A stretch of 64,000 nt of DNA from Lachnospiraceae bacterium. GTDB taxonomy: Bacteria > Bacillota > Clostridia > Lachnospirales > Lachnospiraceae. Shown in pieces: positions 1 to 64,000 of the stretch (position 1 is the first letter of the stretch; each line of letters starts with the position of its first letter). The notes below the pieces were generated by a model. That model was not told where the DNA came from, ran no database searches, and saw only the letters and a list, made by a program, of their open reading frames with translations. Where the stretch lies: NCBI GenBank assembly GCA_017433725.1, contig JAFRGQ010000027.1, forward strand, positions 17,564 through 81,563. Reading direction: 5' to 3'. Position numbers and translations under genes: made by a program.

Positions 1-1646
1 CGATCCGCGTCAGCATCCCCCAGAAAGTCGTCGGTAATGAGTATTGCATGAGCATTCAGGATCCGGGCAGACTGAGCCTTGGAGCGTATCTCCATCTTGA
101 AAAATACAGGAATCCTCATGTCAGAGAATTCTACAATGCCATGGTTAAAGATCTGGTGTTGGGACTTAAAGTGAAAATGCAGCGCGCGGACAATATGGCA
201 GGGTTCAAAAAACTGGCGCAGGCTACCCGGTTCACGCATGTCTTCGTGGGACAGCAGGAATATGAGGAAGATCCGGAGTTCATGAATGAACTTGCAAAGT
301 CGGTGATGGTAGCCGTCGTATGTGACGCCTCGTTCGAGATACCCGAAGATTTGGGAGTCAGGCTTATGAGAAAGCCGTTCTACTGTGTTCCGGTTATCTC
401 ATTTGTAAACACGAACCGAACGGATTTAGGAAAAACGAAGGAAAAGCTTTATACCAGAGGCGTAAGAGCACTTGTGGTAGACGATGAGAATATGAATCTT
501 CTTGTGGCAAAGCAGATATTTTCCGGCTATGGCATGAAGGTCAGTACGGCATCATCCGGACCGGAAGCGATCGAGTATGTACGGAACAATGAGGTGGATC
601 TCATTTTCATGGATCATATGATGCCGGGCATGGACGGAGTGGAAGCCATGAAGCGCATTCGCGCTGTGTATGCCAAGGAGAAAAAGGAAGTGCCGATCGT
701 AGCCCTTACGGCCAATACTGTCAGTACGGCAAATGAGATGTTCCTGCGGGAGGGATTCGACGCTTTCCTTGCAAAGCCCATTGTGATCACGGAACTTGAG
801 AGAACGATGAGAAAAGTTCTGCCGAAATCGCTTCTCACGTTGGAGAAAGCGGGTTCCGAAAGGGAAGTCAGTTCTCAGGCTTTCGAGCAGGCACATGAAA
901 GTTCTTCGGCAGGTGCCGGCATGATATCCGGAGACGATGCTTCTTACCGGAACGGCAGCTCCGAAAGCACAGACAGTATTGCCGAATCTCTGCAGAATAA
1001 CAGCCGGGAGACCTCCTGGGAAGAAAAGCTTACGCAGATCGAATCGCTCGGAGTGGATACTACGGTCGGTTTGATGTATTGTCAGAATGATAATGACTTT
1101 TATCAGGAGCTTCTGCTGCAGTATGCAAGCGAGGCGGATGGCAAAATCAGGAATGCTTCGATGGATCTGGAAGAAGGGGATTTTAAGAACTATGAGATCC
1201 TTGTGCACGCAGTGAAGAGCACTTCGAAAATGATCGGGGCTACTCACCTGTCCGAAGCGGCTTTTGTATTGGAGAAGGCCGCAAAGGATGAAGACGGGGA
1301 GACGATCCGTCAGGGACATGAGAGCGCGATGAAGGAGTATCGGCACATCGCGGACGGTATACTGACGACTTTCGGGAAGAAGACCGATGCAAAGTCAGAG
1401 GAGGATGAAGAAATCCTGGAGTTTTTCCCTGAAGGTGGTCCGGACGACGAGATTCTGGAGTTTTTCCCCGAGGAAGAGCCGAGTGACGAGGTTATGGAGT
1501 TTTTCCCCGAGGGAGAAGCAGACGACGAAGTTCTGGAATTTGCGCCCGAGGGAGAAGCAGACGACGAAGTCCTGGAATTTGCCCCTGAGGGAGAGTCGGA
1601 CGACGATATTGTGGAATTCTATCCGGAAGGAAGTGAACATCCATGA
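1..1646 (+). CDS. Hybrid sensor histidine kinase, C-terminal part (receiver-receiver-HPt), 5' partial
   Basis: The reading frame is open to the left edge; its first codons read IRVSIPQKVVG, the usual end of a HATPase domain, so the kinase core lies outside the window. From the first internal Met (48) there is a degenerate receiver-like domain (about residues 1-125), a true receiver (about 138-260; VVDDEN acidic pocket, phospho-acceptor Asp near 188 in FMDHMMPGMDG, Lys in FLAKP), and an HPt domain (about 335-435) with its phospho-His near 386 in HAVKS. Such proteins pass phosphate His-Asp-His in one chain. The tail is six copies of a 13-residue acidic repeat. The stop overlaps the next gene's start by 4 bp (ATGA), so the two kinases are translationally coupled. 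No DNA-binding response regulator is seen nearby. Domain identity is firm; signal and output are unknown. Confidence 0.9.
   Translation, partial: IRVSIPQKVVGNEYCMSIQDPGRLSLGAYLHLEKYRNPHVREFYNAMVKDLVLGLKVKMQRADNMAGFKKLAQATRFTHVFVGQQEYEEDPEFMNELAKSVMVAVVCDASFEIPEDLGVRLMRKPFYCVPVISFVNTNRTDLGKTKEKLYTRGVRALVVDDENMNLLVAKQIFSGYGMKVSTASSGPEAIEYVRNNEVDLIFMDHMMPGMDGVEAMKRIRAVYAKEKKEVPIVALTANTVSTANEMFLREGFDAFLAKPIVITELERTMRKVLPKSLLTLEKAGSEREVSSQAFEQAHESSSAGAGMISGDDASYRNGSSESTDSIAESLQNNSRETSWEEKLTQIESLGVDTTVGLMYCQNDNDFYQELLLQYASEADGKIRNASMDLEEGDFKNYEILVHAVKSTSKMIGATHLSEAAFVLEKAAKDEDGETIRQGHESAMKEYRHIADGILTTFGKKTDAKSEEDEEILEFFPEGGPDDEILEFFPEEEPSDEVMEFFPEGEADDEVLEFAPEGEADDEVLEFAPEGESDDDIVEFYPEGSEHP
1410..1643 (+). 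repeat. Six 39-bp tandem repeats in a kinase C-terminus
   Basis: Exactly six in-frame 39-bp units begin at 1410, 1449, 1488, 1527, 1566 and 1605. Each encodes 13 residues of the pattern [ED]-[IV]-[LMV]-E-F-[FAY]-P-E-G/E-x-x-D-D. The last unit runs to the stop codon. The array is strongly acidic with a regular aromatic/Pro position. It follows the HPt domain and is not part of any phosphorelay fold I know. Confidence 0.95.
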
Positions 1647-4381
1647 ATAAAATGATAGATTTTATATTCCGCCAGAAGAAAAACCCGAATTGTGAAGCCC
1701 TGATAAAGGACGGCGTGTATGACGCCCTCCGGGTGTCTCTCATAGTCACTCCTCTTTTCATAGCAGCGATCACGTCGACGTTTCTTAAGACCTTCTTTTG
1801 GACGGAATCTAATATAAAATTCGCTCTTGCGCAGAACTATCAGTTTTACTATGCCTGCGTCATAGTCTGTGAAGTCCTTTACGGAATTCTTCTGCTTTAC
1901 ATTCGTAAAAATTATGATGAGAGATACCGCCTGCTGCCGCGCATCAATGTGTTCATGATGGTGATGCTGCTGTGGTATGCAATCAATGTATGCAGACTGG
2001 ATTATACCTCATATGACTACAGGGTGAATCCGACACTTTTTATGGTCGTGTCAATGTGCGTTCCGTTTACACTTTATCTTGATGTGAGACTTTATCTGCT
2101 CATTACGGTGATTTCGGATTGTATCTTTGCCCGCCTGTATTTTATTGAAGGACCATATGCGGCATATAACAGAAGCAGTTTCGAATATTTCGGCTTTTTT
2201 ATCGGTACGCAGCTTCTTCTCGGCGTGATTGTCTACTATTACAAATACAACGCGAAACAGAACATTCTTGAGCAGGAAGCACAGAAAGAAGAGATTCGAA
2301 AATTAAATCAGGCACAGAACAGGTTCTTTTCTAACATGAGTCATGAAATTCGGACGCCGATCAACACGATCATAGGTCTGAACGAGATGATTCTTCGGCA
2401 GAACGCCTCGCCGGAAATCAATGAGGATGCCGAAAATATCCAGGCAGCCAGCAAGATGCTTCTCCATCTGATCAATGATATTCTGGATATGTCAAAATTT
2501 GAAACGGGTCAGATGGAACTCACGCCGGCACCTTACCGCACCGGGGATATGCTTTCCGACATCGTAGGTATGCTGTGGATACGCGCAAAGGAGAAGAATC
2601 TCGAGTTTTCTGTAGATGTATCGCCGGACCTTCCGTCGGAACTGCTCGGAGACGACATGCGTATCAAGCAGGTCCTGATTAATGTCCTGAATAATGCTAT
2701 TAAATACACGAACGAGGGTTCCGTACGCCTGCAGATTCAGTGTGAGAGGAACGACTCCGGAGTCGCGCTGGTCTCCTATGCCATAAGCGATACAGGCATG
2801 GGTATCAAAACGGAGAGTATCCCCTATCTGTTTACGGCCTTTAAACGCGTCGATATGGATAAGAACAAATATATCGAGGGTACTGGGCTCGGTCTCTCCA
2901 TCGTCAAGCAATTTGTCGATCTTATGGGTGGAAAGATCACGGTCAACAGCGTGTATACGAAAGGATCCACTTTTATAATCGAGATTCCTCAGAAAATCGT
3001 TGTGGATGAGCCGTTGGGTGAGATTGATGTGCTGAACAGAAAGCGGGCTCGGGAGGAGCATATTTATGTGCAGTCTTTTGAAGCTCCGGATGCAAAGGTG
3101 CTCGTTGTGGACGACACGTCGGCCAACCTCATGGTCGTGTCGAAGCTTCTCAGGGATACGCAGGTCAAACTGGAGCTGGTTTCCTCCGGAAAGGAAGCCC
3201 TGGATAAGACGCAGGAAGATTTCTACCATGTCATTCTGATGGATCACAAGATGCCGGGTATGGACGGAATCGAGTGCATGCACGCCATAAGGGCGCAGGT
3301 GGGTGGTAAATGTCAGGAGTCAAAGATCATAGCTCTGACGGCAAACGCCGGAAGCGACACGAAAGAAATGTATTTCAGGGAAGGCTTTGATGGATATCTG
3401 ATGAAGCCTGTAACAGGTGAAGAACTGGAAAATACAGTGTATCATGCTCTCCCGAAAGACATCGTGACGGTGACCGGAACAGCGCAGGAACTTGCAGAAG
3501 AGAGTACTGCATGGGTAAGGGAACATAAGAAGAAAAAGCGAATCAAGGTGACGACCGACAGTGTTGCGGATATTCCGGCAGAATTCGTCGAGCAGTATGA
3601 CATTGCACTGATTCCGCATATGGTGAAAACCGGTTACGGACTTTTCAAAGACGGTCTGGAAATAGAAACGGCCGGTCTTATATCATATATGGAAGAAACG
3701 AATGCGGTCGCGGAAACGCTTTCTCCTTCCGTGGAAGATTACAGCGATTTCTTCTCAAAGCAGCTTGACGAGGCCAACAACATCATTCACATATCCATAT
3801 CCAGCCAGATCCTCAATACCGGTTATCCGGCAGCTCAGAAGGCAGCTGCTGATTTCGGGAATGTGACGGTAATAGATTCCGGGCATCTGTCGAGCGGCCA
3901 GGGCATCATGGCCGTCGTGGCAGCCCGTCTGGCAGAGGAGGGAAAGGATGTCGAGAGTATTGCGGCAGAAATGGAAGAGATGAAGCGGCATGTACACACA
4001 AGCTTTATTGTGGATTCGCTTGATTACCTGGCCAGACAGAAATATATCTCCGCGCGCGGCGGTTATCTGGCAGACGCGTTCATGGCCCATCCGGTGCTTG
4101 CTCTGAGAAAAGGAAAAATGGCTTTGAGCAGATTCTATTTCGGTTCCAGAGAACGAGCCTGGAAGAAGTATATAGCATCCGCGCTCCGGGTACCGGGAAC
4201 GATCAGCAACCGGATTGTGTTCATCACATATGCCGGCATGTCGACAAAAGAACTGGATAAGGTAAAGGAGTTGGTCGAGGCAAAGGTGAAGTTTGATAGG
4301 ATTTATATTCAGAAAGCCTCTCCCGCAATTGCGGCAAGCTGCGGACCGGGGACATTCGGCCTGCTGTTCTTTACAGAGTGA
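1643..4381 (+). CDS. Membrane hybrid histidine kinase fused to a DegV domain
   Basis: A 912-residue protein. Residues 1-215 hold about six hydrophobic segments. A short coiled linker leads to HisKA with the phospho-His near 233 (SHEIRTP), then HATPase (about 330-450; N box NVLNNAIKY, G boxes DTGMGI and GTGLGL). A receiver spans about 485-610 with Asp near 533 (LMDHKMPGMDG). From about 630 to the end the chain matches the DegV/EDD family: TTDSVADIP, TLSPSVEDY, SISSQILNTGY and DSLDYLARQKYISARGG. Stand-alone DegV/FakB proteins bind a fatty acid and present it to fatty acid kinase. Here the domain replaces the usual output or HPt module. The ATG overlaps the previous stop (ATGA). The upstream protein could supply the missing HPt. 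Architecture is directly readable; a lipid-sensing role is inference. Confidence 0.92.
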   Translation: MNKMIDFIFRQKKNPNCEALIKDGVYDALRVSLIVTPLFIAAITSTFLKTFFWTESNIKFALAQNYQFYYACVIVCEVLYGILLLYIRKNYDERYRLLPRINVFMMVMLLWYAINVCRLDYTSYDYRVNPTLFMVVSMCVPFTLYLDVRLYLLITVISDCIFARLYFIEGPYAAYNRSSFEYFGFFIGTQLLLGVIVYYYKYNAKQNILEQEAQKEEIRKLNQAQNRFFSNMSHEIRTPINTIIGLNEMILRQNASPEINEDAENIQAASKMLLHLINDILDMSKFETGQMELTPAPYRTGDMLSDIVGMLWIRAKEKNLEFSVDVSPDLPSELLGDDMRIKQVLINVLNNAIKYTNEGSVRLQIQCERNDSGVALVSYAISDTGMGIKTESIPYLFTAFKRVDMDKNKYIEGTGLGLSIVKQFVDLMGGKITVNSVYTKGSTFIIEIPQKIVVDEPLGEIDVLNRKRAREEHIYVQSFEAPDAKVLVVDDTSANLMVVSKLLRDTQVKLELVSSGKEALDKTQEDFYHVILMDHKMPGMDGIECMHAIRAQVGGKCQESKIIALTANAGSDTKEMYFREGFDGYLMKPVTGEELENTVYHALPKDIVTVTGTAQELAEESTAWVREHKKKKRIKVTTDSVADIPAEFVEQYDIALIPHMVKTGYGLFKDGLEIETAGLISYMEETNAVAETLSPSVEDYSDFFSKQLDEANNIIHISISSQILNTGYPAAQKAAADFGNVTVIDSGHLSSGQGIMAVVAARLAEEGKDVESIAAEMEEMKRHVHTSFIVDSLDYLARQKYISARGGYLADAFMAHPVLALRKGKMALSRFYFGSRERAWKKYIASALRVPGTISNRIVFITYAGMSTKELDKVKELVEAKVKFDRIYIQKASPAIAASCGPGTFGLLFFTE

Positions 4382-4695
4382 GAGAAGGACTTGAGAAGTA
4401 ATTCTCGAACTTTTATTATAGTTTTTTCATATAGGGAGACTGCCTTGAAGATGTGTAGTATATACGGTAATGTATAGTTATCTAATACTTCCCACATGAA
4501 ATATGTGAACAGTCTCATCATAAAAAATGCATCGTCGGGACGCTGCACAGCATAAGTTCGATCACGGAAATTGAAGATTTCCTATCTCACCGGTTGAGTG
4601 AAGTGTTTTGCGGAGTACTGGATGATGATTCGGGTAGGAAGTGATGTGCAGAGCGGCATAGCAGCAGATCGTACTGTCAGAAAGAGAGGTGTACC
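4382..4695 (+). other. Intergenic region with weak terminator and dispersed repeat
   Basis: After the kinase stop there is a hairpin (arms about 4391-4397 and 4402-4409, one bulged G) followed by CTTTTATT, a weak intrinsic terminator. Repeat R2 copy 1 lies at 4487-4544. From about 4525 to 4652 one forward frame stays open without a start codon or ribosome binding site and may be a gene remnant; I do not recognise it. An AGAGAGG-type ribosome binding site at about 4682-4690 serves the next gene. Confidence 0.5.
4487..4544 (+). repeat. Dispersed intergenic repeat R2, copy 1
   Basis: A 58-bp segment that recurs with clear similarity at 9692-9750. Both begin ACTTCCC, continue through ATGAAATAT, and end with an identical 16-mer, GCATCGTCGGGACGCT. 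Both lie between genes on the same strand. The frames do not correspond between copies, so it is unlikely to be coding. Confidence 0.75.
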
Positions 4696-4917
4696 ATGAA
4701 ATCACTATTAATAAAAGACACCACAAAAGAAGAACGTGAAGAGATCATTCGCAGCTCCATGGATTGCGGCGGGGGATGTGAGAACTGCTCCTCCTGCTGG
4801 CTTGGTGGCGGCTCACCCTGGGACATTTATCAGGACTATATTGACGGTAAGCGTGAGATCAGAGAGATCAACGCAGTGTATATGGAAGAGTACCGTCAGG
4901 GCAGAAAGATTCTTTGA
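4696..4917 (+). CDS. Small Cys-rich protein, paralogue 1
   Basis: A 73-residue protein opening MKSLLIKDTTKEEREEI, with a central Cys cluster (CGGGCENCSSC, residues about 25-35) and the tail WDIYQDYIDGKREI. It resembles a family of about 70-residue clostridial proteins often carried in databases under an unsupported purine-biosynthesis (PurH) name; I do not adopt that name. The CxxxCxxCxxC spacing suggests metal or Fe-S binding, which is inference. The start has an AGAGAGG ribosome binding site. The next gene is a tandem paralogue starting 11 bp downstream. Function unknown. Confidence 0.75.
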   Translation: MKSLLIKDTTKEEREEIIRSSMDCGGGCENCSSCWLGGGSPWDIYQDYIDGKREIREINAVYMEEYRQGRKIL

Positions 4918-4928
4918 GGGGTGATGTT

Positions 4929-5129
4929 ATGAACGAAGCGCCGAAGATATCCGACTCGACGGTCGAGGAACGAAGAGAATACATCAGGAAAAGATACCCG
5001 TGTATAGCCGACTGCGATATGTGTGGGCTCTGCAAAGTGTTTCATGGCATGGATGCGGAACGGGCCTACGATGACTACATCATGGGAAAGCGAACGTTCA
5101 TGGATGTATCTGCAGATTACAGACGCTGA
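4929..5129 (+). CDS. Small Cys-rich protein, paralogue 2
   Basis: A 66-residue protein with the same plan as its upstream neighbour: a charged N-terminal helix (SDSTVEERREYIRKRYP), a Cys cluster (CIADCDMCGLC) and a C-terminal DDYIMGKRTFMDV segment matching DIYQDYIDGKREI in paralogue 1. I start at ATG 4929 because AGGGGTGAT lies at the right distance; a TTG at 4914 in the same frame has no such site. The pair probably arose by tandem duplication and is co-transcribed. Function unknown; Cys spacing suggests metal binding. Confidence 0.72.
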   Translation: MNEAPKISDSTVEERREYIRKRYPCIADCDMCGLCKVFHGMDAERAYDDYIMGKRTFMDVSADYRR

Positions 5130-5350
5130 TTATCCATAAACAAAAGCTTTCGGATAGCATCGGGAAAATGTGTTGCAGATTACCTGTTCATTATGTGCTG
5201 CTTGTTCTTTTGCTACAATCGTCACGTGAATACTACATCATAAATTTAATTGGGGTTGACGCATTAGGCAGTGCCGAAACAATATAGTACAGACATTTTA
5301 AATGATGACTGCAATATATTGTGGCTTCGCTTTTGATATGCGACAACCTC

Positions 5351-5379
5351 TTTTTATGTCTGTAAAATCAAGGTATAAT
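5351..5379 (+). promoter_or_regulatory. Putative promoter of the OPT transporter gene
   Basis: A perfect -10 box TATAAT at 5374-5379 sits 17 bp after a poor -35 (TTTTTA, 5351-5356), about 60 bp before the start codon. The rest of the 5130-5440 gap shows nothing else I can name apart from an isolated TTGACG at 5256. Confidence 0.5.
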
Positions 5380-5440
5380 GATTCTGGATAAACATGTTCC
5401 GCATGGGAGTTTATCTGAGAAATAGTAAAGAGGAAGAAGT

Positions 5441-7342
5441 ATGAGTAACAACACAGAAGAAAAAAAGAACTTTAAGCCGTATGTGCCGGCAAATGAAAAT
5501 CCGCCTGAGTTCACTGTGACCTCCACGGTAATGGGAATCCTGCTGGCCATAGTATTCGGAGCCGCAAATGCATATCTCGGGCTCCGAGTCGGTATGACGG
5601 TATCCGCGTCGATACCGGCTGCGGTCATCTCTATGGGAGTGATCCGCGTACTTATGAAAAAAGACTCAGTACTGGAGAGCAACATGGTTCAGACTATCGG
5701 CTCTGCGGGCGAGTCGCTGGCAGCCGGCGTTATCTTTACCATGCCGGTTCTGTTTCTGTGGTCGGCGGAAGGCGTAGCCGATGCGCCCAGCCTTGTCATG
5801 ATATCCTTCATCGCACTTTGCGGAGGCGTTCTCGGAGTGCTCTTCATGATTCCCCTCAGAAATGCGCTGATCGTAAAGGAGCACGGTGTTCTGCCGTACC
5901 CGGAGGGAACGGCCTGCGCGGAAGTGCTTCTGGCGGGGGAAGAAGGCGGCGAAGGTGCGAAACAGGTATTTGCAGGCATGGGTATTTCAGCGATATGCAA
6001 GTTCCTGGTCGACGGACTGAAGCTGGTCCCCGGTGTGGTTACAGCGCCTATTCGAGCCCTGCGGACGGAGTTCTCTGCGGAAGTATATCCTGCTCTCATA
6101 GGCGTAGGCTATATCTGCGGTCCGAAGATCTCTTCCTATATGTTCGCGGGCGGTATACTCGGCTGGTTCGTCCTGATACCTGCCATCATTTTGTTCGGCA
6201 GTGAGACAACACTTTATCCGGGAACGGAGACGATCGCGAAGATGTATGAGGCCGGTGGAGCGTCTGCTATCTGGAGCAGCTATATACGCTATATCGGTTC
6301 AGGTATGGTGGCAGCGGGCGGTATCTTCAGCCTGATCAAATCTATGCCGCTCATCTTTTCGACATTTGTGGATGCTCTGAAAGGAATTCGGGCTTCAAAG
6401 GACGGAGAGGGCAACCGCACAGAGATAGATCTTGACATGAGATTTGTTCTTGCCGGTATAGCAATTATCGTACTCCTGCTCTGGCTGGTTCCGCAGGTCC
6501 CGGTTTCCCTTCCGGGAGCAATTCTGGTCGTTGTGTTCGGATTTTTCTTTGGGGCGGTATCTTCGCGTATTGTCGGACTGGTCGGCAGCAGCAACAGCCC
6601 GGTCTCCGGTATGACAATCGCCACTCTGCTTTTTGCAACATTTATCTTGAAAATGACAGGAGATACGGGAATGCACGGGATGATCGGTGCAATCACGATC
6701 GGATCGGTCATCTGTATTGTCGCCGCTATGGCGGGTGATACATCACAGGATCTCAAGACGGGATTTTTATTGGGCGCTACCCCTATCAGGCAGCAGGTCG
6801 GAGAGCTGATAGGAGCTTTGGCTTCAGCGATTGCTATCGGAGGCGTGCTGGTGCTTCTCAACAATGCATGGGGCTTTGGAACAAAAGAACTTGCTGCGCC
6901 GCAGGCAACGCTCATGAAGATGATCGTGGAGGGCGTTATGAACGGAAATCTTCCCTGGCCACTCATATTTATCGGCGTGTTCATTGCTGTCGTGATCGAA
7001 ATCATGGGAATGCCGGTGCTGCCTGTTGCAATCGGACTTTATCTGCCGCTGGAGCTCTCTTCAACCATCATGATCGGCGGTCTTATCAGATGGATCGCAG
7101 ACCGTTTAGCCGGTAACAAGGAACAGGATAACGGTGCAGGCGGTGGAATTCTGTTCTGCTCCGGTATGATAGCCGGGGAGGGTATCGTAGGTATTCTTCT
7201 GGCAATTCTGGCGGTTCTGGGCGTTACAGATGCTCTGGATATGTCATCCGCGATAAATGGCGGAATCATCGGCAGTCTGCTGGTGCTTGCTGTCATGGTG
7301 GGCTGTGTATTCTGGTTCTCGCGTAAGGCGAAGAAATCCTGA
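5441..7342 (+). CDS. OPT-family oligopeptide transporter
   Basis: A 633-residue, very hydrophobic protein with about 15-16 predicted membrane segments. It opens with a short soluble stretch ending FKPYVPANENPPEFT, the start pattern of bacterial OPT transporters, then GAANAYLGLRVGMTVSASIPAAV. Other family hallmarks are PYPEGTACAEVL (near residue 150) and SSNSPVSGMT (near 385). OPT proteins take up oligopeptides or related compounds by proton symport across the cytoplasmic membrane; the substrate here is not deducible. AGAGGAAGAAG precedes the ATG. The glycogen debranching gene follows after 113 bp, with the 3' end of this gene repeated in the gap. Family assignment is firm. Confidence 0.9.
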   Translation: MSNNTEEKKNFKPYVPANENPPEFTVTSTVMGILLAIVFGAANAYLGLRVGMTVSASIPAAVISMGVIRVLMKKDSVLESNMVQTIGSAGESLAAGVIFTMPVLFLWSAEGVADAPSLVMISFIALCGGVLGVLFMIPLRNALIVKEHGVLPYPEGTACAEVLLAGEEGGEGAKQVFAGMGISAICKFLVDGLKLVPGVVTAPIRALRTEFSAEVYPALIGVGYICGPKISSYMFAGGILGWFVLIPAIILFGSETTLYPGTETIAKMYEAGGASAIWSSYIRYIGSGMVAAGGIFSLIKSMPLIFSTFVDALKGIRASKDGEGNRTEIDLDMRFVLAGIAIIVLLLWLVPQVPVSLPGAILVVVFGFFFGAVSSRIVGLVGSSNSPVSGMTIATLLFATFILKMTGDTGMHGMIGAITIGSVICIVAAMAGDTSQDLKTGFLLGATPIRQQVGELIGALASAIAIGGVLVLLNNAWGFGTKELAAPQATLMKMIVEGVMNGNLPWPLIFIGVFIAVVIEIMGMPVLPVAIGLYLPLELSSTIMIGGLIRWIADRLAGNKEQDNGAGGGILFCSGMIAGEGIVGILLAILAVLGVTDALDMSSAINGGIIGSLLVLAVMVGCVFWFSRKAKKS

Positions 7343-7424
7343 AAGAGCAGGAGATTCGCGTCAAAAGAAGAAGAAATCCTGAAGGTGAAACAGGGTTCGT
7401 CAAAGGGAGAAGAAATCCTGAAAG
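7330..7424 (+). repeat. Tandem repeats at a gene junction, three copies
   Basis: The 16-mer GAAGAAATCCTGAAAG, which spans the stop of the transporter gene, occurs at 7330-7345, again with one change at 7370-7385, and exactly at 7409-7424. Period is 40 then 39 bp. The intervening segments also resemble each other (TTCGCGTCAAAAG versus TTCGTCAAAGG). It reads as a tandem duplication of a stop-codon segment. Confidence 0.85.
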
Positions 7425-7455
7425 AATAATAAAATCCGGCATAAGGAGAAACAAT

Positions 7456-9534
7456 ATGAAGAGAGTAGACACATTTCCTACCCATCAGCTTGGAGATCTT
7501 CAGTATCGCGCCGGCCAGGTCCTTCCGTTTGGGGCGACCATTATGTATGGCGGCATCAATTTCAGCATCTTTTCGGATGAAGCTACGAGCTGCACTCTGG
7601 TACTTTATCATCACAGTCAGGAGGAGCCGTTTGCAGAAATTCCTTTTCCGGAGGATTTCCGTATAGGAAATGTTTACACAATGCTGGTGTACGGTCTGAA
7701 TCCGGAGACTGTTGAGTACGGATATAGATTTGACGGAGTCTATAAACCTCAGCAGGGTTACCGCTATGACAGGTCTAAAGTAGTGCTCGATCCCTATGCG
7801 AAATCTGTCTCCGGACGGACGATCTGGGGAAAGAAACCAAAGCAGGATAAGGGATTTATTCACAGAGGGCAGATCATATATGAAGACTATGACTGGCAGT
7901 CGGTCAGATCACCGGGTATCTCTTTAGAGGATCTGGTGATTTACGAGATGCATGTGCGGTCCTTTACGAGGCAGAAGGACAGCGGCGTCCGTCATCCGGG
8001 AACCTATGCGGGTCTTTCGGAGAAGATTCCCTACCTGAAAGAGCTCGGGGTGAACTGTGTGGAGCTCATGCCGGTATTTGAATTCGACGAATTCGAGAAT
8101 CCCAGAAAATGGGAAGGAAAAGACCTGGTCAATTACTGGGGATACTCCACGGTATGCTTCTTTGCCCCGAAAGCAGGCTATGCGTCATCCGCTTATTTCG
8201 GAATGGAAGCGGATGAACTGAAAAATATGATACGACTGCTCCATCAGAACGGTATAGAGGTCATTCTCGACGTAGTGTTCAACCATACGGCGGAAGGAAA
8301 TGAGAAAGGACCTGTCATATCGTTCAGGGGTATTGATAACCGGACGTATTATCTGCTGAAGCCGGACGGTGGCTATTACAATTTCAGCGGATGCGGAAAT
8401 ACCATGAACTGCAATCACGCGGTCGTCCGGTCTATGATCCTGGACTGTCTCAGGTATTGGGTATCCATGTTCCACATTGACGGATTCCGATTCGATCTTG
8501 CGTCTATCCTGACAAGAGATGAGAGCGGCGCTCCGATGGTGACGCCGCCTCTTCTGGAGTCTATAGCCCGCGATCCGGTCCTCGGCGACTGTAAACTGAT
8601 AGCGGAAGCCTGGGATGCGGACGGTCTCTACCAGGTCGGCAGCTTTCCGTCATGGAACCGCTGGTCTGAGTGGAACGGACGCTATCGGGACTGTCTCCGC
8701 CGCTTTATAAAAGGGGACGCTGCTATGGCGCCCGAGATTCTCCATAGAATAAGCGGATCTCCTGACCTGTACAGGGACAGGGGTCCGGGTGCCTCTATCA
8801 ATTTTGTAACATGCCATGACGGGTTCACGCTCTATGACCTTGTTTCCTACAATGAGAAGCATAATGAGGCAAACGGCGAGGATAACCGTGACGGAAGCAA
8901 TGATAATCACAGCTGGAACTGCGGCGTCGAGGGCGAGACTACTGATCCGGAGATTGCGTCACTTCGCATGCGTCAGATGAAAAATATGCTGACGATCCTG
9001 ATGATGAGCAGGGGCATTCCCATGATCCTGTCCGGGGATGAGTTTGCAAATACCCAGTTCGGCAATAACAATGCTTACTGTCAGGACAATGAGATCTCAT
9101 GGTTGGATTGGAGTAAACTGGAAGAGAATCAGGATTTATTCGAATACACAAAGCACCTGATTGCGTTCCGTAAGAGCCATCCTGTTCTTCGCGCACCGTC
9201 CTTTGATACCGGCTATAACGAGACCGGTTATCCGGAGCTCACGTTCCATGGGTTAATGCCATGGGAATATGATCCTGACAGCCACAGCCTGACGATTGCT
9301 TGTCTCTTTGTGGAGGATCACCTGAAGTACAAGACGGACAGCGATGCGTTTATTTATCTCACTATAAATGCACATTGGGAGGACCATGTATATCGCCTGC
9401 CGATTATTCCGGAGGGATACAGATGGAAGATTGAACTTGCTTCTTCCGATAACCGCGAGTTCAGGGAGGAACTCGGAGAGCTCAACGTTCCGGCACGATC
9501 TGTGGTCTTGCTGGTTGCTGCGCCGGAGACATAA
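7456..9534 (+). CDS. glgX: Glycogen debranching enzyme (GH13, isoamylase type)
   Basis: A 692-residue GH13 enzyme that hydrolyses alpha-1,6 branch points of glycogen-like glucans. An N-terminal CBM48-like beta domain covers about residues 15-110 (PFGATIMYGGINFSIFS). The TIM barrel follows, with VVFNHTAEGNE, the nucleophile Asp near 346 (GFRFDLASIL), the acid/base Glu near 385 (LIAEAWD) and the third carboxylate near 454 (CHDGFTLYDLV). Insert and spacing fit GlgX/TreX enzymes rather than pullulanase. AAGGAG precedes the ATG. No other glycogen gene lies in the window. A large hairpin follows at 9627-9676. The family is certain; GlgX is the best available name. Confidence 0.88.
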   Translation: MKRVDTFPTHQLGDLQYRAGQVLPFGATIMYGGINFSIFSDEATSCTLVLYHHSQEEPFAEIPFPEDFRIGNVYTMLVYGLNPETVEYGYRFDGVYKPQQGYRYDRSKVVLDPYAKSVSGRTIWGKKPKQDKGFIHRGQIIYEDYDWQSVRSPGISLEDLVIYEMHVRSFTRQKDSGVRHPGTYAGLSEKIPYLKELGVNCVELMPVFEFDEFENPRKWEGKDLVNYWGYSTVCFFAPKAGYASSAYFGMEADELKNMIRLLHQNGIEVILDVVFNHTAEGNEKGPVISFRGIDNRTYYLLKPDGGYYNFSGCGNTMNCNHAVVRSMILDCLRYWVSMFHIDGFRFDLASILTRDESGAPMVTPPLLESIARDPVLGDCKLIAEAWDADGLYQVGSFPSWNRWSEWNGRYRDCLRRFIKGDAAMAPEILHRISGSPDLYRDRGPGASINFVTCHDGFTLYDLVSYNEKHNEANGEDNRDGSNDNHSWNCGVEGETTDPEIASLRMRQMKNMLTILMMSRGIPMILSGDEFANTQFGNNNAYCQDNEISWLDWSKLEENQDLFEYTKHLIAFRKSHPVLRAPSFDTGYNETGYPELTFHGLMPWEYDPDSHSLTIACLFVEDHLKYKTDSDAFIYLTINAHWEDHVYRLPIIPEGYRWKIELASSDNREFREELGELNVPARSVVLLVAAPET

Positions 9535-9626
9535 GATAATAGTTTGGAGCTGTTTCATCCTTCCCGCTCGAGCAAGTTCGGTGTCAGAATGATACTTTTG
9601 GCACTGTAATCATATCATCGTAATTT

Positions 9627-9676
9627 ATCAGCACCCCATGGGCAGGCGCCTGGCGCATTGCACGTGGGGTGCTGAT
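9627..9676 (+). terminator. Large hairpin, probable terminator
   Basis: Twelve-base perfect arms ATCAGCACCCCA (9627-9638) and TGGGGTGCTGAT (9665-9676), with a second small palindrome CAGGCGCCTG inside the loop. The following TAATTATTTA is only moderately T-rich. Placed 90 bp after glgX. Confidence 0.65.
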
Positions 9677-9691
9677 TAATTATTTACTCAA

Positions 9692-9750
9692 ACTTCCCTC
9701 ATGAAATATCCGAGCTGTCTTACCATTAGATAATGCATCGTCGGGACGCT
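9692..9750 (+). repeat. Dispersed intergenic repeat R2, copy 2
   Basis: Second copy of the repeat at 4487-4544: starts ACTTCCC, contains ATGAAATAT, ends in the same 16-mer GCATCGTCGGGACGCT. It lies between the glgX hairpin and the promoter of the next operon. The remainder of the 9535-9902 gap holds no gene. Confidence 0.75.
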
Positions 9751-9799
9751 TCCCTCGGTCTCGCCACTGAATTTAATGTAATGATATTGGTTACAACCG

Positions 9800-9828
9800 T
9801 TGACATTACAACCTGCTTGCTATATGAT
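9800..9828 (+). promoter_or_regulatory. Promoter of the oxidoreductase-Rrf2 operon
   Basis: Consensus -35 TTGACA (9800-9805), 17-bp spacer, -10 TATGAT (9823-9828). The octamer TTACAACC occurs twice, at 9791-9798 and 9806-9813, bracketing the -35; the first copy is part of GGTTACAACC. These could be operator half-sites for the Rrf2 regulator encoded in the operon (inference). Confidence 0.8.
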
Positions 9829-9902
9829 GATGTGTATAGCAAAAGAGTGTTTAGTGAAATTCTTTAGCGTGTCCGGTTGAATTTTCAAGATGGGAGCAAA
9901 TT

Positions 9903-10868
9903 ATGAAAGCAATTGTAATATATGAAGCCGGCGGTCCTGAAAAGCTGATTTATACGGATGTCCCGACTCCGGAAACAAAACCCGGCTGGTCGCTCGTCAG
10001 GGTAATCGGTCGCGGTGTCAATCACTCGGAGATATTCACCAGAGAGGGGCAGTCACCCTCGGTATCATTTCCGAGGATACTGGGCATAGAGTGTGTCGGA
10101 GTAATCGCCGAGAGTACAGATCCTGTCAGGCTTCCGGAAGGATGTAAAGTTATATCTGTCATGGGAGAGATGGGCCGGGCATTTGACGGAGGATACGCCG
10201 AATACGCCCTGCTTCCGAATAACCAGATTTATCCTGTCAGTTCGGATCTGCCATGGGAAATTCTGGCAGCTGTCCCCGAGACCTATTACACGGCGTTCGG
10301 TTCCATGAAAAATCTGAAACTGCGCGGAGGAGAAAGGATTCTTGTGCGCGGAGGGACAAGCGGAGTCGGAATAGCTTTTTTGAGATTGGTCAAAGCCGGT
10401 TTTCCGGATGCAATTGTGACCGGGACAACAAGAAACCTGAATAAAAAGCAGCAGCTTTTGGATGCCGGATTTGATGCGGTTATAGCGGATACAAACAATG
10501 AATTGCAGACAGATGAGCGGTATGACCGAATACTTGATTTGATCGGACCGGCTGCGCTCAGAGATACATTTTCCCACACAGCTCCGGAAGGAATTGTATG
10601 CGTGACAGGACTTCTCGGCGGCAAATGGACTCTCGACGATTTTGATCCGCTTGAAGACATGCCTGTAGACGGATATCTGACATCTTTTCATTCCGGAAAC
10701 GTAAATGAAGTGAAGATGCAGGAAATGCTGGACTACGTAAAAATCCACTCTGTAGATGTGAAGCCTGAGAAGGTTTTTCGGCTTTCGGAAATGCGGGAAG
10801 CACACGAATATCTTGGGAGCAGCCGGAGTTTCGGAAAAGTGGTCGTAATGTCAGATAATGGAGGTTAA
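9903..10868 (+). CDS. MDR-superfamily NADPH:quinone-type oxidoreductase
   Basis: A 321-residue medium-chain dehydrogenase/reductase of the zinc-independent quinone reductase branch. The N-terminal GroES-like domain starts MKAIVIYEAGGPEKL; the nucleotide-binding Rossmann motif is RGGTSGVGIAFLRL (about residues 150-163). Zinc-ligand Cys clusters of alcohol dehydrogenases are absent. The likely reaction is NAD(P)H-dependent reduction of quinones or enones in the cytoplasm; the true substrate is unknown. GGGAG precedes the ATG and a strong promoter lies 75 bp upstream. The stop lies inside the ribosome binding region of the following Rrf2 gene, so the two are coupled. Confidence 0.85.
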   Translation: MKAIVIYEAGGPEKLIYTDVPTPETKPGWSLVRVIGRGVNHSEIFTREGQSPSVSFPRILGIECVGVIAESTDPVRLPEGCKVISVMGEMGRAFDGGYAEYALLPNNQIYPVSSDLPWEILAAVPETYYTAFGSMKNLKLRGGERILVRGGTSGVGIAFLRLVKAGFPDAIVTGTTRNLNKKQQLLDAGFDAVIADTNNELQTDERYDRILDLIGPAALRDTFSHTAPEGIVCVTGLLGGKWTLDDFDPLEDMPVDGYLTSFHSGNVNEVKMQEMLDYVKIHSVDVKPEKVFRLSEMREAHEYLGSSRSFGKVVVMSDNGG

Positions 10869-10869
10869 A

Positions 10870-11412
10870 GTGCAGATTTCGAGCAGATTTACTATCGCGT
10901 TACATATATTCGCAGCTATGGATGTCTTCGGGAAGAATTATAAGATCACAAGTGACTTTCTTGCGGGAAGCATTCAGGTCAACACTGTAATCATAAGAAA
11001 CATAATGTCGCAGCTTCGGAATGCGGGACTTATTAAGGTGTCCAGAGGAATAGGGGGAGCCGAGCTCGCCAAAGAACCCGAGGAGATCAGCTTTTATGAT
11101 ATATACGTGGCGGTTGAGTCAATCGAGGATGGGAAGCTGTTCAGGTTCCATAAGAATCCGAACCCCGAATGTCCGGTAGGAAGGAATATTCATCTCCTGC
11201 TTGACGATATGCTAGATGATATTCAGGACGCTATGGAGAGAGAGATGAAACGATTTACCGTTGCGGATCTTAACGGAGGTATAGAAGACCTGATCGGTTC
11301 GGAGACGGAGACGACGGAGAATCAGGCTGACGCAGGTTCAGAGCTGCCGAAGAGTATGGATGTAGTGAAGGAAACAACAGAGTCACATAGCCGTGCAAAG
11401 GCAGAAATATAA
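10870..11412 (+). CDS. Rrf2-family transcriptional regulator
   Basis: Starting at GTG 10870 the protein reads MQISSRFTIALHIF, the typical Rrf2 opening; GGAGG at 10860-10864 fits this start better than the ATG at 10858. It has a winged helix-turn-helix over about residues 1-80 (FLAGSIQVNTVIIRNIMSQLRNAG as recognition region, then GIGGAELAK wing). A single Cys lies in NPECPVGRN (near residue 100), whereas Fe-S Rrf2 proteins such as IscR have three, so a cluster is doubtful; NsrR/CymR-like or redox control remains possible. The C-terminal 45 residues are Glu/Thr-rich and disordered-looking. It follows the oxidoreductase and probably regulates this operon. Confidence 0.85.
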   Translation: MQISSRFTIALHIFAAMDVFGKNYKITSDFLAGSIQVNTVIIRNIMSQLRNAGLIKVSRGIGGAELAKEPEEISFYDIYVAVESIEDGKLFRFHKNPNPECPVGRNIHLLLDDMLDDIQDAMEREMKRFTVADLNGGIEDLIGSETETTENQADAGSELPKSMDVVKETTESHSRAKAEI

Positions 11413-11449
11413 GAGCGATTAATCGGTACAAAAACGAAGGAGTAAAGAA

Positions 11450-12061
11450 ATGGGAACGGCAGCCGAATATTTGCAAATGCTACGAGACATAAAAGACACC
11501 TCTATGGCCACTGTAGGTGCAGATGGTACACCGCGGTTACGCATCATCGATACAATGCTTGTAGAAGATGAAAAACTGTATTTTCTCACCGCGAGAGGTA
11601 AGGATTTTTACAGGGAACTCATGGCGGGAGACCATGTCGCAATCACCGGGCTTAACAGTAAATGGGAGACCGTCAGGGTTCAGGGAAAAATCAAAAATAT
11701 CGGACATGAATATTTGGATCGTATTTTTGAGGAGAATCCGTCCATGAACAGTGTATATCCCGGAGAGACAAGAGAAATACTGGAGGTTTTCTGCTTGTAC
11801 GAGGGCGAAGGAGAGTATTTCTGTCTTGCACAGGAGCCGATTGAGCGTGAACAGTTCAGTTTTGGAGGAGAGAAAATAACACAAAAAGGGTTCTTTATAA
11901 CGGAGGAGTGTATCGGATGTGGAACTTGCGAGGCCTCATGTCCTCAGAATTGTATTGAGGAAGGTTCGCCTTTTGTGATCAGACAGAATAACTGTCTGCA
12001 CTGCGGCAGATGTTTTGAGAACTGCCCGGTTTCGGCAATTATAAGGAAAGGTAACGAATGA
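11450..12061 (+). CDS. PPOX-type flavin split-barrel protein fused to a 2x[4Fe-4S] ferredoxin domain
   Basis: A 203-residue protein. Residues 1-135 match the pyridoxamine-5'-phosphate-oxidase-like FMN split barrel (DTSMATVGADGTPRLRIID, LYFLTARGKDFYREL). Residues about 148-203 form a bacterial ferredoxin with two cluster motifs, CIGCGTCEASCPQNC and CLHCGRCFENCP. The combination suggests electron transfer between Fe-S clusters and bound flavin, perhaps with the neighbouring oxidoreductase; this is inference. AAGGAG precedes the ATG. Its stop overlaps the next permease start by 4 bp (ATGA), placing it in the transporter operon. Confidence 0.88.
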   Translation: MGTAAEYLQMLRDIKDTSMATVGADGTPRLRIIDTMLVEDEKLYFLTARGKDFYRELMAGDHVAITGLNSKWETVRVQGKIKNIGHEYLDRIFEENPSMNSVYPGETREILEVFCLYEGEGEYFCLAQEPIEREQFSFGGEKITQKGFFITEECIGCGTCEASCPQNCIEEGSPFVIRQNNCLHCGRCFENCPVSAIIRKGNE

Positions 12062-12696
12062 TCGCTGATATTGCAAATTATATTTCAACACATTCTGCTC
12101 AGCTTGCTACGCAGATCACAGCACATATAGGCATCAGCCTTTTTGCGCTCATTGTGGCAACGGCTATCGGAGTTCCCTGCGGATATCTCGCATCAAAGTC
12201 ATCAAGGAGTGAAGTTATTGTCACTGCGCCGTTCGAGATGCTGAGAGTCGTGCCGTCACTTGCTTTCCTGATTATTCTGATTCCGATCATGGGGATAGGC
12301 ATCCTGCCTGCGGTGACGGCTCTTACGATTCTGGCCATCCCGCCCGTGCTTCTTAATACTTCGGTCGGGTTTCGGTCGATTCCCGATTTTATGGTCGAGT
12401 CGGCCAGGGGAATCGGTATGACGGAGAGGGAGTTGCTCTATAAAGTGAGAATCCCGGGAGCTCTGCCCATGATGCTGGCGGGGATTAGGACAGCTCTTGT
12501 CGAGGTAATCGCAAGTACTACTCTTGCCGCAAAAATAGGCGGAGGCGGTCTGGGGGAGATTATTTTCACAGGCCTCGGCCTGAACAGAACGGATCTGCTT
12601 GTTTTGGGAGGCTTACTTGTTGCGGCTTTATCTCTTCTGTCAGGGGTGATATTTGACGCAATTACGAGAAAACTTCTGAGATACAAATATGTGTGA
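12058..12696 (+). CDS. Quaternary-amine (OpuC/ProW-type) ABC transporter permease 1
   Basis: A 212-residue permease with about five to six membrane helices. It has the BPD inner-membrane signature ESARGIGMTERELLYKVRIPGALPMMLAGIRTA (EAA loop, split here only by reading) and the family C-terminal pattern AAKIGGGGLGEIIFTGL. Size and motifs fit OpuCB/OpuCD-like permeases for glycine betaine, carnitine or choline. The start overlaps the previous stop. The binding protein follows after 13 bp, and the ATPase and second permease lie further downstream. Specificity cannot be read from sequence. Confidence 0.87.
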   Translation: MIADIANYISTHSAQLATQITAHIGISLFALIVATAIGVPCGYLASKSSRSEVIVTAPFEMLRVVPSLAFLIILIPIMGIGILPAVTALTILAIPPVLLNTSVGFRSIPDFMVESARGIGMTERELLYKVRIPGALPMMLAGIRTALVEVIASTTLAAKIGGGGLGEIIFTGLGLNRTDLLVLGGLLVAALSLLSGVIFDAITRKLLRYKYV

Positions 12697-12709
12697 TGAG
12701 GAGGACATT

Positions 12710-13618
12710 ATGAAAAAAGCAATAAGGAAAATGTTAGCATTAACGCTCACCGCAGTTACAACATTGGGTCTTACCGGCTGCGGCGGTTCCACTGCGTCTG
12801 TCGGTGAAACAAAATCAGTCGTAGTCGGATCAAAGGATTTTACGGAAAATGAGATTATCGCCGAAATATATGCCCTGGCTCTCGAAGACGCCGGATTCAA
12901 GGTAGACCGAAAGATGAACATAGCAGGATCTGTCGTCCATACCAGTATTACAAGCAATGAAATAGATATTTATCCGGAATATACGGGAACAGGGCTTATT
13001 ACGATTCTGGGAATGGATGCTATGACAGATCAGGACGAGGTCTACCGGACTGTAAAAGATGCATATAACGAGCAGTTCGATATAACATGGCTTGATTATG
13101 CTGAGGCCAATGACGGTCAGGGATTGTTCATAAGCAGGAAGGCAAGCGACGAGTACGGTATCACGAATATATCGCAGCTTCAGGCAAATGCCGATAAACT
13201 CAGGTTCTGTTCACAGGGCGAGTTCGATGAGAGAGAGGACGGTATTCCGGGCCTTACAAAACTTTATGGAGATTTCAACTGGAAATCATCCAGAATCTAT
13301 GATAACGGTCTCAAATGGGAAGTCATAGAGAATGACGAAGCGGACTGCGCTCCTGCCTATACTACTGAGGCAAGACTCACGGAGACGGATAAATTTGTCC
13401 TTCTGGAAGATGACAAAGGCATGTGGCCTCCCTACAATCTTGCACCGATCGTGAGGAACGAGGTCCTTAAGCAATATCCTGAGATTGAGGAGATATTGAA
13501 TACAGTTTCCGCAACGCTCGACACTGAGACGGTGACGCAGCTGAATGCGAAGGTGGATATCGAAGGCGAGGAGTATGAGGACGTTGCGGCGGAGTATTTT
13601 GAGAGCATTAAGGATTGA
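12710..13618 (+). CDS. Quaternary-amine ABC transporter substrate-binding lipoprotein
   Basis: A 302-residue lipoprotein: basic N-terminus, hydrophobic core, lipobox LTGC with the lipidated Cys near residue 23. The mature part begins VVVGSKDFTENEIIAEI, the standard opening of OpuAC/OpuCC-type binding proteins, and keeps IDIYPEYTGTGLI and the C-terminal LNAKVDIEG. I start at ATG 12710, preceded by GAGGAGGA; an in-frame ATG at 12689 would overlap the permease and destroy the signal peptide. It delivers the solute to the two flanking permeases. Aromatic cage residues for betaine or choline cannot be assigned with confidence. Confidence 0.88.
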   Translation: MKKAIRKMLALTLTAVTTLGLTGCGGSTASVGETKSVVVGSKDFTENEIIAEIYALALEDAGFKVDRKMNIAGSVVHTSITSNEIDIYPEYTGTGLITILGMDAMTDQDEVYRTVKDAYNEQFDITWLDYAEANDGQGLFISRKASDEYGITNISQLQANADKLRFCSQGEFDEREDGIPGLTKLYGDFNWKSSRIYDNGLKWEVIENDEADCAPAYTTEARLTETDKFVLLEDDKGMWPPYNLAPIVRNEVLKQYPEIEEILNTVSATLDTETVTQLNAKVDIEGEEYEDVAAEYFESIKD

Positions 13619-13790
13619 AAATTTAAAGTACCGGCCGCCAGGCGAGGCCGCTCCGATTGCATTTTTAAATCGACTGTATTGTAGATATGAAGTGGAAAAT
13701 TTGACTAATTCTAAAACAGTGATGAACAGACGAGTCACAGAATGTAGAACCAGTAAATGACATGGTGTAAGAAGACTTGGAGAACACAGA

Positions 13791-14555
13791 ATGCCGGTTA
13801 TTCAATATATAGATGTATGCAAGAAATTCGCGGGAAGCAGCAGATATGCAGTTGACCGCGTCAGCGCTGAAATAGAAAGCGGAGAGTTCATAACGATTCT
13901 CGGCTCTTCCGGTTGCGGCAAGACGACGCTTCTGAAGCTGACTAACAGGCTGTATGACCCTGACAGCGGAAAGATTATCGTTGAGGGCGAGGATATTTCA
14001 AATGTCGATCCTGTGGAGCTACGGCGTCGGCTCGGATACGTGATTCAGCAGGTGGGATTGTTTCCCCATATGACAATAAAGGAAAATATTACAGTTATTC
14101 CGAGTCTCATGAAGTGGGATAAACGAAGGATGGATGAGAGAGCAGATGAGCTTTTAGAGCTTGTCGGTCTTGAGCCGTCAGAGTTCAGGAATCGATATCC
14201 GCACCAGCTTTCCGGCGGTCAGCAGCAGAGAATAGGACTCGCAAGAGCTCTTGTGCTGGATCCGGATATTATGCTGCTCGATGAACCGTTCGGAGCTATT
14301 GATGCCATCACGCGTCTGAATCTCCAGAACGAGCTGATGCGTATACACGGGGGTCTCGGGAAGACCTTTCTGTTTGTCACACATGATATTAACGAGGCTT
14401 TCAAACTGGGCAACCGTGTCATGGTCATGAACGAAGGCAGGCTTCTTCAATTTGATGAACCGCATGAGATTGTGAGACATCCGGCGGATGCATTTGTACA
14501 ATCTCTTATTGCATCCGCGCGGAGTCAGGAACGATTTTGGAAAGGAACAGTATAA
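13791..14555 (+). CDS. Quaternary-amine ABC transporter ATP-binding protein
   Basis: A 254-residue ATPase with Walker A GSSGCGKTT, signature LSGGQQQR, Walker B IMLLDEPFGAID and switch His in FVTHDINEAF. OpuCA/ProV proteins usually carry C-terminal CBS domains for osmotic sensing; here the chain ends soon after the ATPase domain, so such control is absent. It lies 170 bp after the binding-protein gene; that gap contains an inverted repeat CGGCC/GGCCG but no T-run. The last codons fall within a 60-bp tandem repeat that continues into the next gene's leader. TTGGAG is the likely ribosome binding site. Confidence 0.88.
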   Translation: MPVIQYIDVCKKFAGSSRYAVDRVSAEIESGEFITILGSSGCGKTTLLKLTNRLYDPDSGKIIVEGEDISNVDPVELRRRLGYVIQQVGLFPHMTIKENITVIPSLMKWDKRRMDERADELLELVGLEPSEFRNRYPHQLSGGQQQRIGLARALVLDPDIMLLDEPFGAIDAITRLNLQNELMRIHGGLGKTFLFVTHDINEAFKLGNRVMVMNEGRLLQFDEPHEIVRHPADAFVQSLIASARSQERFWKGTV

Positions 14556-14690
14556 CCGAATTCACAGATTGCATCCGCGCGGAGTCAGGAACAATTCTGG
14601 CAGGGAACAGTATAACCGAACTCACAGACTGTATACGCACGTAGTCAGGAACGTTTTTGGAAAGGATAATTATGATTGAATATCTCAGGA
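14511..14690 (+). repeat. 60-bp tandem repeat, three copies, spanning a stop codon and ribosome binding site
   Basis: Copies start at 14511, 14571 and 14631 with exact 60-bp spacing. Copies 1 and 2 differ at only a few positions; copy 3 is more diverged and loses similarity after about 14675. Each unit contains the last 17 codons of the ATPase gene (ending SQERFWKGTV), its stop, and the GGAAAGGA that serves as ribosome binding site. Copy 3 supplies the site for the following permease. The intervening copies each still encode ASARSQE-type peptides ending in a stop. Confidence 0.93.
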
Positions 14691-15280
14691 GACATCCGGA
14701 GAAAGTAGCAGGACCGCTGGTAGAGCATATAGAACTTGTGCTGATCACACTTGCTGTTTCTCTTGCAATAGCATCTCTTCTCACACTGCTTGCCATGCGG
14801 TCAGGGAAGGTGTCCGATGTACTGAACAATATTTTCTCGGTTGTATATTCTATCCCTTCGCTTGCTCTTTTCGCCCTGCTGATCCCGGTGACCGGACTCG
14901 GCAGAACATCCGCGATCATTGTATTGACTTTATATAATCAGTACATCCTGCTTAAGAGTTTCACTACAGGACTTCGGGAGGTGGATCCGGTAATCTGTGA
15001 GGCAGCGGAGGGAATCGGCATGACAGATATGCAGATCTTGACGAAAATCAGGATTCCGCTTGCCCGCAAAGCGATATTTGCGGGAATCCGTCTTGCAGTG
15101 GTCTCGACAATCGGGATCGGGACAATTGCCGCATCTATCAATGCCGGGGGTCTCGGTACTCTGCTTTTTGAGGGGCTAAGAACAATCAACACACCCAAGA
15201 TATTATGGGGAAGCGTCTTATCGGCAGGCTTGGCGCTGCTGCTTAACAGAGTGTTGAAGATGGTGGAGAACCGGCTGTAG
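14672..15280 (+). CDS. Quaternary-amine (OpuC-type) ABC transporter permease 2
   Basis: A 202-residue permease paralogous to the one at 12058. It carries EAAEGIGMTDMQILTKIRIP (EAA loop) and SINAGGLGTLLFEGL near the C-terminus. ATG 14672 is chosen because GGAAAGGA (14659-14666) lies at the right distance; a TTG at 14657 would overlap that site. The site is part of a 60-bp tandem repeat. With two permeases, one ATPase and one lipoprotein this completes a heterodimeric-channel importer. A hairpin terminator overlaps its stop codon. Confidence 0.87.
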   Translation: MIEYLRRHPEKVAGPLVEHIELVLITLAVSLAIASLLTLLAMRSGKVSDVLNNIFSVVYSIPSLALFALLIPVTGLGRTSAIIVLTLYNQYILLKSFTTGLREVDPVICEAAEGIGMTDMQILTKIRIPLARKAIFAGIRLAVVSTIGIGTIAASINAGGLGTLLFEGLRTINTPKILWGSVLSAGLALLLNRVLKMVENRL

Positions 15281-15297
15281 GTGCGCCGGTTACTTTT
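15269..15297 (+). terminator. Terminator of the ABC transporter operon
   Basis: Perfect 7-bp arms AACCGGC (15269-15275) and GCCGGTT (15285-15291), then ACTTTTC. It overlaps the permease stop codon and sits between convergent genes. Confidence 0.7.
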
Positions 15298-16052
15298 CAA
15301 CTGGTCAGGACTTCAATCCCGAAGCTGCCGAGTTCTGCAGTAATTTTCTCATCCATATTCCGGTCTGTGATGACAATTTTCACCTGGTCTTTTAAGTTGA
15401 GCGGCACCGTGCCGTGTTTGGTAAACTTGTCGGATTCCGTCAGTACGATAACACGGTCCGCCTGCCTCGCCATATCGCGTACCGCCTGGGCTCGCATCTG
15501 GTCCTGATTGGTGAAGCCTGCCCGCGCGGACCATCCGTCCACGCCGATAAAGAATTGGTCCACCCAGAAATTCTCCGCACACTGGCGGACCATCGGACCG
15601 ACCATGACCTGAGCATCCGGTTGGTAGATACCGCCGAGCAGAATAATCTGGAAGTCGGAGGAATGGCGGATATAGTCGGCAATGAACGCACTGTTGGTGA
15701 TGACTGTCAGCCCGCTGCGGAGCTCTGCGAGCGTTGCGGCAAGAAGGGCGCAGCAGCTGCCGCTCTCAATCATAATAGAATCTCCGTCTTTTACGAGTTC
15801 TGCCGCACGTATTGCGATCTGTCGCTTCTCTTCGTAGTGGTAGGCAAGCCGTCCTTTGATGTCATCTGTTCCGGACAGAACGGCAAAGCCGTGTTCTCTG
15901 GTGATAAGTCCCTGAGACTCCATGGCGTCTAAATCTTTTCGTACCGTAACTTGTGACACGCCCAGATGTTGTGAGAGCTCTGCAACTTCAAGTTTCTTTT
16001 TTCTGACCAGCAGATCCAGGATCTGGCTGGTACGGTCTTCTTTTCTTCTCAT
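15297..16052 (-). CDS. DeoR-family transcriptional regulator
   Basis: A 251-residue DeoR/GlpR-type regulator. The N-terminal winged helix is intact (ILDLLVRKKKLEVAELSQHLGVSQVTVRKDLDAME, described here across residues 10-44 with the recognition helix QVTVRKDL). The C-terminal DeoRC sensor domain, related to phosphosugar isomerases, has IMIESGSCCALLA and TNSAFIADYI phosphate-binding loops and FIGVDGWSARAGF. Members usually sense a phosphorylated sugar or polyol and repress nearby catabolic genes. No sugar gene adjoins it here; the neighbours are the convergent ABC operon and the divergent mazEF pair. Family is firm, ligand unknown. Confidence 0.9.
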   Translation of the reverse strand: MRRKEDRTSQILDLLVRKKKLEVAELSQHLGVSQVTVRKDLDAMESQGLITREHGFAVLSGTDDIKGRLAYHYEEKRQIAIRAAELVKDGDSIMIESGSCCALLAATLAELRSGLTVITNSAFIADYIRHSSDFQIILLGGIYQPDAQVMVGPMVRQCAENFWVDQFFIGVDGWSARAGFTNQDQMRAQAVRDMARQADRVIVLTESDKFTKHGTVPLNLKDQVKIVITDRNMDEKITAELGSFGIEVLTS

Positions 16053-16187
16053 GTGACAGCCCCCTCTATGGTATTCGCCAAAGCGTTTTCATCTGCATTT
16101 TCATCAGATTGTATCTTTTGATAAGGAAAGTATAGCATAAATGCTTTCATTTTTTTCTATAATAATTTCGAACATAAGCTTTGTTGC

Positions 16188-16205
16188 CGATGAGCAAGCT
16201 CATCG
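16188..16205. promoter_or_regulatory. Perfect palindrome between divergent genes, possible operator
   Basis: CGATGAGC-AA-GCTCATCG, 8-bp arms with a 2-bp centre, between the DeoR gene (-) and the mazEF genes (+). No T-run follows, so it is more like a protein-binding site than a terminator. Partner unknown. The rest of the 16053-16456 gap holds only the promoter listed next. Confidence 0.45.
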
Positions 16206-16254
16206 AGAAAAGTTTATAATCGACTATTAGCGTCTTAATCAGGATATATTCAGC

Positions 16255-16283
16255 TTGTTATTACATGAATCCTTGTATATAAT
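16255..16283 (+). promoter_or_regulatory. Promoter of the mazEF-type pair
   Basis: TTGTTA (16255-16260), 17-bp spacer, TATAAT (16278-16283), about 170 bp before the antitoxin start. Nearby alternating TATA repeats could be part of an autoregulatory site, which is typical of MazE but not demonstrable here. Confidence 0.65.
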
Positions 16284-16456
16284 GTATATACGGTGTTAAC
16301 GTAATGCTAAAAGCTCATTTAAGTAAGCATGGATTTGTTCGGCATAAAATAAGATAACGGGAAAATATGAGCTGAATGAATCAGCAGTTCCTGAGACAGG
16401 CAGCTTATATCAACAGTACCGGCGGAAAACAGGTCTCTATGAAGGAGGTTTATGAA

Positions 16457-16702
16457 GTGACCAGTCAGTCTAGTGTAAAACCGTGGGGAAATAGTCAGGG
16501 TATCCGTCTGAGCAAAAGTGTTCTTGAAGAAGCAGGTATACAAGTAAATGACACGGTACAGATCGAAGTAAGAGAAAATACGATTATCCTGAAAAAGATC
16601 TTTAAGCATCGTACATTTGAGGAGAGACTTGCGGAATACGATGGTAAAATAGATGTTCAGAGCTTCGAATGGGGGGAGCCCGCAGGAAGGGAGATATTAT
16701 AA
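16457..16702 (+). CDS. mazE: MazE-type (AbrB/SpoVT fold) antitoxin
   Basis: An 81-residue protein from GTG 16457, reading MTSQSSVKPWGNSQGIRLSK, the classic MazE opening, followed by the swapped-hairpin DNA-binding region and an acidic C-terminus (RTFEERLAEYDGK) that would bind the toxin. AAGGAGG at 16442-16448 fits the GTG; an in-frame ATG at 16439 overlaps that site. It would bind its own promoter and neutralise the toxin encoded next, whose start overlaps its stop (TAATG). Confidence 0.85.
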   Translation: MTSQSSVKPWGNSQGIRLSKSVLEEAGIQVNDTVQIEVRENTIILKKIFKHRTFEERLAEYDGKIDVQSFEWGEPAGREIL

Positions 16703-17010
16703 TGCAAGATTTTTCGCAGGGCGATATAATTAAAATCAATGGCTTCCGGAGTTCCTTTCTGATTGTCAGCAAAAATGCTTTTATCCGTGCAGTGAATATG
16801 TTTCATGTATGCCCGCTGCTCTCAGGTGTTCAGGAAGGACCCCTTCATATTCATGTTACAGGAGTCTGCGATACGGAGGGGGTTGTCATCTGTGAACAGG
16901 TCAAACTGATAGATCCTGCTGCCCGCGGCTGTAAACGAATAGACCGGCTGCCTTATGGTATGCTTATGAATATTTCGGATGCGCTGCAGGGAATCTTCGA
17001 ATATGATTAA
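16702..17010 (+). CDS. mazF: MazF/PemK-type toxin, divergent
   Basis: A 102-residue protein beginning MQDFSQGDIIKINGF, fitting the MazF/PemK SH3-like barrel (GDIIKI first strand; VCPLLSG; HVTGVCDTEGVVICEQVKLID corresponds to the conserved segment ending in Q-x-x-x-x-D). Family members are sequence-specific mRNA endoribonucleases. The usual basic-Pro-Leu-Val stretch after the first strand is replaced by FRSSFLIVSKN, and the chain is more divergent than canonical MazF. Pairing with MazE by a one-base stop/start overlap is strong support. Activity is inferred only. Confidence 0.8.
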   Translation: MQDFSQGDIIKINGFRSSFLIVSKNAFIRAVNMFHVCPLLSGVQEGPLHIHVTGVCDTEGVVICEQVKLIDPAARGCKRIDRLPYGMLMNISDALQGIFEYD

Positions 17011-17043
17011 TCAAGAATATAAAAGTAAAAGGAGTTGTTACAC

Positions 17044-18600
17044 ATGAGAAAAAGAACGACACAAATGAAGTACGCACTCTGCATACTCCTGATTCTGGCA
17101 ATGCTCGCTGGATGCAGGAATTCTGCTGCCACGGGCGTCACGAGCGGGGATTCCTCCGCATCTGTAGAGGCAGATGTAACCGGCGCCGATTCCTCCAAAG
17201 CGGCGGATGCGGAAAGCGCCGTGGATTCAAAGTCGGAGTCGAAAATTGAGGCGCAAGCGGAATCTTCGACAGCACTTACGGCGGAGAGTTCGGTATCGGA
17301 AGCACCGGACGCATCAGCCACCGAGTCAGCTGCGGACGAATCCGGCAGGGATCAGTCAGAAGACACTCGGGAAGACGAGTCTCCATATACTCTCAGGCAG
17401 GTCGTCGTTCTGAGCCGTCACAACATACGATCCCCAATGTCCGGAGAGGGTTCGCTCTTAGGTTCCGCAACCCCTCATGAGTGGTTCAAATGGACGTCCG
17501 CAACAAGCCAGCTCTCCCTTAAGGGTGGTATTCTGGAGACGACCATGGGTCAGTATTTCCGCAAATGGCTTGAAAATGAAGGTCTTATCCCCGAGAACTA
17601 TCAGCCGGAAAACGGAGAAGTCCGTTTTTATGCAAATGCAAAGCAGCGCACACAGGCGACAGCCCGTTATTTTGCCACGGGTATGCTGCCGGTTGCGGAT
17701 ATCGATATTGAGCGTCAGGGCGAATTTGACACGATGGATGAAGTCTTCACACCGAAGATTCATTTCTTAAATGAGAGATTCGAAGAGGATGCAATGAAGC
17801 AGATTGCTGAAAAGGGCGGGGAAGCCGGTATGAAGGGTCTCGACGCAGATCTTGAGGACTCCTATGAGCTCCTTGCCGAAGTTCTCGATCTTAAGGATTC
17901 TGACGCCTATAAGAGCGGTGAACTCACTGGCTTTACAACAGGAGATACGGAAGTGAAGCTGGAGGTCGACGCTGAACCTTCTATGACGGGATCTCTTAAG
18001 ACCGCGACGTCATTCAGCGATGCTCTGGTTCTGCAGTATTATGAGGAGCCGGATGCACTTAAGGCTGCGTTCGGCCATGAACTTACCTGGGAAGAATGGC
18101 TGAAAATCGCTGAGATCAAAGATATTTATCAGGATGTGCTGTTCACGTCGCCGCTCGTCGCTGCCAATGTCGCACAGCCGCTTCTTCAGGAGATAAAAGG
18201 TGAGCTGACAAGCGACGAACATCTCTTCACATTCCTGTGCGGTCACGATTCCAACATCGGAAGTGTGCTGCCGGCTATGGGAGTGAAGGAGTACAGCCTT
18301 CCGGATACTCTTGAGCGGGTGACGCCGATCGGTGGAAAGCTGGTATTTGAAGTTTATGAAGATGCTGACGGGAAGCAGTTCTGCAAGATCAGTCTGATGT
18401 ATCAGACGACTGAACAGATCCGCAACATGGAGCAGCTCTCCCTTGAGAATCCGCCGGCTAAGTACGAACTGGAATTTGAAGGTATTGAGGCAAATACGGA
18501 CGGTTACTATGCTCTTACCGATATCATAAACCGCATCCAGGATGCGCTTGACCTCTACGATGAGTATGCGGAGGATGAGGCGCTGGCACCGGCGGCATGA
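17044..18600 (+). CDS. Histidine acid phosphatase (AppA/phytase-like) lipoprotein
   Basis: A 518-residue lipoprotein: signal segment ending LAMLAGC (lipid Cys near residue 23), then an Ala/Ser/Glu-rich linker to about residue 115. The phosphatase domain starts VVVLSRHNIRSP, the RHGxRxP active-site motif with Asn in place of Gly, and continues with TPHEWFKW and NAKQRTQATARYF as in AppA-type enzymes; the catalytic proton donor pair is in LCGHDSN (near residue 398). It would hydrolyse phosphomonoesters outside the membrane. ATG 17044 is chosen over a TTG at 17035 from the position of AAAAGGAG. A terminator follows. Confidence 0.85.
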   Translation: MRKRTTQMKYALCILLILAMLAGCRNSAATGVTSGDSSASVEADVTGADSSKAADAESAVDSKSESKIEAQAESSTALTAESSVSEAPDASATESAADESGRDQSEDTREDESPYTLRQVVVLSRHNIRSPMSGEGSLLGSATPHEWFKWTSATSQLSLKGGILETTMGQYFRKWLENEGLIPENYQPENGEVRFYANAKQRTQATARYFATGMLPVADIDIERQGEFDTMDEVFTPKIHFLNERFEEDAMKQIAEKGGEAGMKGLDADLEDSYELLAEVLDLKDSDAYKSGELTGFTTGDTEVKLEVDAEPSMTGSLKTATSFSDALVLQYYEEPDALKAAFGHELTWEEWLKIAEIKDIYQDVLFTSPLVAANVAQPLLQEIKGELTSDEHLFTFLCGHDSNIGSVLPAMGVKEYSLPDTLERVTPIGGKLVFEVYEDADGKQFCKISLMYQTTEQIRNMEQLSLENPPAKYELEFEGIEANTDGYYALTDIINRIQDALDLYDEYAEDEALAPAA

Positions 18601-18683
18601 AGAGGCAGGTTTTCTATGAAATCGCAGTCTCGAGTGAGACTTTACGCGGAACTTAATGCAGCGTAAGCTGAGATAATTCAAAT

Positions 18684-18716
18684 AAAAAAAGGCGGGATCA
18701 AGTCCCGTCTTTTTGC
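18684..18716 (+). terminator. Intrinsic terminator between convergent genes
   Basis: A7 tract, stem GGCGGGA (18691-18697) with TCCCGTC (18703-18709), then TTTTT. A-tract and T-tract on both sides suit both strands. Confidence 0.88.
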
Positions 18717-18781
18717 TTGCTCATTATTCAGCTGCCGCTTCATCTTCCGTATAGCAGCTCATCATGGAAGCTTCATAGCGC

Positions 18782-19498
18782 TCACACATACCGCTGCTCT
18801 ACGATCTCATTCCACTCTTCCTCGGAGACATTCTCGTCATCCTCGGATACGATGATGTCATCTTCGGATACTGTGGTGTCATCCTCAGATACAGTGGCGT
18901 TTTCTTCATTCGCAGCACCTACATTTTCATCCACATTGTGAGACTTCATGGACTCCTCATAGCGCTCGCGCATACGCTGATCGGCGATTTTGTTCCACTC
19001 TTCCTCGGACATTTCTATCTCGGATTTAACAGTATTCTCAGTTTTCTTTTCACCGGCTGTTTTCAGAGCAGTCTTCTGGAGTGTTGCCTCTTCTTTCTTT
19101 GGCTCAGCTGTTATCAGAACGCAATCTGCACACTTTTCGGCTTTTGCAGCTGCCTTATGATTTTCAGTTTTGGATTTGACAGCTTTCTGTGTGTTCTGCT
19201 TCTTTTCGCTTGCCTTAGCAGCGGTCTTCTGTGTCTTTGCTTTCTTATCCGCAGCCTTTGCAGAAGTCTTATCTGTTTTTGTGTCAGCTGCTTTTTTATC
19301 GGAGGAGACGTTTTTCGCATTCTCCCTGACAGCAACATCTTCAGATTCGGAAGCCATATTGGCTGCATTCTGCTCAGCTGCGACTACGTTATTCGAAACC
19401 ATGTTCTTTGCGACATGATTTGAATAAATGAAGCCTGCACCGATGCCGGTTGCGAGAGATGCTGTGAGTACGAGTGCGATAATAACGTTACGTTTCAT
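18782..19498 (-). CDS. Lys/Ala-rich exported protein with an apparently frameshifted C-terminus
   Basis: A 238-residue protein with one N-terminal hydrophobic segment (residues 4-25, signal or anchor), then a long Ala/Lys/Thr-rich low-complexity region, a single Cys pair CADC (near 122), and acidic VSEDD repeats. The segment SEEEWNKIADQRMRERYEESMKSH (near 165-188) begins again at the C-terminus as SEEEWNEIVEQR, but the frame then stops at YV. In the next frame the DNA continues GMCERYEASMMSCYTEDE to a stop at 18724, clearly matching the first copy. So one base near 18790 has shifted the frame, by mutation or sequencing error. No function recognised. Confidence 0.7.
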   Translation of the reverse strand: MKRNVIIALVLTASLATGIGAGFIYSNHVAKNMVSNNVVAAEQNAANMASESEDVAVRENAKNVSSDKKAADTKTDKTSAKAADKKAKTQKTAAKASEKKQNTQKAVKSKTENHKAAAKAEKCADCVLITAEPKKEEATLQKTALKTAGEKKTENTVKSEIEMSEEEWNKIADQRMRERYEESMKSHNVDENVGAANEENATVSEDDTTVSEDDIIVSEDDENVSEEEWNEIVEQRYV

Positions 19499-19637
19499 TG
19501 CTGAGTTCCTCCGTCTGAAGTATGAATACTTTATCGTTTTATGACGAGCTGTGATAGTCTGTCATGTGTGAAGTTTTGGTTCTTTCTTTACCTACGATAG
19601 GTTATACGTGCCGGCAGCAGCGAGTGGCTAATAATAT

Positions 19638-19667
19638 TTCACGAAAACTTCACATTTTGTGTATAAT
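19638..19667 (+). promoter_or_regulatory. Putative promoter of the adenosine-deaminase-like gene
   Basis: TTCACG (19638-19643), 18-bp spacer, perfect TATAAT (19662-19667), 46 bp before the start codon. Confidence 0.5.
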
Positions 19668-19712
19668 AGATTTTAAGAGTGTAAATGAACCATTCTGAAA
19701 GGACCTGAACGC

Positions 19713-22223
19713 ATGTCACACTTCGGACGCTTTTACCTTGATAAAGAAAAGGACATCATAGTAGATCTGGATCGAACGGACGATGTTTTATCCTATGTTC
19801 TTCGCACGCCAAATCACAGGACCGGAAACCTGATTACGAACTTTGCGGGACTGTGCAGGCTGCCGATTTCATACGACGAAAGCGGACTCAAGATCATCAC
19901 CGGTACGATTCCGTGCTATATCGACGGAGAAAATCGCATGGTCTACATTCTCCGTTTTGCAAATACCAAGGTCGCGAATATCTATCCGGACGGCACCATT
20001 GAACGAAAAGCCTATATTCCCGCGATCGCAAAGACTCTGATGAGCCAGACCAAGGAGTATAATCTGGATGCAAATGCATCACTGGTCAAGACCTATATCC
20101 GCTCGGAAGTGAAATTCCACTCTGATCTCCACACCCATCGAAGCGCGAATCTGAGCCCCGATATCCTGATTGCCCTCGGTATCGCGCACCAGTTGCGGTA
20201 TCCGTATTATTATGTAAAGAAGCTGGGTCTTCGTCTGACTGCGCGGCAACGGAAGGAAATTGACGAGCAGCGCGCAAAAGTCGCGGAGATGTATCGTGAT
20301 TCCGAGCTTGAGGGAAAGTATCTTGAGAGAAAGATTGATGACAATACGGAGATTAATTTTGCAGACCTGATTCTCGGCGGGCTCGAGAACAGTGCCTACA
20401 ATATACCGCATATCCGTGCTTCCCTTGCCGTTATGAAGGACGGTCAGGCCGTATTTACCAATCTTGAAAAAGTATATATCTACAGATATGTATTTACCAA
20501 AGGCACGCAGGCGAAGCAGCAGATCAGCATCGACCCGGCGGGTATCGATTTGATTCCGGACGAAGATATTGTGCGTGCGCTCCATCAGATGCAGAAGGAT
20601 CGGGAACATCCTGCATTTGCCTCCAATACCCTCTATCAGGATAAGCTTTTGTGGGTCGCGCGAAGCTATCAGCATGTCGGAGTGACATATGCGGAGATCT
20701 CTGATACGGCGCTTGTCAAAAAGACGGATGCGGCAGCCGTGCTCAGAGAGATTCATGAGGTCATGCCGGCCGTTACGGAAGAGACAGGCGTCACACTCCG
20801 ATTCCTGGCGGCTCTGCGCCGGATCCCGCTCACGATCATCAAGGATCAGATCATACGCGGCAACTATTTTCAGGAGAACCTTGAGGTGCTGAAAGCGGTC
20901 GCCGTCGACCCGTATGTGGCAGGTTGTGACTTTGTCGGAGAGGAGATTAATGATATCCGGGAACTCATGCCGGTCATAAGGGCAGTTGTGGAGATCGCGA
21001 AAGATATACCGTCCTTTGTCGTGCGTATACATGCCGGTGAAAATGACTCTCTTCCCGACAACGTCCTGAACAGCATTCTGTCGGTTGAAAAGGCGCTCGG
21101 TCCGGGGCAGAAGTTCCCGCATATGCGTGTGGGACACGGGCTTTACACGGCAAAACTGAATACGCCGAAGGGCAGACTGTTACTCGAAAAGCTGAAAGTA
21201 CATCGGGTAGTGCTGGAGTTCCAGATTACCTCGAATGTGCGTCTCAACAATCTGAGCCAGATGGGGAAACATCCGCTGAAGCAGTATCTCGGTGCAGGCG
21301 TTTCCTGCGTGCAGGGAACGGACGGCGGCGCTTTGTACGGAACCGACTCCATTGATGAACAGCTTTCTCTGGAACGCATGCTGAACCTGAGTTTCGAGGA
21401 CATGCTGAAGATGCGTAAAGTGGAGGATTGCGTTATTTCAGGTTCGCTCCGGGAATTCCGGGAGAAGACAGAGGAATTTAAACGCATCTGTGGTGAGAAG
21501 GGACTGATCGATTTTATTAATGAGAGAATAGATGAGCAGGACGGGGCATTCTGTGATGTCACAGCCGGCGACCGCCGCCATGACAGCGCCGAAGAGCTTA
21601 TGGCACAGATCAGACCGCTTCCGTTAGACCGTATTCCCATTGTGATTGCCGGAGGCAGCTTTAATAACGCTGCTCATGTGACGAGATGCAGGGCGTCGGA
21701 GTGTGCGCTGCTTGATGATCTTCTGCGGAAGGCAAATCCCGGAAAAGTGTTCTTTGTGATCGGTCCGTCTATCACAGGCTATGAAAAATATATTCTGCAA
21801 AAGAGTAAAGGAAAATTCGACGTATACGCTTTTGTGCCGACGACCATTACGGACGATGAGCTGAAGAGACTGCGCGAAAGCGGAGCCCATATCCGCGTAT
21901 CCGTCGAGTCCTCCCCTCTCGGCGTCTACAAGAGTTTTGCCTACGAGATTTTTAAACGCAGACAGTCTGTTATCCTGGCTCTTGACGGTAACAGTGCAGC
22001 CGCCAATCTGATCCAGGACGCCAAGAACAGCAGGTATAAGAGCAGGACTTTTATCAATGTGAAGGCACCGGCACTCAGGACCAAGGCCGAATCTCTGCAG
22101 GGATATATAACTTTCTGGACGGACGGTGACAGCGCATCCGAGATTGTCCGATATGCAAATAATTACTACAGGGCGTTGAAAGATCCGAATGCGCAGATAC
22201 TCAAAAACTATGCTGTGAAATAA
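19713..22223 (+). CDS. Long adenosine-deaminase-like amidohydrolase with C-terminal extension
   Basis: An 836-residue protein, more than twice the size of ordinary adenosine deaminase (about 340). All metal and catalytic motifs are present: DLHTHR (near 136-141), HAGEND (near 439), VGHGLY (near 473), ITSN (near 505) and GTDGGALYGTD (near 535). Residues 1-125 form an extra N-terminal domain. From about 637 there is another domain beginning IPIVIAGGSFNNAA and KVFFVIGPSITGYE, a glycine-rich Rossmann-like pattern suggestive of nucleotide binding. The expected reaction is purine (deoxy)nucleoside or nucleotide deamination in the cytosol. AAAGGA precedes ATG 19713. The catalytic class is firm; the extension's role is not known. 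Confidence 0.82.
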   Translation: MSHFGRFYLDKEKDIIVDLDRTDDVLSYVLRTPNHRTGNLITNFAGLCRLPISYDESGLKIITGTIPCYIDGENRMVYILRFANTKVANIYPDGTIERKAYIPAIAKTLMSQTKEYNLDANASLVKTYIRSEVKFHSDLHTHRSANLSPDILIALGIAHQLRYPYYYVKKLGLRLTARQRKEIDEQRAKVAEMYRDSELEGKYLERKIDDNTEINFADLILGGLENSAYNIPHIRASLAVMKDGQAVFTNLEKVYIYRYVFTKGTQAKQQISIDPAGIDLIPDEDIVRALHQMQKDREHPAFASNTLYQDKLLWVARSYQHVGVTYAEISDTALVKKTDAAAVLREIHEVMPAVTEETGVTLRFLAALRRIPLTIIKDQIIRGNYFQENLEVLKAVAVDPYVAGCDFVGEEINDIRELMPVIRAVVEIAKDIPSFVVRIHAGENDSLPDNVLNSILSVEKALGPGQKFPHMRVGHGLYTAKLNTPKGRLLLEKLKVHRVVLEFQITSNVRLNNLSQMGKHPLKQYLGAGVSCVQGTDGGALYGTDSIDEQLSLERMLNLSFEDMLKMRKVEDCVISGSLREFREKTEEFKRICGEKGLIDFINERIDEQDGAFCDVTAGDRRHDSAEELMAQIRPLPLDRIPIVIAGGSFNNAAHVTRCRASECALLDDLLRKANPGKVFFVIGPSITGYEKYILQKSKGKFDVYAFVPTTITDDELKRLRESGAHIRVSVESSPLGVYKSFAYEIFKRRQSVILALDGNSAAANLIQDAKNSRYKSRTFINVKAPALRTKAESLQGYITFWTDGDSASEIVRYANNYYRALKDPNAQILKNYAVK

Positions 22224-22305
22224 AACATGGCTATAACCATTGATGAAACATGCTCGTTCGAGTTATACATATTTTACAAAACTAAAAATTCTATATACTT
22301 ACACA

Positions 22306-22334
22306 TTGCACATTATGCACAATAGTGATAGTAT
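22306..22334 (+). promoter_or_regulatory. Promoter of the TRAP transporter operon
   Basis: TTGCAC (22306-22311), 17-bp spacer, TAGTAT (22329-22334). Start of transcription should fall near 22341. Confidence 0.65.
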
Positions 22335-22340
22335 TGATTC

Positions 22341-22354
22341 TGAAAGCGCTTACA
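22341..22354 (+). promoter_or_regulatory. cre-type catabolite repression site (CcpA/LacI family)
   Basis: TGAAAGCGCTTACA matches the Firmicutes cre consensus TGWAARCGYTWNCA at every position. It overlaps the expected transcription start of the TRAP operon, a position where binding would repress. CcpA is the obvious candidate, but a LacI-family local regulator is possible. Confidence 0.8.
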
Positions 22355-22395
22355 AATATATGCGCATATAGGAAATTAGCTGAAAGGAGAAGGTT

Positions 22396-23424
22396 ATGTT
22401 CAAAAAGATTCATTGGAGAAGGATGCCGGCGGTTTTGCTTGTCCTGGCCTGCATTTTTGCACTGACAGGATGCGGCGGGGACGGAAGCGGAAAGAGAATC
22501 GTCAGAATCGCCCACAGCCAGTCGGAAACTCATCCGCAGCACCTCGGAATGCTGAAATTCGAGGAGTATGTTGAGGGTAAGCTCGGAGACAAATATGATA
22601 TTCAGATTTTCCCGAACGAGCTCCTCGGCAGCACAGTAAAGGCCATCGAGCTGACCCAGACGGGAGCGATCGATTTCGCTGTAGCGGCGACCGCTAACCT
22701 GGAGACATTTGCAGACGTTTACGAAATCTTCAGTCTGCCATACCTGTTTGTCTCCGAGGATGCTTATCACGCTACCATGGAAGACACTGACTATATGGAG
22801 AAAGTCTATGAGTCCACGGATGTAGCCGGTTTCCGCTGCGTCACATGGTACAATGCGGGTACCCGCAGCTTTTACGCCACTAAGCCCATCAACACTCCTG
22901 CGGACATGAAAGGTATGAAGATCCGAGTTCAGCAGTCTCCGGCTTCCATCGCCCTGGTCAAGGCAATGGGTGCAGCGGCTTCTCCGATGAGCTTCGGTGA
23001 AGTTTACACAGCTATTCAGCAGGGCGTTATCGACGGCGCTGAGAACAACGAGCTGGCTCTGACAAATAATAAGCACGGCGAAGTCGCCAAGTATTACAGC
23101 TATGACATGCATCAGATGATTCCCGACATGCTCATCGGAAATGTCAACTTCCTGAACAATCTTTCGGAAGAAGAGAGGGCTATCTTCGAGGAGGCGGCAC
23201 GTCTCTCCACAGAAGTGGAGCTGGAAGAGTGGGACAAGCAGCTCGAGGAAGCCAAGAACATTGCAATGAATGACATGGGCGTTGAATTCATTGATGTCGA
23301 TATCGAGCCGTTCCGCGAGGCAGCACTGCCCCTTCATGACGAAATGCTCGAAAGGAACCCCGCGATTCATGATCTTTACGACCACATACAGGAGATCAAC
23401 AAGCAATATGGGGAGGGTAAATAA
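22396..23424 (+). CDS. dctP: TRAP transporter substrate-binding lipoprotein
   Basis: A 342-residue DctP-family protein with a lipobox (ALTGC, Cys near 25). The mature protein starts RIVRIAHSQSETHPQH; it has the conserved MKIRVQQSP (near 177), whose Arg binds the substrate carboxylate, and GEVYTAIQQGVIDGAENN. It captures an organic acid outside the membrane and hands it to the DctQM permease. AAAGGAG precedes the ATG. The binding residues fit C4-dicarboxylate or sugar-acid (uronate-like) ligands; the exact substrate is unknown. A cre-type site controls the operon. Confidence 0.9.
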   Translation: MFKKIHWRRMPAVLLVLACIFALTGCGGDGSGKRIVRIAHSQSETHPQHLGMLKFEEYVEGKLGDKYDIQIFPNELLGSTVKAIELTQTGAIDFAVAATANLETFADVYEIFSLPYLFVSEDAYHATMEDTDYMEKVYESTDVAGFRCVTWYNAGTRSFYATKPINTPADMKGMKIRVQQSPASIALVKAMGAAASPMSFGEVYTAIQQGVIDGAENNELALTNNKHGEVAKYYSYDMHQMIPDMLIGNVNFLNNLSEEERAIFEEAARLSTEVELEEWDKQLEEAKNIAMNDMGVEFIDVDIEPFREAALPLHDEMLERNPAIHDLYDHIQEINKQYGEGK

Positions 23425-23427
23425 AAA

Positions 23428-23934
23428 ATGAAGACACTCAAGAAAATTCGCCACATAGTGGATTTGATTCTGACAAATGTCTGCTGCGTCATTTTTGCGG
23501 CTATGGTCGTGATCGGTACTTATCAGATCGTGACCCGTTACTTCTTTAACCGTCCGAGTACCGTATCGGAAGAACTTCTGACTTACTCGTTCACGTGGAT
23601 GGCGCTCCTGATTTCCGCTTACGTTTTCGGCAAGCGCGACCATATGCGCATGTCCTTCCTGATAGACAAAGTCGAAGGGAAGCCCCGCATGATCCTTGAA
23701 GTCATTATTGAGATCCTGTGCGTGGCATTTGCCTTTATCGTTCTCCTGATGGGCGGCGTTGCGATTCGTTCCCTGACCATGACTCAGAAGACCGCTTCTT
23801 TGGGCGTTCACATGGGAACGATCTATACGGTCGTGCCGGTCACCGGAGCCCTGATCATCTTCTATGGAATCCTGAACATTATTGACCTGGTAACCGGTCA
23901 GACAGAAGGCTCTCAGAGAGAAGCCAAAGAATAA
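23428..23934 (+). CDS. dctQ: TRAP transporter small permease
   Basis: A 168-residue protein with four membrane helices, the normal size for DctQ. The family pattern SEELLTYSFTWMALLISAY (near 48-66) is present. It forms the sodium-driven permease with DctM. It starts 3 bp after dctP, whose last codons contain its GGAGGG ribosome binding site. Confidence 0.88.
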   Translation: MKTLKKIRHIVDLILTNVCCVIFAAMVVIGTYQIVTRYFFNRPSTVSEELLTYSFTWMALLISAYVFGKRDHMRMSFLIDKVEGKPRMILEVIIEILCVAFAFIVLLMGGVAIRSLTMTQKTASLGVHMGTIYTVVPVTGALIIFYGILNIIDLVTGQTEGSQREAKE

Positions 23935-23949
23935 TACGGGGGTAAGAAC

Positions 23950-25257
23950 ATGAGTATTGCAGTATCATCCGGTCTGATTATCCTGATCTCGCTCGCCATC
24001 ATGCTCATAGCAGGCGTGCCGATCGCCGTCGCACTCGGCATATCGTCTATCGCGGCGATCCTGCCGATTCTGAATACGACCTCGGCTGTCCTTACGGGCG
24101 CACAGCGTATCTTCGGCGGTATTTCCGTTTTCTCCCTGCTGGCGATTCCGTTCTTCATCCTCGCCGGCAACCTTATGAACAAGGGCGGTATTGCTATCCG
24201 TCTGATCAATCTGGCCAAGCTCCTGACCGGCGGCGTTCCGGGATCCCTTGCTCAGACAAACACCGTTGCAAATATGCTTTTCGGTTCCATCTCCGGTTCC
24301 GGCACCGCTGCCGCTTCCGCCATGGGCTCTATCATCGGCCCGATCGAGAAGGAGGAAGGTTATGATCCGAGTTTTTCAGCAGCGGCAAATATCGCCACGG
24401 CTCCCACAGGTCTTCTGATTCCGCCCAGCAATGTCATGATCACGTTCTCTCTCGTTTCCGGTGGAACGTCCGTAGCGGCCCTCTTTATGGCCGGTTACAT
24501 CCCGGGTTTCCTCTGGGGTCTTGCCTGCATGATTGTCATTTTCTTTATGGCGAAGAAGAGAGGCTATGTTATTAAGCAGAAGTTTTCCGGAAAGGAAGCT
24601 CTTCAGGTCGTCCTTCAGGCGCTCCCGTGCCTCCTGCTGATCGTTATCGTTATCGGCGGTATCATCACCGGCGTATTCACCGCAACGGAAGGTTCTGTCG
24701 TCGCGGTCGTCTACAGCATGATCCTGTCCCTGTTCTTCTACCGCTCCATCAAGCCAAGCGAGCTTCCGAAGATCTTTCTTGAGAGCGCGGAGATGACGGG
24801 TATCATCATTTTCCTGATCGGCTGTTCCAGCATCATGTCCTGGGTCATGGCGTTTACAAATATCCCGGCGGCTGTCTCAGCGGCTCTGCTCTCGCTGACA
24901 AGTAACAAATACGTCATCCTTCTGATCATCAACCTCCTGCTGCTGATTGTTGGAACATTCATGGACATGACTCCGGCCTGCCTGATTTTTACGCCGATCT
25001 TCCTTCCGATCTGCAACTCGTTGGGCGTTGACACCGTTCACTTCGGTATCTTCATGATCTTTAATCTCTGCATCGGAACAATCACACCGCCTGTCGGCAC
25101 GACTCTTTTTGTCGGCGTCCGTGTGGGAGGGGTCAAGATCGAATCGGTCATCGGCTATCTGATACCGTTCTTCGTCGCGATATTCCTGGTGCTTCTGCTC
25201 GTCACCTACATACCGTTCTTCTCGTTGTGGCTGCCGAGTCTCTTGGGATATGTGTGA
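23950..25257 (+). CDS. dctM: TRAP transporter large permease
   Basis: A 435-residue protein with about 12 membrane segments, the DctM/YiaN family size. Hallmarks are GVPIAVALGISS near the N-terminus, GSISGSGTAAASAMGSI (near 116-132), ATAPTGLLIPPSN (near 150) and NLCIGTITPPVGTTLFV near 375. It forms the transport path for sodium-coupled uptake of the acid bound by DctP. GGGGG precedes the ATG, 15 bp after dctQ. The EamA gene follows without a clear terminator. Confidence 0.9.
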   Translation: MSIAVSSGLIILISLAIMLIAGVPIAVALGISSIAAILPILNTTSAVLTGAQRIFGGISVFSLLAIPFFILAGNLMNKGGIAIRLINLAKLLTGGVPGSLAQTNTVANMLFGSISGSGTAAASAMGSIIGPIEKEEGYDPSFSAAANIATAPTGLLIPPSNVMITFSLVSGGTSVAALFMAGYIPGFLWGLACMIVIFFMAKKRGYVIKQKFSGKEALQVVLQALPCLLLIVIVIGGIITGVFTATEGSVVAVVYSMILSLFFYRSIKPSELPKIFLESAEMTGIIIFLIGCSSIMSWVMAFTNIPAAVSAALLSLTSNKYVILLIINLLLLIVGTFMDMTPACLIFTPIFLPICNSLGVDTVHFGIFMIFNLCIGTITPPVGTTLFVGVRVGGVKIESVIGYLIPFFVAIFLVLLLVTYIPFFSLWLPSLLGYV

Positions 25258-25315
25258 TAAGCCGGGCGTAGGCACGGAACGATCCGGAAGCAATTTTTGA
25301 TGAGTGAATCGTAAC

Positions 25316-26167
25316 ATGAAATTAAGTCATACAAAGAATATGAAATCACTTGGGACCGCCGCAGTTCTTGCGGCGTCCCTTTGTTTTTCGACCGGCGGTC
25401 TTCTCATGAAGATCATCCCGTGGAATCCGCTCGCCATAAACGGCGTGCGAAATGTGATTGCTGCTGTTGTGATCGGTCTCTACATCTTAGCGTTGCACCA
25501 TAAGCTCAAGTTCAATTTCACGGTGCTCGTCGGCGCCATCAGCATGGCGGGTGTTACGACCTTATTCTCAATTGCGAATAAGCTTACAACTGCAGGCAAC
25601 ACAATTATTCTGCAGTACACCGCACCCATCTGGATCGTGATCCTCCTGTTCCTGATTTTCGGAAAGAAGCCGGACAGAACGGCACTGATTTCGATTTTTA
25701 TCGTTCTGACAGGTATCCTGTGCTTCTTCTTCGATGGCCTCTCCACGGGCAAATGGCTCGGAGACCTTTGCGCCCTCATGTCAGGCATTTTCTATGCGGG
25801 GGTCTTTATGCTGAACAGCTTTGAGAAGGGAGATGCACTGTCATCGGTCTTTTTCGGTCAGATAGCATGCGGCGTGTTCCTGTCTCCGCTTGCTATTCAT
25901 GAGACGGATTTTTCGGCGCCGGTCCTTATCTCCGTGTTCCTGCTCGGAGCAGTACAGGTGGGGCTTGCCTACATCTTTTTTACATTCGGCATAAAATACA
26001 CGGACCCGGTGACAGCCTCCATCATCAACGCGCTGGAGCCGATATTGAATCCGATACTTGTCGCGGTTTTTTACGGGGAGATGCTGGGAAGGATTTCGAT
26101 CGTCGGAGCGGTGATCGTGCTGTGCGGGATCCTGTACTATAATTTGAGGAAGAGAAGAAAAAAATAG
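25316..26167 (+). CDS. EamA/DMT-superfamily transporter
   Basis: A protein of about 283 residues with ten predicted membrane helices in two EamA repeats (first begins near LAASLCFSTGGLLMK, second near DLCALMSGIFYAGVF). Such proteins export or exchange amino acids, sugars or nucleotides; substrate unknown. The start is uncertain: ATG 25316 is used, a GTG at 25304 lies in the same frame, and no strong ribosome binding site separates them. It may be transcribed with the TRAP genes, 59 bp upstream. A strong bidirectional terminator follows the stop. Confidence 0.82.
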   Translation: MKLSHTKNMKSLGTAAVLAASLCFSTGGLLMKIIPWNPLAINGVRNVIAAVVIGLYILALHHKLKFNFTVLVGAISMAGVTTLFSIANKLTTAGNTIILQYTAPIWIVILLFLIFGKKPDRTALISIFIVLTGILCFFFDGLSTGKWLGDLCALMSGIFYAGVFMLNSFEKGDALSSVFFGQIACGVFLSPLAIHETDFSAPVLISVFLLGAVQVGLAYIFFTFGIKYTDPVTASIINALEPILNPILVAVFYGEMLGRISIVGAVIVLCGILYYNLRKRRKK

Positions 26168-26205
26168 TTTCAAGAACGCCGAGGCGTTCCTGAAACTATT
26201 TTTCT
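26160..26205. terminator. Bidirectional intrinsic terminator
   Basis: Arms AATAGTTTCAAGAACGC (26163-26179) and GCGTTCCTGAAACTATT (26184-26200), with one mismatch, flanked by A6 on the left and T5 on the right. It separates the convergent EamA and adhesin genes. Confidence 0.93.
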
Positions 26206-26206
26206 T

Positions 26207-29200
26207 TTATGCTGCTTCTCGACATTTGCGCTTCATCACAATACCTGCACCTGCAAGCATCGTCAGGATACAGCCGAGAAGATAGATGCGATTAGTGCCG
26301 GGACCGCCTGTTGAGGGGAGCGGATTGCCCTGAGCATTTTTCACCTCGATAGTCGAGTTATTGTCTTTGAGCTCTACTCCGGTATATGTTTCCGGGGTGC
26401 CGTCTACATTGGTAAGCGCGACTGTTCCGTTAGAAACACTGAAGTAGATGTCTCTCGTCAGTATCAGGTAGCCCGGAGGAGGATCTGTCTCTGTGAGCTT
26501 ATATATGCCGTTGGCCATTCCGGTAAAGGTCATCTCTGTTATGTCTGACAAGTCTATCAGACCCTGTTCCAACCCATAGTTCGTGACTTCATTAAAGCTT
26601 CCTTCATCGTCCTTTTTATACAGCACAAATTTTGCTCCGGGTATTGCATTTCCCTCTTCATCTGTTTTACGGATTGTAATGCCAAGGGGCGTATTCTCAA
26701 TGTTGATCTGATATGAAACAGTACCGGGAACGGAAGTATCTTTGACCAGCCAGTTCGCATATCCGGAGTTATGAATTACTACGGATCCGTCCCTGCCAAT
26801 TGTAAAACACAGATCTTCTGCCAGCTTCTTATAGCCGCTTGGAGCTGCTTTTTCCCTTAGATAATATGTACCTGTCCCGACGCTCATCGTCAGATCCTCG
26901 AGAATGCCTTCGTCATTCGACACAAGATCATCATAGCCGGTCTTCGGGTTATAAGCCGGACGCACGTTTCCTTCACTGTCTTTGACTTGATCATACAGCG
27001 CAAAATGAACATCGCTCAACGGAACCCTCGTGTCTCCGTTAAAGCCTACCTTCACTACTTTCAGTTCCTGTACGGTGCGGTTCTTAACGGTGATGCGCGC
27101 CATGGCCGTTTCCGTCGCCTGAGTGGTCGTATAAAAGCCATCCGGTCCGTTCAGCACAATATAGTAAGTAGTGGTTCCCGATGTCACAGTCAGATCATAG
27201 TTGCTCGGTGCCGTTGTCGTCACTGTGATAGTGATCGGCTCATCCAGCGCCACATAGCCAGACGGAGTTCTAATTTCGTTCAGGGTGAATGTACCTTCGT
27301 TCAGATAGGCAGTTGTCACCAGACCCTTGCTGTCGGAAGTGTAGGAAGCATGTCCAACATCGTTTCCGTCGGAATCTTTAAGCGTGAATTGTGCACCGGA
27401 CAGATAAGTGTCCCCGCTCCAATCCGTCTTATAAATCTGAATACCCGGTCTGGAGTTTTTCACCGTATCCGTGCGGATGTTTGCGTTTTGCCCGGTGGAT
27501 TCGCCGGGAGTATAGTTAACGGTATAATTTTCAGTTCGTTCGGTTCCGCTGACACTGATGCTGTCGCCTTCTTCTTTGCGCGTGATGCCGGTATAGCTTG
27601 TCACAACGCCGTTCGCATCCACAACAGGATCCGTCACTTCCACTTCACGAACAATGAATTTGTCAAATGTTTTTGGCTCGCCGTTTATTTTCAGATCCTG
27701 GAAAAACCAATAGACTTCCGTCTCACCGGTATTCAGCCTGCGTACAGTTCCGTCTATTAGGTCTCCGAGAGTGCCGTCATCATTGGCCAGGTAGACTGCC
27801 AGATAGATCGGATCGTGGATCATAAAGTCTTTATCCGTCCATTCTTTTTCTGCTGTCAAGCCCCAGCCTTGCTGGTTACGGACCTCGATCTTAGGCGATT
27901 CGGTTTTGTCGGCGATGGTATCGCTGATCGGTTCCGCCGTAATCGTGTTACCATCCAGTGCATGCCGCCCGTAAATATCGTTTTCGGTATAATAGACTAC
28001 CGCTCCTTCAGACAGATCTGTGCGGACATAACCGTCACTGTCCCTGCGTGTGTAGCCTTTCGGAATCTCCCGGTCCGGCTCATCTAACTTATATTTGGTG
28101 CCGACGATCAGATCCCGTACTTCGACCGTATAACCGGCGGGAATTTTTGAGATAGCCCCGTACATTGACGTGGTGAATGTTCCTGCTTGCTGATCGGCTT
28201 CACTCAGGGCCTTAAAGGCTTCAAATGTATTAACACCCAGTGAGATAAATTTACTACTTGTTTTATCCCATTTACAATAGTTATCATCCGGTCCTTTGAC
28301 ATAATAAGTGTACATATCTGCCGGGAGAAGATTTTCCTGTTCCGCAAACTCATTGCCGAGATATAGTCTGTATGTAAATGTATCTTTGATCTGTGCAGCC
28401 TGTTCATCTGTAAGGCGTTCGCCGTTCGTATCGTAAAGCACCTTCTCGAACGATACTGTACGCATGACCTCGGGAGGGACCTCGTTTGTGTACTCTATAT
28501 TCGGACGATCCTCTGTCGTATCATAGCTGATGCCAAAATCAGATCGTGTAGTCCCTTCATATGTTGTAGTATGATCAGGCAGTGTTTCCTCTCCGACAGG
28601 CGGTGTCCAACCATCAGTGTTATTGTGTGGTTTTCCAAAAATTTCATTTTGAACGCCGTTGATGAGGACATGCTCATATACTGCAGTATCCACTCCGCAT
28701 TCGACGATTTTGTACCGGTAAGTATTTTCGGGGAAGTTGATCACTGCTGTCTCACCCGCTTTGAGCAGGAATACATTGTTGTATGTTATACCTCCTATTG
28801 TCATGGTTTCCTTATAAGGAATCAGCTTTTTTGTTCCCTTATATACAGCATATACCTTTCCGGTCAGATTTGTGTTCGTCGTCGGCTGTGACAGAAGAAC
28901 AGGTTCGTGATAATCGGTTATGATACGATGATTATTCTCGTCAAGCACGTATGTACCATCTTCATTCTGCAGGAATTCAGCTGTCTGATACCAGATCTGA
29001 TAAGGGTACTGAATCAGCTTGTTCGATGTATTGTCAATACCTTTGAGCTTTTTTGACAATTCAACTGTTCCGGGCTTTACAGAAGCCAGATTAAAACGCA
29101 TTTTCAAGTTCGATGCGCCCGCACCGCGCTCCATGTAGAACATCTTCATCTCATGAGTGGTGTAATCACTAAAAACATGGACAGTTTCCCCATTCACAAT

Positions 29201-29485
29201 TTTCGTCACAAAGAGCTCGTCGACTTTGTTTTCATCCAACCCGCGTGCGCGGTAATTACTTTTGAAGACTTCATAAAGCGATGTTGTAGTGCCATTGCAG
29301 ATTACTTCGCCTGTTCTGAAGTTCACAGAACCGCCAATGGCGCTGTGAACGCCACCCAGATCCAGCACCAGTTCGCCGTCAACGTAGAACCAGAAGTCAT
29401 CGTCGCCGGTAAACTCGAAGATGATGTCGTGTCCCCAGTTGTCTACGCCATCAGGTGTCTGAGTGAATACGGCGGAAAGCTCCAT
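26207..29485 (-). CDS. LPXTG surface adhesin, 3' half (after in-frame amber codon)
   Basis: This is the downstream half of one 2,282-codon gene whose frame is broken by a single TAG at 29522-29524. The twelve codons between the TAG and the ATG at 29485 are in frame and read SIPQNDADYYYG, continuing without a gap. It opens with a fibro-slime/PA14-like sugar-binding region (EFTGDDDFWFYVDGELVLD), then several Cna-B/SpaA isopeptide domains (e.g. GIQIYKTDWSGDTYLSGAQF, ITIRKTDEEGNAIPGAKF), and a cell-wall sorting signal: LPSTGG, hydrophobic helix, basic tail. ATG 29485 has no ribosome binding site, so separate translation is doubtful. As intact, it would be sortase-anchored to peptidoglycan. Confidence 0.8.
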   Translation of the reverse strand: MELSAVFTQTPDGVDNWGHDIIFEFTGDDDFWFYVDGELVLDLGGVHSAIGGSVNFRTGEVICNGTTTSLYEVFKSNYRARGLDENKVDELFVTKIVNGETVHVFSDYTTHEMKMFYMERGAGASNLKMRFNLASVKPGTVELSKKLKGIDNTSNKLIQYPYQIWYQTAEFLQNEDGTYVLDENNHRIITDYHEPVLLSQPTTNTNLTGKVYAVYKGTKKLIPYKETMTIGGITYNNVFLLKAGETAVINFPENTYRYKIVECGVDTAVYEHVLINGVQNEIFGKPHNNTDGWTPPVGEETLPDHTTTYEGTTRSDFGISYDTTEDRPNIEYTNEVPPEVMRTVSFEKVLYDTNGERLTDEQAAQIKDTFTYRLYLGNEFAEQENLLPADMYTYYVKGPDDNYCKWDKTSSKFISLGVNTFEAFKALSEADQQAGTFTTSMYGAISKIPAGYTVEVRDLIVGTKYKLDEPDREIPKGYTRRDSDGYVRTDLSEGAVVYYTENDIYGRHALDGNTITAEPISDTIADKTESPKIEVRNQQGWGLTAEKEWTDKDFMIHDPIYLAVYLANDDGTLGDLIDGTVRRLNTGETEVYWFFQDLKINGEPKTFDKFIVREVEVTDPVVDANGVVTSYTGITRKEEGDSISVSGTERTENYTVNYTPGESTGQNANIRTDTVKNSRPGIQIYKTDWSGDTYLSGAQFTLKDSDGNDVGHASYTSDSKGLVTTAYLNEGTFTLNEIRTPSGYVALDEPITITVTTTAPSNYDLTVTSGTTTYYIVLNGPDGFYTTTQATETAMARITVKNRTVQELKVVKVGFNGDTRVPLSDVHFALYDQVKDSEGNVRPAYNPKTGYDDLVSNDEGILEDLTMSVGTGTYYLREKAAPSGYKKLAEDLCFTIGRDGSVVIHNSGYANWLVKDTSVPGTVSYQINIENTPLGITIRKTDEEGNAIPGAKFVLYKKDDEGSFNEVTNYGLEQGLIDLSDITEMTFTGMANGIYKLTETDPPPGYLILTRDIYFSVSNGTVALTNVDGTPETYTGVELKDNNSTIEVKNAQGNPLPSTGGPGTNRIYLLGCILTMLAGAGIVMKRKCREAA

Positions 29486-29521
29486 GCCGTAGTAATAGTC
29501 GGCATCATTTTGCGGAATCGA

Positions 29522-32500
29522 CTACAGTGGCTCTCCCTTGCGCGGGTCTGTGTCCGGAAGCTCATTGCCTCTAATATCGCGAAGATTTCTGATTATATTG
29601 CCATTAGAATCATGGGCGTATCCGGTTTCGGCGCTGATATCATTATAGGGCATGAACTGGCCATGAACTCTGGTATTACTTGTAGCATTTCCAATCGCGC
29701 CAAGCTGATTGTAGACGGTAAAATTCCCGGCATCCTCTCCGTCTAAATAATTATAATGAGCGAAGTTCTGAGTACTGTCGTATTGGAAATAACCGCTTTC
29801 ATTATAGACGCTCTGGATGAACAGGTGATTGGCAGGTGTCATATTGTTAAAGAGTCCTGACATACTGCTTCCTTCTTTTTCGGTATGTGCTGTGACTATC
29901 GGATACCCGTTTATCAGATTGGTAGAAACCAGTCCTGTCTCCGCTTCATATGCGTGAGCTGCATCCCATGCACGAGCACCGAAATAAGATGTCTGTACGG
30001 AATCACGACCGCCTGTTATCTTATTATTGAAATCAATCATCTTGATTCGGATGCCGAACTCGTCGTTATCAACTGTCTCTACAGTCGTAGGAGGATCTGC
30101 TTCTTCAACAGGAGGTGTTATCACCGCAAAATGGAAATCGGAGGCTTCATTGAGCAGGCAGGTAACAACTCGTAGGGAACCATCCTCATTTTGTTCTACT
30201 TTTAGTCCGGAATAAGCATATGCAGGATCATCCCACGCAACGATGGAGGAGTAGTCAAAACCTTCCCGTCGTCCGTTCAGATTGATACCGATAGGTTGAT
30301 CAGATATGATACCTTCGGACTGAGGAGCCAGATATGTTCCGGCGTAAGCAGTGTTCTCCAATTCATAGTAGTAGCTCGGAGTGCCGTCAGGATTGGTATA
30401 CTCCGTGAACTCCCAGAGAGCTGAATTGACCTGATTGCCTACCCAGTTAATTTGATCGCCGCTGTCATAGACTCGAATAAGAGAACCGTCATGATCAACG
30501 GCGTAAAATTCATATTTCTTGGTCGTTTCATTCCAAACACGGGTATAAATCACGACCTTGGTCTTCTCCGGTCTGTAAACTGGATTTCCTTCATCGTCTA
30601 TCAGAATATCACCGTTATCATCCTTTTCCGTCGCGCTGAGAATATCGTCACTGGCGCTGATCTTGCGTGCAGAATATTCAACAAAGTCGTCATCCGTCAA
30701 AGTGGATTTTTCAACCAGATTCAGCCAGGTGGTCTCGTTGTTGTTATTTGCCGCATTAAAGTTATTTGAGGAGCTCCCCGTATAATTTAGCGAATAGTTG
30801 CCGACTGAAAAATGCCATTTGCCGCTGTTTTCATCCGTTCCGGGCGTGGCTTTGATTTCGGAAGCATTTTCCAAATTATCGACCAGAGTAACATTGCCGT
30901 TCCGGATGTGCAGATATTTTTCCTCTCCATCTACTGTAGTCTTAATATAGTACTTGTCTTCACCGGCGGATACAAACGTCCACTCCTGAATATCGCTGTT
31001 CCCGGCAACCAGAAGGATTCCGTTGTTGTCGAGCACGTCATTGCGAATGAGCATATCGACGCCGGCAAGGCGGTTCTGATTACTTCCTGTATTTGCAGAC
31101 ATGGCAGCTGCCGTAGCGGAATTGTCATTATAGGCGATGCCGAAGGTCTTGCCGTCAAGTTCATAAGGGTCGTTCACCGCGTCGGCATAATAACTGAGCG
31201 TTACTATTGCAGTGTTGCCATCACTTTTATTGTTAAAACCGACGAATGCGCCCTTGCCAGGATCTTTATTATTCTGGTTCCACCAGTACTCTGTGTTATT
31301 TACCTTTGCAGATATGTAATAGCTATTGCTATTACCGTTCTTTTCGACAGTAAAAGCCGTTCCTTCCGACTCGTCGGTAACAAACGTTAAACCGCCACGC
31401 GCATTGTTGGCGCTGACCCTGGTCATCTTTAAGTAATTTTTTGTATCGCCTTCTCCCTTGGTATAAATCTTAAATGTATCTGTTCCTTCTTGCCTGACAA
31501 AATAAAACTTTTCAACAAGTTCCTCCGGGACATAATCATATGTGGTCGATGTTCCGACTAAACCGTCTCTGTCATTGTTTCCTGTCACACCATGAATCAA
31601 TTCGCCTGTGAGATAATAATTCTTATAGCTTACATAAAATCCGTTGCTGCCGAGCTCTTCGATCTCGTCGAGCGAACTCGCTACATTCCACCCGGCAGGT
31701 ACAACATGTACCGGCTCCGGCGCATCCACGATCGTATACACGCTGAAACTCTCGGCCCGGAAATCGACCACAGACCCATTTTCACCGGCTTCAGTGCTGC
31801 TTTGAACGGTTTCTACTTCCGCTGATTCATCCGGGAAATGGACTACATTCAGACAATCACTGTTGCTGTCCGCCAGCTCAATTGTCACATCGACACTGCT
31901 TCCCTCAGCAGGCTGGTACTTGATATTGTAGTCATCCCTGTCCACAATGCTGATATCGAACACCCGGATATATTCCGTTGTCCCTTCTTCTATACCAAGT
32001 GCATATTCTGTGTCCGCCACATATTCCTCGTAGCTCTTTCCGTACACAGAGTATCCGTCTGTGATTTCTTCAACGGAGAGTTCTGCTGTCTCGGGGAATC
32101 CGGAACCTTCCTCGCAGGTTACTGTAACTTTATAGTTCTGCCCGTCGCTTGCCAGCACAGTCTTTTCAAGCACTGTTTCAATAAATGCATATACAGAAAA
32201 ACCGGTCGTCTCGAAACGGATACTTTCCGCATCGGCCGTTGTATCCATGACATCCGCCTGCTCTCCGAAATGCACGATGCTAAGAGCTTCGTTCTCGACC
32301 GCTTCGTCTTCCAGGCTGAGGGACACGTCCACGATGCTGCCCTCTGCCGGCTGAATTTCCTCTCCGGTGGAATCGATGATTGAGATATTAAAGAAACGGG
32401 CATACTTAATAGAAGCTACGTCGCAGCCTAATGCGTCTGCAGCCTCTGCAAGGTATCGATCATATTCAGTTTCCGTGTCAGATGCTTCTGCGTCCTGACA

Positions 32501-33055
32501 AATCTCCGTCGTTACAAGTTCTGCTCCCTGCGGGATTTCTGCGTCTTCCCCATAGGAGACAGATACACGGAGTGTGTTTCCGTCCTGTGTGTCATATTCA
32601 TTGAAGAGAGGAGAGTAGTCCTCTGCACTATATTCGATAGTTTCTGAAGCAATGTCGCTTGAAATCAGGTCTTCAGTGCCGTCATTGACTGAATCATCCG
32701 CGTCACCATTGACCGGATCGTGCGCACCATCTGTAGAGAGTTCATCAATGCCGTTTGCATCTGTACTTTCAGGAACATTTGTGTCCTGATCGTCAATAAT
32801 ACCTGAGTCTGAATCTTGGACATTGTCCGGGGCTGAAGTGTCATAGCCATCCGGAAGAAAAACATCATCGGTGCCGAGGATTATACCGGCTTCATTCTCT
32901 GCGACCTGCTGTTCCAATGTGATGGCCGGTAGAATGAGAGCGTATGTGGTGACGAATACAACTACACAAGACAGGAAAAATAAGACTTTCTTCCACTTTT
33001 TCCACTTGATGGCAAACTGCAGAAGCGTCATTAAGTCCTTGTGCATGTGCTTCAT
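29522..33055 (-). CDS. Giant surface adhesin, 5' half, ending at an in-frame amber codon
   Basis: An open frame of 1,177 codons, with GAGG before the start. The N-terminus has LLQFAIKWKKWKKVLFFLS followed by a hydrophobic segment ending ALILPAITLEQQ, a secretion leader common in Lachnospiraceae adhesins. An acidic Asp/Ser-rich spacer and two related domains follow, each with a [SG]xxPxxAEL start and a GFSVYAFIE or ESFSVYTIVD end; then Trp/Tyr-rich regions. The frame stops at TAG (29522-29524) after GEPL, where the chain would continue into the fibro-slime region. If the stop is real, the product is secreted without a wall anchor. The leader and first domains are close to those of the 39-kb adhesin. 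Confidence 0.82.
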   Translation of the reverse strand: MKHMHKDLMTLLQFAIKWKKWKKVLFFLSCVVVFVTTYALILPAITLEQQVAENEAGIILGTDDVFLPDGYDTSAPDNVQDSDSGIIDDQDTNVPESTDANGIDELSTDGAHDPVNGDADDSVNDGTEDLISSDIASETIEYSAEDYSPLFNEYDTQDGNTLRVSVSYGEDAEIPQGAELVTTEICQDAEASDTETEYDRYLAEAADALGCDVASIKYARFFNISIIDSTGEEIQPAEGSIVDVSLSLEDEAVENEALSIVHFGEQADVMDTTADAESIRFETTGFSVYAFIETVLEKTVLASDGQNYKVTVTCEEGSGFPETAELSVEEITDGYSVYGKSYEEYVADTEYALGIEEGTTEYIRVFDISIVDRDDYNIKYQPAEGSSVDVTIELADSNSDCLNVVHFPDESAEVETVQSSTEAGENGSVVDFRAESFSVYTIVDAPEPVHVVPAGWNVASSLDEIEELGSNGFYVSYKNYYLTGELIHGVTGNNDRDGLVGTSTTYDYVPEELVEKFYFVRQEGTDTFKIYTKGEGDTKNYLKMTRVSANNARGGLTFVTDESEGTAFTVEKNGNSNSYYISAKVNNTEYWWNQNNKDPGKGAFVGFNNKSDGNTAIVTLSYYADAVNDPYELDGKTFGIAYNDNSATAAAMSANTGSNQNRLAGVDMLIRNDVLDNNGILLVAGNSDIQEWTFVSAGEDKYYIKTTVDGEEKYLHIRNGNVTLVDNLENASEIKATPGTDENSGKWHFSVGNYSLNYTGSSSNNFNAANNNNETTWLNLVEKSTLTDDDFVEYSARKISASDDILSATEKDDNGDILIDDEGNPVYRPEKTKVVIYTRVWNETTKKYEFYAVDHDGSLIRVYDSGDQINWVGNQVNSALWEFTEYTNPDGTPSYYYELENTAYAGTYLAPQSEGIISDQPIGINLNGRREGFDYSSIVAWDDPAYAYSGLKVEQNEDGSLRVVTCLLNEASDFHFAVITPPVEEADPPTTVETVDNDEFGIRIKMIDFNNKITGGRDSVQTSYFGARAWDAAHAYEAETGLVSTNLINGYPIVTAHTEKEGSSMSGLFNNMTPANHLFIQSVYNESGYFQYDSTQNFAHYNYLDGEDAGNFTVYNQLGAIGNATSNTRVHGQFMPYNDISAETGYAHDSNGNIIRNLRDIRGNELPDTDPRKGEPL

Positions 33056-33259
33056 AGGTGCCTCGTGTTTTATATTTTAAAAGCCGAATTATATAGTTAT
33101 TAAATCAATTAAAACATTATAGTGTGTATAATATATGACCGTAAAGGAAAAAAATTATGTATATGTTCATAAGTAATTATAAACGTTTTGTTATATACAA
33201 AAAAGAAGTATTTTGCAAGTTTCTTTGCAAAATAGCACCATTCAAAATAGTGTCTTGAA

Positions 33260-33293
33260 TAAAAAATCGGGATTGGTACGATGGCCAATCCCG
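33260..33293 (-). terminator. Terminator of the 1.9-kilocodon adhesin
   Basis: Perfect arms CGGGATTGG (33268-33276) and CCAATCCCG (33285-33293). On the minus strand the hairpin is followed by ATTTTTT. It lies about 70 bp after the adhesin stop. Confidence 0.9.
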
Positions 33294-33361
33294 AAACTAT
33301 TATTGTTGTTGGTATATCGGTAGATTACTGTAATTATTGCCGGTTTACCTTCCGCTGAGGT

Positions 33362-36300
33362 TCACGCGGCATATCTTCTTATCAGTAATACTACTCCTGC
33401 GATACCTGTGAGCATGATGCCAAGGAGATAGAGCAGGTTGGTACCGGGACCTCCTGTATTCGGGAGGCAGACGCCGGAATCGTTTTTTATTGTTACAATC
33501 CAGCCGAGCTCCGGGTTATTTACATCAATAAGGTGTGCATCTGCAAAGGGGCTCTCTTCTCCGCCGACAGTTACATTTGCCAGGACTTGTCCTGTAGTTT
33601 GATCAGTGGTCAAAACGATCGTAACATCCCCGCTCAATTGGTTATATCCTGCCGGTGTGGAATCTTCTCTGATTGTGTAGGTTCCGAGTGGAACGGCATT
33701 ATCTTCGACGATGAGAGCCTCTTCAGCTCCCGGCTCTCCGGTAATAACTGTTGTAACAGGGCCATTCTTGATTAATCCTCCGCTGACTTCACTAAATTGA
33801 GCGCCGGCCAGAGCTTTCTTAGCCTGATCCGTCTTGACAACTTTTAGCGGAGTGGTCTTTATCGTATTAACCACAGTAATAGTATATGCGCCTTCTGCAT
33901 CAACGGTATCACTTATTGCCACCTTATCAGCATCATCTCCGGTAACTGTGATTCCCGTTGCCGATACCGTGACCAGGACATCTTCGGACAGTCCGTAATA
34001 GTCATTTAACGGTACTGTTTCAGATAGTCTATACGGTGTGTCGCTTGTATAAAGAGTTACGATATCTGTATACCCGTCAGAATCCGTAGACAGAGACCGG
34101 TCATTTAGTGTGAACCCGACGTTACTTAGCGGAACCGCCGGCATGGAGTTATCGGTCTTGTAAATCTTTACTTTCTTTGCCTGAGGTGTATTTGTTACGG
34201 TAATGGTCGTATTACCTTTTATCTTGAATGCTCCACTGGCATCGGTTTCTTCGTTGACTGTTACAGGATTCTCAAGTTCTGTACCGGCGTCATCTGTTGT
34301 TCTTATCGCGCTAAATACAGCGTCATAACCCTCAGCATTTTCCGATACGGTAACAACTGTTCCATAGGGTACATCCACCGAGAGCTCCTGTGAAGCGTCA
34401 TGCGCCAGATTGACACTGCCGGGCTGCAGAGTGTCGTTATCAAAGGAATACCCGATGGCAAATACATCACTCGTTTCAGTATCCAGGACAACTTTCTTGA
34501 TTGTTACTTTGTATGTATTCTTTTCCCACACAGCGTACATATCGTGATAGCTAAGTTTTTCATCCGCTGCGACATGGGTAACAACCTTGCCATTATCATC
34601 ACTGGTTGAATCATTCAGCTTGAACTGACCACTCTCGTATTTTAAATACAAATCATCTTCTGTCAGGTCTAACACTTTTCCTGTAGGAGGAGTTCCTTCT
34701 TCACTTTCTGACGTAGTTCTGGGAATTCTTGCCCAGCCGAGGAATGTAAAGCCTTCACGAGTCGGAGGTTCTTTAATTATCTGTGCTACATTGACTAAAA
34801 AGTTTTCATCCTGGCGTGAGGATTCGTGTCTTTCGGCGTTATCTGCTGAATAATTGTCAAACCACCAAATATGCGTCTGTGCACCGTCTCCGGGTTGTCC
34901 GTATTCTGCACGCAGCTGCATTGTATACCTGTACTCAGTCGTTCCTGTGATAGCCTCTTTATGTGCGTACTCTTCTTTGACAGAGAACTGTTGACCCGGA
35001 TGTACTGTAAATTCGGTATCTACATACCTGCCTTCGGCTTCATCCCAGGTTTGGATTACCCAGTGCTTAAAGTACAAGCCATCAGGAGGAGTACAAGCTG
35101 CCTGTGCCGAAGCATCTGCCTGATCCGGATAGGTAGCCTGGTCTACCGGAGCATTGCTGCCGACATTGCCCTGTCCATCGTCAGCCGTATAGACTATGTT
35201 AATGCCGGCTCCCTCAAGAATCTTACGCCATTTGGCGTACAGATCCAGTTTTCTGGTAATCCAGGGACGATCGCTATCTGCGTTTACACCTTCACTACCT
35301 GCTATAACATTTCCCCATTTATCAAGTTCTGTATCCTCTGTCCTGTCATATGGAGTTGTGACCGTCTCATCATTCAGCACGGTATCTGAATTATAGAGAT
35401 ATTGACTGCTCAAACTCGGATCCGTATACCAGCCGACAAATTCATACCCGCTGTTTTCACGTGTTCCGGTAGGTGTGCTGACCTTTCCTCCGTAAGAGAC
35501 ACGGAAACTGGTACTCACATTATCAGAGCCCCATTGCAGGCTCGGATCCGTACCGGCATTCGGATGCAGGAAGACGCGATATTGCACCTGGCGCCACTTA
35601 GCATAGACTTTGATACCGCCTATCGGCATTGTAGTCCAGGTATACGGAATCGAACAGGATTCATCCAGATACCATCCCTCAAAAATATAGCCTTCTTCAC
35701 CTGAGGGAAGTTCAGGTACATATTCCTTATCTGTATCAGGAATAGCAGCCCCATGAGCAATCGAATCACTCTCATGGAGGAGTTGGGTCGCGCGGTTCTG
35801 GATAATATCGTCATTACCGCTTACATAGCTTCCGTCAAAGTATCTGATTTTAAAAGCCTTCCTGTCATATATATAATTAAGATGATAAAGAGTCGGATTG
35901 TTTCCGGTAGTCCAATGTTCGCCCTGCCAGACCGTCCCCGAAGTGTTTTGTCCCAATCTGGTGATAAAATCATATCCCTCATACTTCGGCTCATTCTGGT
36001 TGGCGTCAGTTGTATTACTGGAGCGGACCGAAAGAACTGTCTCTTCATAGTAGGTCTTACCGTTATGTGTATGCAATGTTTTTCCGGTATAGTCTTCGCC
36101 TTCGACTGTTTCAAACCAGATATGGTATCTCCAGTTATAATAGCTTCCCGGGAAACGGATAATAACATAGTTGCCGTTTGCATTGTTTGTAGCGCCGAGA
36201 ATATTCTCATCCATGACTGTAATCAGTCCTTTAACCGTGCCGCTTCCCGAATTTGTCGGATTAGGCTTCAGTTTTGTTCCGACCATCATAACGTAACTGA

Positions 36301-39160
36301 CAGCCTCGCGGCCGTTAGCCCCTGTAATCTTGTCGTAGGTCGGCCACTTTGAACTGATGTTTTCTCCGTAATAGGCCGACATGACAAAATAGTAATAGGT
36401 TCTTCCGCCGACTGTTTCCGATTGAATCGTTTCTCCCGTTACACTGGGGTGCTGCGATTGGTTGGAATGCCAGGTGACAAGACTGTCTAAACTCGAACCT
36501 GAACCCGAGTTATTGGCATAGTCATAACGATTGTTCTGAGAGCCGTTTCTGTAGAGGTAAAATTTGAAATTATATAATATCCTGTCATAGTGCAGATTTA
36601 AAACGGCATCGCCCTCCGGCGTAATTGTAATTTGCTGATTTTTATCGGAATCTATTAACGAAAAACCTGTGTAGTAGCCGTTTCCTGCTCCGATACCTGT
36701 CACATAATCTTCATCCCCGTTATCGACAACCGTATAAGGAATATTCTGACCCACCACGCCATTATTATTTACATAAGATCCCAACACCTCATAGGCTGTT
36801 CTTTCCGTATTCTGTCCCCAGAGAATAACGGTATAGGGAGCCCTTGTATTGGGAATCCAGCTCGCATAAAGCGTTGTCTTTTGATTTAGCTCGTTGCCGA
36901 ATGTAAACCTGCCTGTCGTCACAGAAGGATTAGCCCCATGGGCGTCTGCATGCTCTTTGGTATCATACCATCCGCCGAAAGTATACCCGTTTCTCATCAT
37001 GTCCGAATTTGAACACGGAGGGGCAGTTACTTCATCGGACTTTACGAACTGCGGTGCGTTATAAGTTCCGCCTTTGCCGTTCTCATCAAAAACAAGCCAA
37101 TTACCTGCCGGGGCATTGACCGTAAAACTGATGTCACCGTTTATTGAAATACTGTTACCGTTCGTATAGATTCGGTCACTCGGAATCGCAGACGTAACAT
37201 TATTTTCGGAACCCGCATCAAGTTCCCATCCTTCAAAGTTGTGGACATCATCCTTTGGGGTATACGCCATATTGATAGTACGACTAACGTCATCAGTACC
37301 ATATTCACTCGACTTCACCGGAACCGCATCCATCCCTAAAACGGTTCCGTCTTCATCTTTATATGTAATGGTATAAAGCTTGCAGATCGCCGCATCAAAT
37401 CTGTGTATTGTCTCACCCTCTGTAATATCCTGACTTACCGCCCACTCGCGAATCTGTTCGATGGTCATGGCATCGTCAATATCAGCAGTGGTATAGTTAC
37501 CGTCTGTATCAAGAATCCATCCGGCAAAAACCTCACCTGCTCCAAGCACCCCTACGCCGGGATCATTTATGATATCTTCTACGTATTGCTTGTATGGATC
37601 ACGTTCATTATCTCCAAGAAGTTCGTCACCGTTTTTTACATACATGGAAGCAATCAGGTTTCCTTTACTATAGAATTCCAGCTTCATACGTGCGTTAATT
37701 TCCGTGCTTCCGTCTACAACAGCGTACACACTAAAACTATCTGCTTCAAAAGTTACGGCTTGTCCTGCATCAACAGTTTCGGTAGTATTCTCAACTCTTT
37801 CTCCTTCTTCACTGCCGTCTGAAAAGTGAACTATATTAAGATCATCCCCGTCCTCTGCATCAGACAGCTCAATCTTTACTTCAACAGTCTTCCCTTCTGC
37901 CGGCTGATACTTAATACTTGGATCGTCTCTATCAACGAGCTTAATGTCAAACAGACGGATGTATTCCGCACTTCCTTCCTCCAGACCAAGTGCGTTTTCA
38001 GTGTATGTTACATATTCTTCATAGCTTATACCGTACACAGAGGATTCTTCTGTAAGCTCGGAAACAACTAGCTCAGCGTTATTCGGAATGCCGGTATCGC
38101 CATCAAAAGTCGCGGAAATCTTATAATTATTCCCGTCACTTGCAAGCACGGTTTTTTCAATCATTGTCTCAACAAATGCATATACGGAAAAACCTGTCGT
38201 TTCAAAACGGATTCCCTCAGAATCAACAGTAGTCTTTATGACATCCGCCTGCTCTCCGAAATGCACGATGTGCAGAGCCTCATTCTTCACGGCTTCATCT
38301 TCCAAACTGATGGATACGCGGGCAACACTTCCCTTTGAAGGCTGGATTTCCTCTCCGGCGGGATCCAAAATCGAAATATCAAAAAAACGGGCATACTTAA
38401 TAGAAGCTACGTCGCATTGTAATGCTTCTGCAGCCATGGAAAGATATCGGTCATATTCAGTTTCTGCATCAGGTGCTTCTGCTTCCGTATCAGATGTCCC
38501 GACTTCCGTATCGGAAACCTCAACTTCCGTATCAGAAATCTCAGCTTGAATGACAGAAGCCTCATTTCCTGTATCAGAGACCTTATCTACTGTATCAGAA
38601 GTCTCATCTCCTGTACCAGAGGTTTCATCTCCTGTATCAGAAGCCTCATTTCCTGTATCAGAGACCTCGTCTCCGTTATCAGAGGTTTTATCCCCTGTAT
38701 CAGAAGCCTCCGTGCCCGTGTCAGAATCAATTTCCGTGTTGAGCCTCTCAGGTTCTCGGCATATCTCCGATACTATAAGCTCCGCTCCCTGTGGGATTTC
38801 TGCATCTTCACCGTAGGATACAGATATTCGGAGCGTGTTTCCGTCTTGTGTGTCGTATTCATTGATGAGAGGAGAGCAGTCTTCTGTGTTCTGAATGTCA
38901 ATTATGCCTTCGTCTGAATCTATGACATTGTCCGAAGCGGAAATGTCATAGCCCTCCGAAAGATAACTGACATCAGTGTCGAGAGTTAAACCGGCTTCAT
39001 TTTCTGCGGCCTGCTGTTCCAATGTGATGGCCGGGAGAATGAGGGCGTAGGTGGTGACGAATACGACTATACACGACAGGAAAAATAATACTTTCTGCCA
39101 TTTCTTCCACTTGATGGCAAACTGCAGAAGCGTCCTCAAATCTTTACGCTTGTGCCTCAT
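33362..39160 (-). CDS. Giant LPXTG-anchored multidomain adhesin
   Basis: A 1,932-residue surface protein from ATG 39160 (AAGAGG upstream; an ATG at 39196 has no site). Order: KWKKWQKVLFFLS leader; heptapeptide-repeat spacer (about residues 145-232); two GFSVYAF/DSFSVYA domains; at least six InlB-type B repeats/Listeria-Bacteroides repeats (FAGW, FEGW, FGGWYDT, FEGWYLDE, FVGWYTDP, FLGWARIP); Cna-B domains near the C-terminus (KVKIYKTDNSMPAVPLSNVGF, LKVVKTDQAKKALAGAQF); and LPNTGG, hydrophobic helix and RRYAA tail. It would be covalently attached to the cell wall and bind host or plant-derived surfaces. Paralogous to the gene at 26-33 kb. No sortase gene lies in the window. Confidence 0.9.
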   Translation of the reverse strand: MRHKRKDLRTLLQFAIKWKKWQKVLFFLSCIVVFVTTYALILPAITLEQQAAENEAGLTLDTDVSYLSEGYDISASDNVIDSDEGIIDIQNTEDCSPLINEYDTQDGNTLRISVSYGEDAEIPQGAELIVSEICREPERLNTEIDSDTGTEASDTGDKTSDNGDEVSDTGNEASDTGDETSGTGDETSDTVDKVSDTGNEASVIQAEISDTEVEVSDTEVGTSDTEAEAPDAETEYDRYLSMAAEALQCDVASIKYARFFDISILDPAGEEIQPSKGSVARVSISLEDEAVKNEALHIVHFGEQADVIKTTVDSEGIRFETTGFSVYAFVETMIEKTVLASDGNNYKISATFDGDTGIPNNAELVVSELTEESSVYGISYEEYVTYTENALGLEEGSAEYIRLFDIKLVDRDDPSIKYQPAEGKTVEVKIELSDAEDGDDLNIVHFSDGSEEGERVENTTETVDAGQAVTFEADSFSVYAVVDGSTEINARMKLEFYSKGNLIASMYVKNGDELLGDNERDPYKQYVEDIINDPGVGVLGAGEVFAGWILDTDGNYTTADIDDAMTIEQIREWAVSQDITEGETIHRFDAAICKLYTITYKDEDGTVLGMDAVPVKSSEYGTDDVSRTINMAYTPKDDVHNFEGWELDAGSENNVTSAIPSDRIYTNGNSISINGDISFTVNAPAGNWLVFDENGKGGTYNAPQFVKSDEVTAPPCSNSDMMRNGYTFGGWYDTKEHADAHGANPSVTTGRFTFGNELNQKTTLYASWIPNTRAPYTVILWGQNTERTAYEVLGSYVNNNGVVGQNIPYTVVDNGDEDYVTGIGAGNGYYTGFSLIDSDKNQQITITPEGDAVLNLHYDRILYNFKFYLYRNGSQNNRYDYANNSGSGSSLDSLVTWHSNQSQHPSVTGETIQSETVGGRTYYYFVMSAYYGENISSKWPTYDKITGANGREAVSYVMMVGTKLKPNPTNSGSGTVKGLITVMDENILGATNNANGNYVIIRFPGSYYNWRYHIWFETVEGEDYTGKTLHTHNGKTYYEETVLSVRSSNTTDANQNEPKYEGYDFITRLGQNTSGTVWQGEHWTTGNNPTLYHLNYIYDRKAFKIRYFDGSYVSGNDDIIQNRATQLLHESDSIAHGAAIPDTDKEYVPELPSGEEGYIFEGWYLDESCSIPYTWTTMPIGGIKVYAKWRQVQYRVFLHPNAGTDPSLQWGSDNVSTSFRVSYGGKVSTPTGTRENSGYEFVGWYTDPSLSSQYLYNSDTVLNDETVTTPYDRTEDTELDKWGNVIAGSEGVNADSDRPWITRKLDLYAKWRKILEGAGINIVYTADDGQGNVGSNAPVDQATYPDQADASAQAACTPPDGLYFKHWVIQTWDEAEGRYVDTEFTVHPGQQFSVKEEYAHKEAITGTTEYRYTMQLRAEYGQPGDGAQTHIWWFDNYSADNAERHESSRQDENFLVNVAQIIKEPPTREGFTFLGWARIPRTTSESEEGTPPTGKVLDLTEDDLYLKYESGQFKLNDSTSDDNGKVVTHVAADEKLSYHDMYAVWEKNTYKVTIKKVVLDTETSDVFAIGYSFDNDTLQPGSVNLAHDASQELSVDVPYGTVVTVSENAEGYDAVFSAIRTTDDAGTELENPVTVNEETDASGAFKIKGNTTITVTNTPQAKKVKIYKTDNSMPAVPLSNVGFTLNDRSLSTDSDGYTDIVTLYTSDTPYRLSETVPLNDYYGLSEDVLVTVSATGITVTGDDADKVAISDTVDAEGAYTITVVNTIKTTPLKVVKTDQAKKALAGAQFSEVSGGLIKNGPVTTVITGEPGAEEALIVEDNAVPLGTYTIREDSTPAGYNQLSGDVTIVLTTDQTTGQVLANVTVGGEESPFADAHLIDVNNPELGWIVTIKNDSGVCLPNTGGPGTNLLYLLGIMLTGIAGVVLLIRRYAA
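38466..38728 (-). repeat. 21-bp (heptapeptide) tandem repeats in the adhesin spacer
   Basis: About twelve imperfect 21-bp units encode S-D-T-[GE]-[DNE]-[EK]-[ATV]. Central units are almost identical; the outer ones drift (SDTEVEV, SDTEAEA). The paralogous adhesin has only a single SDTETEY at this position, so the array expanded in this gene. Confidence 0.9.
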
Positions 39161-39451
39161 ACTTACCTCTTGTTGTTCTATTATGCTTACTGCCAATTCT
39201 GCTGCGATGCTAATCAGGGATTTGGTGCAGAATCCTGTCAGCTGACGCAGACATTAAGTTCCGAGTCATGTCTCGCAAGCGGGACTTAAATATGTAGTCT
39301 GCTTAAAAGGCTAAATTTTTGCTTGATATATATGTTAAGTTATTATATTATATAACGTTTATGTCAGTAAATAAAAAATGCGAATATATATTTATGAAAT
39401 ATATATTCGCAAAGGAAATAAAGCTCATATTTAGTTATTAACTGGCCGAAA
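39161..39451. other. Intergenic region without recognised gene
   Basis: AT-rich DNA upstream of the large adhesin (-) and downstream of the MATE gene (-). Alternating TATATA stretches around 39320-39400 are seen, but no clear promoter pair, hairpin terminator or ORF. Confidence 0.4.
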
Positions 39452-40828
39452 TTATCTCTGTTCCAGCCCCGTACCCCAGCCTTTAATCAGCCCTCGCCGG
39501 AGCAGAATAAAGTATGTAAGCTCCGTTATGCAGCAGGTCACCCAGCCAACCGGATAGCCGAGTCCGACCACATACGGATTATAAGCAATGCGGCTTCCGA
39601 TGAAGAGGTAAATCTGTCGGATCACGACAAAGCAGGCAATCATACAGATCATAGGAGCCTGTGACTCGCCCCTCCCGCGGAGCGCACCGGCCAGGACGTG
39701 GTTCACTGCGTTAAAGAGCAGGAAATATGTGTTCATCCGAAGGAAAAGAACGCCGTAGTAGATGACCTCCTCATCCCTGGTGAACAGCGCGGTGGCATCG
39801 GGAGCGAGCACCACGAGAATCGTTGCTATGACTGCAGTAACGCCGACGGAAATCTGGAGAGCGCGAATCGTGCCCTCGTCTGCGCGATCCGATTTTTCGG
39901 CGCCAACGTTCTGGCTGACAAATGTCGTCGCTGCCTGACTCAACGAATTGATCGGCAAGAATATAAAGGAGTCGAGCTTGTTATAAGCGCCCCATCCGGC
40001 CATACAGCCGGAGCCGAACCCGTTGATGTAAGACTGGACAAATACATTGGACACCGACGTGATCATAGATTGGATTCCGGCCGGAAGACCGATCTGAAGG
40101 ATGAATTTTAGAATCGGAAGATCGATCCGCAGATCCTGCCAGACCAGCTTGTAGATGTCGTCTGTTCTGGTCAGAAGGACCAGGACCATAAAGGCGGAGA
40201 GGAATTGTGAGAGGATTGTTGCAAATGCCGCTCCCGCGATCCCCGCTTTGAATACAATGACAAATACCAGGTCGAGCACGGTATTTAAAATGCTCGTGAA
40301 AATCAGAAAGTAGAGAGGCCTTTTGGTGTCACCGACGGCTCGCAAAATGCCGCTGCCCATGTTATAGATAAGGAGGCCGAGAGCTCCCGAAAAATAGATT
40401 TCAAGATAGACTTTGGCCTGCGGGAATACATCATCCGGGGTCTGCATCAGGCGAAGCATGATAGGTACGAAAAAAAAGCCTGCAAATGTAAAGAAGATGC
40501 CGAACAGAATCGTCACCGCGATCGCGGTCTCGACGGCCTTGTGAAGATCTTCCAGCCTTTTCGCACCGAAATATTGGCTGATCACAACACCTCCGCCGAC
40601 TGCGAAGCCGTTGAAAAAGAAGATCATGATATTGACGATCATCGTGGTTGAGCTGATCGCGGCGAGAGCCTGCTTGCCGACGAAGTTTCCGACGACGATG
40701 GAGTCGACCGTGTTATACAGCATCTGAAAGACATTGCCGAGGAGAAGCGGTATGGAAAAAGCGATCAGGTGACCGGTGATGGAGCCGGTCGTCATGTCGC
40801 GGACGGTAGATTTATTCTGTGAGGTCAT
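39452..40828 (-). CDS. MATE-family multidrug/Na+ exporter
   Basis: A 458-residue protein with 12 membrane helices in two MatE halves. The opening SITGHLIAFSIPLLLGNVFQMLYNTVDSIVVG is the classic NorM-branch pattern (residues about 16-47). MATE proteins expel cationic drugs or metabolites in exchange for Na+ or H+. ATG 40828 is preceded by AGGAAAGGA; in-frame starts further upstream (40870, 40888) have no such site. The gene is monocistronic with its own promoter at 40944-40971. Confidence 0.9.
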   Translation of the reverse strand: MTSQNKSTVRDMTTGSITGHLIAFSIPLLLGNVFQMLYNTVDSIVVGNFVGKQALAAISSTTMIVNIMIFFFNGFAVGGGVVISQYFGAKRLEDLHKAVETAIAVTILFGIFFTFAGFFFVPIMLRLMQTPDDVFPQAKVYLEIYFSGALGLLIYNMGSGILRAVGDTKRPLYFLIFTSILNTVLDLVFVIVFKAGIAGAAFATILSQFLSAFMVLVLLTRTDDIYKLVWQDLRIDLPILKFILQIGLPAGIQSMITSVSNVFVQSYINGFGSGCMAGWGAYNKLDSFIFLPINSLSQAATTFVSQNVGAEKSDRADEGTIRALQISVGVTAVIATILVVLAPDATALFTRDEEVIYYGVLFLRMNTYFLLFNAVNHVLAGALRGRGESQAPMICMIACFVVIRQIYLFIGSRIAYNPYVVGLGYPVGWVTCCITELTYFILLRRGLIKGWGTGLEQR

Positions 40829-40943
40829 TCCCGGGCCGGTCCTTTCCTGTCCTTTTCGTGAGACAGACATTTGCGTAGAGCGGAGCAATTCTATGATATA
40901 TTTGCAGTTTGCGTGAGAAACAGTTTTTTCTGAGCATGATAAC

Positions 40944-40971
40944 AGTATAGCATAATCGTTGGGGCTGTAGA
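40944..40971 (-). promoter_or_regulatory. Putative promoter of the MATE gene
   Basis: On the minus strand: TCTACA (40966-40971), 16-bp spacer, TATACT (40944-40949). Confidence 0.55.
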
Positions 40972-41130
40972 GAGATATAATGACATCAAAGACTTCAACT
41001 ACACTAACGCAGAACAGAAGTCAGAAAACAGACTTTGACAAATTTTGATCGGTCTTTGGTTTCATGAAGCAAATCGATTGATTCAATATGTTTAAAAAGT
41101 TTCATTTCAGGTAAATTGGTCCGTTTTACA

Positions 41131-41171
41131 TTGCATAAACAGAGTTTTACTATATAATCAGTTTTATGCAA
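41131..41171 (+). promoter_or_regulatory. nhaC promoter enclosed by an inverted repeat
   Basis: TTGCAT (41131-41136), 16-bp spacer, TATAAT (41153-41158). The -35 begins an arm TTGCATAAAC (41131-41140) that is inverted as GTTTTATGCAA at 41161-41171, so the -10 lies between the arms. This is the layout of a repressor operator; the protein is unknown. Confidence 0.6.
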
Positions 41172-41218
41172 CCTAAATGGCGAAATGAGGAATTCTGAAA
41201 AGAAATGGGGAGGGAATT

Positions 41219-42712
41219 ATGGAATTTACAATGATTGAAACAGGGTGGCTGTCAATACTGCCTCCGATTATAGCAATTGCTCTTGCGCTGCTCACAAAAG
41301 AAGTTTATTCTTCTCTTTTTATCGGCGTTTTTTCCGGTATGCTGATTTATGCATTTGCCACGGGGGGAACGATCGTGTCGGCATCGGCGATGGCATTTGA
41401 CATGATGAGCTCAAAGATTTCGGATAACTCATACATGATTATTTTCCTGGCTCTTCTCTGGGCTGTGGTCATGCTGGTAGATAAGTCGGGCGGCAGCAGA
41501 GCCTACGGACGGTGGGCTGAAAAGAGATTGAAGAGCAGGCGCTCTGCGGCGTTTTTCACATCCCTGCTTGGCATCCTGATATTTATTGATGATGGCTTCA
41601 ACTGCCTCACAGTCGGAACGGTCATGAGGCCGATCACGGACAGATTCCGCATTTCCAGGGAGAAGCTTGCTTATATTATCGATGCGACGGCGGCTCCGGT
41701 GTGTATTATTGCACCGGTGTCCAGTTGGGCTGTCGCGGTAGCCAGTGAGGTGAGTGAGACGGATGGTTTTAACATTTTCCTTAAAATCATTCCTTACAAT
41801 TTTTATGCGCTTCTGACGATCATCATGGTGTTTTTCATATGTTTTACCGGAAAGGATTTCGGGCCGATGAAGGCAGCGGAGGAGAGGATGCTCTCGGAAG
41901 GACCGGAGAAGCAGTCGGAAGCGGACTGGACGGAGTCCAAAGGGCAGGTCATTGATCTGGTCCTGCCGATTGTAGTGCTGATTATCTGCGCTATATGCGG
42001 TATGGCTTACGTCGGCGGATTCTTTGAGGGCGTCAGCTTTTCGGAGGCGATAGGATATAATCCGACGGCGGGGCTGTCGCTGGGGGCATTTGCGGGACTT
42101 GTCACGGCTTTTGTGCTGTATATTCCGCGCGGACTGATGACCCCGAAGGAATTCATTAAGTGTATCGTAGACGGTATCGGAAGTATTGTTCCGCCGATGC
42201 TGATCCTGATTCTTTCCTGGAGCCTGGGCGGTGTGTGCCGCCAGCTGATCGGAACGGGCGTCTTTATTTCGGGCTTTGTCAGCACATCGAATCTGCCGAT
42301 GGCGCTGCTTCCGGTCCTGATTTTTGTGATCGCGGCTCTCATGAGTTTTTCCATGGGTACTTCCTGGGGCACGTTCGGCATGCTGATCCCGATCGTCACG
42401 ATGATTTGTGAGACGGACGTGGCAGCGGCTCTGCTGCTTCCGGCGCTCGGGGCAACGCTCGCGGGTTCCGTTTACGGAGACCACTGTTCTCCGATTTCGG
42501 ATACGACGATTCTGGCTTCGACGGGTGCGGACTGTATGCATATTCGCCATGTTGAGACTCAGCTTCCTTACGCGACGCTGGTCGCTGTCGTGTGCGCGGT
42601 GGGATACCTGATTGCGGGATTTACGCTGACGCCGTGGATCGGTCTTGCACTGTCGATCGCTTTGCTTGTCGGGACGGTTGTGTTCCTGAACGGAAAGACA
42701 GGAAAGGCTTAA
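41219..42712 (+). CDS. NhaC-family Na+/H+ antiporter
   Basis: A 497-residue protein with about 11-13 membrane segments. Family features are SILPPIIAIALALLTKEVY at the start, FIDDGFNCLTVGTVMRPI (near 125-142) and GSVYGDHCSPISDTTILAS (near 418-436). NhaC-type proteins exchange Na+ for H+ or sometimes carry organic acids coupled to ions. GGGGAGGG precedes the ATG. A palindromic repeat element that can act as terminator follows 22 bp after the stop. Confidence 0.88.
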   Translation: MEFTMIETGWLSILPPIIAIALALLTKEVYSSLFIGVFSGMLIYAFATGGTIVSASAMAFDMMSSKISDNSYMIIFLALLWAVVMLVDKSGGSRAYGRWAEKRLKSRRSAAFFTSLLGILIFIDDGFNCLTVGTVMRPITDRFRISREKLAYIIDATAAPVCIIAPVSSWAVAVASEVSETDGFNIFLKIIPYNFYALLTIIMVFFICFTGKDFGPMKAAEERMLSEGPEKQSEADWTESKGQVIDLVLPIVVLIICAICGMAYVGGFFEGVSFSEAIGYNPTAGLSLGAFAGLVTAFVLYIPRGLMTPKEFIKCIVDGIGSIVPPMLILILSWSLGGVCRQLIGTGVFISGFVSTSNLPMALLPVLIFVIAALMSFSMGTSWGTFGMLIPIVTMICETDVAAALLLPALGATLAGSVYGDHCSPISDTTILASTGADCMHIRHVETQLPYATLVAVVCAVGYLIAGFTLTPWIGLALSIALLVGTVVFLNGKTGKA

Positions 42713-42734
42713 AAGTAGCCACTGAGATATAAGA

Positions 42735-42846
42735 AAGAGACTGTCGCATTAAGACGTGCCACCACTGTATATGGCAGACGTTAATTGAAAATATCTGCCA
42801 TATACAGTGGTGATACCGTCAGGTGCGACAGTCTCCTCTTTTTTGT
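42735..42846 (+). repeat. Palindromic intergenic element, copy A (also terminator-like)
   Basis: About 100 bp that fold on themselves. Outer arms are GAGACTGTCGCA and TGCGACAGTCTC; inner arms are CCACTGTATATGGCAGA and TCTGCCATATACAGTGG. A T-run (CTCTTTTTTG) follows. A similar element is at 45203-45300. It carries no ORF and resembles a small MITE-like or REP-like repeat, here placed as terminator for nhaC. Confidence 0.85.
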
Positions 42847-42852
42847 CTTTAT

Positions 42853-43451
42853 TTAGCCGAATAAATTCTTGAAAAAGTTCTTTATTCCAGTACCTATCTT
42901 TTCGAAAATATTCGGTTCCGACTTCTGTTCCGGTGCCTTATTCTTTATCTCTTCCGTGGTTTTTTATCTTTTGCTGCCTTCGCTGCCTCTTCTGCCTTTA
43001 TTGCCTCTTCTTTTTCCTTATTTGCAGATTCCTCTGTACGGAACACTATGTTCAGTCCGTCATTGTACTTTTTATTTCCTTCATCGCAGTCTTTATATTT
43101 CTTAGTCGCTTCCTTTGCACCGTTTGCATTTATATCAAAGCCTTTGTAGCTTTCACTTTTGTAGGAAGTTTGCATTACAGGTCTGCGGCCCATAAGCACA
43201 GTTCTTTTTACTGGATCTGTTTTACAAGACTCAAGAGTCGACAGATATATGCTTCTATTTTCATTGTCGAGTTCACTCATGTCGAAGCCGACTATCTCAA
43301 GATACTTCTTCACTCCTTCAGCCTATAAATTTACAGGTGCTTTATATAATGTGTTTATATATTCTTTATTCACGATCTTTGCATATCATCATTCCGCCTG
43401 TTCTGCCGGAATTTTGATTTTACAAGCAATTGTATATACGTGAAGTATCAT
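42853..43451 (-). pseudogene. Decayed hypothetical gene
   Basis: A coherent minus-strand reading with several defects. It begins MILHVYTIACKIKIPAEQAE, meets TGA TGA (43386-43391), resumes YAKIVNKEYINTLYKAPVNL, meets TAG (43323-43325), resumes AEGVKKYLEIVGFDMSELD and runs through a Lys/Glu/Ala-rich region. At an A6 run (T6 on the plus strand, 42960-42965) the frame ends at KPRKR; one base back it continues KDKKTTEEIKNKAPEQ to a natural-looking end IGTGIKNFFKNLFG at 42853. Without a homologue I cannot name it. The intact-looking part 42945-43313 could still be annotated as a 122-residue protein from a GTG. Confidence 0.6.
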
Positions 43452-43596
43452 ATAAAGTAACAATAATCGTAGCACTTTCGTAAAATGTCTAAGCTGAAGT
43501 CCTGTGAAAAACAGTAAAATCGGTCAAAAACGACCGCAGGTGGACAGTGCGTATGAATGAAGGCCATTCGCGGCTTCGTAAAATGACGAACCGAAA

Positions 43597-45180
43597 TTAC
43601 ATGCCGCTCGCCCCATAGTTCGCAAGCACACGCGCCGACGGATCATCTACATCACAGCCCTCCCACTCTCTGTTGGGCATCCAGAAATCAACTACCATCT
43701 CCGCCTGGCCGGGATAATACTTCTCAAATATCTCGCGATACAGCAGTGACTCCTTCGTAAAGGGTCTTGCGTAGCCATATATAGCGCACCGCGACTCAAA
43801 CTCCTCGTCCGAATAGCAGCTCTCCGCATATTCCTTCAGATAGTCAACCATAGAATGGCCTACCGCATCCGAAAATGCCGCCTTCTCTCGCCACAGTATA
43901 TCCTCCGGAAGATAATCCAATCCCTCGAATGCGTGGCGGAGCAGGTACTTGCCCTTTCCGTAAGTGTTGAGCTTGATTTCCGGGTCGAGGCTCATCACGT
44001 ATTTGACAAAATCCAGGTCTCCGAACGGCACGCGTGCTTCCAGAGAGTTGACCGAGATGCAGCGGTCCGCGCGGAGCACGTCGTACATGTGAATCTCCCG
44101 GATACGCTTGGCCGCTTCCTGCTGGAAGGCTTCCGCCGAGGGGGCAAAATCCGTATACTTGTAGCCGAACAGCTCGTCAGAAATCTCTCCGGTGAGAATG
44201 ACCCGGATATCAGAGGTCTCGTGAATAGCCTTGCAGACCAGATACATGCCCATGCTTGCACGGATTGTCGTTATATCGTAGGTTCCGAGAAGCTCGATGA
44301 GTGTTTCCAGAGTAGATATGACCTCGTCAGGCGTCATATAGACCTCCGTGTGATCAGCGCCGATGAAATCGGCGACCTCCCGTGCATACTTGAGGTCAAT
44401 GGCGTCCTCGCGCATACCGATGGCGTATGTCCGAATCGGCTGATCGCATTCCCGAGCCGCTATGGCGCAGACGAGGGATGAATCCAGACCTCCCGAGAGA
44501 AGGAAGCCGACTTTGGAGTCGGATACGAGGCGCTTCTTTACGCCTTCTATCAGCTTGTCCCGGATCATCATGCTTGCGGTCTCCGGACCATCATGGCATA
44601 TGGTATCTACGCCGGAGGGATCTGCGTAACGGTGGAATTTCCCATCTTTGTAATAATGTCCGGGAGGGAAGGGCATGATGCATTGTGCGAGTTCCACCAG
44701 GTTTTTCGGTTCGCTGGCGAAGAGGATCATGCCCTTTTTATCATAGCAGTAATAGAGCGGCCGGATGCCGACCGGGTCGCGGGCTGCGATATACTCACCC
44801 GTCTGACCGTCATAAAGTACGCAGGCGAATTCCGCATCCAGCATTGCGAACATATCCGTCCCGTACTCGCGGTACATAGGCAGAATGATCTCACAGTCGC
44901 TGTCGCTTGCAAATGTATACCCCTTTTCTCTCAGCTCGTCCCTCATGACTTCGAATCCGTAAAGCTCTCCGTTGCAGACAACATAACTTCCGTTCAGTTC
45001 AAAGGGCTGCATACCTGAGGGCGTAAGTCCCATGATGGACAGACGGCGGAAACCCAGAAGGCCGTTGCCGGTATCGACGATCCGGCAGTCGTCGGGTCCT
45101 CTGGAAATCGTGCGTTCAAATCCTTTTTTGAATTTCTGCAGGTCGTAATCCGCGCTGCAATAAGCCATTATCGAACACAT
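43597..45180 (-). CDS. asnB: Asparagine synthase (glutamine-hydrolysing)
   Basis: A 527-residue class II amidotransferase. Starting at ATG 45180 puts the essential Cys at position 2 (MCSIMAYC); AGGAGG lies just upstream, so longer in-frame starts are rejected. The N-terminal glutaminase domain has RGPDD, GFRRLSI and CNGELYG; the synthetase domain has the PP-loop SGGLDSS (near 233) and LTGEISDELFGYKY. It converts aspartate, glutamine and ATP to asparagine. Palindromic element B lies in its leader. A weak hairpin (CGGTC/GACCG, about 43529-43544) follows the gene. It belongs to the glutamine-using block with glnA and gltBD. Confidence 0.92.
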   Translation of the reverse strand: MCSIMAYCSADYDLQKFKKGFERTISRGPDDCRIVDTGNGLLGFRRLSIMGLTPSGMQPFELNGSYVVCNGELYGFEVMRDELREKGYTFASDSDCEIILPMYREYGTDMFAMLDAEFACVLYDGQTGEYIAARDPVGIRPLYYCYDKKGMILFASEPKNLVELAQCIMPFPPGHYYKDGKFHRYADPSGVDTICHDGPETASMMIRDKLIEGVKKRLVSDSKVGFLLSGGLDSSLVCAIAARECDQPIRTYAIGMREDAIDLKYAREVADFIGADHTEVYMTPDEVISTLETLIELLGTYDITTIRASMGMYLVCKAIHETSDIRVILTGEISDELFGYKYTDFAPSAEAFQQEAAKRIREIHMYDVLRADRCISVNSLEARVPFGDLDFVKYVMSLDPEIKLNTYGKGKYLLRHAFEGLDYLPEDILWREKAAFSDAVGHSMVDYLKEYAESCYSDEEFESRCAIYGYARPFTKESLLYREIFEKYYPGQAEMVVDFWMPNREWEGCDVDDPSARVLANYGASGM

Positions 45181-45202
45181 AGCATTACCTCCTGTAATCA
45201 CA

Positions 45203-45300
45203 GAGGCTGCCGCATTAAACAGGTCCACCTCTATATATGACAGACATTTGCAAATAACATCTGCCATATATAGTGACGGTACGCCTTAATGCGACAGCCC
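45203..45300. repeat. Palindromic intergenic element, copy B
   Basis: Aligns along its length with the element at 42735-42846: outer arms GAGGCTGCCGCATTAA and TTAATGCGACAGCC, inner CTATATATGACAGA and TCTGCCATATATAG. It lies in the asnB leader between glnA and asnB. Arms differ from copy A but keep pairing. The rest of 45301-45442 has only two near-identical 19-mers (TCAGCAGACATAGTTCCG type at about 45346 and 45395). Confidence 0.82.
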
Positions 45301-45442
45301 TTCTTTTCTCTCGTTCTCGAGATGTGGTTCGGGATTTGGGTCAACGTCAGCAGACATAGTTCCGGAAAGTAACTACGGAATCAGAGTCTTTGTCAGCAGA
45401 AATAATTCCGACTCAACCCTGTGCATTCCCACAGTAGGAGAA

Positions 45443-47542
45443 TCACTTCACCCCGAATAACAGCTCGCCGTATGTCGGGTACGGCCAGTAGCTTCTCGCC
45501 GTGAGCTGCTCCGCCTTGTCACATGGCGCGCGAAGCTCGTCCATCACAGGAAGCAGCAGGTCGCGGACCATAGCGGACTCCTCGATAATATCCGCCGCAT
45601 CCTTGACCTTCAGAAGAGCTGCCTCGAGCTCGTCTGTTTTTATTTCGATTTCATCAATCAGGCCGGAAAGTGTCTCGATCAGTCCTGTCTCGTAACCGCA
45701 CTTCAGGCTCGGGACGACCGCCTTTTTGGCTGCGGCTGCCTGCGCCAGCTCAGAAGCATAACTCTCGATCGCAGGTGCGATCTGTGTTCTGGCCATCCGG
45801 ACCATAGTGTGGGCTTCGATATCCACGCTCTTGCAGTAGTTCTCAAGCATGATATCGCGGCGGGAGTGCAGCTCATCAATCGAGAATACGCCCAGTGAGG
45901 TGAGCATCTTTACATTTTTCTCATCGAGAAGGTGTGGCATACAGTCCGCTGTTGTCCGATAGTTCAGGAGACCGCGCTCTTCCGTCGCTTCCTTTATCCA
46001 GGCGTCATCATAACCGTTGCCGTTGAAGATGATTCTCTTGTGGTCACGGATCGTCTTCTTGATCATTTCGTGCAGGGCTTCCTCAAAGTTTTCGGCATTC
46101 TCGAGTCTGTCGGCATAGATTCTCAAGCTTTCGGCGACCGCACTGTTCAGCATGATGTTGGTGCAGGCGATGCTGTTGGAGGAACCGAGCATACGGAACT
46201 CGAATTTGTTTCCTGTGAATGCAAACGGTGAAGTTCTGTTGCGGTCCGTCGTATCTCTGTTAAATCTGGGCAGGACATCGACGCCGAGCTTCATCTTGAT
46301 CTTCTTTGTGCCCTCATATGGCGTGTCGGAGTCGATTGCCTCGAGAACGGCATTCAGCTCATCACCGAGGAAGATGGAGATGACTGCGGGCGGAGCTTCA
46401 TTTGCACCGAGACGGTGGTCGTTGCCCGCTGTCGCGACTGCCAGACGGAGCAGATCCTGATAATCGTCGACAGCCTTGATGACGGCGCAGAGGAAGAGCA
46501 GGAACTGGGCATTTTCATACGGCGTTGCTCCCGGTGAGAGCAGGTTTACGCCGGTGTCGGTCGCGATGGACCAGTTGTTGTGCTTGCCGCTGCCGTTCAC
46601 GCCCGCGAACGGTTTCTCGTGGAGCAGACACACAAGGCCGTGTCTTGCTGCGACCTTCTGCATGATCTCCATGGTCAGCTGGTTGTGATCCGTAGCGATA
46701 TTTGTCGTTGTATAAATCGGAGCAAGCTCGTGCTGGGCAGGTGCTACCTCGTTGTGCTCTGTCTTGGCGAGAATGCCGAGCTTCCAGAGCTCATCGTTCA
46801 GATCCTCCATGAAGGCAGCTACGCCGGGCTTGATCACGCCGAAATAATGGTCGTCAAGCTGCTGACCTTTGGGAGGCTGTGCACCGAACAATGTGCGGCC
46901 GGTGTATTTGAGGTCCGGACGCTGCTCATACATCTCTGCCGGAATCAGGAAATATTCCTGCTCGGGGCCGACGGAGGAGACGACCCGTTTTGCCGAGTCA
47001 TTGCCGAAAAGATGCAGAATTCTGAGAGCCTGCTTGCTGAGAACTTCCATGGAGCGAAGCAACGGAGTCTTCTTATCCAGCGCATGTCCGCCGTAGGAGC
47101 AGAATGCCGTGGGGATGCAGAGCGTCCTGCCTTTGATGAAGGCGTAGGAGGTCGGATCCCAGGCTGTATATCCTCTCGCCTCGAATGTAGCGCGGAGTCC
47201 GCCCGAGGGGAAGGAGGAGGCGTCTGGTTCGCCCTTGATCAGTTCCTTGCCGGAAAATTCCATGATGACGCTGCCGTCCGGGGACGGGGAGATAAAGCTG
47301 TCATGCTTCTCGGCGGTGATGCCGGTGAGCGGTTGGAACCAGTGTGTAAAATGTGTTGCGCCATGCTCAACGGCCCAGTCTTTCATGGCCTGGGCGACGG
47401 CATTGGCAACGCTGATGTCGAGGCGGCTTCCCTCGTCGATCGTTTTTCTCAATGAGGCGTAGACGTCTGCGGACAGGGTGGCCCGCATGACGCGGTCATC
47501 GAAGACCATGCTTCCGAAGTATTCCGGTACCGTATTATTCAT
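45443..47542 (-). CDS. glnN: Glutamine synthetase type III
   Basis: A 699-residue enzyme, the size of GSIII (about 700) and far longer than GlnA type I. GSIII features: N-terminal [40 protein letters not shown], the ATP/ammonia-site [10 protein letters not shown], and the C-terminal helical region ending YGELLFGVK. It makes glutamine from glutamate, ammonia and ATP. ATG 47542 follows AGAGGAGA. Its leader of about 255 nt holds an attenuator. Divergent from the gltB operon, with which it forms the GS-GOGAT cycle. Confidence 0.94.
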
Positions 47543-47623
47543 AATTTTATCTCCTCTCTTTCTTTTTATTCTTGCCGCGCCCTGCACGGTGAGAAGCACC
47601 TCTCGTACTTCGCGGCTTCAGAG

Positions 47624-47788
47624 ATTAAAAAAGACAAAGGCACCTTTCGTGCTGACACGAAAGACGCCTTTGCCTTCCACCGTAAATAGGGCTTCGTTTA
47701 TCGGGAGATATAGTCAGGAGGTTTTGTGACCATCGCCCGATAACAGCGAAAGGGCGTCTTTGAGTTGAGGTTCCTCAAAGACGCCCTT
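47624..47788 (-). promoter_or_regulatory. Attenuator in the type III glutamine synthetase leader
   Basis: Read on the minus strand, the leader first forms a perfect 15-bp hairpin (47788-47774 with 47764-47750). A stem TTATCGGG/CCCGATAA (47743-47699 area) follows. Last comes a terminator (47672-47656 with 47651-47635) trailed by TCTTTTTTAA. The 3' arm of hairpin 1 (AAAGACGCC) is complementary to the 5' arm of the terminator (GGCGTCTTT), so an antiterminator pairing can replace both. The terminator lies about 80 nt before the start codon. The signal is unknown; glutamine or an RNA-binding antiterminator is plausible. Confidence 0.75.
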
Positions 47789-47803
47789 GCCTTATGCTTG
47801 CGG

Positions 47804-47832
47804 ATTTTACAGCATGAGTTTGTGTATGTCAA
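47804..47832 (-). promoter_or_regulatory. Promoter of the glutamine synthetase gene
   Basis: Minus strand: consensus TTGACA (47827-47832), 17-bp spacer, TAAAAT (47804-47809). Transcription would start near 47797, about 9 nt before the first leader hairpin. Confidence 0.8.
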
Positions 47833-47968
47833 CTGTAAATATATAGAAAAATTGTATTTTGTGAGGTACAAAAATTGCCCGGGTGATATTCGACAGCGCC
47901 TCCGGCGTGACTGATCGTGAGCAGCATGCGGAAAATCGGTTGCGTACTTTAGCGCGGTAAATTTTATG

Positions 47969-47997
47969 TTGACAATTCTGAATAAACAGATTAACAT
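47969..47997 (+). promoter_or_regulatory. Promoter of the gltB operon
   Basis: Consensus TTGACA (47969-47974), 17-bp spacer, TAACAT (47992-47997), about 185 bp before gltB and divergent from the glutamine synthetase promoter. Confidence 0.72.
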
Positions 47998-48002
47998 TTC
48001 CT

Positions 48003-48063
48003 GAAAGAAGCAACGGAGCTTCATGGTGTCAGGGGACATCGTGGCCTTCGTCGCTTCTTTTTT
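48003..48063 (+). terminator. Leader terminator (attenuator) of the gltB operon
   Basis: A 12-bp stem, AGAAGCAACGGA with TTCGTCGCTTCT (one mismatch), enclosing a smaller GGTGTC/GACATC hairpin and followed by T8. It starts right at the expected transcription start and ends 120 bp before gltB. No plus-strand gene lies upstream for 5 kb, so it can only end transcripts from the gltB promoter. Confidence 0.78.
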
Positions 48064-48069
48064 TTATTC

Positions 48070-48152
48070 TTCATCGCGCAATACTCGCGACGTGAGTCTA
48101 TGATACACGCGCAAAGTGAAATTTGGCTTCATCGCGAGTACAATCTCGCGAT
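48070..48152 (+). repeat. Two-hairpin element R3, copy 1 (gltB leader)
   Basis: TTCATCGCG occurs at 48070-48078 and 48128-48136, each followed by a complementary CTCGCGA arm. The second hairpin is perfect: ATCGCGAG (48131-48138), loop TACAAT, CTCGCGAT (48145-48152). Between the hairpins lies GCGCAAAGTGAAATTT (48109-48124). The same arrangement with different stem sequences recurs after carB. Confidence 0.7.
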
Positions 48153-48181
48153 ATTGAGTACGATAAGGGAGGATGACGCAT

Positions 48182-51100
48182 ATGATAAGCAGACTTTCAT
48201 ACGACAGAGAACACGACGCATGCGGAATCGGAGCTGTCGTCAAGATAGATGGCATCCCCGAACACTCCGTCATGGATGACGCTCTGTCTATCGTTGAAAA
48301 ACTCGAGCACAGGGCAGGCAAGGACGCGAGCGGTACTGTGGGTGACGGTGTCGGAATCATGCTCCAGATCTCCCATGCTTTCTTTTCATTTGCTGCCAAA
48401 GAAGCGGGAATAGAACTCGGCGAGGCCGGAGAATACGGCGTCGGCATGTTCTTTTTGCCGCAGGAGGGGCTCAGGCGGACATTTGCCAGAAGACTCTTCG
48501 AAGTTATCTCCGACAAAGCAGGAATTTCGGTCATAGGATGGAGAGAAGTGCCCATTCATCCCGAGATTCTGGGTGACAGGGCGCGCGACTGCATGCCGTC
48601 CATCTGGCAGTGTTTTCTCAGAAAACCCGAAACGATAGCGAAGGGTATTGATTTCGACAGAAGACTGTATGTGGTCCGCCGCGAATTCGAGCAGAGTTCC
48701 GAGGACACCTACATCTGTTCCCTGTCGTCGCGCACAATCGTCTATAAGGGAATGTTCCTGGTCGGACAGCTCCGCAGATTCTATGAGGATCTTCAGAGCC
48801 CGGATTACGCAACGGCCATCGCGCTGGTCCACTCGAGATTTTCCACAAACACGCTGCCCAGCTGGGAAAGGGCGCATCCATATCGTTTCATAGCCCACAA
48901 CGGGGAAATCAACACGATCCGCGGCAACACGGACCGCATGCTTGCCCGCGAGGAGACAATGCATTCAGCTCTGCTTACCGCGGACAGGGATAAGATTTAT
49001 CCGGTCATATCGGCAAGCGGATCCGATTCCGCCATGCTCGACAACACGCTCGAATTTCTTTATATGAACGGTATGGATCTTCCGCTCGCCATGATGACTC
49101 TGATTCCGGAACCTTGGAAGAATAACCGCTTTATGAGTGAATCCAGAAAGGATTTCTATCATTACTACGCTACCATGATGGAGCCTTGGGACGGACCGGC
49201 AGCCATCCTGTTCACAGACGGGGAGATGTTCGGAGCAACTCTCGACCGAAACGGACTTCGGCCGTCGAGATACTATGTCACGGATGACAATCGTCTGATC
49301 CTCTCATCGGAGGTCGGCGTGCTCGACATTGCCCCGGAGCATATCGTGGAGAAATCGAGACTCACGCCCGGAAGAATGCTGCTCGTTGATACGGTCCGTA
49401 AGAAAATTGTATCCGATGAGGAAAGCAAGGAATTCTACGCCACGTCACATCCCTACGGGGAATGGCTCGACTCGAATTTAATACATCTGGAGGACCTTAC
49501 GATACCGAACCGCCAGGTGGAAGTCCACACGCAGGAAGAGCGTGATCGGCTCTATAAGGTTTTCGGATATGGCTATGAGGAGGTCAAATCCTATATCTCA
49601 GAAGCGGCCGAAAATGGCGCCGAACCCACCGTTTCCATGGGCCACGACGTACCGATCGCATCGCTCTCCGACAACTATCCGCTGATGTACCGATTCTTCC
49701 AACAGCAATTTGCCCAGGTCACAAACCCGCCGATCGATTCCCTTCGGGAGAAAATCGTCACGGATACGACGGTTTATATCGGATCTGACGGAGACCTGCT
49801 CCGCCCGCGAAGCGATAACTGCTCGGTGCTCGAGGTCAACAATCCGATTCTGACGGGCGTTGACATATTGAAGATCCGTTCGATGAAGCATCGCGGGTTC
49901 AGCACGGAGACCGTGTCACTCCTCTATTATAAGCACACATCGCTCTCCCGGGCGGTCGAGCATCTCTATCTGTCTGTCGACCGGGCTGTATCGAACGGTG
50001 CAAATATCATCATCCTCTCAGACCGCGGCGTCGATGAAAATCACGTTCCGATTCCGGCACTTCTGGCGGTATCGGCTGTAGAACAGCACCTTGTACACAC
50101 CAGAAAGAGGACTGCGGTATCCATAATCCTCGAGAGCGCGGAGGTCAGAGACGTACATCAGACCGCCTGCATCCTCGGCTTCGGTGCACGGGCCATCAAT
50201 CCGTATCTGGCTCATGAATGTATAGGAGAACTGATTTCGTTAGGACTTCTGGACAAGGATCAGCACACGGCAATCATGGATTACAACAAAGCCTTGCTTG
50301 GCGGCGTTGTGAAGATTGCAGCCAAGATGGGTATTTCGACAATTCAGTCCTATCAGTCCGCGAGAATATTTGAGGCGATCGGACTGTCCGACGAAGTCAT
50401 CGACAAATATTTTACCGGCGTGGTCAGCCGTGTCGGAGGCATCGGAATAAAAGAGCTCGAGGCCGGGATTGCTTACCGGCATGACAGGGCGTTCGATCCT
50501 ATGGGACTTCCGGTGGATCCGGTCCTTGACAGCACAGGCTTCCACAATCTGCGGAGCGGTCCCGGAAAGGAAGACCATCTTTACAGCCCGAAGACGATCG
50601 TGCTGCTTCAGCAGGCTGTTCGAACAGGAAATTATGACAAATTCAGGGAGTACACATCCCTTGTAGATGATGCAAATCACCCGCACACTCTCCGCGGACT
50701 GCTTGAATTTGTTCCTGCACATGAGCCGGTCAGCATCGATCAGGTCGAACCCGCATCCGAAATCGTAAAGCGTTTTCAGGTGGGGGCTATGAGCTACGGT
50801 TCCCTCTCACAGGAAGCCCATGAGACGATTGCTGTTGCCATGAACCGTCTCGGCGGACGTTCCAATACCGGTGAGGGCGGCGAAGCCCGGGAACGTTTCG
50901 GGACCGACAGGAACAGCGCCGTCAAGCAGGTCGCTTCCGGACGCTTCGGCGTGACGGAGGAATATCTCCTCAGCGCGAAGGAAATCCAGATCAAGATGGC
51001 GCAGGGCGCAAAACCCGGCGAAGGCGGAAACCTTCCTGCCAAGAAGGTCTATCCGTGGGTCGCGAAGACAAGATGTTCTACCCCCGGCGTTCAGCTGATT

Positions 51101-52705
51101 TCACCGCCGCCGCACCATGATATTTATTCCATCGAGGACCTGGCTCAGCTTATTTATGATCTGAAAAATGCAAACAGAGCCGCCCGAATCTCCGTCAAGC
51201 TTGTCTCCGAGGCAGGCGTCGGCACGATCGCATCGGGCGTTGCCAAGGCGGGCGCACAGGTCGTTCTGATTTCAGGATACGATGGCGGCACGGGAGCCGC
51301 TCCCTACAGTTCCGTTCACAACGCGGGTCTTCCGTGGGAGCTCGGCGTTGCGGAGACACATCAGTCACTGATTGAGAGCGGTCTGCGCTCGAGAGTCAGG
51401 ATCGAGACGGACGGAAAACTTATGACAGGCAGGGATGTAGCCATCGCAGCGCTTCTGGGAGCGGAGGAGTTCGGATTTGCAACGGCTCCGCTGGTATCGC
51501 TCGGATGCATGATGATGCGCGTCTGCTCGAAAGATACCTGCCCGGTCGGAATCGCGACGCAGAATAAAAAGCTGAGGTCGAGATTTGCGGGGAAACCGGA
51601 GCATGTGATGAACTTCATGACATTTGTGGCCATGCAGCTCCGGGAAATCATGGCTGAACTAGGATTTAAGACTGTGGATGAAATGGTCGGAAGAACTGAC
51701 TGCCTCCGGAAGCGTGACAGTTTTGAGCAGGAACATGCGCAGACGGTTTCATTTGCGGAAATCCTGAAAAAGGGATTCGCCGATGCGGAGGACAACCGCT
51801 TTGATCCGAAGAGAAGCTATGATTTCGGGCTCGAAAAGACGCTCGATATGCGCTGCCTGCTGCCGTGGCTTAAGGAGCGTGAAAATGCCGGCTCCGCACA
51901 AATCTCGGTCGAGGTAAGCTCCACGGACAGAACGTTCGGAACGATTCTGGGATCGGAAATAGTCAGAAGATACGGTAGCGGATGTGCGGATCTTCCAGAG
52001 GACAGATTTCTTATTAACTGCACCGGAGGCGGCGGACAGTCATTCGGAGCTTTCATTCCGCACGGTCTGACGATCCGGCTCGAAGGCGATGCAAATGACG
52101 GCTTCGGAAAAGGTCTCTCCGGCGGGACGCTGATCGTTAAGCCGCCGAAGGGCAGCCGGTTCAAGGCTTCCGAGAATATTATTGTCGGAAATGTCGCGCT
52201 GTACGGGGCTACATCCGGGAAAGCCTATATATGCGGCGTCGCGGGCGAGCGTTTCTGCGTCAGAAATTCCGGCGCAACTGCCGTCGCGGAAGGCTGCGGT
52301 GACCATGGTCTCGAATATATGACAGGCGGAAGAGCCGTGATTCTGGGCAGCACCGGCAAGAACTTTGCCGCGGGCATGAGCGGGGGAATTGCTTACGTGC
52401 TGGATCGGAATCACAGCCTGTATCGCCGGGTGAATAAGGACATGGTCGAGCTTGAGGAGCTCAGGGACAAATATGATATCGCGGAGCTCAAGGAGATACT
52501 CACGGATTATGTGAGGGCTACGGATTCCGGGCTCGGGAAGGAGATTCTCGCGCATTTTGAGGAGGAGATCGCGTGCTTTAAGAAGGTCGTGCCGAGGGAT
52601 TATCAGAGGATGATTCGGATGATCGGGAAGTATGAGGAGCAGGGGATTTCGAGGGAGAATGCGGAGCTCGAGGCTTTTAGGGAGTTGACGAGTGTTTCGG
52701 TGTGA
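48182..52705 (+). CDS. gltB: Glutamate synthase large subunit
   Basis: A 1,507-residue GOGAT large subunit. A short propeptide precedes the glutaminase nucleophile Cys (DACGIGAVV, near residue 12). It has the class II amidotransferase domain, the central domain, the FMN synthase domain (GEGGEARERFGTDRNSAVKQ, GYDGGTGAAPYSS), a 3Fe-4S motif CMMMRVCSKDTC (near 1110-1121) and the C-terminal GxGxG beta-helix (LKGTGGGGQ-type; here FINCTGGGGQSFGAF read as LINCTGGGG). It makes two glutamates from glutamine and 2-oxoglutarate. ATG 48182 has AAGGGAGG at 9-nt spacing; ATG 48173 abuts that site. First gene of a five-gene operon. Confidence 0.94.
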   Translation: MISRLSYDREHDACGIGAVVKIDGIPEHSVMDDALSIVEKLEHRAGKDASGTVGDGVGIMLQISHAFFSFAAKEAGIELGEAGEYGVGMFFLPQEGLRRTFARRLFEVISDKAGISVIGWREVPIHPEILGDRARDCMPSIWQCFLRKPETIAKGIDFDRRLYVVRREFEQSSEDTYICSLSSRTIVYKGMFLVGQLRRFYEDLQSPDYATAIALVHSRFSTNTLPSWERAHPYRFIAHNGEINTIRGNTDRMLAREETMHSALLTADRDKIYPVISASGSDSAMLDNTLEFLYMNGMDLPLAMMTLIPEPWKNNRFMSESRKDFYHYYATMMEPWDGPAAILFTDGEMFGATLDRNGLRPSRYYVTDDNRLILSSEVGVLDIAPEHIVEKSRLTPGRMLLVDTVRKKIVSDEESKEFYATSHPYGEWLDSNLIHLEDLTIPNRQVEVHTQEERDRLYKVFGYGYEEVKSYISEAAENGAEPTVSMGHDVPIASLSDNYPLMYRFFQQQFAQVTNPPIDSLREKIVTDTTVYIGSDGDLLRPRSDNCSVLEVNNPILTGVDILKIRSMKHRGFSTETVSLLYYKHTSLSRAVEHLYLSVDRAVSNGANIIILSDRGVDENHVPIPALLAVSAVEQHLVHTRKRTAVSIILESAEVRDVHQTACILGFGARAINPYLAHECIGELISLGLLDKDQHTAIMDYNKALLGGVVKIAAKMGISTIQSYQSARIFEAIGLSDEVIDKYFTGVVSRVGGIGIKELEAGIAYRHDRAFDPMGLPVDPVLDSTGFHNLRSGPGKEDHLYSPKTIVLLQQAVRTGNYDKFREYTSLVDDANHPHTLRGLLEFVPAHEPVSIDQVEPASEIVKRFQVGAMSYGSLSQEAHETIAVAMNRLGGRSNTGEGGEARERFGTDRNSAVKQVASGRFGVTEEYLLSAKEIQIKMAQGAKPGEGGNLPAKKVYPWVAKTRCSTPGVQLISPPPHHDIYSIEDLAQLIYDLKNANRAARISVKLVSEAGVGTIASGVAKAGAQVVLISGYDGGTGAAPYSSVHNAGLPWELGVAETHQSLIESGLRSRVRIETDGKLMTGRDVAIAALLGAEEFGFATAPLVSLGCMMMRVCSKDTCPVGIATQNKKLRSRFAGKPEHVMNFMTFVAMQLREIMAELGFKTVDEMVGRTDCLRKRDSFEQEHAQTVSFAEILKKGFADAEDNRFDPKRSYDFGLEKTLDMRCLLPWLKERENAGSAQISVEVSSTDRTFGTILGSEIVRRYGSGCADLPEDRFLINCTGGGGQSFGAFIPHGLTIRLEGDANDGFGKGLSGGTLIVKPPKGSRFKASENIIVGNVALYGATSGKAYICGVAGERFCVRNSGATAVAEGCGDHGLEYMTGGRAVILGSTGKNFAAGMSGGIAYVLDRNHSLYRRVNKDMVELEELRDKYDIAELKEILTDYVRATDSGLGKEILAHFEEEIACFKKVVPRDYQRMIRMIGKYEEQGISRENAELEAFRELTSVSV

Positions 52706-52724
52706 TAGATGGGTAGGTGAAGAT

Positions 52725-54185
52725 ATGGGAAAACAAACTGGTTTTCTGGAGTACGAGAGAGTCGAAAACAATGAAGTCCCGGCACGGGAGAGAATCCGGG
52801 GATATGAAGAATTTCACACATATTTGTCCGCCCCTGCCAGAAAGGAACAGGGGGCGAGATGCATGAACTGCGGCGTCCCGTTCTGCCAGTCGGCGATGCA
52901 GCTCTCCGGCATGGTCGTCGGCTGCCCGCTGCACAATCTGATTCCGGAGTGGAACGACTGCATCTACAGAGGACAGGACTCGCACGCGCTGGTAAGGCTC
53001 CTAAAGACGAATCGGTTCCCGGAGTTCACCGGAAGGGTGTGTCCCGCGCTGTGCGAAAAAGCATGCATTTGCGGACAATATGATGACCCGGTCACAGTGA
53101 AGGACAATGAGCTGTATCTTATCGAGAACGGATATAAGAAGGGCTGGATGAAGAGCAGCTTCCCCGCCCGGGAGAGCGGAAGGAAGGTGGCTGTCGTAGG
53201 AAGCGGTCCGTCCGGATTGTCCTGTGCGGATGCGCTGAGAAGACGCGGGCATTCGGTCACCGTTTATGAGCGGGAGGACAGAATCGGCGGACTTCTGATG
53301 TACGGTATTCCGAATATGAAGCTCGACAAGAGCGTGATTGCCAGAAGGCAGAAGCTCATGGAGGAGGAAGGCATCGTATTTAAGACTGGGGTCAATATAG
53401 GAGGAAAAAAATCCGTTTCCCGCCTCATGAGAGACTTTGATGCCGTCGTTCTGTGCTGCGGTGCGAAGCAGCCGAGACCACTGGCAACGGAAGGTATTGA
53501 GGGAACAGAAGGGGTCTATTTTGCGGTCGATTTTCTGAAGGCGGCAACAAGAAATGTCCTCGGAATAGAAACGCTCCCGGAACAGTTCAACGCGAAGGAC
53601 AGAGATGTTGTCATCGTAGGAGGCGGAGATACCGGGAACGACTGCATCGGAACAGTGATCCGCATGGGCTGCAAGTCAGTGACAGCTCTCGAGATGATGC
53701 CGAAACCACCGGCAGAGAGAACGCCGAACAATCCGTGGCCCGAGTGGCCGAAGACTTTGCGGACCGACTACGGTCATCAGGAAGCGATAGAAGTTTTCGG
53801 CGGAGATCCGAGGATATTCAGTACGACTGTGAAGCAGGTCCGAAGCACTGAAGGGAAGATATCGGAAATCGAGACAGTTCAAGTCAGATTCGAGGACAGA
53901 AAGCTTGTCGAGGTTCTCGGAACCGAGAAGACAATCAAGTGCGATCTGCTGCTGATCGCGGCGGGTTTCATCGGGGCTGAGAGAACCGTTCCCGACTCAT
54001 TCGGCCTTGAGATGACAGGTCGGGGCGTGGTGGCAACGCCCAAGGACAGGTACTCCACGAACATTCGGGGAGTATTTGCTGCGGGTGACATGAGAAGGGG
54101 ACAGAGTCTGGTCGTGTGGGCGCTGGCTGAGGGCAGGGCGTGCGCGGCTGAGGTGGATGAGTATCTTATGATGTTGGTGGAATAG
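52725..54185 (+). CDS. gltD: Glutamate synthase small subunit
   Basis: A 486-residue GltD. The N-terminal Fe-S region has [10 protein letters not shown] and CPLHN, then [15 protein letters not shown] binding is at [19 protein letters not shown] (near 160) and the NADPH site at [15 protein letters not shown] (near 290). It passes electrons from NADPH to GltB. ATG 52725 is chosen for homology and the TAGGTGAAG upstream; an in-frame ATG at 52692 would overlap gltB. It starts 19 bp after the gltB stop. Confidence 0.93.
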
Positions 54186-54202
54186 GGCTAAACGGAGGAA
54201 AC

Positions 54203-56002
54203 ATGGCAAAATATGTATTTGTGACCGGAGGCGTCGTCTCCGGACTCGGGAAAGGAATAACAGCGGCATCTCTGGGCAGACTTTTGAAAATGCGCGGTCT
54301 CCGCGTCGCCTGCCAAAAACTCGATCCCTACATGAATGTGGATCCGGGAACGATGAGCCCGTTCCAGCATGGAGAAGTCTTCGTGACGGATGACGGTGCG
54401 GAGACAGATCTGGATCTCGGGCACTACGAGCGGTTCACCGACGAGAATCTGACGCGCTACTCGAATCTCACGAGCGGCAAAGTCTATTGGAACGTTCTGA
54501 ATCGTGAGCGCAAGGGTGAATATCTCGGCCAGACGGTCCAGGTCATCCCTCACATCACGGACGAAATCAAGCATTTTATCTATATGGGCGCGCAGAATTC
54601 GAACGCCGACGTCCTCATCACCGAAATCGGAGGCACCATCGGTGACATTGAAGGTCAGCCTTTTATCGAAGCAATTCGCCAGATTTCATTGGAACAGGGG
54701 CAGAAGAACTGCCTCTTTATCCATGTTACGCTGGTGCCTTACCTGAGCGGGTCCAACGAGCATAAGTCTAAGCCGACACAGCACTCTGTGAAGGAATTGC
54801 AGTCGCTCGGCATCCATCCGGATATTATCGTTACCCGCGTGGACAGGCCGCTGGAGCAGAGTATTAAGGACAAGATAGCGCTGTTCTGTAATGTCCAGAA
54901 GGACTGTGTCATCGAGAACAATACGATGGACTGTTTATATGAGGCTCCGCTGATGCTGCATAAACACGGGCTGGATACGGTGGTGTGCAGGGGGCTTGGG
55001 CTTGACATGGCGGACTGCCGCGAGTCTGACTTGAATGAGGCGGACTGCCACAGATCCGGGATGGAAAGCGGTAATGCACCTTCGGCGAGTGAATATCCTG
55101 TGTTTAAGAAAAAAACTGCTCCGGGGACTGAAGGGAAGTCCGGACTATCGGATAAGTCTGCCGATAAGATACCCGGCCTTGTGGAGTGGGAAGCCATGGT
55201 CGACCGGATCCATCATCCGGAATACCATACGACGATCGCGATTGTCGGGAAGTACGTCGGACTTCACGACTCATATCTTTCCGTGCGTGAGGCGCTTTAC
55301 CATGGAGGATATGAGAATTCCGCCGATGTCGAAGTTCTCTGGGTCGATTCGGAGTACCTGACAGAGGAAAATCTTGACTCCGAGCTCCCGCGCGCAGACG
55401 GAATCCTGGTTCCCGGCGGGTTCGGTGACCGCGGTATTGAGGGGATGATTTTAGCCTGCAGATATGCGAGGGAGCGGAATATACCGTATTTGGGTATTTG
55501 CCTCGGAATGCAGATTTCCGTCATTGAGTATGCAAGGAATGTGTTGGGAATCGCGGATGCGAACAGCCGTGAATTTGCAGAAGTCGGAGCGAACTGCGTT
55601 ATCGACCTTATGGAAGAGCAGCTGACGGTCATTCGCAAGGGAGGCACTATGCGGCTCGGCGCGTATCCGTGCAAAGTCATGCCCGGGACACTTTTTGAAA
55701 AGACCTACGGAGTGCCGGAAATCTCGGAGCGGCACAGACATCGTTTTGAGTACAACAATGAGTATCGCGAGCGGCTGGTTGAGGCCGGTCTGTCTGTATG
55801 CGGGACTTCTCCGGACGGGCTGCTTGTCGAGGCGGTCGAGGTTCCCGCCAACAGGTTCCATATCGGCGTGCAGTTCCATCCCGAATTCAAGTCGAGACCG
55901 GACAGGGCTCATCCGCTTTTCCGGGAGTTTATTGCGGCATCGCTTGAGAGTTCTCCGACGGGAGGGTATCCGGCAGATAATGATTTCGGAGGCGGTATAT
56001 GA
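54203..56002 (+). CDS. pyrG: CTP synthase with an extended interdomain linker
   Basis: A 599-residue CTP synthase, compared with the usual 535 or so. The synthetase domain (residues 1-266) has [12 protein letters not shown] and the ATP/UTP-site motifs; the class I glutaminase domain (about 340-580) has the Cys nucleophile near 433 (GICLGMQ) and the His-x-Glu pair in FHPEFKSRP. Between them, about residues 267-323 are a low-complexity insert rich in Asp, Ser, Gly and Lys. The enzyme aminates UTP to CTP using glutamine. AACGGAGG precedes the ATG; its stop overlaps carA (ATGA). Confidence 0.93.
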
Positions 56003-57087
56003 TTTACAGCGGAAGAGCGAGAAAACTGATTATGTCCGACGGGAGCGAGTACTTCGGCCTTGGCTTCGGGGCGGACAGCGGCAGCCGGGTCTGTGAGATT
56101 GTATTCAACACTTCTCCGGTCGGGTACCAGGAAATTCTGTCGGACCCTTCATACACAGATCAGTTCGTGGTCATGGCATATCCTCTGATCGGGAACTACG
56201 GGATCAATGATGACGATTATGAAACGAGATGCCCGACAATAGGCGGATTCATCGTCAGAGATTACAATGACTGTCCATCCAATTTCAGAAGCAAAGCCTC
56301 GCTTTCCCAGGTCATGAAGAACCTTGGGATTCCGGGGATAACGGGACTTGATACGAGGGAAATCGTGCGTAAGATCCGCAGCCAGGGTACGCAGAAAGCT
56401 CTCATAGCTGATGCAGAACTGTCTCTTGAGGAGGGCTTGAAAATTCTTGGCGAAACCGTCCTGCCGACCGATGCGGTATCGAGGGTCAGCAGAAACTATC
56501 GTGAGAATTATATCGCCATGGATGCAAAGTATCACATTGCGGCGATTGATTTCGGCATGAAGGAAAATATCATCCGGTCCTTCCTGAAATGTGGATGCAG
56601 TGTGACGGTCTATCCCTGGAATGTCACGGCGGACGAGGTGATGCGGGACAGACCCGACGGCATATTTCTTTCAAATGGCCCCGGCGACCCGACCGATGTC
56701 CCTGAGGCGATAACGCTTGTGAGGAAACTGCGAGGCAAATACCCTATTTTCGGAATCTGTCTCGGTCATCAGATCATCTCGCTTGCCTGCGACGCAAAGA
56801 CTTACAAATTGAAATTCGGTCATCGCGGCGGCAATCATCCTGTCAAGGATCTTGCGACCGGAAAAATCCGGATCACTTCCCAGAATCACTCCTATGCGGT
56901 GGATGAGAGTACGCTTGCGGGCACCGGACTGACCGTTACCCACAGGAATATTCTCGACGGCACGGTGGAGGGAGTGAGGTGCGAGAGCGACAGAATCTTC
57001 AGCGTGCAGTATCATCCGGAGAGTGCGCCGGGACCTCATGACAGTATGTATTTGTTTGAGGAGTTTTTGAAGTTGATGGAGAAGTGA
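55999..57087 (+). CDS. carA: Carbamoyl-phosphate synthase small (glutaminase) subunit
   Basis: A 362-residue CarA of normal length. The N-terminal domain starts [16 protein letters not shown]; the class I glutaminase domain has [11 protein letters not shown], the nucleophile Cys in FGICLGHQ (near 254) and the His-Glu pair in [10 protein letters not shown]. It hydrolyses glutamine and channels ammonia to CarB for pyrimidine and arginine synthesis. The start overlaps the pyrG stop by 4 bp. Confidence 0.94.
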
Positions 57088-57136
57088 TGGCGATAAGTCT
57101 AACAATACAGTTAACAGCAAACGAGGAAAGAACATC

Positions 57137-60100
57137 ATGCCGAAAAGAACCGACATCCACAAAATCCTGGTCATAGGCTCCGGCCCGATTATCATCGGGC
57201 AGGCCGCCGAGTTCGATTACGCGGGCACGCAAGCCTGCCTCGCGCTCAAAGAAGAGGGGTATGAAGTCATCCTGTGCAATTCCAACCCCGCCACTATCAT
57301 GACGGACAAGTCTGTCGCAGACCGGGTATATATGGAACCGCTTAACCTCGAGTATGTTGCGCGAATCATCCGCCGCGAGAGACCCGACGCGATTCTCCCC
57401 GGCATCGGCGGTCAGACAGGTCTCAACCTTGCCATGCAGCTTGAGAAGAAAGGCATCCTCGCCGAATGCAGATGTGAACTTCTCGGAACGGATTCCGCGA
57501 GTATAGAGATGGCTGAGGACCGTGAAGAGTTCAAGGCACTTTGCGAGAGGCTCGGCGAGCCGGTACTCCCTTCCATCGTGGTCCGAAGCATGGAAGAAGG
57601 CCGTGCTGCCGCGCAGGAAATCGGTTATCCGGTCGTCCTTCGCCCGGCCTTCACGCTGGGCGGAACCGGCGGTGGATTTGCCGACAGTCAGGCGGAGCTT
57701 GAGGAGCTGCTGAAAGCCGGGCTCGAACTTTCCCCGGTTAGTGAGGTACTCGTCGAAAAGAGTGTCAAGGGCTATAAGGAAATCGAGTATGAGGTGATCC
57801 GCGACGCAAATGACACCGCCATCACCGTCTGTAACATGGAAAATCTGGATCCCGTCGGTATTCACACCGGCGATTCCATCGTCGTGTGTCCCTCGCAGAC
57901 GCTGACGGACAAGGAATATCATATGTTGCGCGACAGTGCGCTGAAGATAATCCGTGCCCTCAAGGTGGAAGGAGGCTGCAATGTCCAGTTCGCGCTCGAC
58001 CCGAAATCGTTCCAATACTATCTGATTGAGGTCAATCCCAGGGTCTCCCGTTCTTCCGCGCTCGCATCCAAAGCGTCCGGTTATCCGATTGCACGCGTAT
58101 CCGCCAAAATCAGTGTGGGTCTCACCTTGGAAGAGATCCCTCTTGCAAATACTCCCGCCTGTTTCGAACCCGCTCTCGACTATATTGTCACGAAGATGCC
58201 GAGGTTCCCATTTGACAAATTCACGGATGCCGACCAGTCCCTCGGAACGCAGATGAAAGCCACCGGCGAGACCATGAGCGTCGGGAGATGCTTTGAGGAG
58301 AGTCTGCTCAAGGCGGTGAGGTCGCTGGAGAGTGGGGCGGTGCATTTGCATCTTGAAAAATATGATGAGGCGTCGGAAGACGAGCTTTGGGAAGATATCC
58401 TGAAAGGCTCCGGAGACCGTATTTACGCAATCGCGGAGATGATACGCAGAAGCTGCCGTGATAAGAAAACCGCTTTGCGGACTGTGTCGAGTGATAGTTA
58501 CGGCGGAAATGATAAAAATGACGGACATGATGTAGTCTTCCGGGATAGCGGATTACAGGCAGCCGGAAGCGCTTGCAGCAGTAAACCGGGAGAAGCAGAG
58601 GCTGCTTCCTGCATAGAAAATATCGCCCTGCGCACCGGCATCGACCGCTTCTTCCTCGATAAGATCGCAAATATCATCGAAGCGGAAAATATCCTGAGCT
58701 CTCACAAATATGACTGCAACGCGCTTTTTAAAGCTAAGCAAATGGGCTTCTCCGATGCCGCTATCGCCGGACTTTGGGGGGTATCCGAGGAGGAGATATT
58801 TGAGATTCGCAGGAGAGAGGGAATTTTCCCCGTTTATAAGATGATTGACACCTGCGCCTCCGAGTTCGAGAGTTATGTCCCGTATTTTTATTCGACGTAT
58901 GAGGATGAAAACGAATCCATCGTCTCCGACAAACCCAAGGTCATCGTGCTCGGTGCCGGTCCGATTCGAATCGGGCAGGGCGTAGAGTTCGACTACTCAA
59001 CCGTGCATGCCGTCCAGACCATCAAGAATGCCGGCTATGAAGCCATCGTAATCAACAATAATCCGGAGACCGTCTCGACCGACTACACGACCTCGGACAA
59101 GCTTTACTTTGAGCCGCTTTGCGTCGAGGATGTCATGAATATCATCGAACTTGAAAAACCGGAAGGCGTGATTGCTACACTGGGAGGTCAGACTGCTGTC
59201 AACCTTGCGGAGCCGCTCGAGAGACGGGGCGTAAAGCTGATCGGGACCGATTGCGAGGCAATCAGGAGAGCCGAGGACAGAGACTGCTTTGAGAAGCTCC
59301 TCGAAGATCTTAATATTCCGGAGCCGAAGGGATGTGCCGTAACCGATATCGAGGAGGGAGTCAAAGCGGCGGCTTCAATCGGATACCCGGTTCTTGTCAG
59401 ACCGAGCTTCGTGCTTGGAGGCAGGGCTATGCAGATCGTTTCCAAGGAGAAGGATTTAAGACATTATTTGCGGACAGCTGTCGAAATCGATGAGGATAAG
59501 CCGGTTCTCGTTGACCGCTATATCAGCGGAAAGGAACTCGAGGTCGACGCGATCTGTGACGGGACGGATGTGTTCATCCCGGGTATTATGGAGCTCGTGG
59601 AGAGGACGGGAATTCATTCGGGAGATTCCATCAGCGTCTATCCGACTTTCAGCGTCTCGCAAAAGGTGCAGGATACTATCAGAGATTATACGAGAAGATT
59701 GGGACTTGGCATCGGCATCAAAGGGCTTTTTAATATCCAGTTCATCGTGGATCAGAATGAAGAGGTCTATATCATAGAGGTGAATCCGAGATCTTCCAGA
59801 ACGGTTCCGTTCCTTTCGAAGGCGACCGGGTTCCCGCTGCCGGATATTGCGACAAGGGTCAGTCTGGGCATTTCCTTGAGAGAGCAGGGGATAGTCAGTA
59901 CACAAGAGGGGCTTGTGCAGACGAAAGGAATGTGGTTTGTGAAGGTGCCGGTATTTTCATTTTCAAAATTATCCGGAATGGACGCGTACCTCTCGCCTGA
60001 GATGAAGTCCACGGGTGAAGCCATAGGATATGATGAGAGACTGCACCGCGCCATGTATAAAGCGCTCGTGGCGGCAGGAATCAACATTCAGAATTACGGG

Positions 60101-60472
60101 ACCGTCATATTTACACTTGCGGACGAGGACAAGGAGGAGGCACTTCCGCTCGCAAAGCGGTTCTATGATCTGGGTTTCAATCTCGAGGCGACGACTATGA
60201 CTGCGGAATATATGAGGGATCACGGAGTCAGAGTCAGGCTACGCAGGAAGCTGAGCGAGGGGAGTACGGAGATTCTGGATTCCATTCGTGCAGGCTATGT
60301 TAGTTATGTGGTAAACACGCGTGCTATTTTGTCCGGGGTTCACTACGAGGATGGGGTGGCTATCAGAAAATGTGCGAGTGAGCACAGGGTTACGATGTTT
60401 ACGTCTCTTGATACTGTGCGTGTGCTGCTTGATGTGTTGGAGGAGATGACGATAGGGGTGAGTCCGATTTAA
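57137..60472 (+). CDS. carB: Carbamoyl-phosphate synthase large subunit
   Basis: A 1,111-residue CarB, about 40 longer than usual. Both ATP-grasp halves are present: first half with [19 protein letters not shown], second with [17 protein letters not shown] (near 612), each followed by its carbamate or bicarbonate phosphorylation site, then the MGS-like C-terminal domain, which is short. The extra length is an Asp/Gly/Ser-rich insert near residues 440-493, inside the helical oligomerisation region (between MIRRS and [18 protein letters not shown]). It makes carbamoyl phosphate from bicarbonate, ATP and CarA-derived ammonia. Last gene of the operon; element R3 starts right after its stop. Confidence 0.94.
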
Positions 60473-60568
60473 TCTCTGACGCAGAATTCTCGTGACTTTA
60501 GAGCGTCGTGAGATGAATGCGCAAAATGAAACTTGTCTCTGACGTGGGATACAAACTCTCGTCAGAGA
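60473..60568 (+). repeat. Two-hairpin element R3, copy 2 (after carB)
   Basis: TCTCTGACG occurs at 60473-60481 and 60536-60544; the second copy pairs perfectly with CGTCAGAGA (60560-60568). Between them lies GCGCAAAATGAAACTT (60519-60534), 14 of 16 bases identical to the core of copy 1 at 48109-48124. The loop keeps TACAA and CTC as in copy 1, while the stems differ but still pair. Confidence 0.7.
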
Positions 60569-60585
60569 TTAAAAGTCTCCGCTAC

Positions 60586-60608
60586 ACAATGCTCCACTGG
60601 AGCATTGT
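60586..60608 (+). terminator. Hairpin after the carB operon, weak terminator
   Basis: Perfect 10-bp arms ACAATGCTCC and GGAGCATTGT with loop ACT. The following TACGTATGCTT is not a good T-run. It may help end the gltB-carB transcript. Confidence 0.5.
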
Positions 60609-60705
60609 TACGTATGCTTAGGCACGGCGGATTGAAGCTGCGCATTAAGGAAGGTGCTTTGCACCATGCATGGCGCGGTAAGAACGCTTAGGAGTCTCTG
60701 AAAAA

Positions 60706-60734
60706 TTGACGGGATAGTATACTTATGATATACT
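60706..60734 (+). promoter_or_regulatory. Strong promoter of the small-ORF cassette (sense)
   Basis: TTGACG (60706-60711), exactly 17 bp, TATACT (60729-60734). The transcript would begin near 60741 with TCCACA-GAGA-TGTGGA. Confidence 0.82.
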
Positions 60735-60836
60735 TTATATTCCACAGAGATGTGGAAAAGTGTCCGAAAGGGCACAGGAGGGATACACGAAAGCGTAGAG
60801 CGGTTGGCCATCATTCTCCGAAAGGGGGTGATGCTT

Positions 60837-60926
60837 ATGCCTATTACTCTGACATTCCATGTGTTTGGATATACCATCACAGTGAGAATCAAGACGAAAA
60901 GCGACAACCGCCACTCGGGCAAGTGA
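60837..60926 (+). CDS. 29-residue peptide, candidate type I toxin
   Basis: ATG 60837 to TGA 60926 encodes 29 residues: a hydrophobic, beta-branched N-terminal part (MPITLTFHVFGYTITVRI) and a basic polar tail (KTKSDNRHSGK). AGGGGG (about 60823-60828) lies 8 nt upstream; an ATG at 60831 is too close to it. That site sits in a CTCC-GAAA-GGGG hairpin, so translation should be masked. Two more hairpins with GAGA and GAAA loops precede it (60742-60756; 60760-60775). The stop codon lies inside the terminator hairpin. Small toxins of type I systems have this size and layout, but the sequence does not match Fst, TxpA or BsrG as I know them. Not seen as a conserved named family by me. Confidence 0.6.
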   Translation: MPITLTFHVFGYTITVRIKTKSDNRHSGK

Positions 60927-60936
60927 CGGTTGTTTA
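60905..60936. terminator. Hairpin at the end of the small ORF, probable bidirectional terminator
   Basis: Arms CAACCGCCACT (60905-60915) and AGTGACGGTTG (60922-60932), one mismatch, loop CGGGCA. TTTAAATAAG follows on the plus strand and TCGCTTTTCGTC on the minus strand. It is where the two convergent transcripts would meet. Confidence 0.6.
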
Positions 60937-60997
60937 AATAAGTTTAAACACTAAATCTTACTCGAGGCCAACCGCTTTTCGCTGTGTCCCTCTTTCA
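60905..60997 (-). ncRNA. Predicted antisense RNA (antitoxin candidate)
   Basis: Transcription from the minus promoter at 61004-61032 would begin near 60997 and run to the shared hairpin, giving an RNA of roughly 90-100 nt. It would be antisense to the 3' end of the small-ORF mRNA, as RatA is to txpA and SR4 to bsrG. Predicted from promoter and hairpin only. Confidence 0.45.
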
Positions 60998-61003
60998 TTT
61001 ATC

Positions 61004-61032
61004 ATTATATTGATAAAAATAAGTTCCGTCAA
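61004..61032 (-). promoter_or_regulatory. Strong convergent promoter of the small-ORF cassette (antisense)
   Basis: Minus strand: TTGACG (61027-61032), exactly 17 bp, perfect TATAAT (61004-61009). It faces the sense promoter 270 bp away. No minus-strand protein gene follows for many kilobases, so its product is likely a non-coding RNA. Confidence 0.82.
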
Positions 61033-61175
61033 GATGTCGGGAAAGACAAACCGCCTTCAGATTCTCAGTCTTTTTCGCTCGACGATATAGTATAATACTC
61101 TTAAGTTCAATTCTCGCTCACGAGACTTATCATGGACTCGAAGACGCTCGTGGATCTAAATCGGAGACAAAAACT

Positions 61176-62489
61176 ATGAAAATGAAGACAGTGCAAATAA
61201 TCACAGCTATACTCTGTGCGACACTTCTTATCGGTTGCGCAGGTGCAGCGGAACCCAAGGCGGAAGAGGAGAGGACGGATGTCATGGAGAGAGACAATTT
61301 TGCGGAAACGGATTCGTTGAAAACGGATATAATGGAAAAAGAAACGGCTGAAACAAAAAACGATGCAACTGAATCGGAAGCGGAGGGGGCTGACGCAACT
61401 GCTTCAACTGCAGAAGAATCAGCTTCAGTAACCCAAAATAAGACCGGGCAAAAGGATAGCTCCGCAGTTCAGGGCTCTGCTATGTCCGCATCCGGCGAAG
61501 CCTTCATGAAACTCAAAGAAATCAAAGTGACGGACATTCAGCCGCTCCGCATCGGACAGGTCGAAGATGCAGACGCCGCCACAGGCATGACCGTCCTTAT
61601 TTCCGAAAACGGCATGCGGGCCGGACTCGATGTGCGCGGAGGCGGACCTGCGTCCAGAGACAGCCAGATGCTGAATCCCCTGATGTCTATGCAGCAGATA
61701 CACTCCATCGTCCTTTCAGGCGGCAGTGCATTCGGCCTGGGTGCGGCAAATGGCGTCATGGATTATCTGGAAGAACACGACATCGGCTTCGACACCGGCG
61801 TCGCGAAGGTGCCTCTCGTGGTGCAGTCGGATATATATGATCTCACTGTAGGCGCAGCGGATGTGCGTCCGGATAGTCAGATGGGATATGAGGCAGCGAA
61901 AGCGGCATTTGAAAATCCGAACTACAAGGACGGCAACTACGGGGCAGGATGCGGTGCCTCTGTCGGAAAGATCACCGGCATGGAAAGAGCCATGAAGACG
62001 GGCGTCGGCAGCTATGCCGTTCAGGTTGGCGATCTGCAGATCGGAGCGATTGTGGTCGTCAACGCCCTGGGTGATATCTACGACTGGAAGACCGGGAACC
62101 AGATAGCCGGCCTTCTCAGCGAGGACAAAACGAAGCTCGCGAGCACAATGGAATCCATGAGCGCTTCGATTGAAGCAGTCGATAACAAGTTCACCGGAAA
62201 TACGACTATTGCGGTGATTATTACAAATGCAAATTTCAACAAATCTCAGCTCTGCAAAATCGCCGGGATGGGACATGACGGATATGCAAGATCCATCAAC
62301 CCGGTACACACCTCCGCGGACGGTGACAGCATCTACGCGGTCTCTGTCGGTGATGTGAGTGCAGACCAGGATCTGGTCGGTTCTCTCGGCGCGGAGGTGC
62401 TGAGTGAGGCAATCATCCGTGCGGTGACGTCAGCCGACAGTGCGTATGGGCTGCCGTCGGCGGCGGAGCTTGGTTTCGTGGCAAAATAA
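61176..62489 (+). CDS. P1/S58-family (DmpA-like) peptidase lipoprotein
   Basis: A 437-residue lipoprotein: lipobox LLIGC (Cys near 22), a Glu/Thr/Ala-rich linker to about residue 105, then a DmpA/S58 Ntn-hydrolase domain. Family features: GMTVLISENGMRAGLDVRGGGPASRD, SIVLSGGSAFGLGAANGVMDYLEE and GNYGAGCGASVGK. In this family the nucleophile sits at the G-x-G/C-x-S/T-x-G stretch where the chain self-cleaves; here Cys and Ser are both available (near 259-262). It would be an aminopeptidase outside the membrane. A TATAAT at 61091-61096 is the likely -10. A terminator follows. Confidence 0.85.
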   Translation: MKMKTVQIITAILCATLLIGCAGAAEPKAEEERTDVMERDNFAETDSLKTDIMEKETAETKNDATESEAEGADATASTAEESASVTQNKTGQKDSSAVQGSAMSASGEAFMKLKEIKVTDIQPLRIGQVEDADAATGMTVLISENGMRAGLDVRGGGPASRDSQMLNPLMSMQQIHSIVLSGGSAFGLGAANGVMDYLEEHDIGFDTGVAKVPLVVQSDIYDLTVGAADVRPDSQMGYEAAKAAFENPNYKDGNYGAGCGASVGKITGMERAMKTGVGSYAVQVGDLQIGAIVVVNALGDIYDWKTGNQIAGLLSEDKTKLASTMESMSASIEAVDNKFTGNTTIAVIITNANFNKSQLCKIAGMGHDGYARSINPVHTSADGDSIYAVSVGDVSADQDLVGSLGAEVLSEAIIRAVTSADSAYGLPSAAELGFVAK

Positions 62490-62500
62490 GTCAGTAGTGG

Positions 62501-62546
62501 AAAGCGCCTTGGCGTCGCGCATGTCGCGTGAACGCTGAGGCGTTTT
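62501..62546. terminator. Intrinsic terminator between convergent genes
   Basis: Arms AAAGCGCCTTGGCGT and ACGCTGAGGCGTTTTT with a CGCG...CGCG inner pairing; ends in T5 and begins near an AAA run. Shared by the S58 peptidase (+) and the Uma2 gene (-). Confidence 0.8.
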
Positions 62547-63398
62547 TCACTTATCGAACATGAACGCATACCGTTCTCTGATCTCGCCGAAATCTATCAC
62601 ACACTCATCGTTGAAAATGCCAACCGGAACTGATGCGGAAAATGGATAGGTTTTCACCGTCATATCGCCGTCGGGATATTCTTCTGTCGGAGGTGTAAAT
62701 AGTATTTTCGTAACCGTTTCTGTATCAGGATTTACCATCCAGTACTCACGTACCCCGGCATTCTGATATTTTTTTGTCTTGATCAGAATGTCTTTCATTT
62801 TCGTGGATGGTGATAATACTTCGACCACGAAATCCGGAGCACCGTAAATTCTTGCTCGATTGATTTTTGAATGATCGCATACCACGCATACGTCCGGCTG
62901 GACCATGGTCTTGTTGTCCTTATCAAGCTGGACGTCAACGGGAGAAATAAAAGGGATACAAGTTCCTTTTTTCCGCAATAGAAACTCCCGCAGAATTGCA
63001 TATATTTCTCCACCGATGAGCTGATGCGGCGTAGTGGGAGCGCTCATATCATATATGACGCCGTCAATTAACTCCACGCGCTGGTCGTCCGGCAGTGCAA
63101 GGTAGTCGTCAATGGTGTAAGTGCCCTGACGGGGATAGCGCTGCTTAGGATTTGTCTGCGCAGCATAAGCAGCTCCGGCTTCCCGGACCATGTCCGGTGA
63201 GGATTCGGTTTGCTGATCATAGAGTGTTTCTTTTGGAAAAACGGATGCAAGCGCCTCGATAGTCTGATATCGCGGCGCTTTTGTGGTTCCGCCGAGTACC
63301 TTCTGGACTGTTGCGAGCGGCAGGCCGGATTTTTCGGCCATCTGGAGATTGGTATACCCATACTCTTTCTTTTTTTGTCGGATTTCTTCAAGATTCAT
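62547..63398 (-). CDS. HTH-Uma2 protein (DUF820 nuclease fold)
   Basis: A 283-residue protein from ATG 63398 (CGAGG upstream). Residues 1-55 form an XRE-like helix-turn-helix (YTNLQMAEKSGLPLATVQKVLGG). Residues about 95-283 match the Uma2 family: YLALPDDQRVELIDGVIYDM, the PD-(D/E)xK-like sites QPDVCVVC and APDFVVEVLSPST, and YQNAGVREYWMVNP. Uma2 proteins are predicted restriction-like nucleases of uncertain biological role, often in multiple copies per genome. The HTH fusion suggests sequence-directed DNA binding. A good promoter lies at 63511-63539. Confidence 0.85.
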   Translation of the reverse strand: MNLEEIRQKKKEYGYTNLQMAEKSGLPLATVQKVLGGTTKAPRYQTIEALASVFPKETLYDQQTESSPDMVREAGAAYAAQTNPKQRYPRQGTYTIDDYLALPDDQRVELIDGVIYDMSAPTTPHQLIGGEIYAILREFLLRKKGTCIPFISPVDVQLDKDNKTMVQPDVCVVCDHSKINRARIYGAPDFVVEVLSPSTKMKDILIKTKKYQNAGVREYWMVNPDTETVTKILFTPPTEEYPDGDMTVKTYPFSASVPVGIFNDECVIDFGEIRERYAFMFDK

Positions 63399-63510
63399 GG
63401 CAGATCCTCGCTTAAAATATTGCTTCAACTTACCATTATCGTTCCTTTTTCGGCAATCTCTTGCCCTTTTGACCGTATTGAAATCGTAAACGGATTTGCT
63501 GTATATTGAT

Positions 63511-63539
63511 ATAATACCATATATGGAATTGGGAGTCAA
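63511..63539 (-). promoter_or_regulatory. Promoter of the HTH-Uma2 gene
   Basis: Minus strand: TTGACT (63534-63539), 17-bp spacer, TATTAT (63511-63516). On the opposite strand TGATATAAT (63507-63515) forms an extended -10 pointing right. Confidence 0.75.
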
Positions 63540-63606
63540 GGAAAATGGAATTATCTGTGCATTTATGAGCTGCTTTTAACGTATTTGAGCGATATTCTTT
63601 TTCCGG

Positions 63607-63634
63607 GCCCCCGAGCAGCCGCTTCGGGGGCTTT
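63607..63634 (+). terminator. GC-rich plus-strand terminator without a known upstream gene
   Basis: Perfect arms GCCCCCGA (63607-63614) and TCGGGGGC (63624-63631), then TTTATAG. No plus-strand gene precedes it after the terminator at 62546; it may end a short RNA starting near 63522. Confidence 0.65.
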
Positions 63635-63709
63635 ATAGTGCAAAAATTTGCATAAAATCCCGAAAAAACTACGACTTAATGAAATGAATTGCGAGCTGTA
63701 TTTGTTTTA

Positions 63710-63738
63710 TTGACGCGGAATATTGCATGTGGTATAAC
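63710..63738 (+). promoter_or_regulatory. Promoter of the DapA/NanA-family gene
   Basis: TTGACG (63710-63715), 17-bp spacer, TATAAC (63733-63738). Transcription start expected near 63745, giving a leader of about 185 nt. Confidence 0.8.
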
Positions 63739-63751
63739 TAAACCATCGAAA

Positions 63752-63763
63752 GCAAACGTTTGC
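63752..63763 (+). promoter_or_regulatory. LacI-family operator
   Basis: Perfect 12-bp palindrome GCAAACGTTTGC with the central CG typical of LacI/PurR/CcpA-type sites, about 7-18 nt after the transcription start, a position for repression. Confidence 0.72.
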
Positions 63764-63928
63764 AAAACCTTTCAACCGAAAACCTTATAAAACTACTGAG
63801 AGATGACAGAAAAGCTAATAATGCAGCAGAGCTAATAAGGCATCAAAGAAACATCATTAAAAAGGCAGGATTTGAATTCAGATCCGGCAAAGCGCAGAGA
63901 AAAACAAATAAGCAAAGGAGAAAAAATC

Positions 63929-64000
63929 ATGGCAAAAGTTAAGAATTTCAAGACAATCTTCCCGGCAGTTTCCGTTCCGCTGAATGATGATTATTCAATC
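63929..64000 (+). CDS. DapA/NanA-family aldolase, 3' partial
   Basis: Only the first 24 codons are in the window, AAAGGAG upstream. The start reads MAKVKNFKTIFPAVSVPLND, and FPAVSVPLNDDYSI matches the first strand of class I (Schiff-base) aldolases of the dihydrodipicolinate synthase / N-acetylneuraminate lyase family. A LacI-type operator in its promoter suggests a catabolic sugar-acid role rather than lysine synthesis (inference). Confidence 0.7.
   Translation, partial: MAKVKNFKTIFPAVSVPLNDDYSI

What the first reader, a model, noticed from the sequence alone, without database searches (positions are those of the whole stretch)
60700..61035. Candidate new type I toxin-antitoxin cassette: 29-residue ORF between convergent promoters
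Seen directly: two facing promoters with 17-bp spacers (TTGACG/TATACT at 60706-60734, TTGACG/TATAAT at 61004-61032); a 29-codon ORF with a good ribosome binding site at 60837-60926; three leader hairpins with GNRA loops, the last hiding that site; a hairpin at the ORF end where both transcripts would stop; and a long inverted repeat enclosing all of it. Known: txpA/RatA, bsrG/SR4 and par/fst pair a toxin of about 30-60 residues with a convergent antisense RNA, with masked translation and 5'-3' foldback. Inference: this is such a system. The peptide sequence does not match those toxin families as I know them.
Basis: partly seen in the sequence, partly recalled or inferred. Interest (0 to 1): 0.78.

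Follow-up and report, generated by a model that had tools for sequence, protein, structure and literature searches.

The report
Widespread candidate type I toxin-antitoxin family
This is one copy of a widespread gene pair in gut and rumen Clostridia in which a short, possibly toxic peptide seems to be held in check by an RNA made from the opposite DNA strand; the peptide looks unlike the membrane-helix toxins of known systems of this kind.

Summary
The 29-codon ORF, facing promoters, SD-masking hairpin, end-of-ORF hairpin and enclosing inverted repeat recur in about 100 loci of Lachnospiraceae, Oscillospiraceae and other Clostridia, some on viral contigs. The peptide is under purifying selection (dN/dS 0.09-0.29). 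In 40 loci found with peptide profiles, 34 carry an 11-12/12 antisense promoter (0.1% of shuffles). Nearly all intact ORFs have it at 10/12 or better (98 of 101); most broken ones keep it (23 of 29) though few keep a sense promoter (5 of 29). Toxin plus antisense antitoxin predicts this. Toxicity and transcripts are untested.

The arms are inverted, not direct, repeats; they coevolve and favour G-U over A-C, so they probably pair in an mRNA that reads through the inner hairpin. The leader has no specific complementarity to its own antisense RNA, unlike par/fst. The peptide is cationic with beta-strand, not transmembrane-helix, periodicity. No Pfam or NCBIfam family matched 68 members better than E 0.004, and no Rfam family the window. 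Verdict: a new variant of type I toxin-antitoxin, confidence about 0.7.

The parts
60706..60734 (+). toxin (sense) promoter, TTGACG-17-TATACT with TG before the -10
   Evidence: a sense promoter at 10/12 or better in 23 of 40 profile-found loci
60740..60757 (+). 5'-terminal mRNA hairpin (GAGA loop)
   Evidence: several pairs are not kept in the close set as aligned
60760..60775 (+). second leader hairpin (GAAA loop), with compensatory changes
   Evidence: pair 60761-60774 T-A 9, C-G 3 of 18; pair 60763-60772 T-A 6, C-G 8, T-G 3 of 18
60776..60812 (+). arm 1 of the closing stem; resembles in sequence the first part of the antisense RNA
60810..60833 (+). hairpin with GAAA loop that masks the Shine-Dalgarno AGGGGG (60823-60828)
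   Evidence: SD paired with mean probability above 0.8 in 90 of 97 loci
60837..60926 (+). 29-codon toxin-candidate ORF, MPITLTFHVFGYTITVRIKTKSDNRHSGK, stop included
60904..60933 (.). 13-pair hairpin over the last codons and stop; probable terminator of the antisense RNA (T-run on the - strand); dictates codons of the N-R-H tail
60964..60994 (+). arm 2 of the closing stem; 5' part of the antisense RNA when read on the - strand
60993..61003 (+). U-rich tract just after arm 2, possible 3' end of the full-length mRNA (inferred)
61004..61032 (-). antisense (antitoxin) promoter, TTGACG-17-TATAAT
   Evidence: 11-12/12 in 34 of 40 profile-found loci and about 92% of 98 pattern loci
60890..60997 (-). 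inferred antisense RNA of about 100 nt, complementary to the ORF end and 3'UTR
   Evidence: median predicted length 99 nt in 90 loci; transcript not observed

Best explanation
A cis-encoded, antisense-RNA-controlled toxic peptide module (type I toxin-antitoxin in working principle) of a family I found no description of. A sigma-70-type promoter makes an mRNA of about 260 nt (inferred). Its SD is masked by a local GNRA-loop hairpin as soon as it is made, and its leader (arm 1) pairs with its 3' end (arm 2), so the full-length mRNA is closed and poorly translated (inferred by analogy with aapA and hok). A stronger facing promoter makes an antisense RNA of about 100 nt covering arm 2, the 3'UTR and the last codons, and ending at the hairpin over the ORF end. 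It pairs with the 3' half of the mRNA and probably feeds it to RNase III, as reported for TxpA/RatA (inferred here). If antisense synthesis stops, the mRNA is translated into a short, cationic, amphipathic beta-patterned peptide that probably damages the membrane or self-associates (inferred). Shown by computation: conservation, coding, promoter-like sites, RNA pairing, and the near-constant presence of an antisense promoter beside intact ORFs. Inferred: transcripts, toxicity, repression, RNase step.
For: Purifying selection on the peptide: dN/dS 0.09, 0.18, 0.29 in three length classes. Antisense promoter 11-12/12 in 34 of 40 loci found with peptide profiles, 0.1% of shuffles; sense promoter 10/12 or better in 23 of 40. 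Asymmetric loss: antisense promoter 10/12 or better in 98 of 101 intact-ORF loci and 23 of 29 broken ones (Fisher p 0.004), sense promoter in 73 of 101 and 5 of 29 (counted). Arms pair better within a locus than between loci in 94 of 98 and 35 of 40, with compensatory changes. G-U exceeds A-C 60 to 15 in the core stem columns without the fixed wobble (summed), which points to + strand RNA. SD masked in 90 of 97. Tail codons obey the hairpin: R is CGC in 32 of 35 against 3 of 48 in the core. Tandem arrays, a copy on a phage-like contig and mixed neighbours fit a self-contained module.
Against: No transcript, toxicity or antitoxin test. [quoted passage not shown]), so the toxic mechanism is unknown. 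Read-through of the inner hairpin rests on base-pair statistics only, and the + strand also has some T after the hairpin (52-72%). Present in a minority of genomes (16 of 299). Three of 101 intact ORFs lack the antisense promoter, one of them (L117) with a good sense promoter, 11/12. The pattern loci were chosen by the hairpin, which favours loci keeping the antisense terminator; the profiles behind the 40-locus set were built from those loci and include the hairpin-coded tail, so that set is less but not wholly free of this bias. SD hairpin halves coevolve less clearly (own better than cross in 58 of 78). In the window's predicted folds the SD is masked in the truncated mRNA too, so how translation ever starts is not explained.
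Confidence: 0.7

Rival explanations
1. An antisense-regulated small peptide that is not toxic: a regulatory, signalling or envelope-active peptide kept off by the same RNA architecture.
For: All evidence here is for coding, RNA structure and antisense control, none directly for toxicity; the peptide is not a transmembrane helix.
Against: Intact ORFs are rarely without the antisense promoter (3 of 101) while broken ones often keep it (23 of 29); several layers of repression (masked SD, closing stem, strong antisense promoter), tandem arrays and carriage on a phage-like contig are habits of toxin modules. No consistent neighbour orientation suggests a fixed partner gene.
Confidence: 0.2
2. RNA-first system: the ~100-nt antisense RNA is the functional product (a small RNA acting elsewhere), and the peptide mRNA is its decoy or sponge.
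For: The antisense promoter is the better conserved one and persists in many loci with a broken ORF; the mRNA leader resembles the antisense 5' end of the same locus (own above cross in 91 of 98).
Against: The peptide is under strong purifying selection; beyond a fixed core the antisense 5' sequence varies between loci together with arm 1.
Confidence: 0.06
3. A MITE-like mobile repeat with terminal inverted repeats, the ORF being incidental.
For: Inverted repeats; several copies per genome in the genus and tandem copies elsewhere; mostly intergenic position.
Against: Promoters lie outside the arms; frame-specific selection; G-U bias points to RNA-level pairing; single copy in its own genome. 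A true dispersed repeat lies next door, 60468-60695, and is separate.
Confidence: 0.03

Closest known systems
par/fst (Fst/Ldr family, pAD1)
   Same: Convergent promoters, toxin of about 30 residues (Fst 33), antisense RNA meeting the mRNA at a hairpin terminator, SD hidden in a leader stem-loop (PMC7472228, passages).
   Different: par has direct repeats that give the two RNAs a second region of complementarity at the toxin start site; here the repeats are inverted and leader and own antisense are no more complementary than mixed pairs (own better in 47 of 98). No peptide of 88 has the P-x-x-x-G motif.
txpA/RatA and bsrG/SR4 (B. subtilis)
   Same: Antisense RNA overlapping the 3' end of the toxin mRNA (recalled); TxpA/RatA duplex degraded by RNase III (PMC12390103, passages).
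   Different: No TxpA- or BsrG-like family among the matches of 68 members (not checked that the libraries hold one); peptide not a transmembrane helix.
aapA/IsoA (H. pylori) and hok/Sok
   Same: 5'-3' long-distance pairing of the toxin mRNA plus local SD-masking hairpins (aapA: PMC6733600, passages; hok recalled).
   Different: Here arm 2 lies beyond the ORF and is also the antisense RNA's own 5' region; 3' processing is not shown.
YrzI small-protein family (TIGR02413, PF09501)
   Same: Weak N-terminal resemblance: best E 0.0093 (NCBIfam, 5 of 68 members at E up to 1) and 0.0041 (Pfam, 8 of 68).
   Different: The window peptide scores below the curated cut-offs (16.1 vs 47.05 and 14.8 vs 23 bits).

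Membership tests
type I toxin-antitoxin (general) | short ORF under selection as a protein | tested here: met
   dN/dS 0.09-0.29 in frame
type I toxin-antitoxin (general) | antisense RNA gene overlapping the toxin mRNA | tested here: met
   by sequence only: conserved antisense promoter and terminator-like hairpin; transcript not observed
type I toxin-antitoxin (general) | peptide is toxic and antisense RNA prevents it | not testable with these tools
   only indirect: asymmetric loss of toxin and antisense parts
membrane-associated type I toxins | hydrophobic alpha-helical transmembrane segment (PMC8309996, passages) | tested here: not met
   1 of 87 peptides reaches 19-residue hydropathy 1.6; moment at 165 degrees 2.1x shuffles, at 100 degrees 0.92x
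par/fst | direct repeats making leader and antisense complementary | tested here: not met
   0 direct-repeat families in 60400-61400; own better than cross 47 of 98
par/fst | shared bidirectional terminator | tested here: inconclusive
   hairpin shared, but T-run weaker on + strand and arm pairing suggests read-through
par/fst | Fst-like peptide with P-x-x-x-G motif | tested here: not met
   0 of 88 peptides have it; no Fst/Ldr family among matches of 68 members at E up to 1
TxpA/BsrG | toxin sequence family | tested here: inconclusive
   no such match among 68 members, but it was not checked that Pfam or NCBIfam hold such a model
aapA/IsoA, hok (5'-3' closed mRNA) | long-distance 5'-3' helix in the toxin mRNA | tested here: met
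   coevolving arms, 94 of 98 and 35 of 40, compensatory pairs; that the mRNA extends to arm 2 is inferred
aapA/IsoA, hok (5'-3' closed mRNA) | activation by 3' processing | not testable with these tools
   needs RNA ends
YrzI family | score above curated cut-off | tested here: not met
   window peptide 14.8 vs 23 and 16.1 vs 47.05 bits; bit scores of the other members are not shown there
any Rfam family | gathering score | tested here: not met
   0 matches in the window; two sub-threshold matches at 60650-61100, 17.4 vs 45 and 16.3 vs 50 bits

The most novel reading that the evidence does not exclude
A new class of type I toxins that act without a transmembrane helix, as cationic amphipathic beta-hairpins (a turn between two alternating strands), repressed by a circuit in which the mRNA carries in its leader a copy of the antisense RNA's own 5' sequence. 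The mRNA thereby occupies the antisense target in cis, so closing stem and antisense RNA compete for the same 3' site. The toxin's conserved C-terminal tail exists because the antisense terminator must be encoded there.
Probability: 0.4. Interest if true: 0.85.

Novelty: new variant of a known kind. Interest (0 to 1): 0.7.

Why it matters
If toxic, this is a large type I family in common gut and rumen Clostridia that is easy to miss: the ORF has 25-38 codons, no gene is listed under the match in Vescimonas fastidiosa (that gene table is incomplete by its own description), and published searches filter for transmembrane helices (PMC12390103, passages; PMC6563280, section read). It would add a second structural class of small toxin, a regulatory circuit distinct from par/fst, and a natural set of orphan antisense units and broken ORFs in which to study how such modules live and die.

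Tried and rejected
Rejected: par-like direct repeats. YrzI membership (no YrzI match in the own genome at E up to 0.001, control rang in Bacillus subtilis only of 14). A known RNA family. Attenuator or leader peptide for a downstream gene: neighbour orientations are mixed (+>- 17, ->- 14, +>+ 13, ->+ 6 of 50). MITE: see rivals. Led nowhere: phage collection with a 25-aa family peptide (no match; the window peptide gave 2 records); the search for related loci; structure prediction (unavailable); literature searches: 0 papers; 0 papers with any of five peptide strings; 122 papers, 25 listed; 1,232 papers, 15 listed, none by title on such systems; 1 paper; the Rae1/yrzI paper is not held; PMC10100781 (passages) calls the yrzI operon's products peptides of unknown function.

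Limits: promoter scores use a simple consensus. Pattern loci were picked by the hairpin. 22 of 98 loci had no clear arm anchor and were left out. The 60 to 15 count of G-U to A-C takes columns -1 to 8 without the fixed wobble column -2 (54 G-U, 0 A-C), chosen after seeing the table; columns -6 to -3 give 50 to 18, and columns 9 to 13, beyond the stem where Watson-Crick pairing is rare, give the opposite, 27 to 80. T-run profiles used 67 of 98 loci. 2 of the 30 'broken' loci (L132, L133) keep a family-like ORF and failed only my SD rule; one search covers 130 sites, so 29 of those 30. Sequences are related, so p-values overstate independence. In one search I used 40 places: 26 of the 27 (L185 is the same place as L188) and 14 of the 16 (own copy already counted, one had no locus); the partial hit L193 was left out. 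In one search the three tail exceptions are an upstream R-H in L199, L206 and L207, as their peptides show.

Full report
What is there. The region 60740-61000 folds far better than shuffles (z -8.8). The cassette lies between a carB-like ORF (ends 60472) and a lipoprotein-like ORF (from 61176); both names are recalled from the translations. One copy was found in its own genome.

Relatives. The peptide alone finds 13 of 299 genomes of the same family at E up to 0.1; a 68-row profile finds 16 of 299 at E up to 0.001, 3 of 391 in the class sample and 5 of 398 in the phylum sample at 1e-4, with up to 9 matches in one genome; the own genome is counted each time. An earlier 15-row profile gave 22 of 392 in the order sample at E up to 0.05, only 6 of them below 1e-5 or close to it. 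Ten viral contigs also hold it. Of 139 sites in these loci, 131 had room, and 101 of these have an intact 22-40-codon ORF with an SD ending in the hairpin. In the window's genus at least 8 of 31 genomes hold matches of about 190 bp or more to the element, and the closest relative found has it in the same place after the same gene (L129; aligned). In Vescimonas fastidiosa it lies after the polynucleotide phosphorylase gene with no gene listed under it (that gene table is incomplete).

The peptide is real. With the start codon and the hairpin-coded tail left out, dN/dS is 0.09 (32 distinct cores of 25-aa peptides), 0.18 (33 of 27 aa) and 0.29 (14 of 29 aa); the two shifted forward frames give 0.84 to 4.1. 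Of the reverse frames, one gives 0.19-0.38, as expected where its third positions face those of the ORF, and the others 0.86 to 6.2. Invariant or nearly so in the 68-row alignment are T6, H8, T15, N24, R25, H26, S27, K29. Residues alternate: the hydrophobic moment at 165 degrees is 2.1 times that of shuffles, at 100 degrees 0.92 times (a small peak at 95 degrees is 1.12); mean net charge +4.8; 1 of 87 peptides reaches a transmembrane-helix hydropathy.

The tail is RNA-driven. In the profile-found loci the R of the R-H pair uses CGC in 32 of 35 against 3 of 48 in the core, and H uses CAC in 32 of 35 against 5 of 40. In some distant members the tail residues change while a hairpin stays (L199, L203, L207); my strict motif for the stem matched 31 of 40. 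So the hairpin seems to be what is conserved there; its T-run is stronger on the - strand than on +.

The antisense gene. Among 98 distinct pattern loci (7 from viral contigs) about 92% have an 11-12/12 facing promoter, against none in shuffles; of 95 scoring 9 or more, 89 have the -10 end 61-90 nt beyond the stop. The sense promoter reaches 11-12 in 47%. In the 40 profile-found loci: 34 at 11-12/12 against 0.1% of shuffles, sense 23 at 10 or more. The predicted antisense RNA has a median of 99 nt (90 loci). Intact ORFs have the antisense promoter (10/12 or better) in 98 of 101 cases; broken ones keep it in 23 of 29, while sense promoters fall from 73 of 101 to 5 of 29. Orphan antisense units are thus common and unguarded intact ORFs rare, as expected if the ORF is harmful without the antisense; choosing loci by the hairpin favours the first half of this.

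The closing stem. Arms from the same locus pair better than arms from different loci in 94 of 98 (mean -49 against -35 kcal/mol; shuffled -27) and 35 of 40. In 18 close relatives pairs change on both sides, e.g. 60787-60983 A-T 11, T-A 5; 60782-60988 G-C 10, A-T 5; 60784-60986 T-A 8, C-G 6, T-G 3. Departures from Watson-Crick favour G-U over A-C: 191 to 50, with 237 others, in all aligned arms, and 60 to 15 in the core stem columns without the fixed wobble (summed; the other columns are given under limits). That is a property of + strand RNA, so the mRNA probably reaches arm 2 by reading through the inner hairpin; a U-rich tract follows arm 2. Because the repeats are inverted, leader and antisense 5' end are alike in sequence (own above cross in 91 of 98) and not specifically complementary (own better in 47 of 98, means -42.89 and -42.86, shuffled -42.43). 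By this test the antisense would act on the 3' half of the mRNA, unlike par (PMC7472228, passages).

How it most likely works. Translation is blocked twice in cis (SD hairpin, 90 of 97 loci; closing stem) and once in trans by the antisense RNA at the 3' end. This resembles aapA/IsoA mRNA folding (PMC6733600, passages) combined with a txpA/RatA-like 3' overlap (overlap recalled; RNase III degradation of such duplexes: PMC12390103, passages). In the window's predicted folds the SD is masked both in the full-length and in the truncated mRNA, so how translation ever starts is not explained. Toxicity, repression and RNase action are inference.

Context and novelty. Elements are mostly intergenic (7 of 52 overlapped by an ORF of 100 aa or more) with no preferred neighbour orientation, occur in tandem (five hairpins in L058, three in L172), and on a phage-like contig near an anti-repressor gene (L030). 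A 2019 review says experimentally validated type I systems in Clostridia were those of C. [quoted passage not shown] No paper in the held library contains any of five peptide strings, and I saw nothing on this family in the listings; papers not held or not listed could still describe it.

Noticed in passing
window 60468-60695: A separate dispersed repeat of about 228 bp between carB and the cassette: 19 further matches in the own genome, some of them pieces of one copy and only 15 of 99 candidates scored, and many in the genus. Its part 60468-60573 is bounded by TTTAATCTCTGACG / CGTCAGAGATTAAA inverted repeats.
   Followed up: partly
L058:397-2205: Five tandem copies of the hairpin about 450 bp apart, four with intact peptides (three different), the first broken: an array of paralogous modules.
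   Followed up: partly
L030:11383-12627: Phage-like contig with the element about 475 bp from an anti-repressor gene; the same peptide recurs in L027 and L031.
   Followed up: partly
   Followed up: partly
window 60828-60831 / 60877-60880: A second possible partner for the SD region inside the ORF (GUGA with UCAC), paired in 18 of 18 relatives but confounded by conserved codons; could be an alternative SD-masking fold as in aapA3.
   Followed up: no
L129:1054-1080: The closest relative found lacks 11 bp within the sense promoter region compared with the window, while its antisense promoter region is kept.
   Followed up: no
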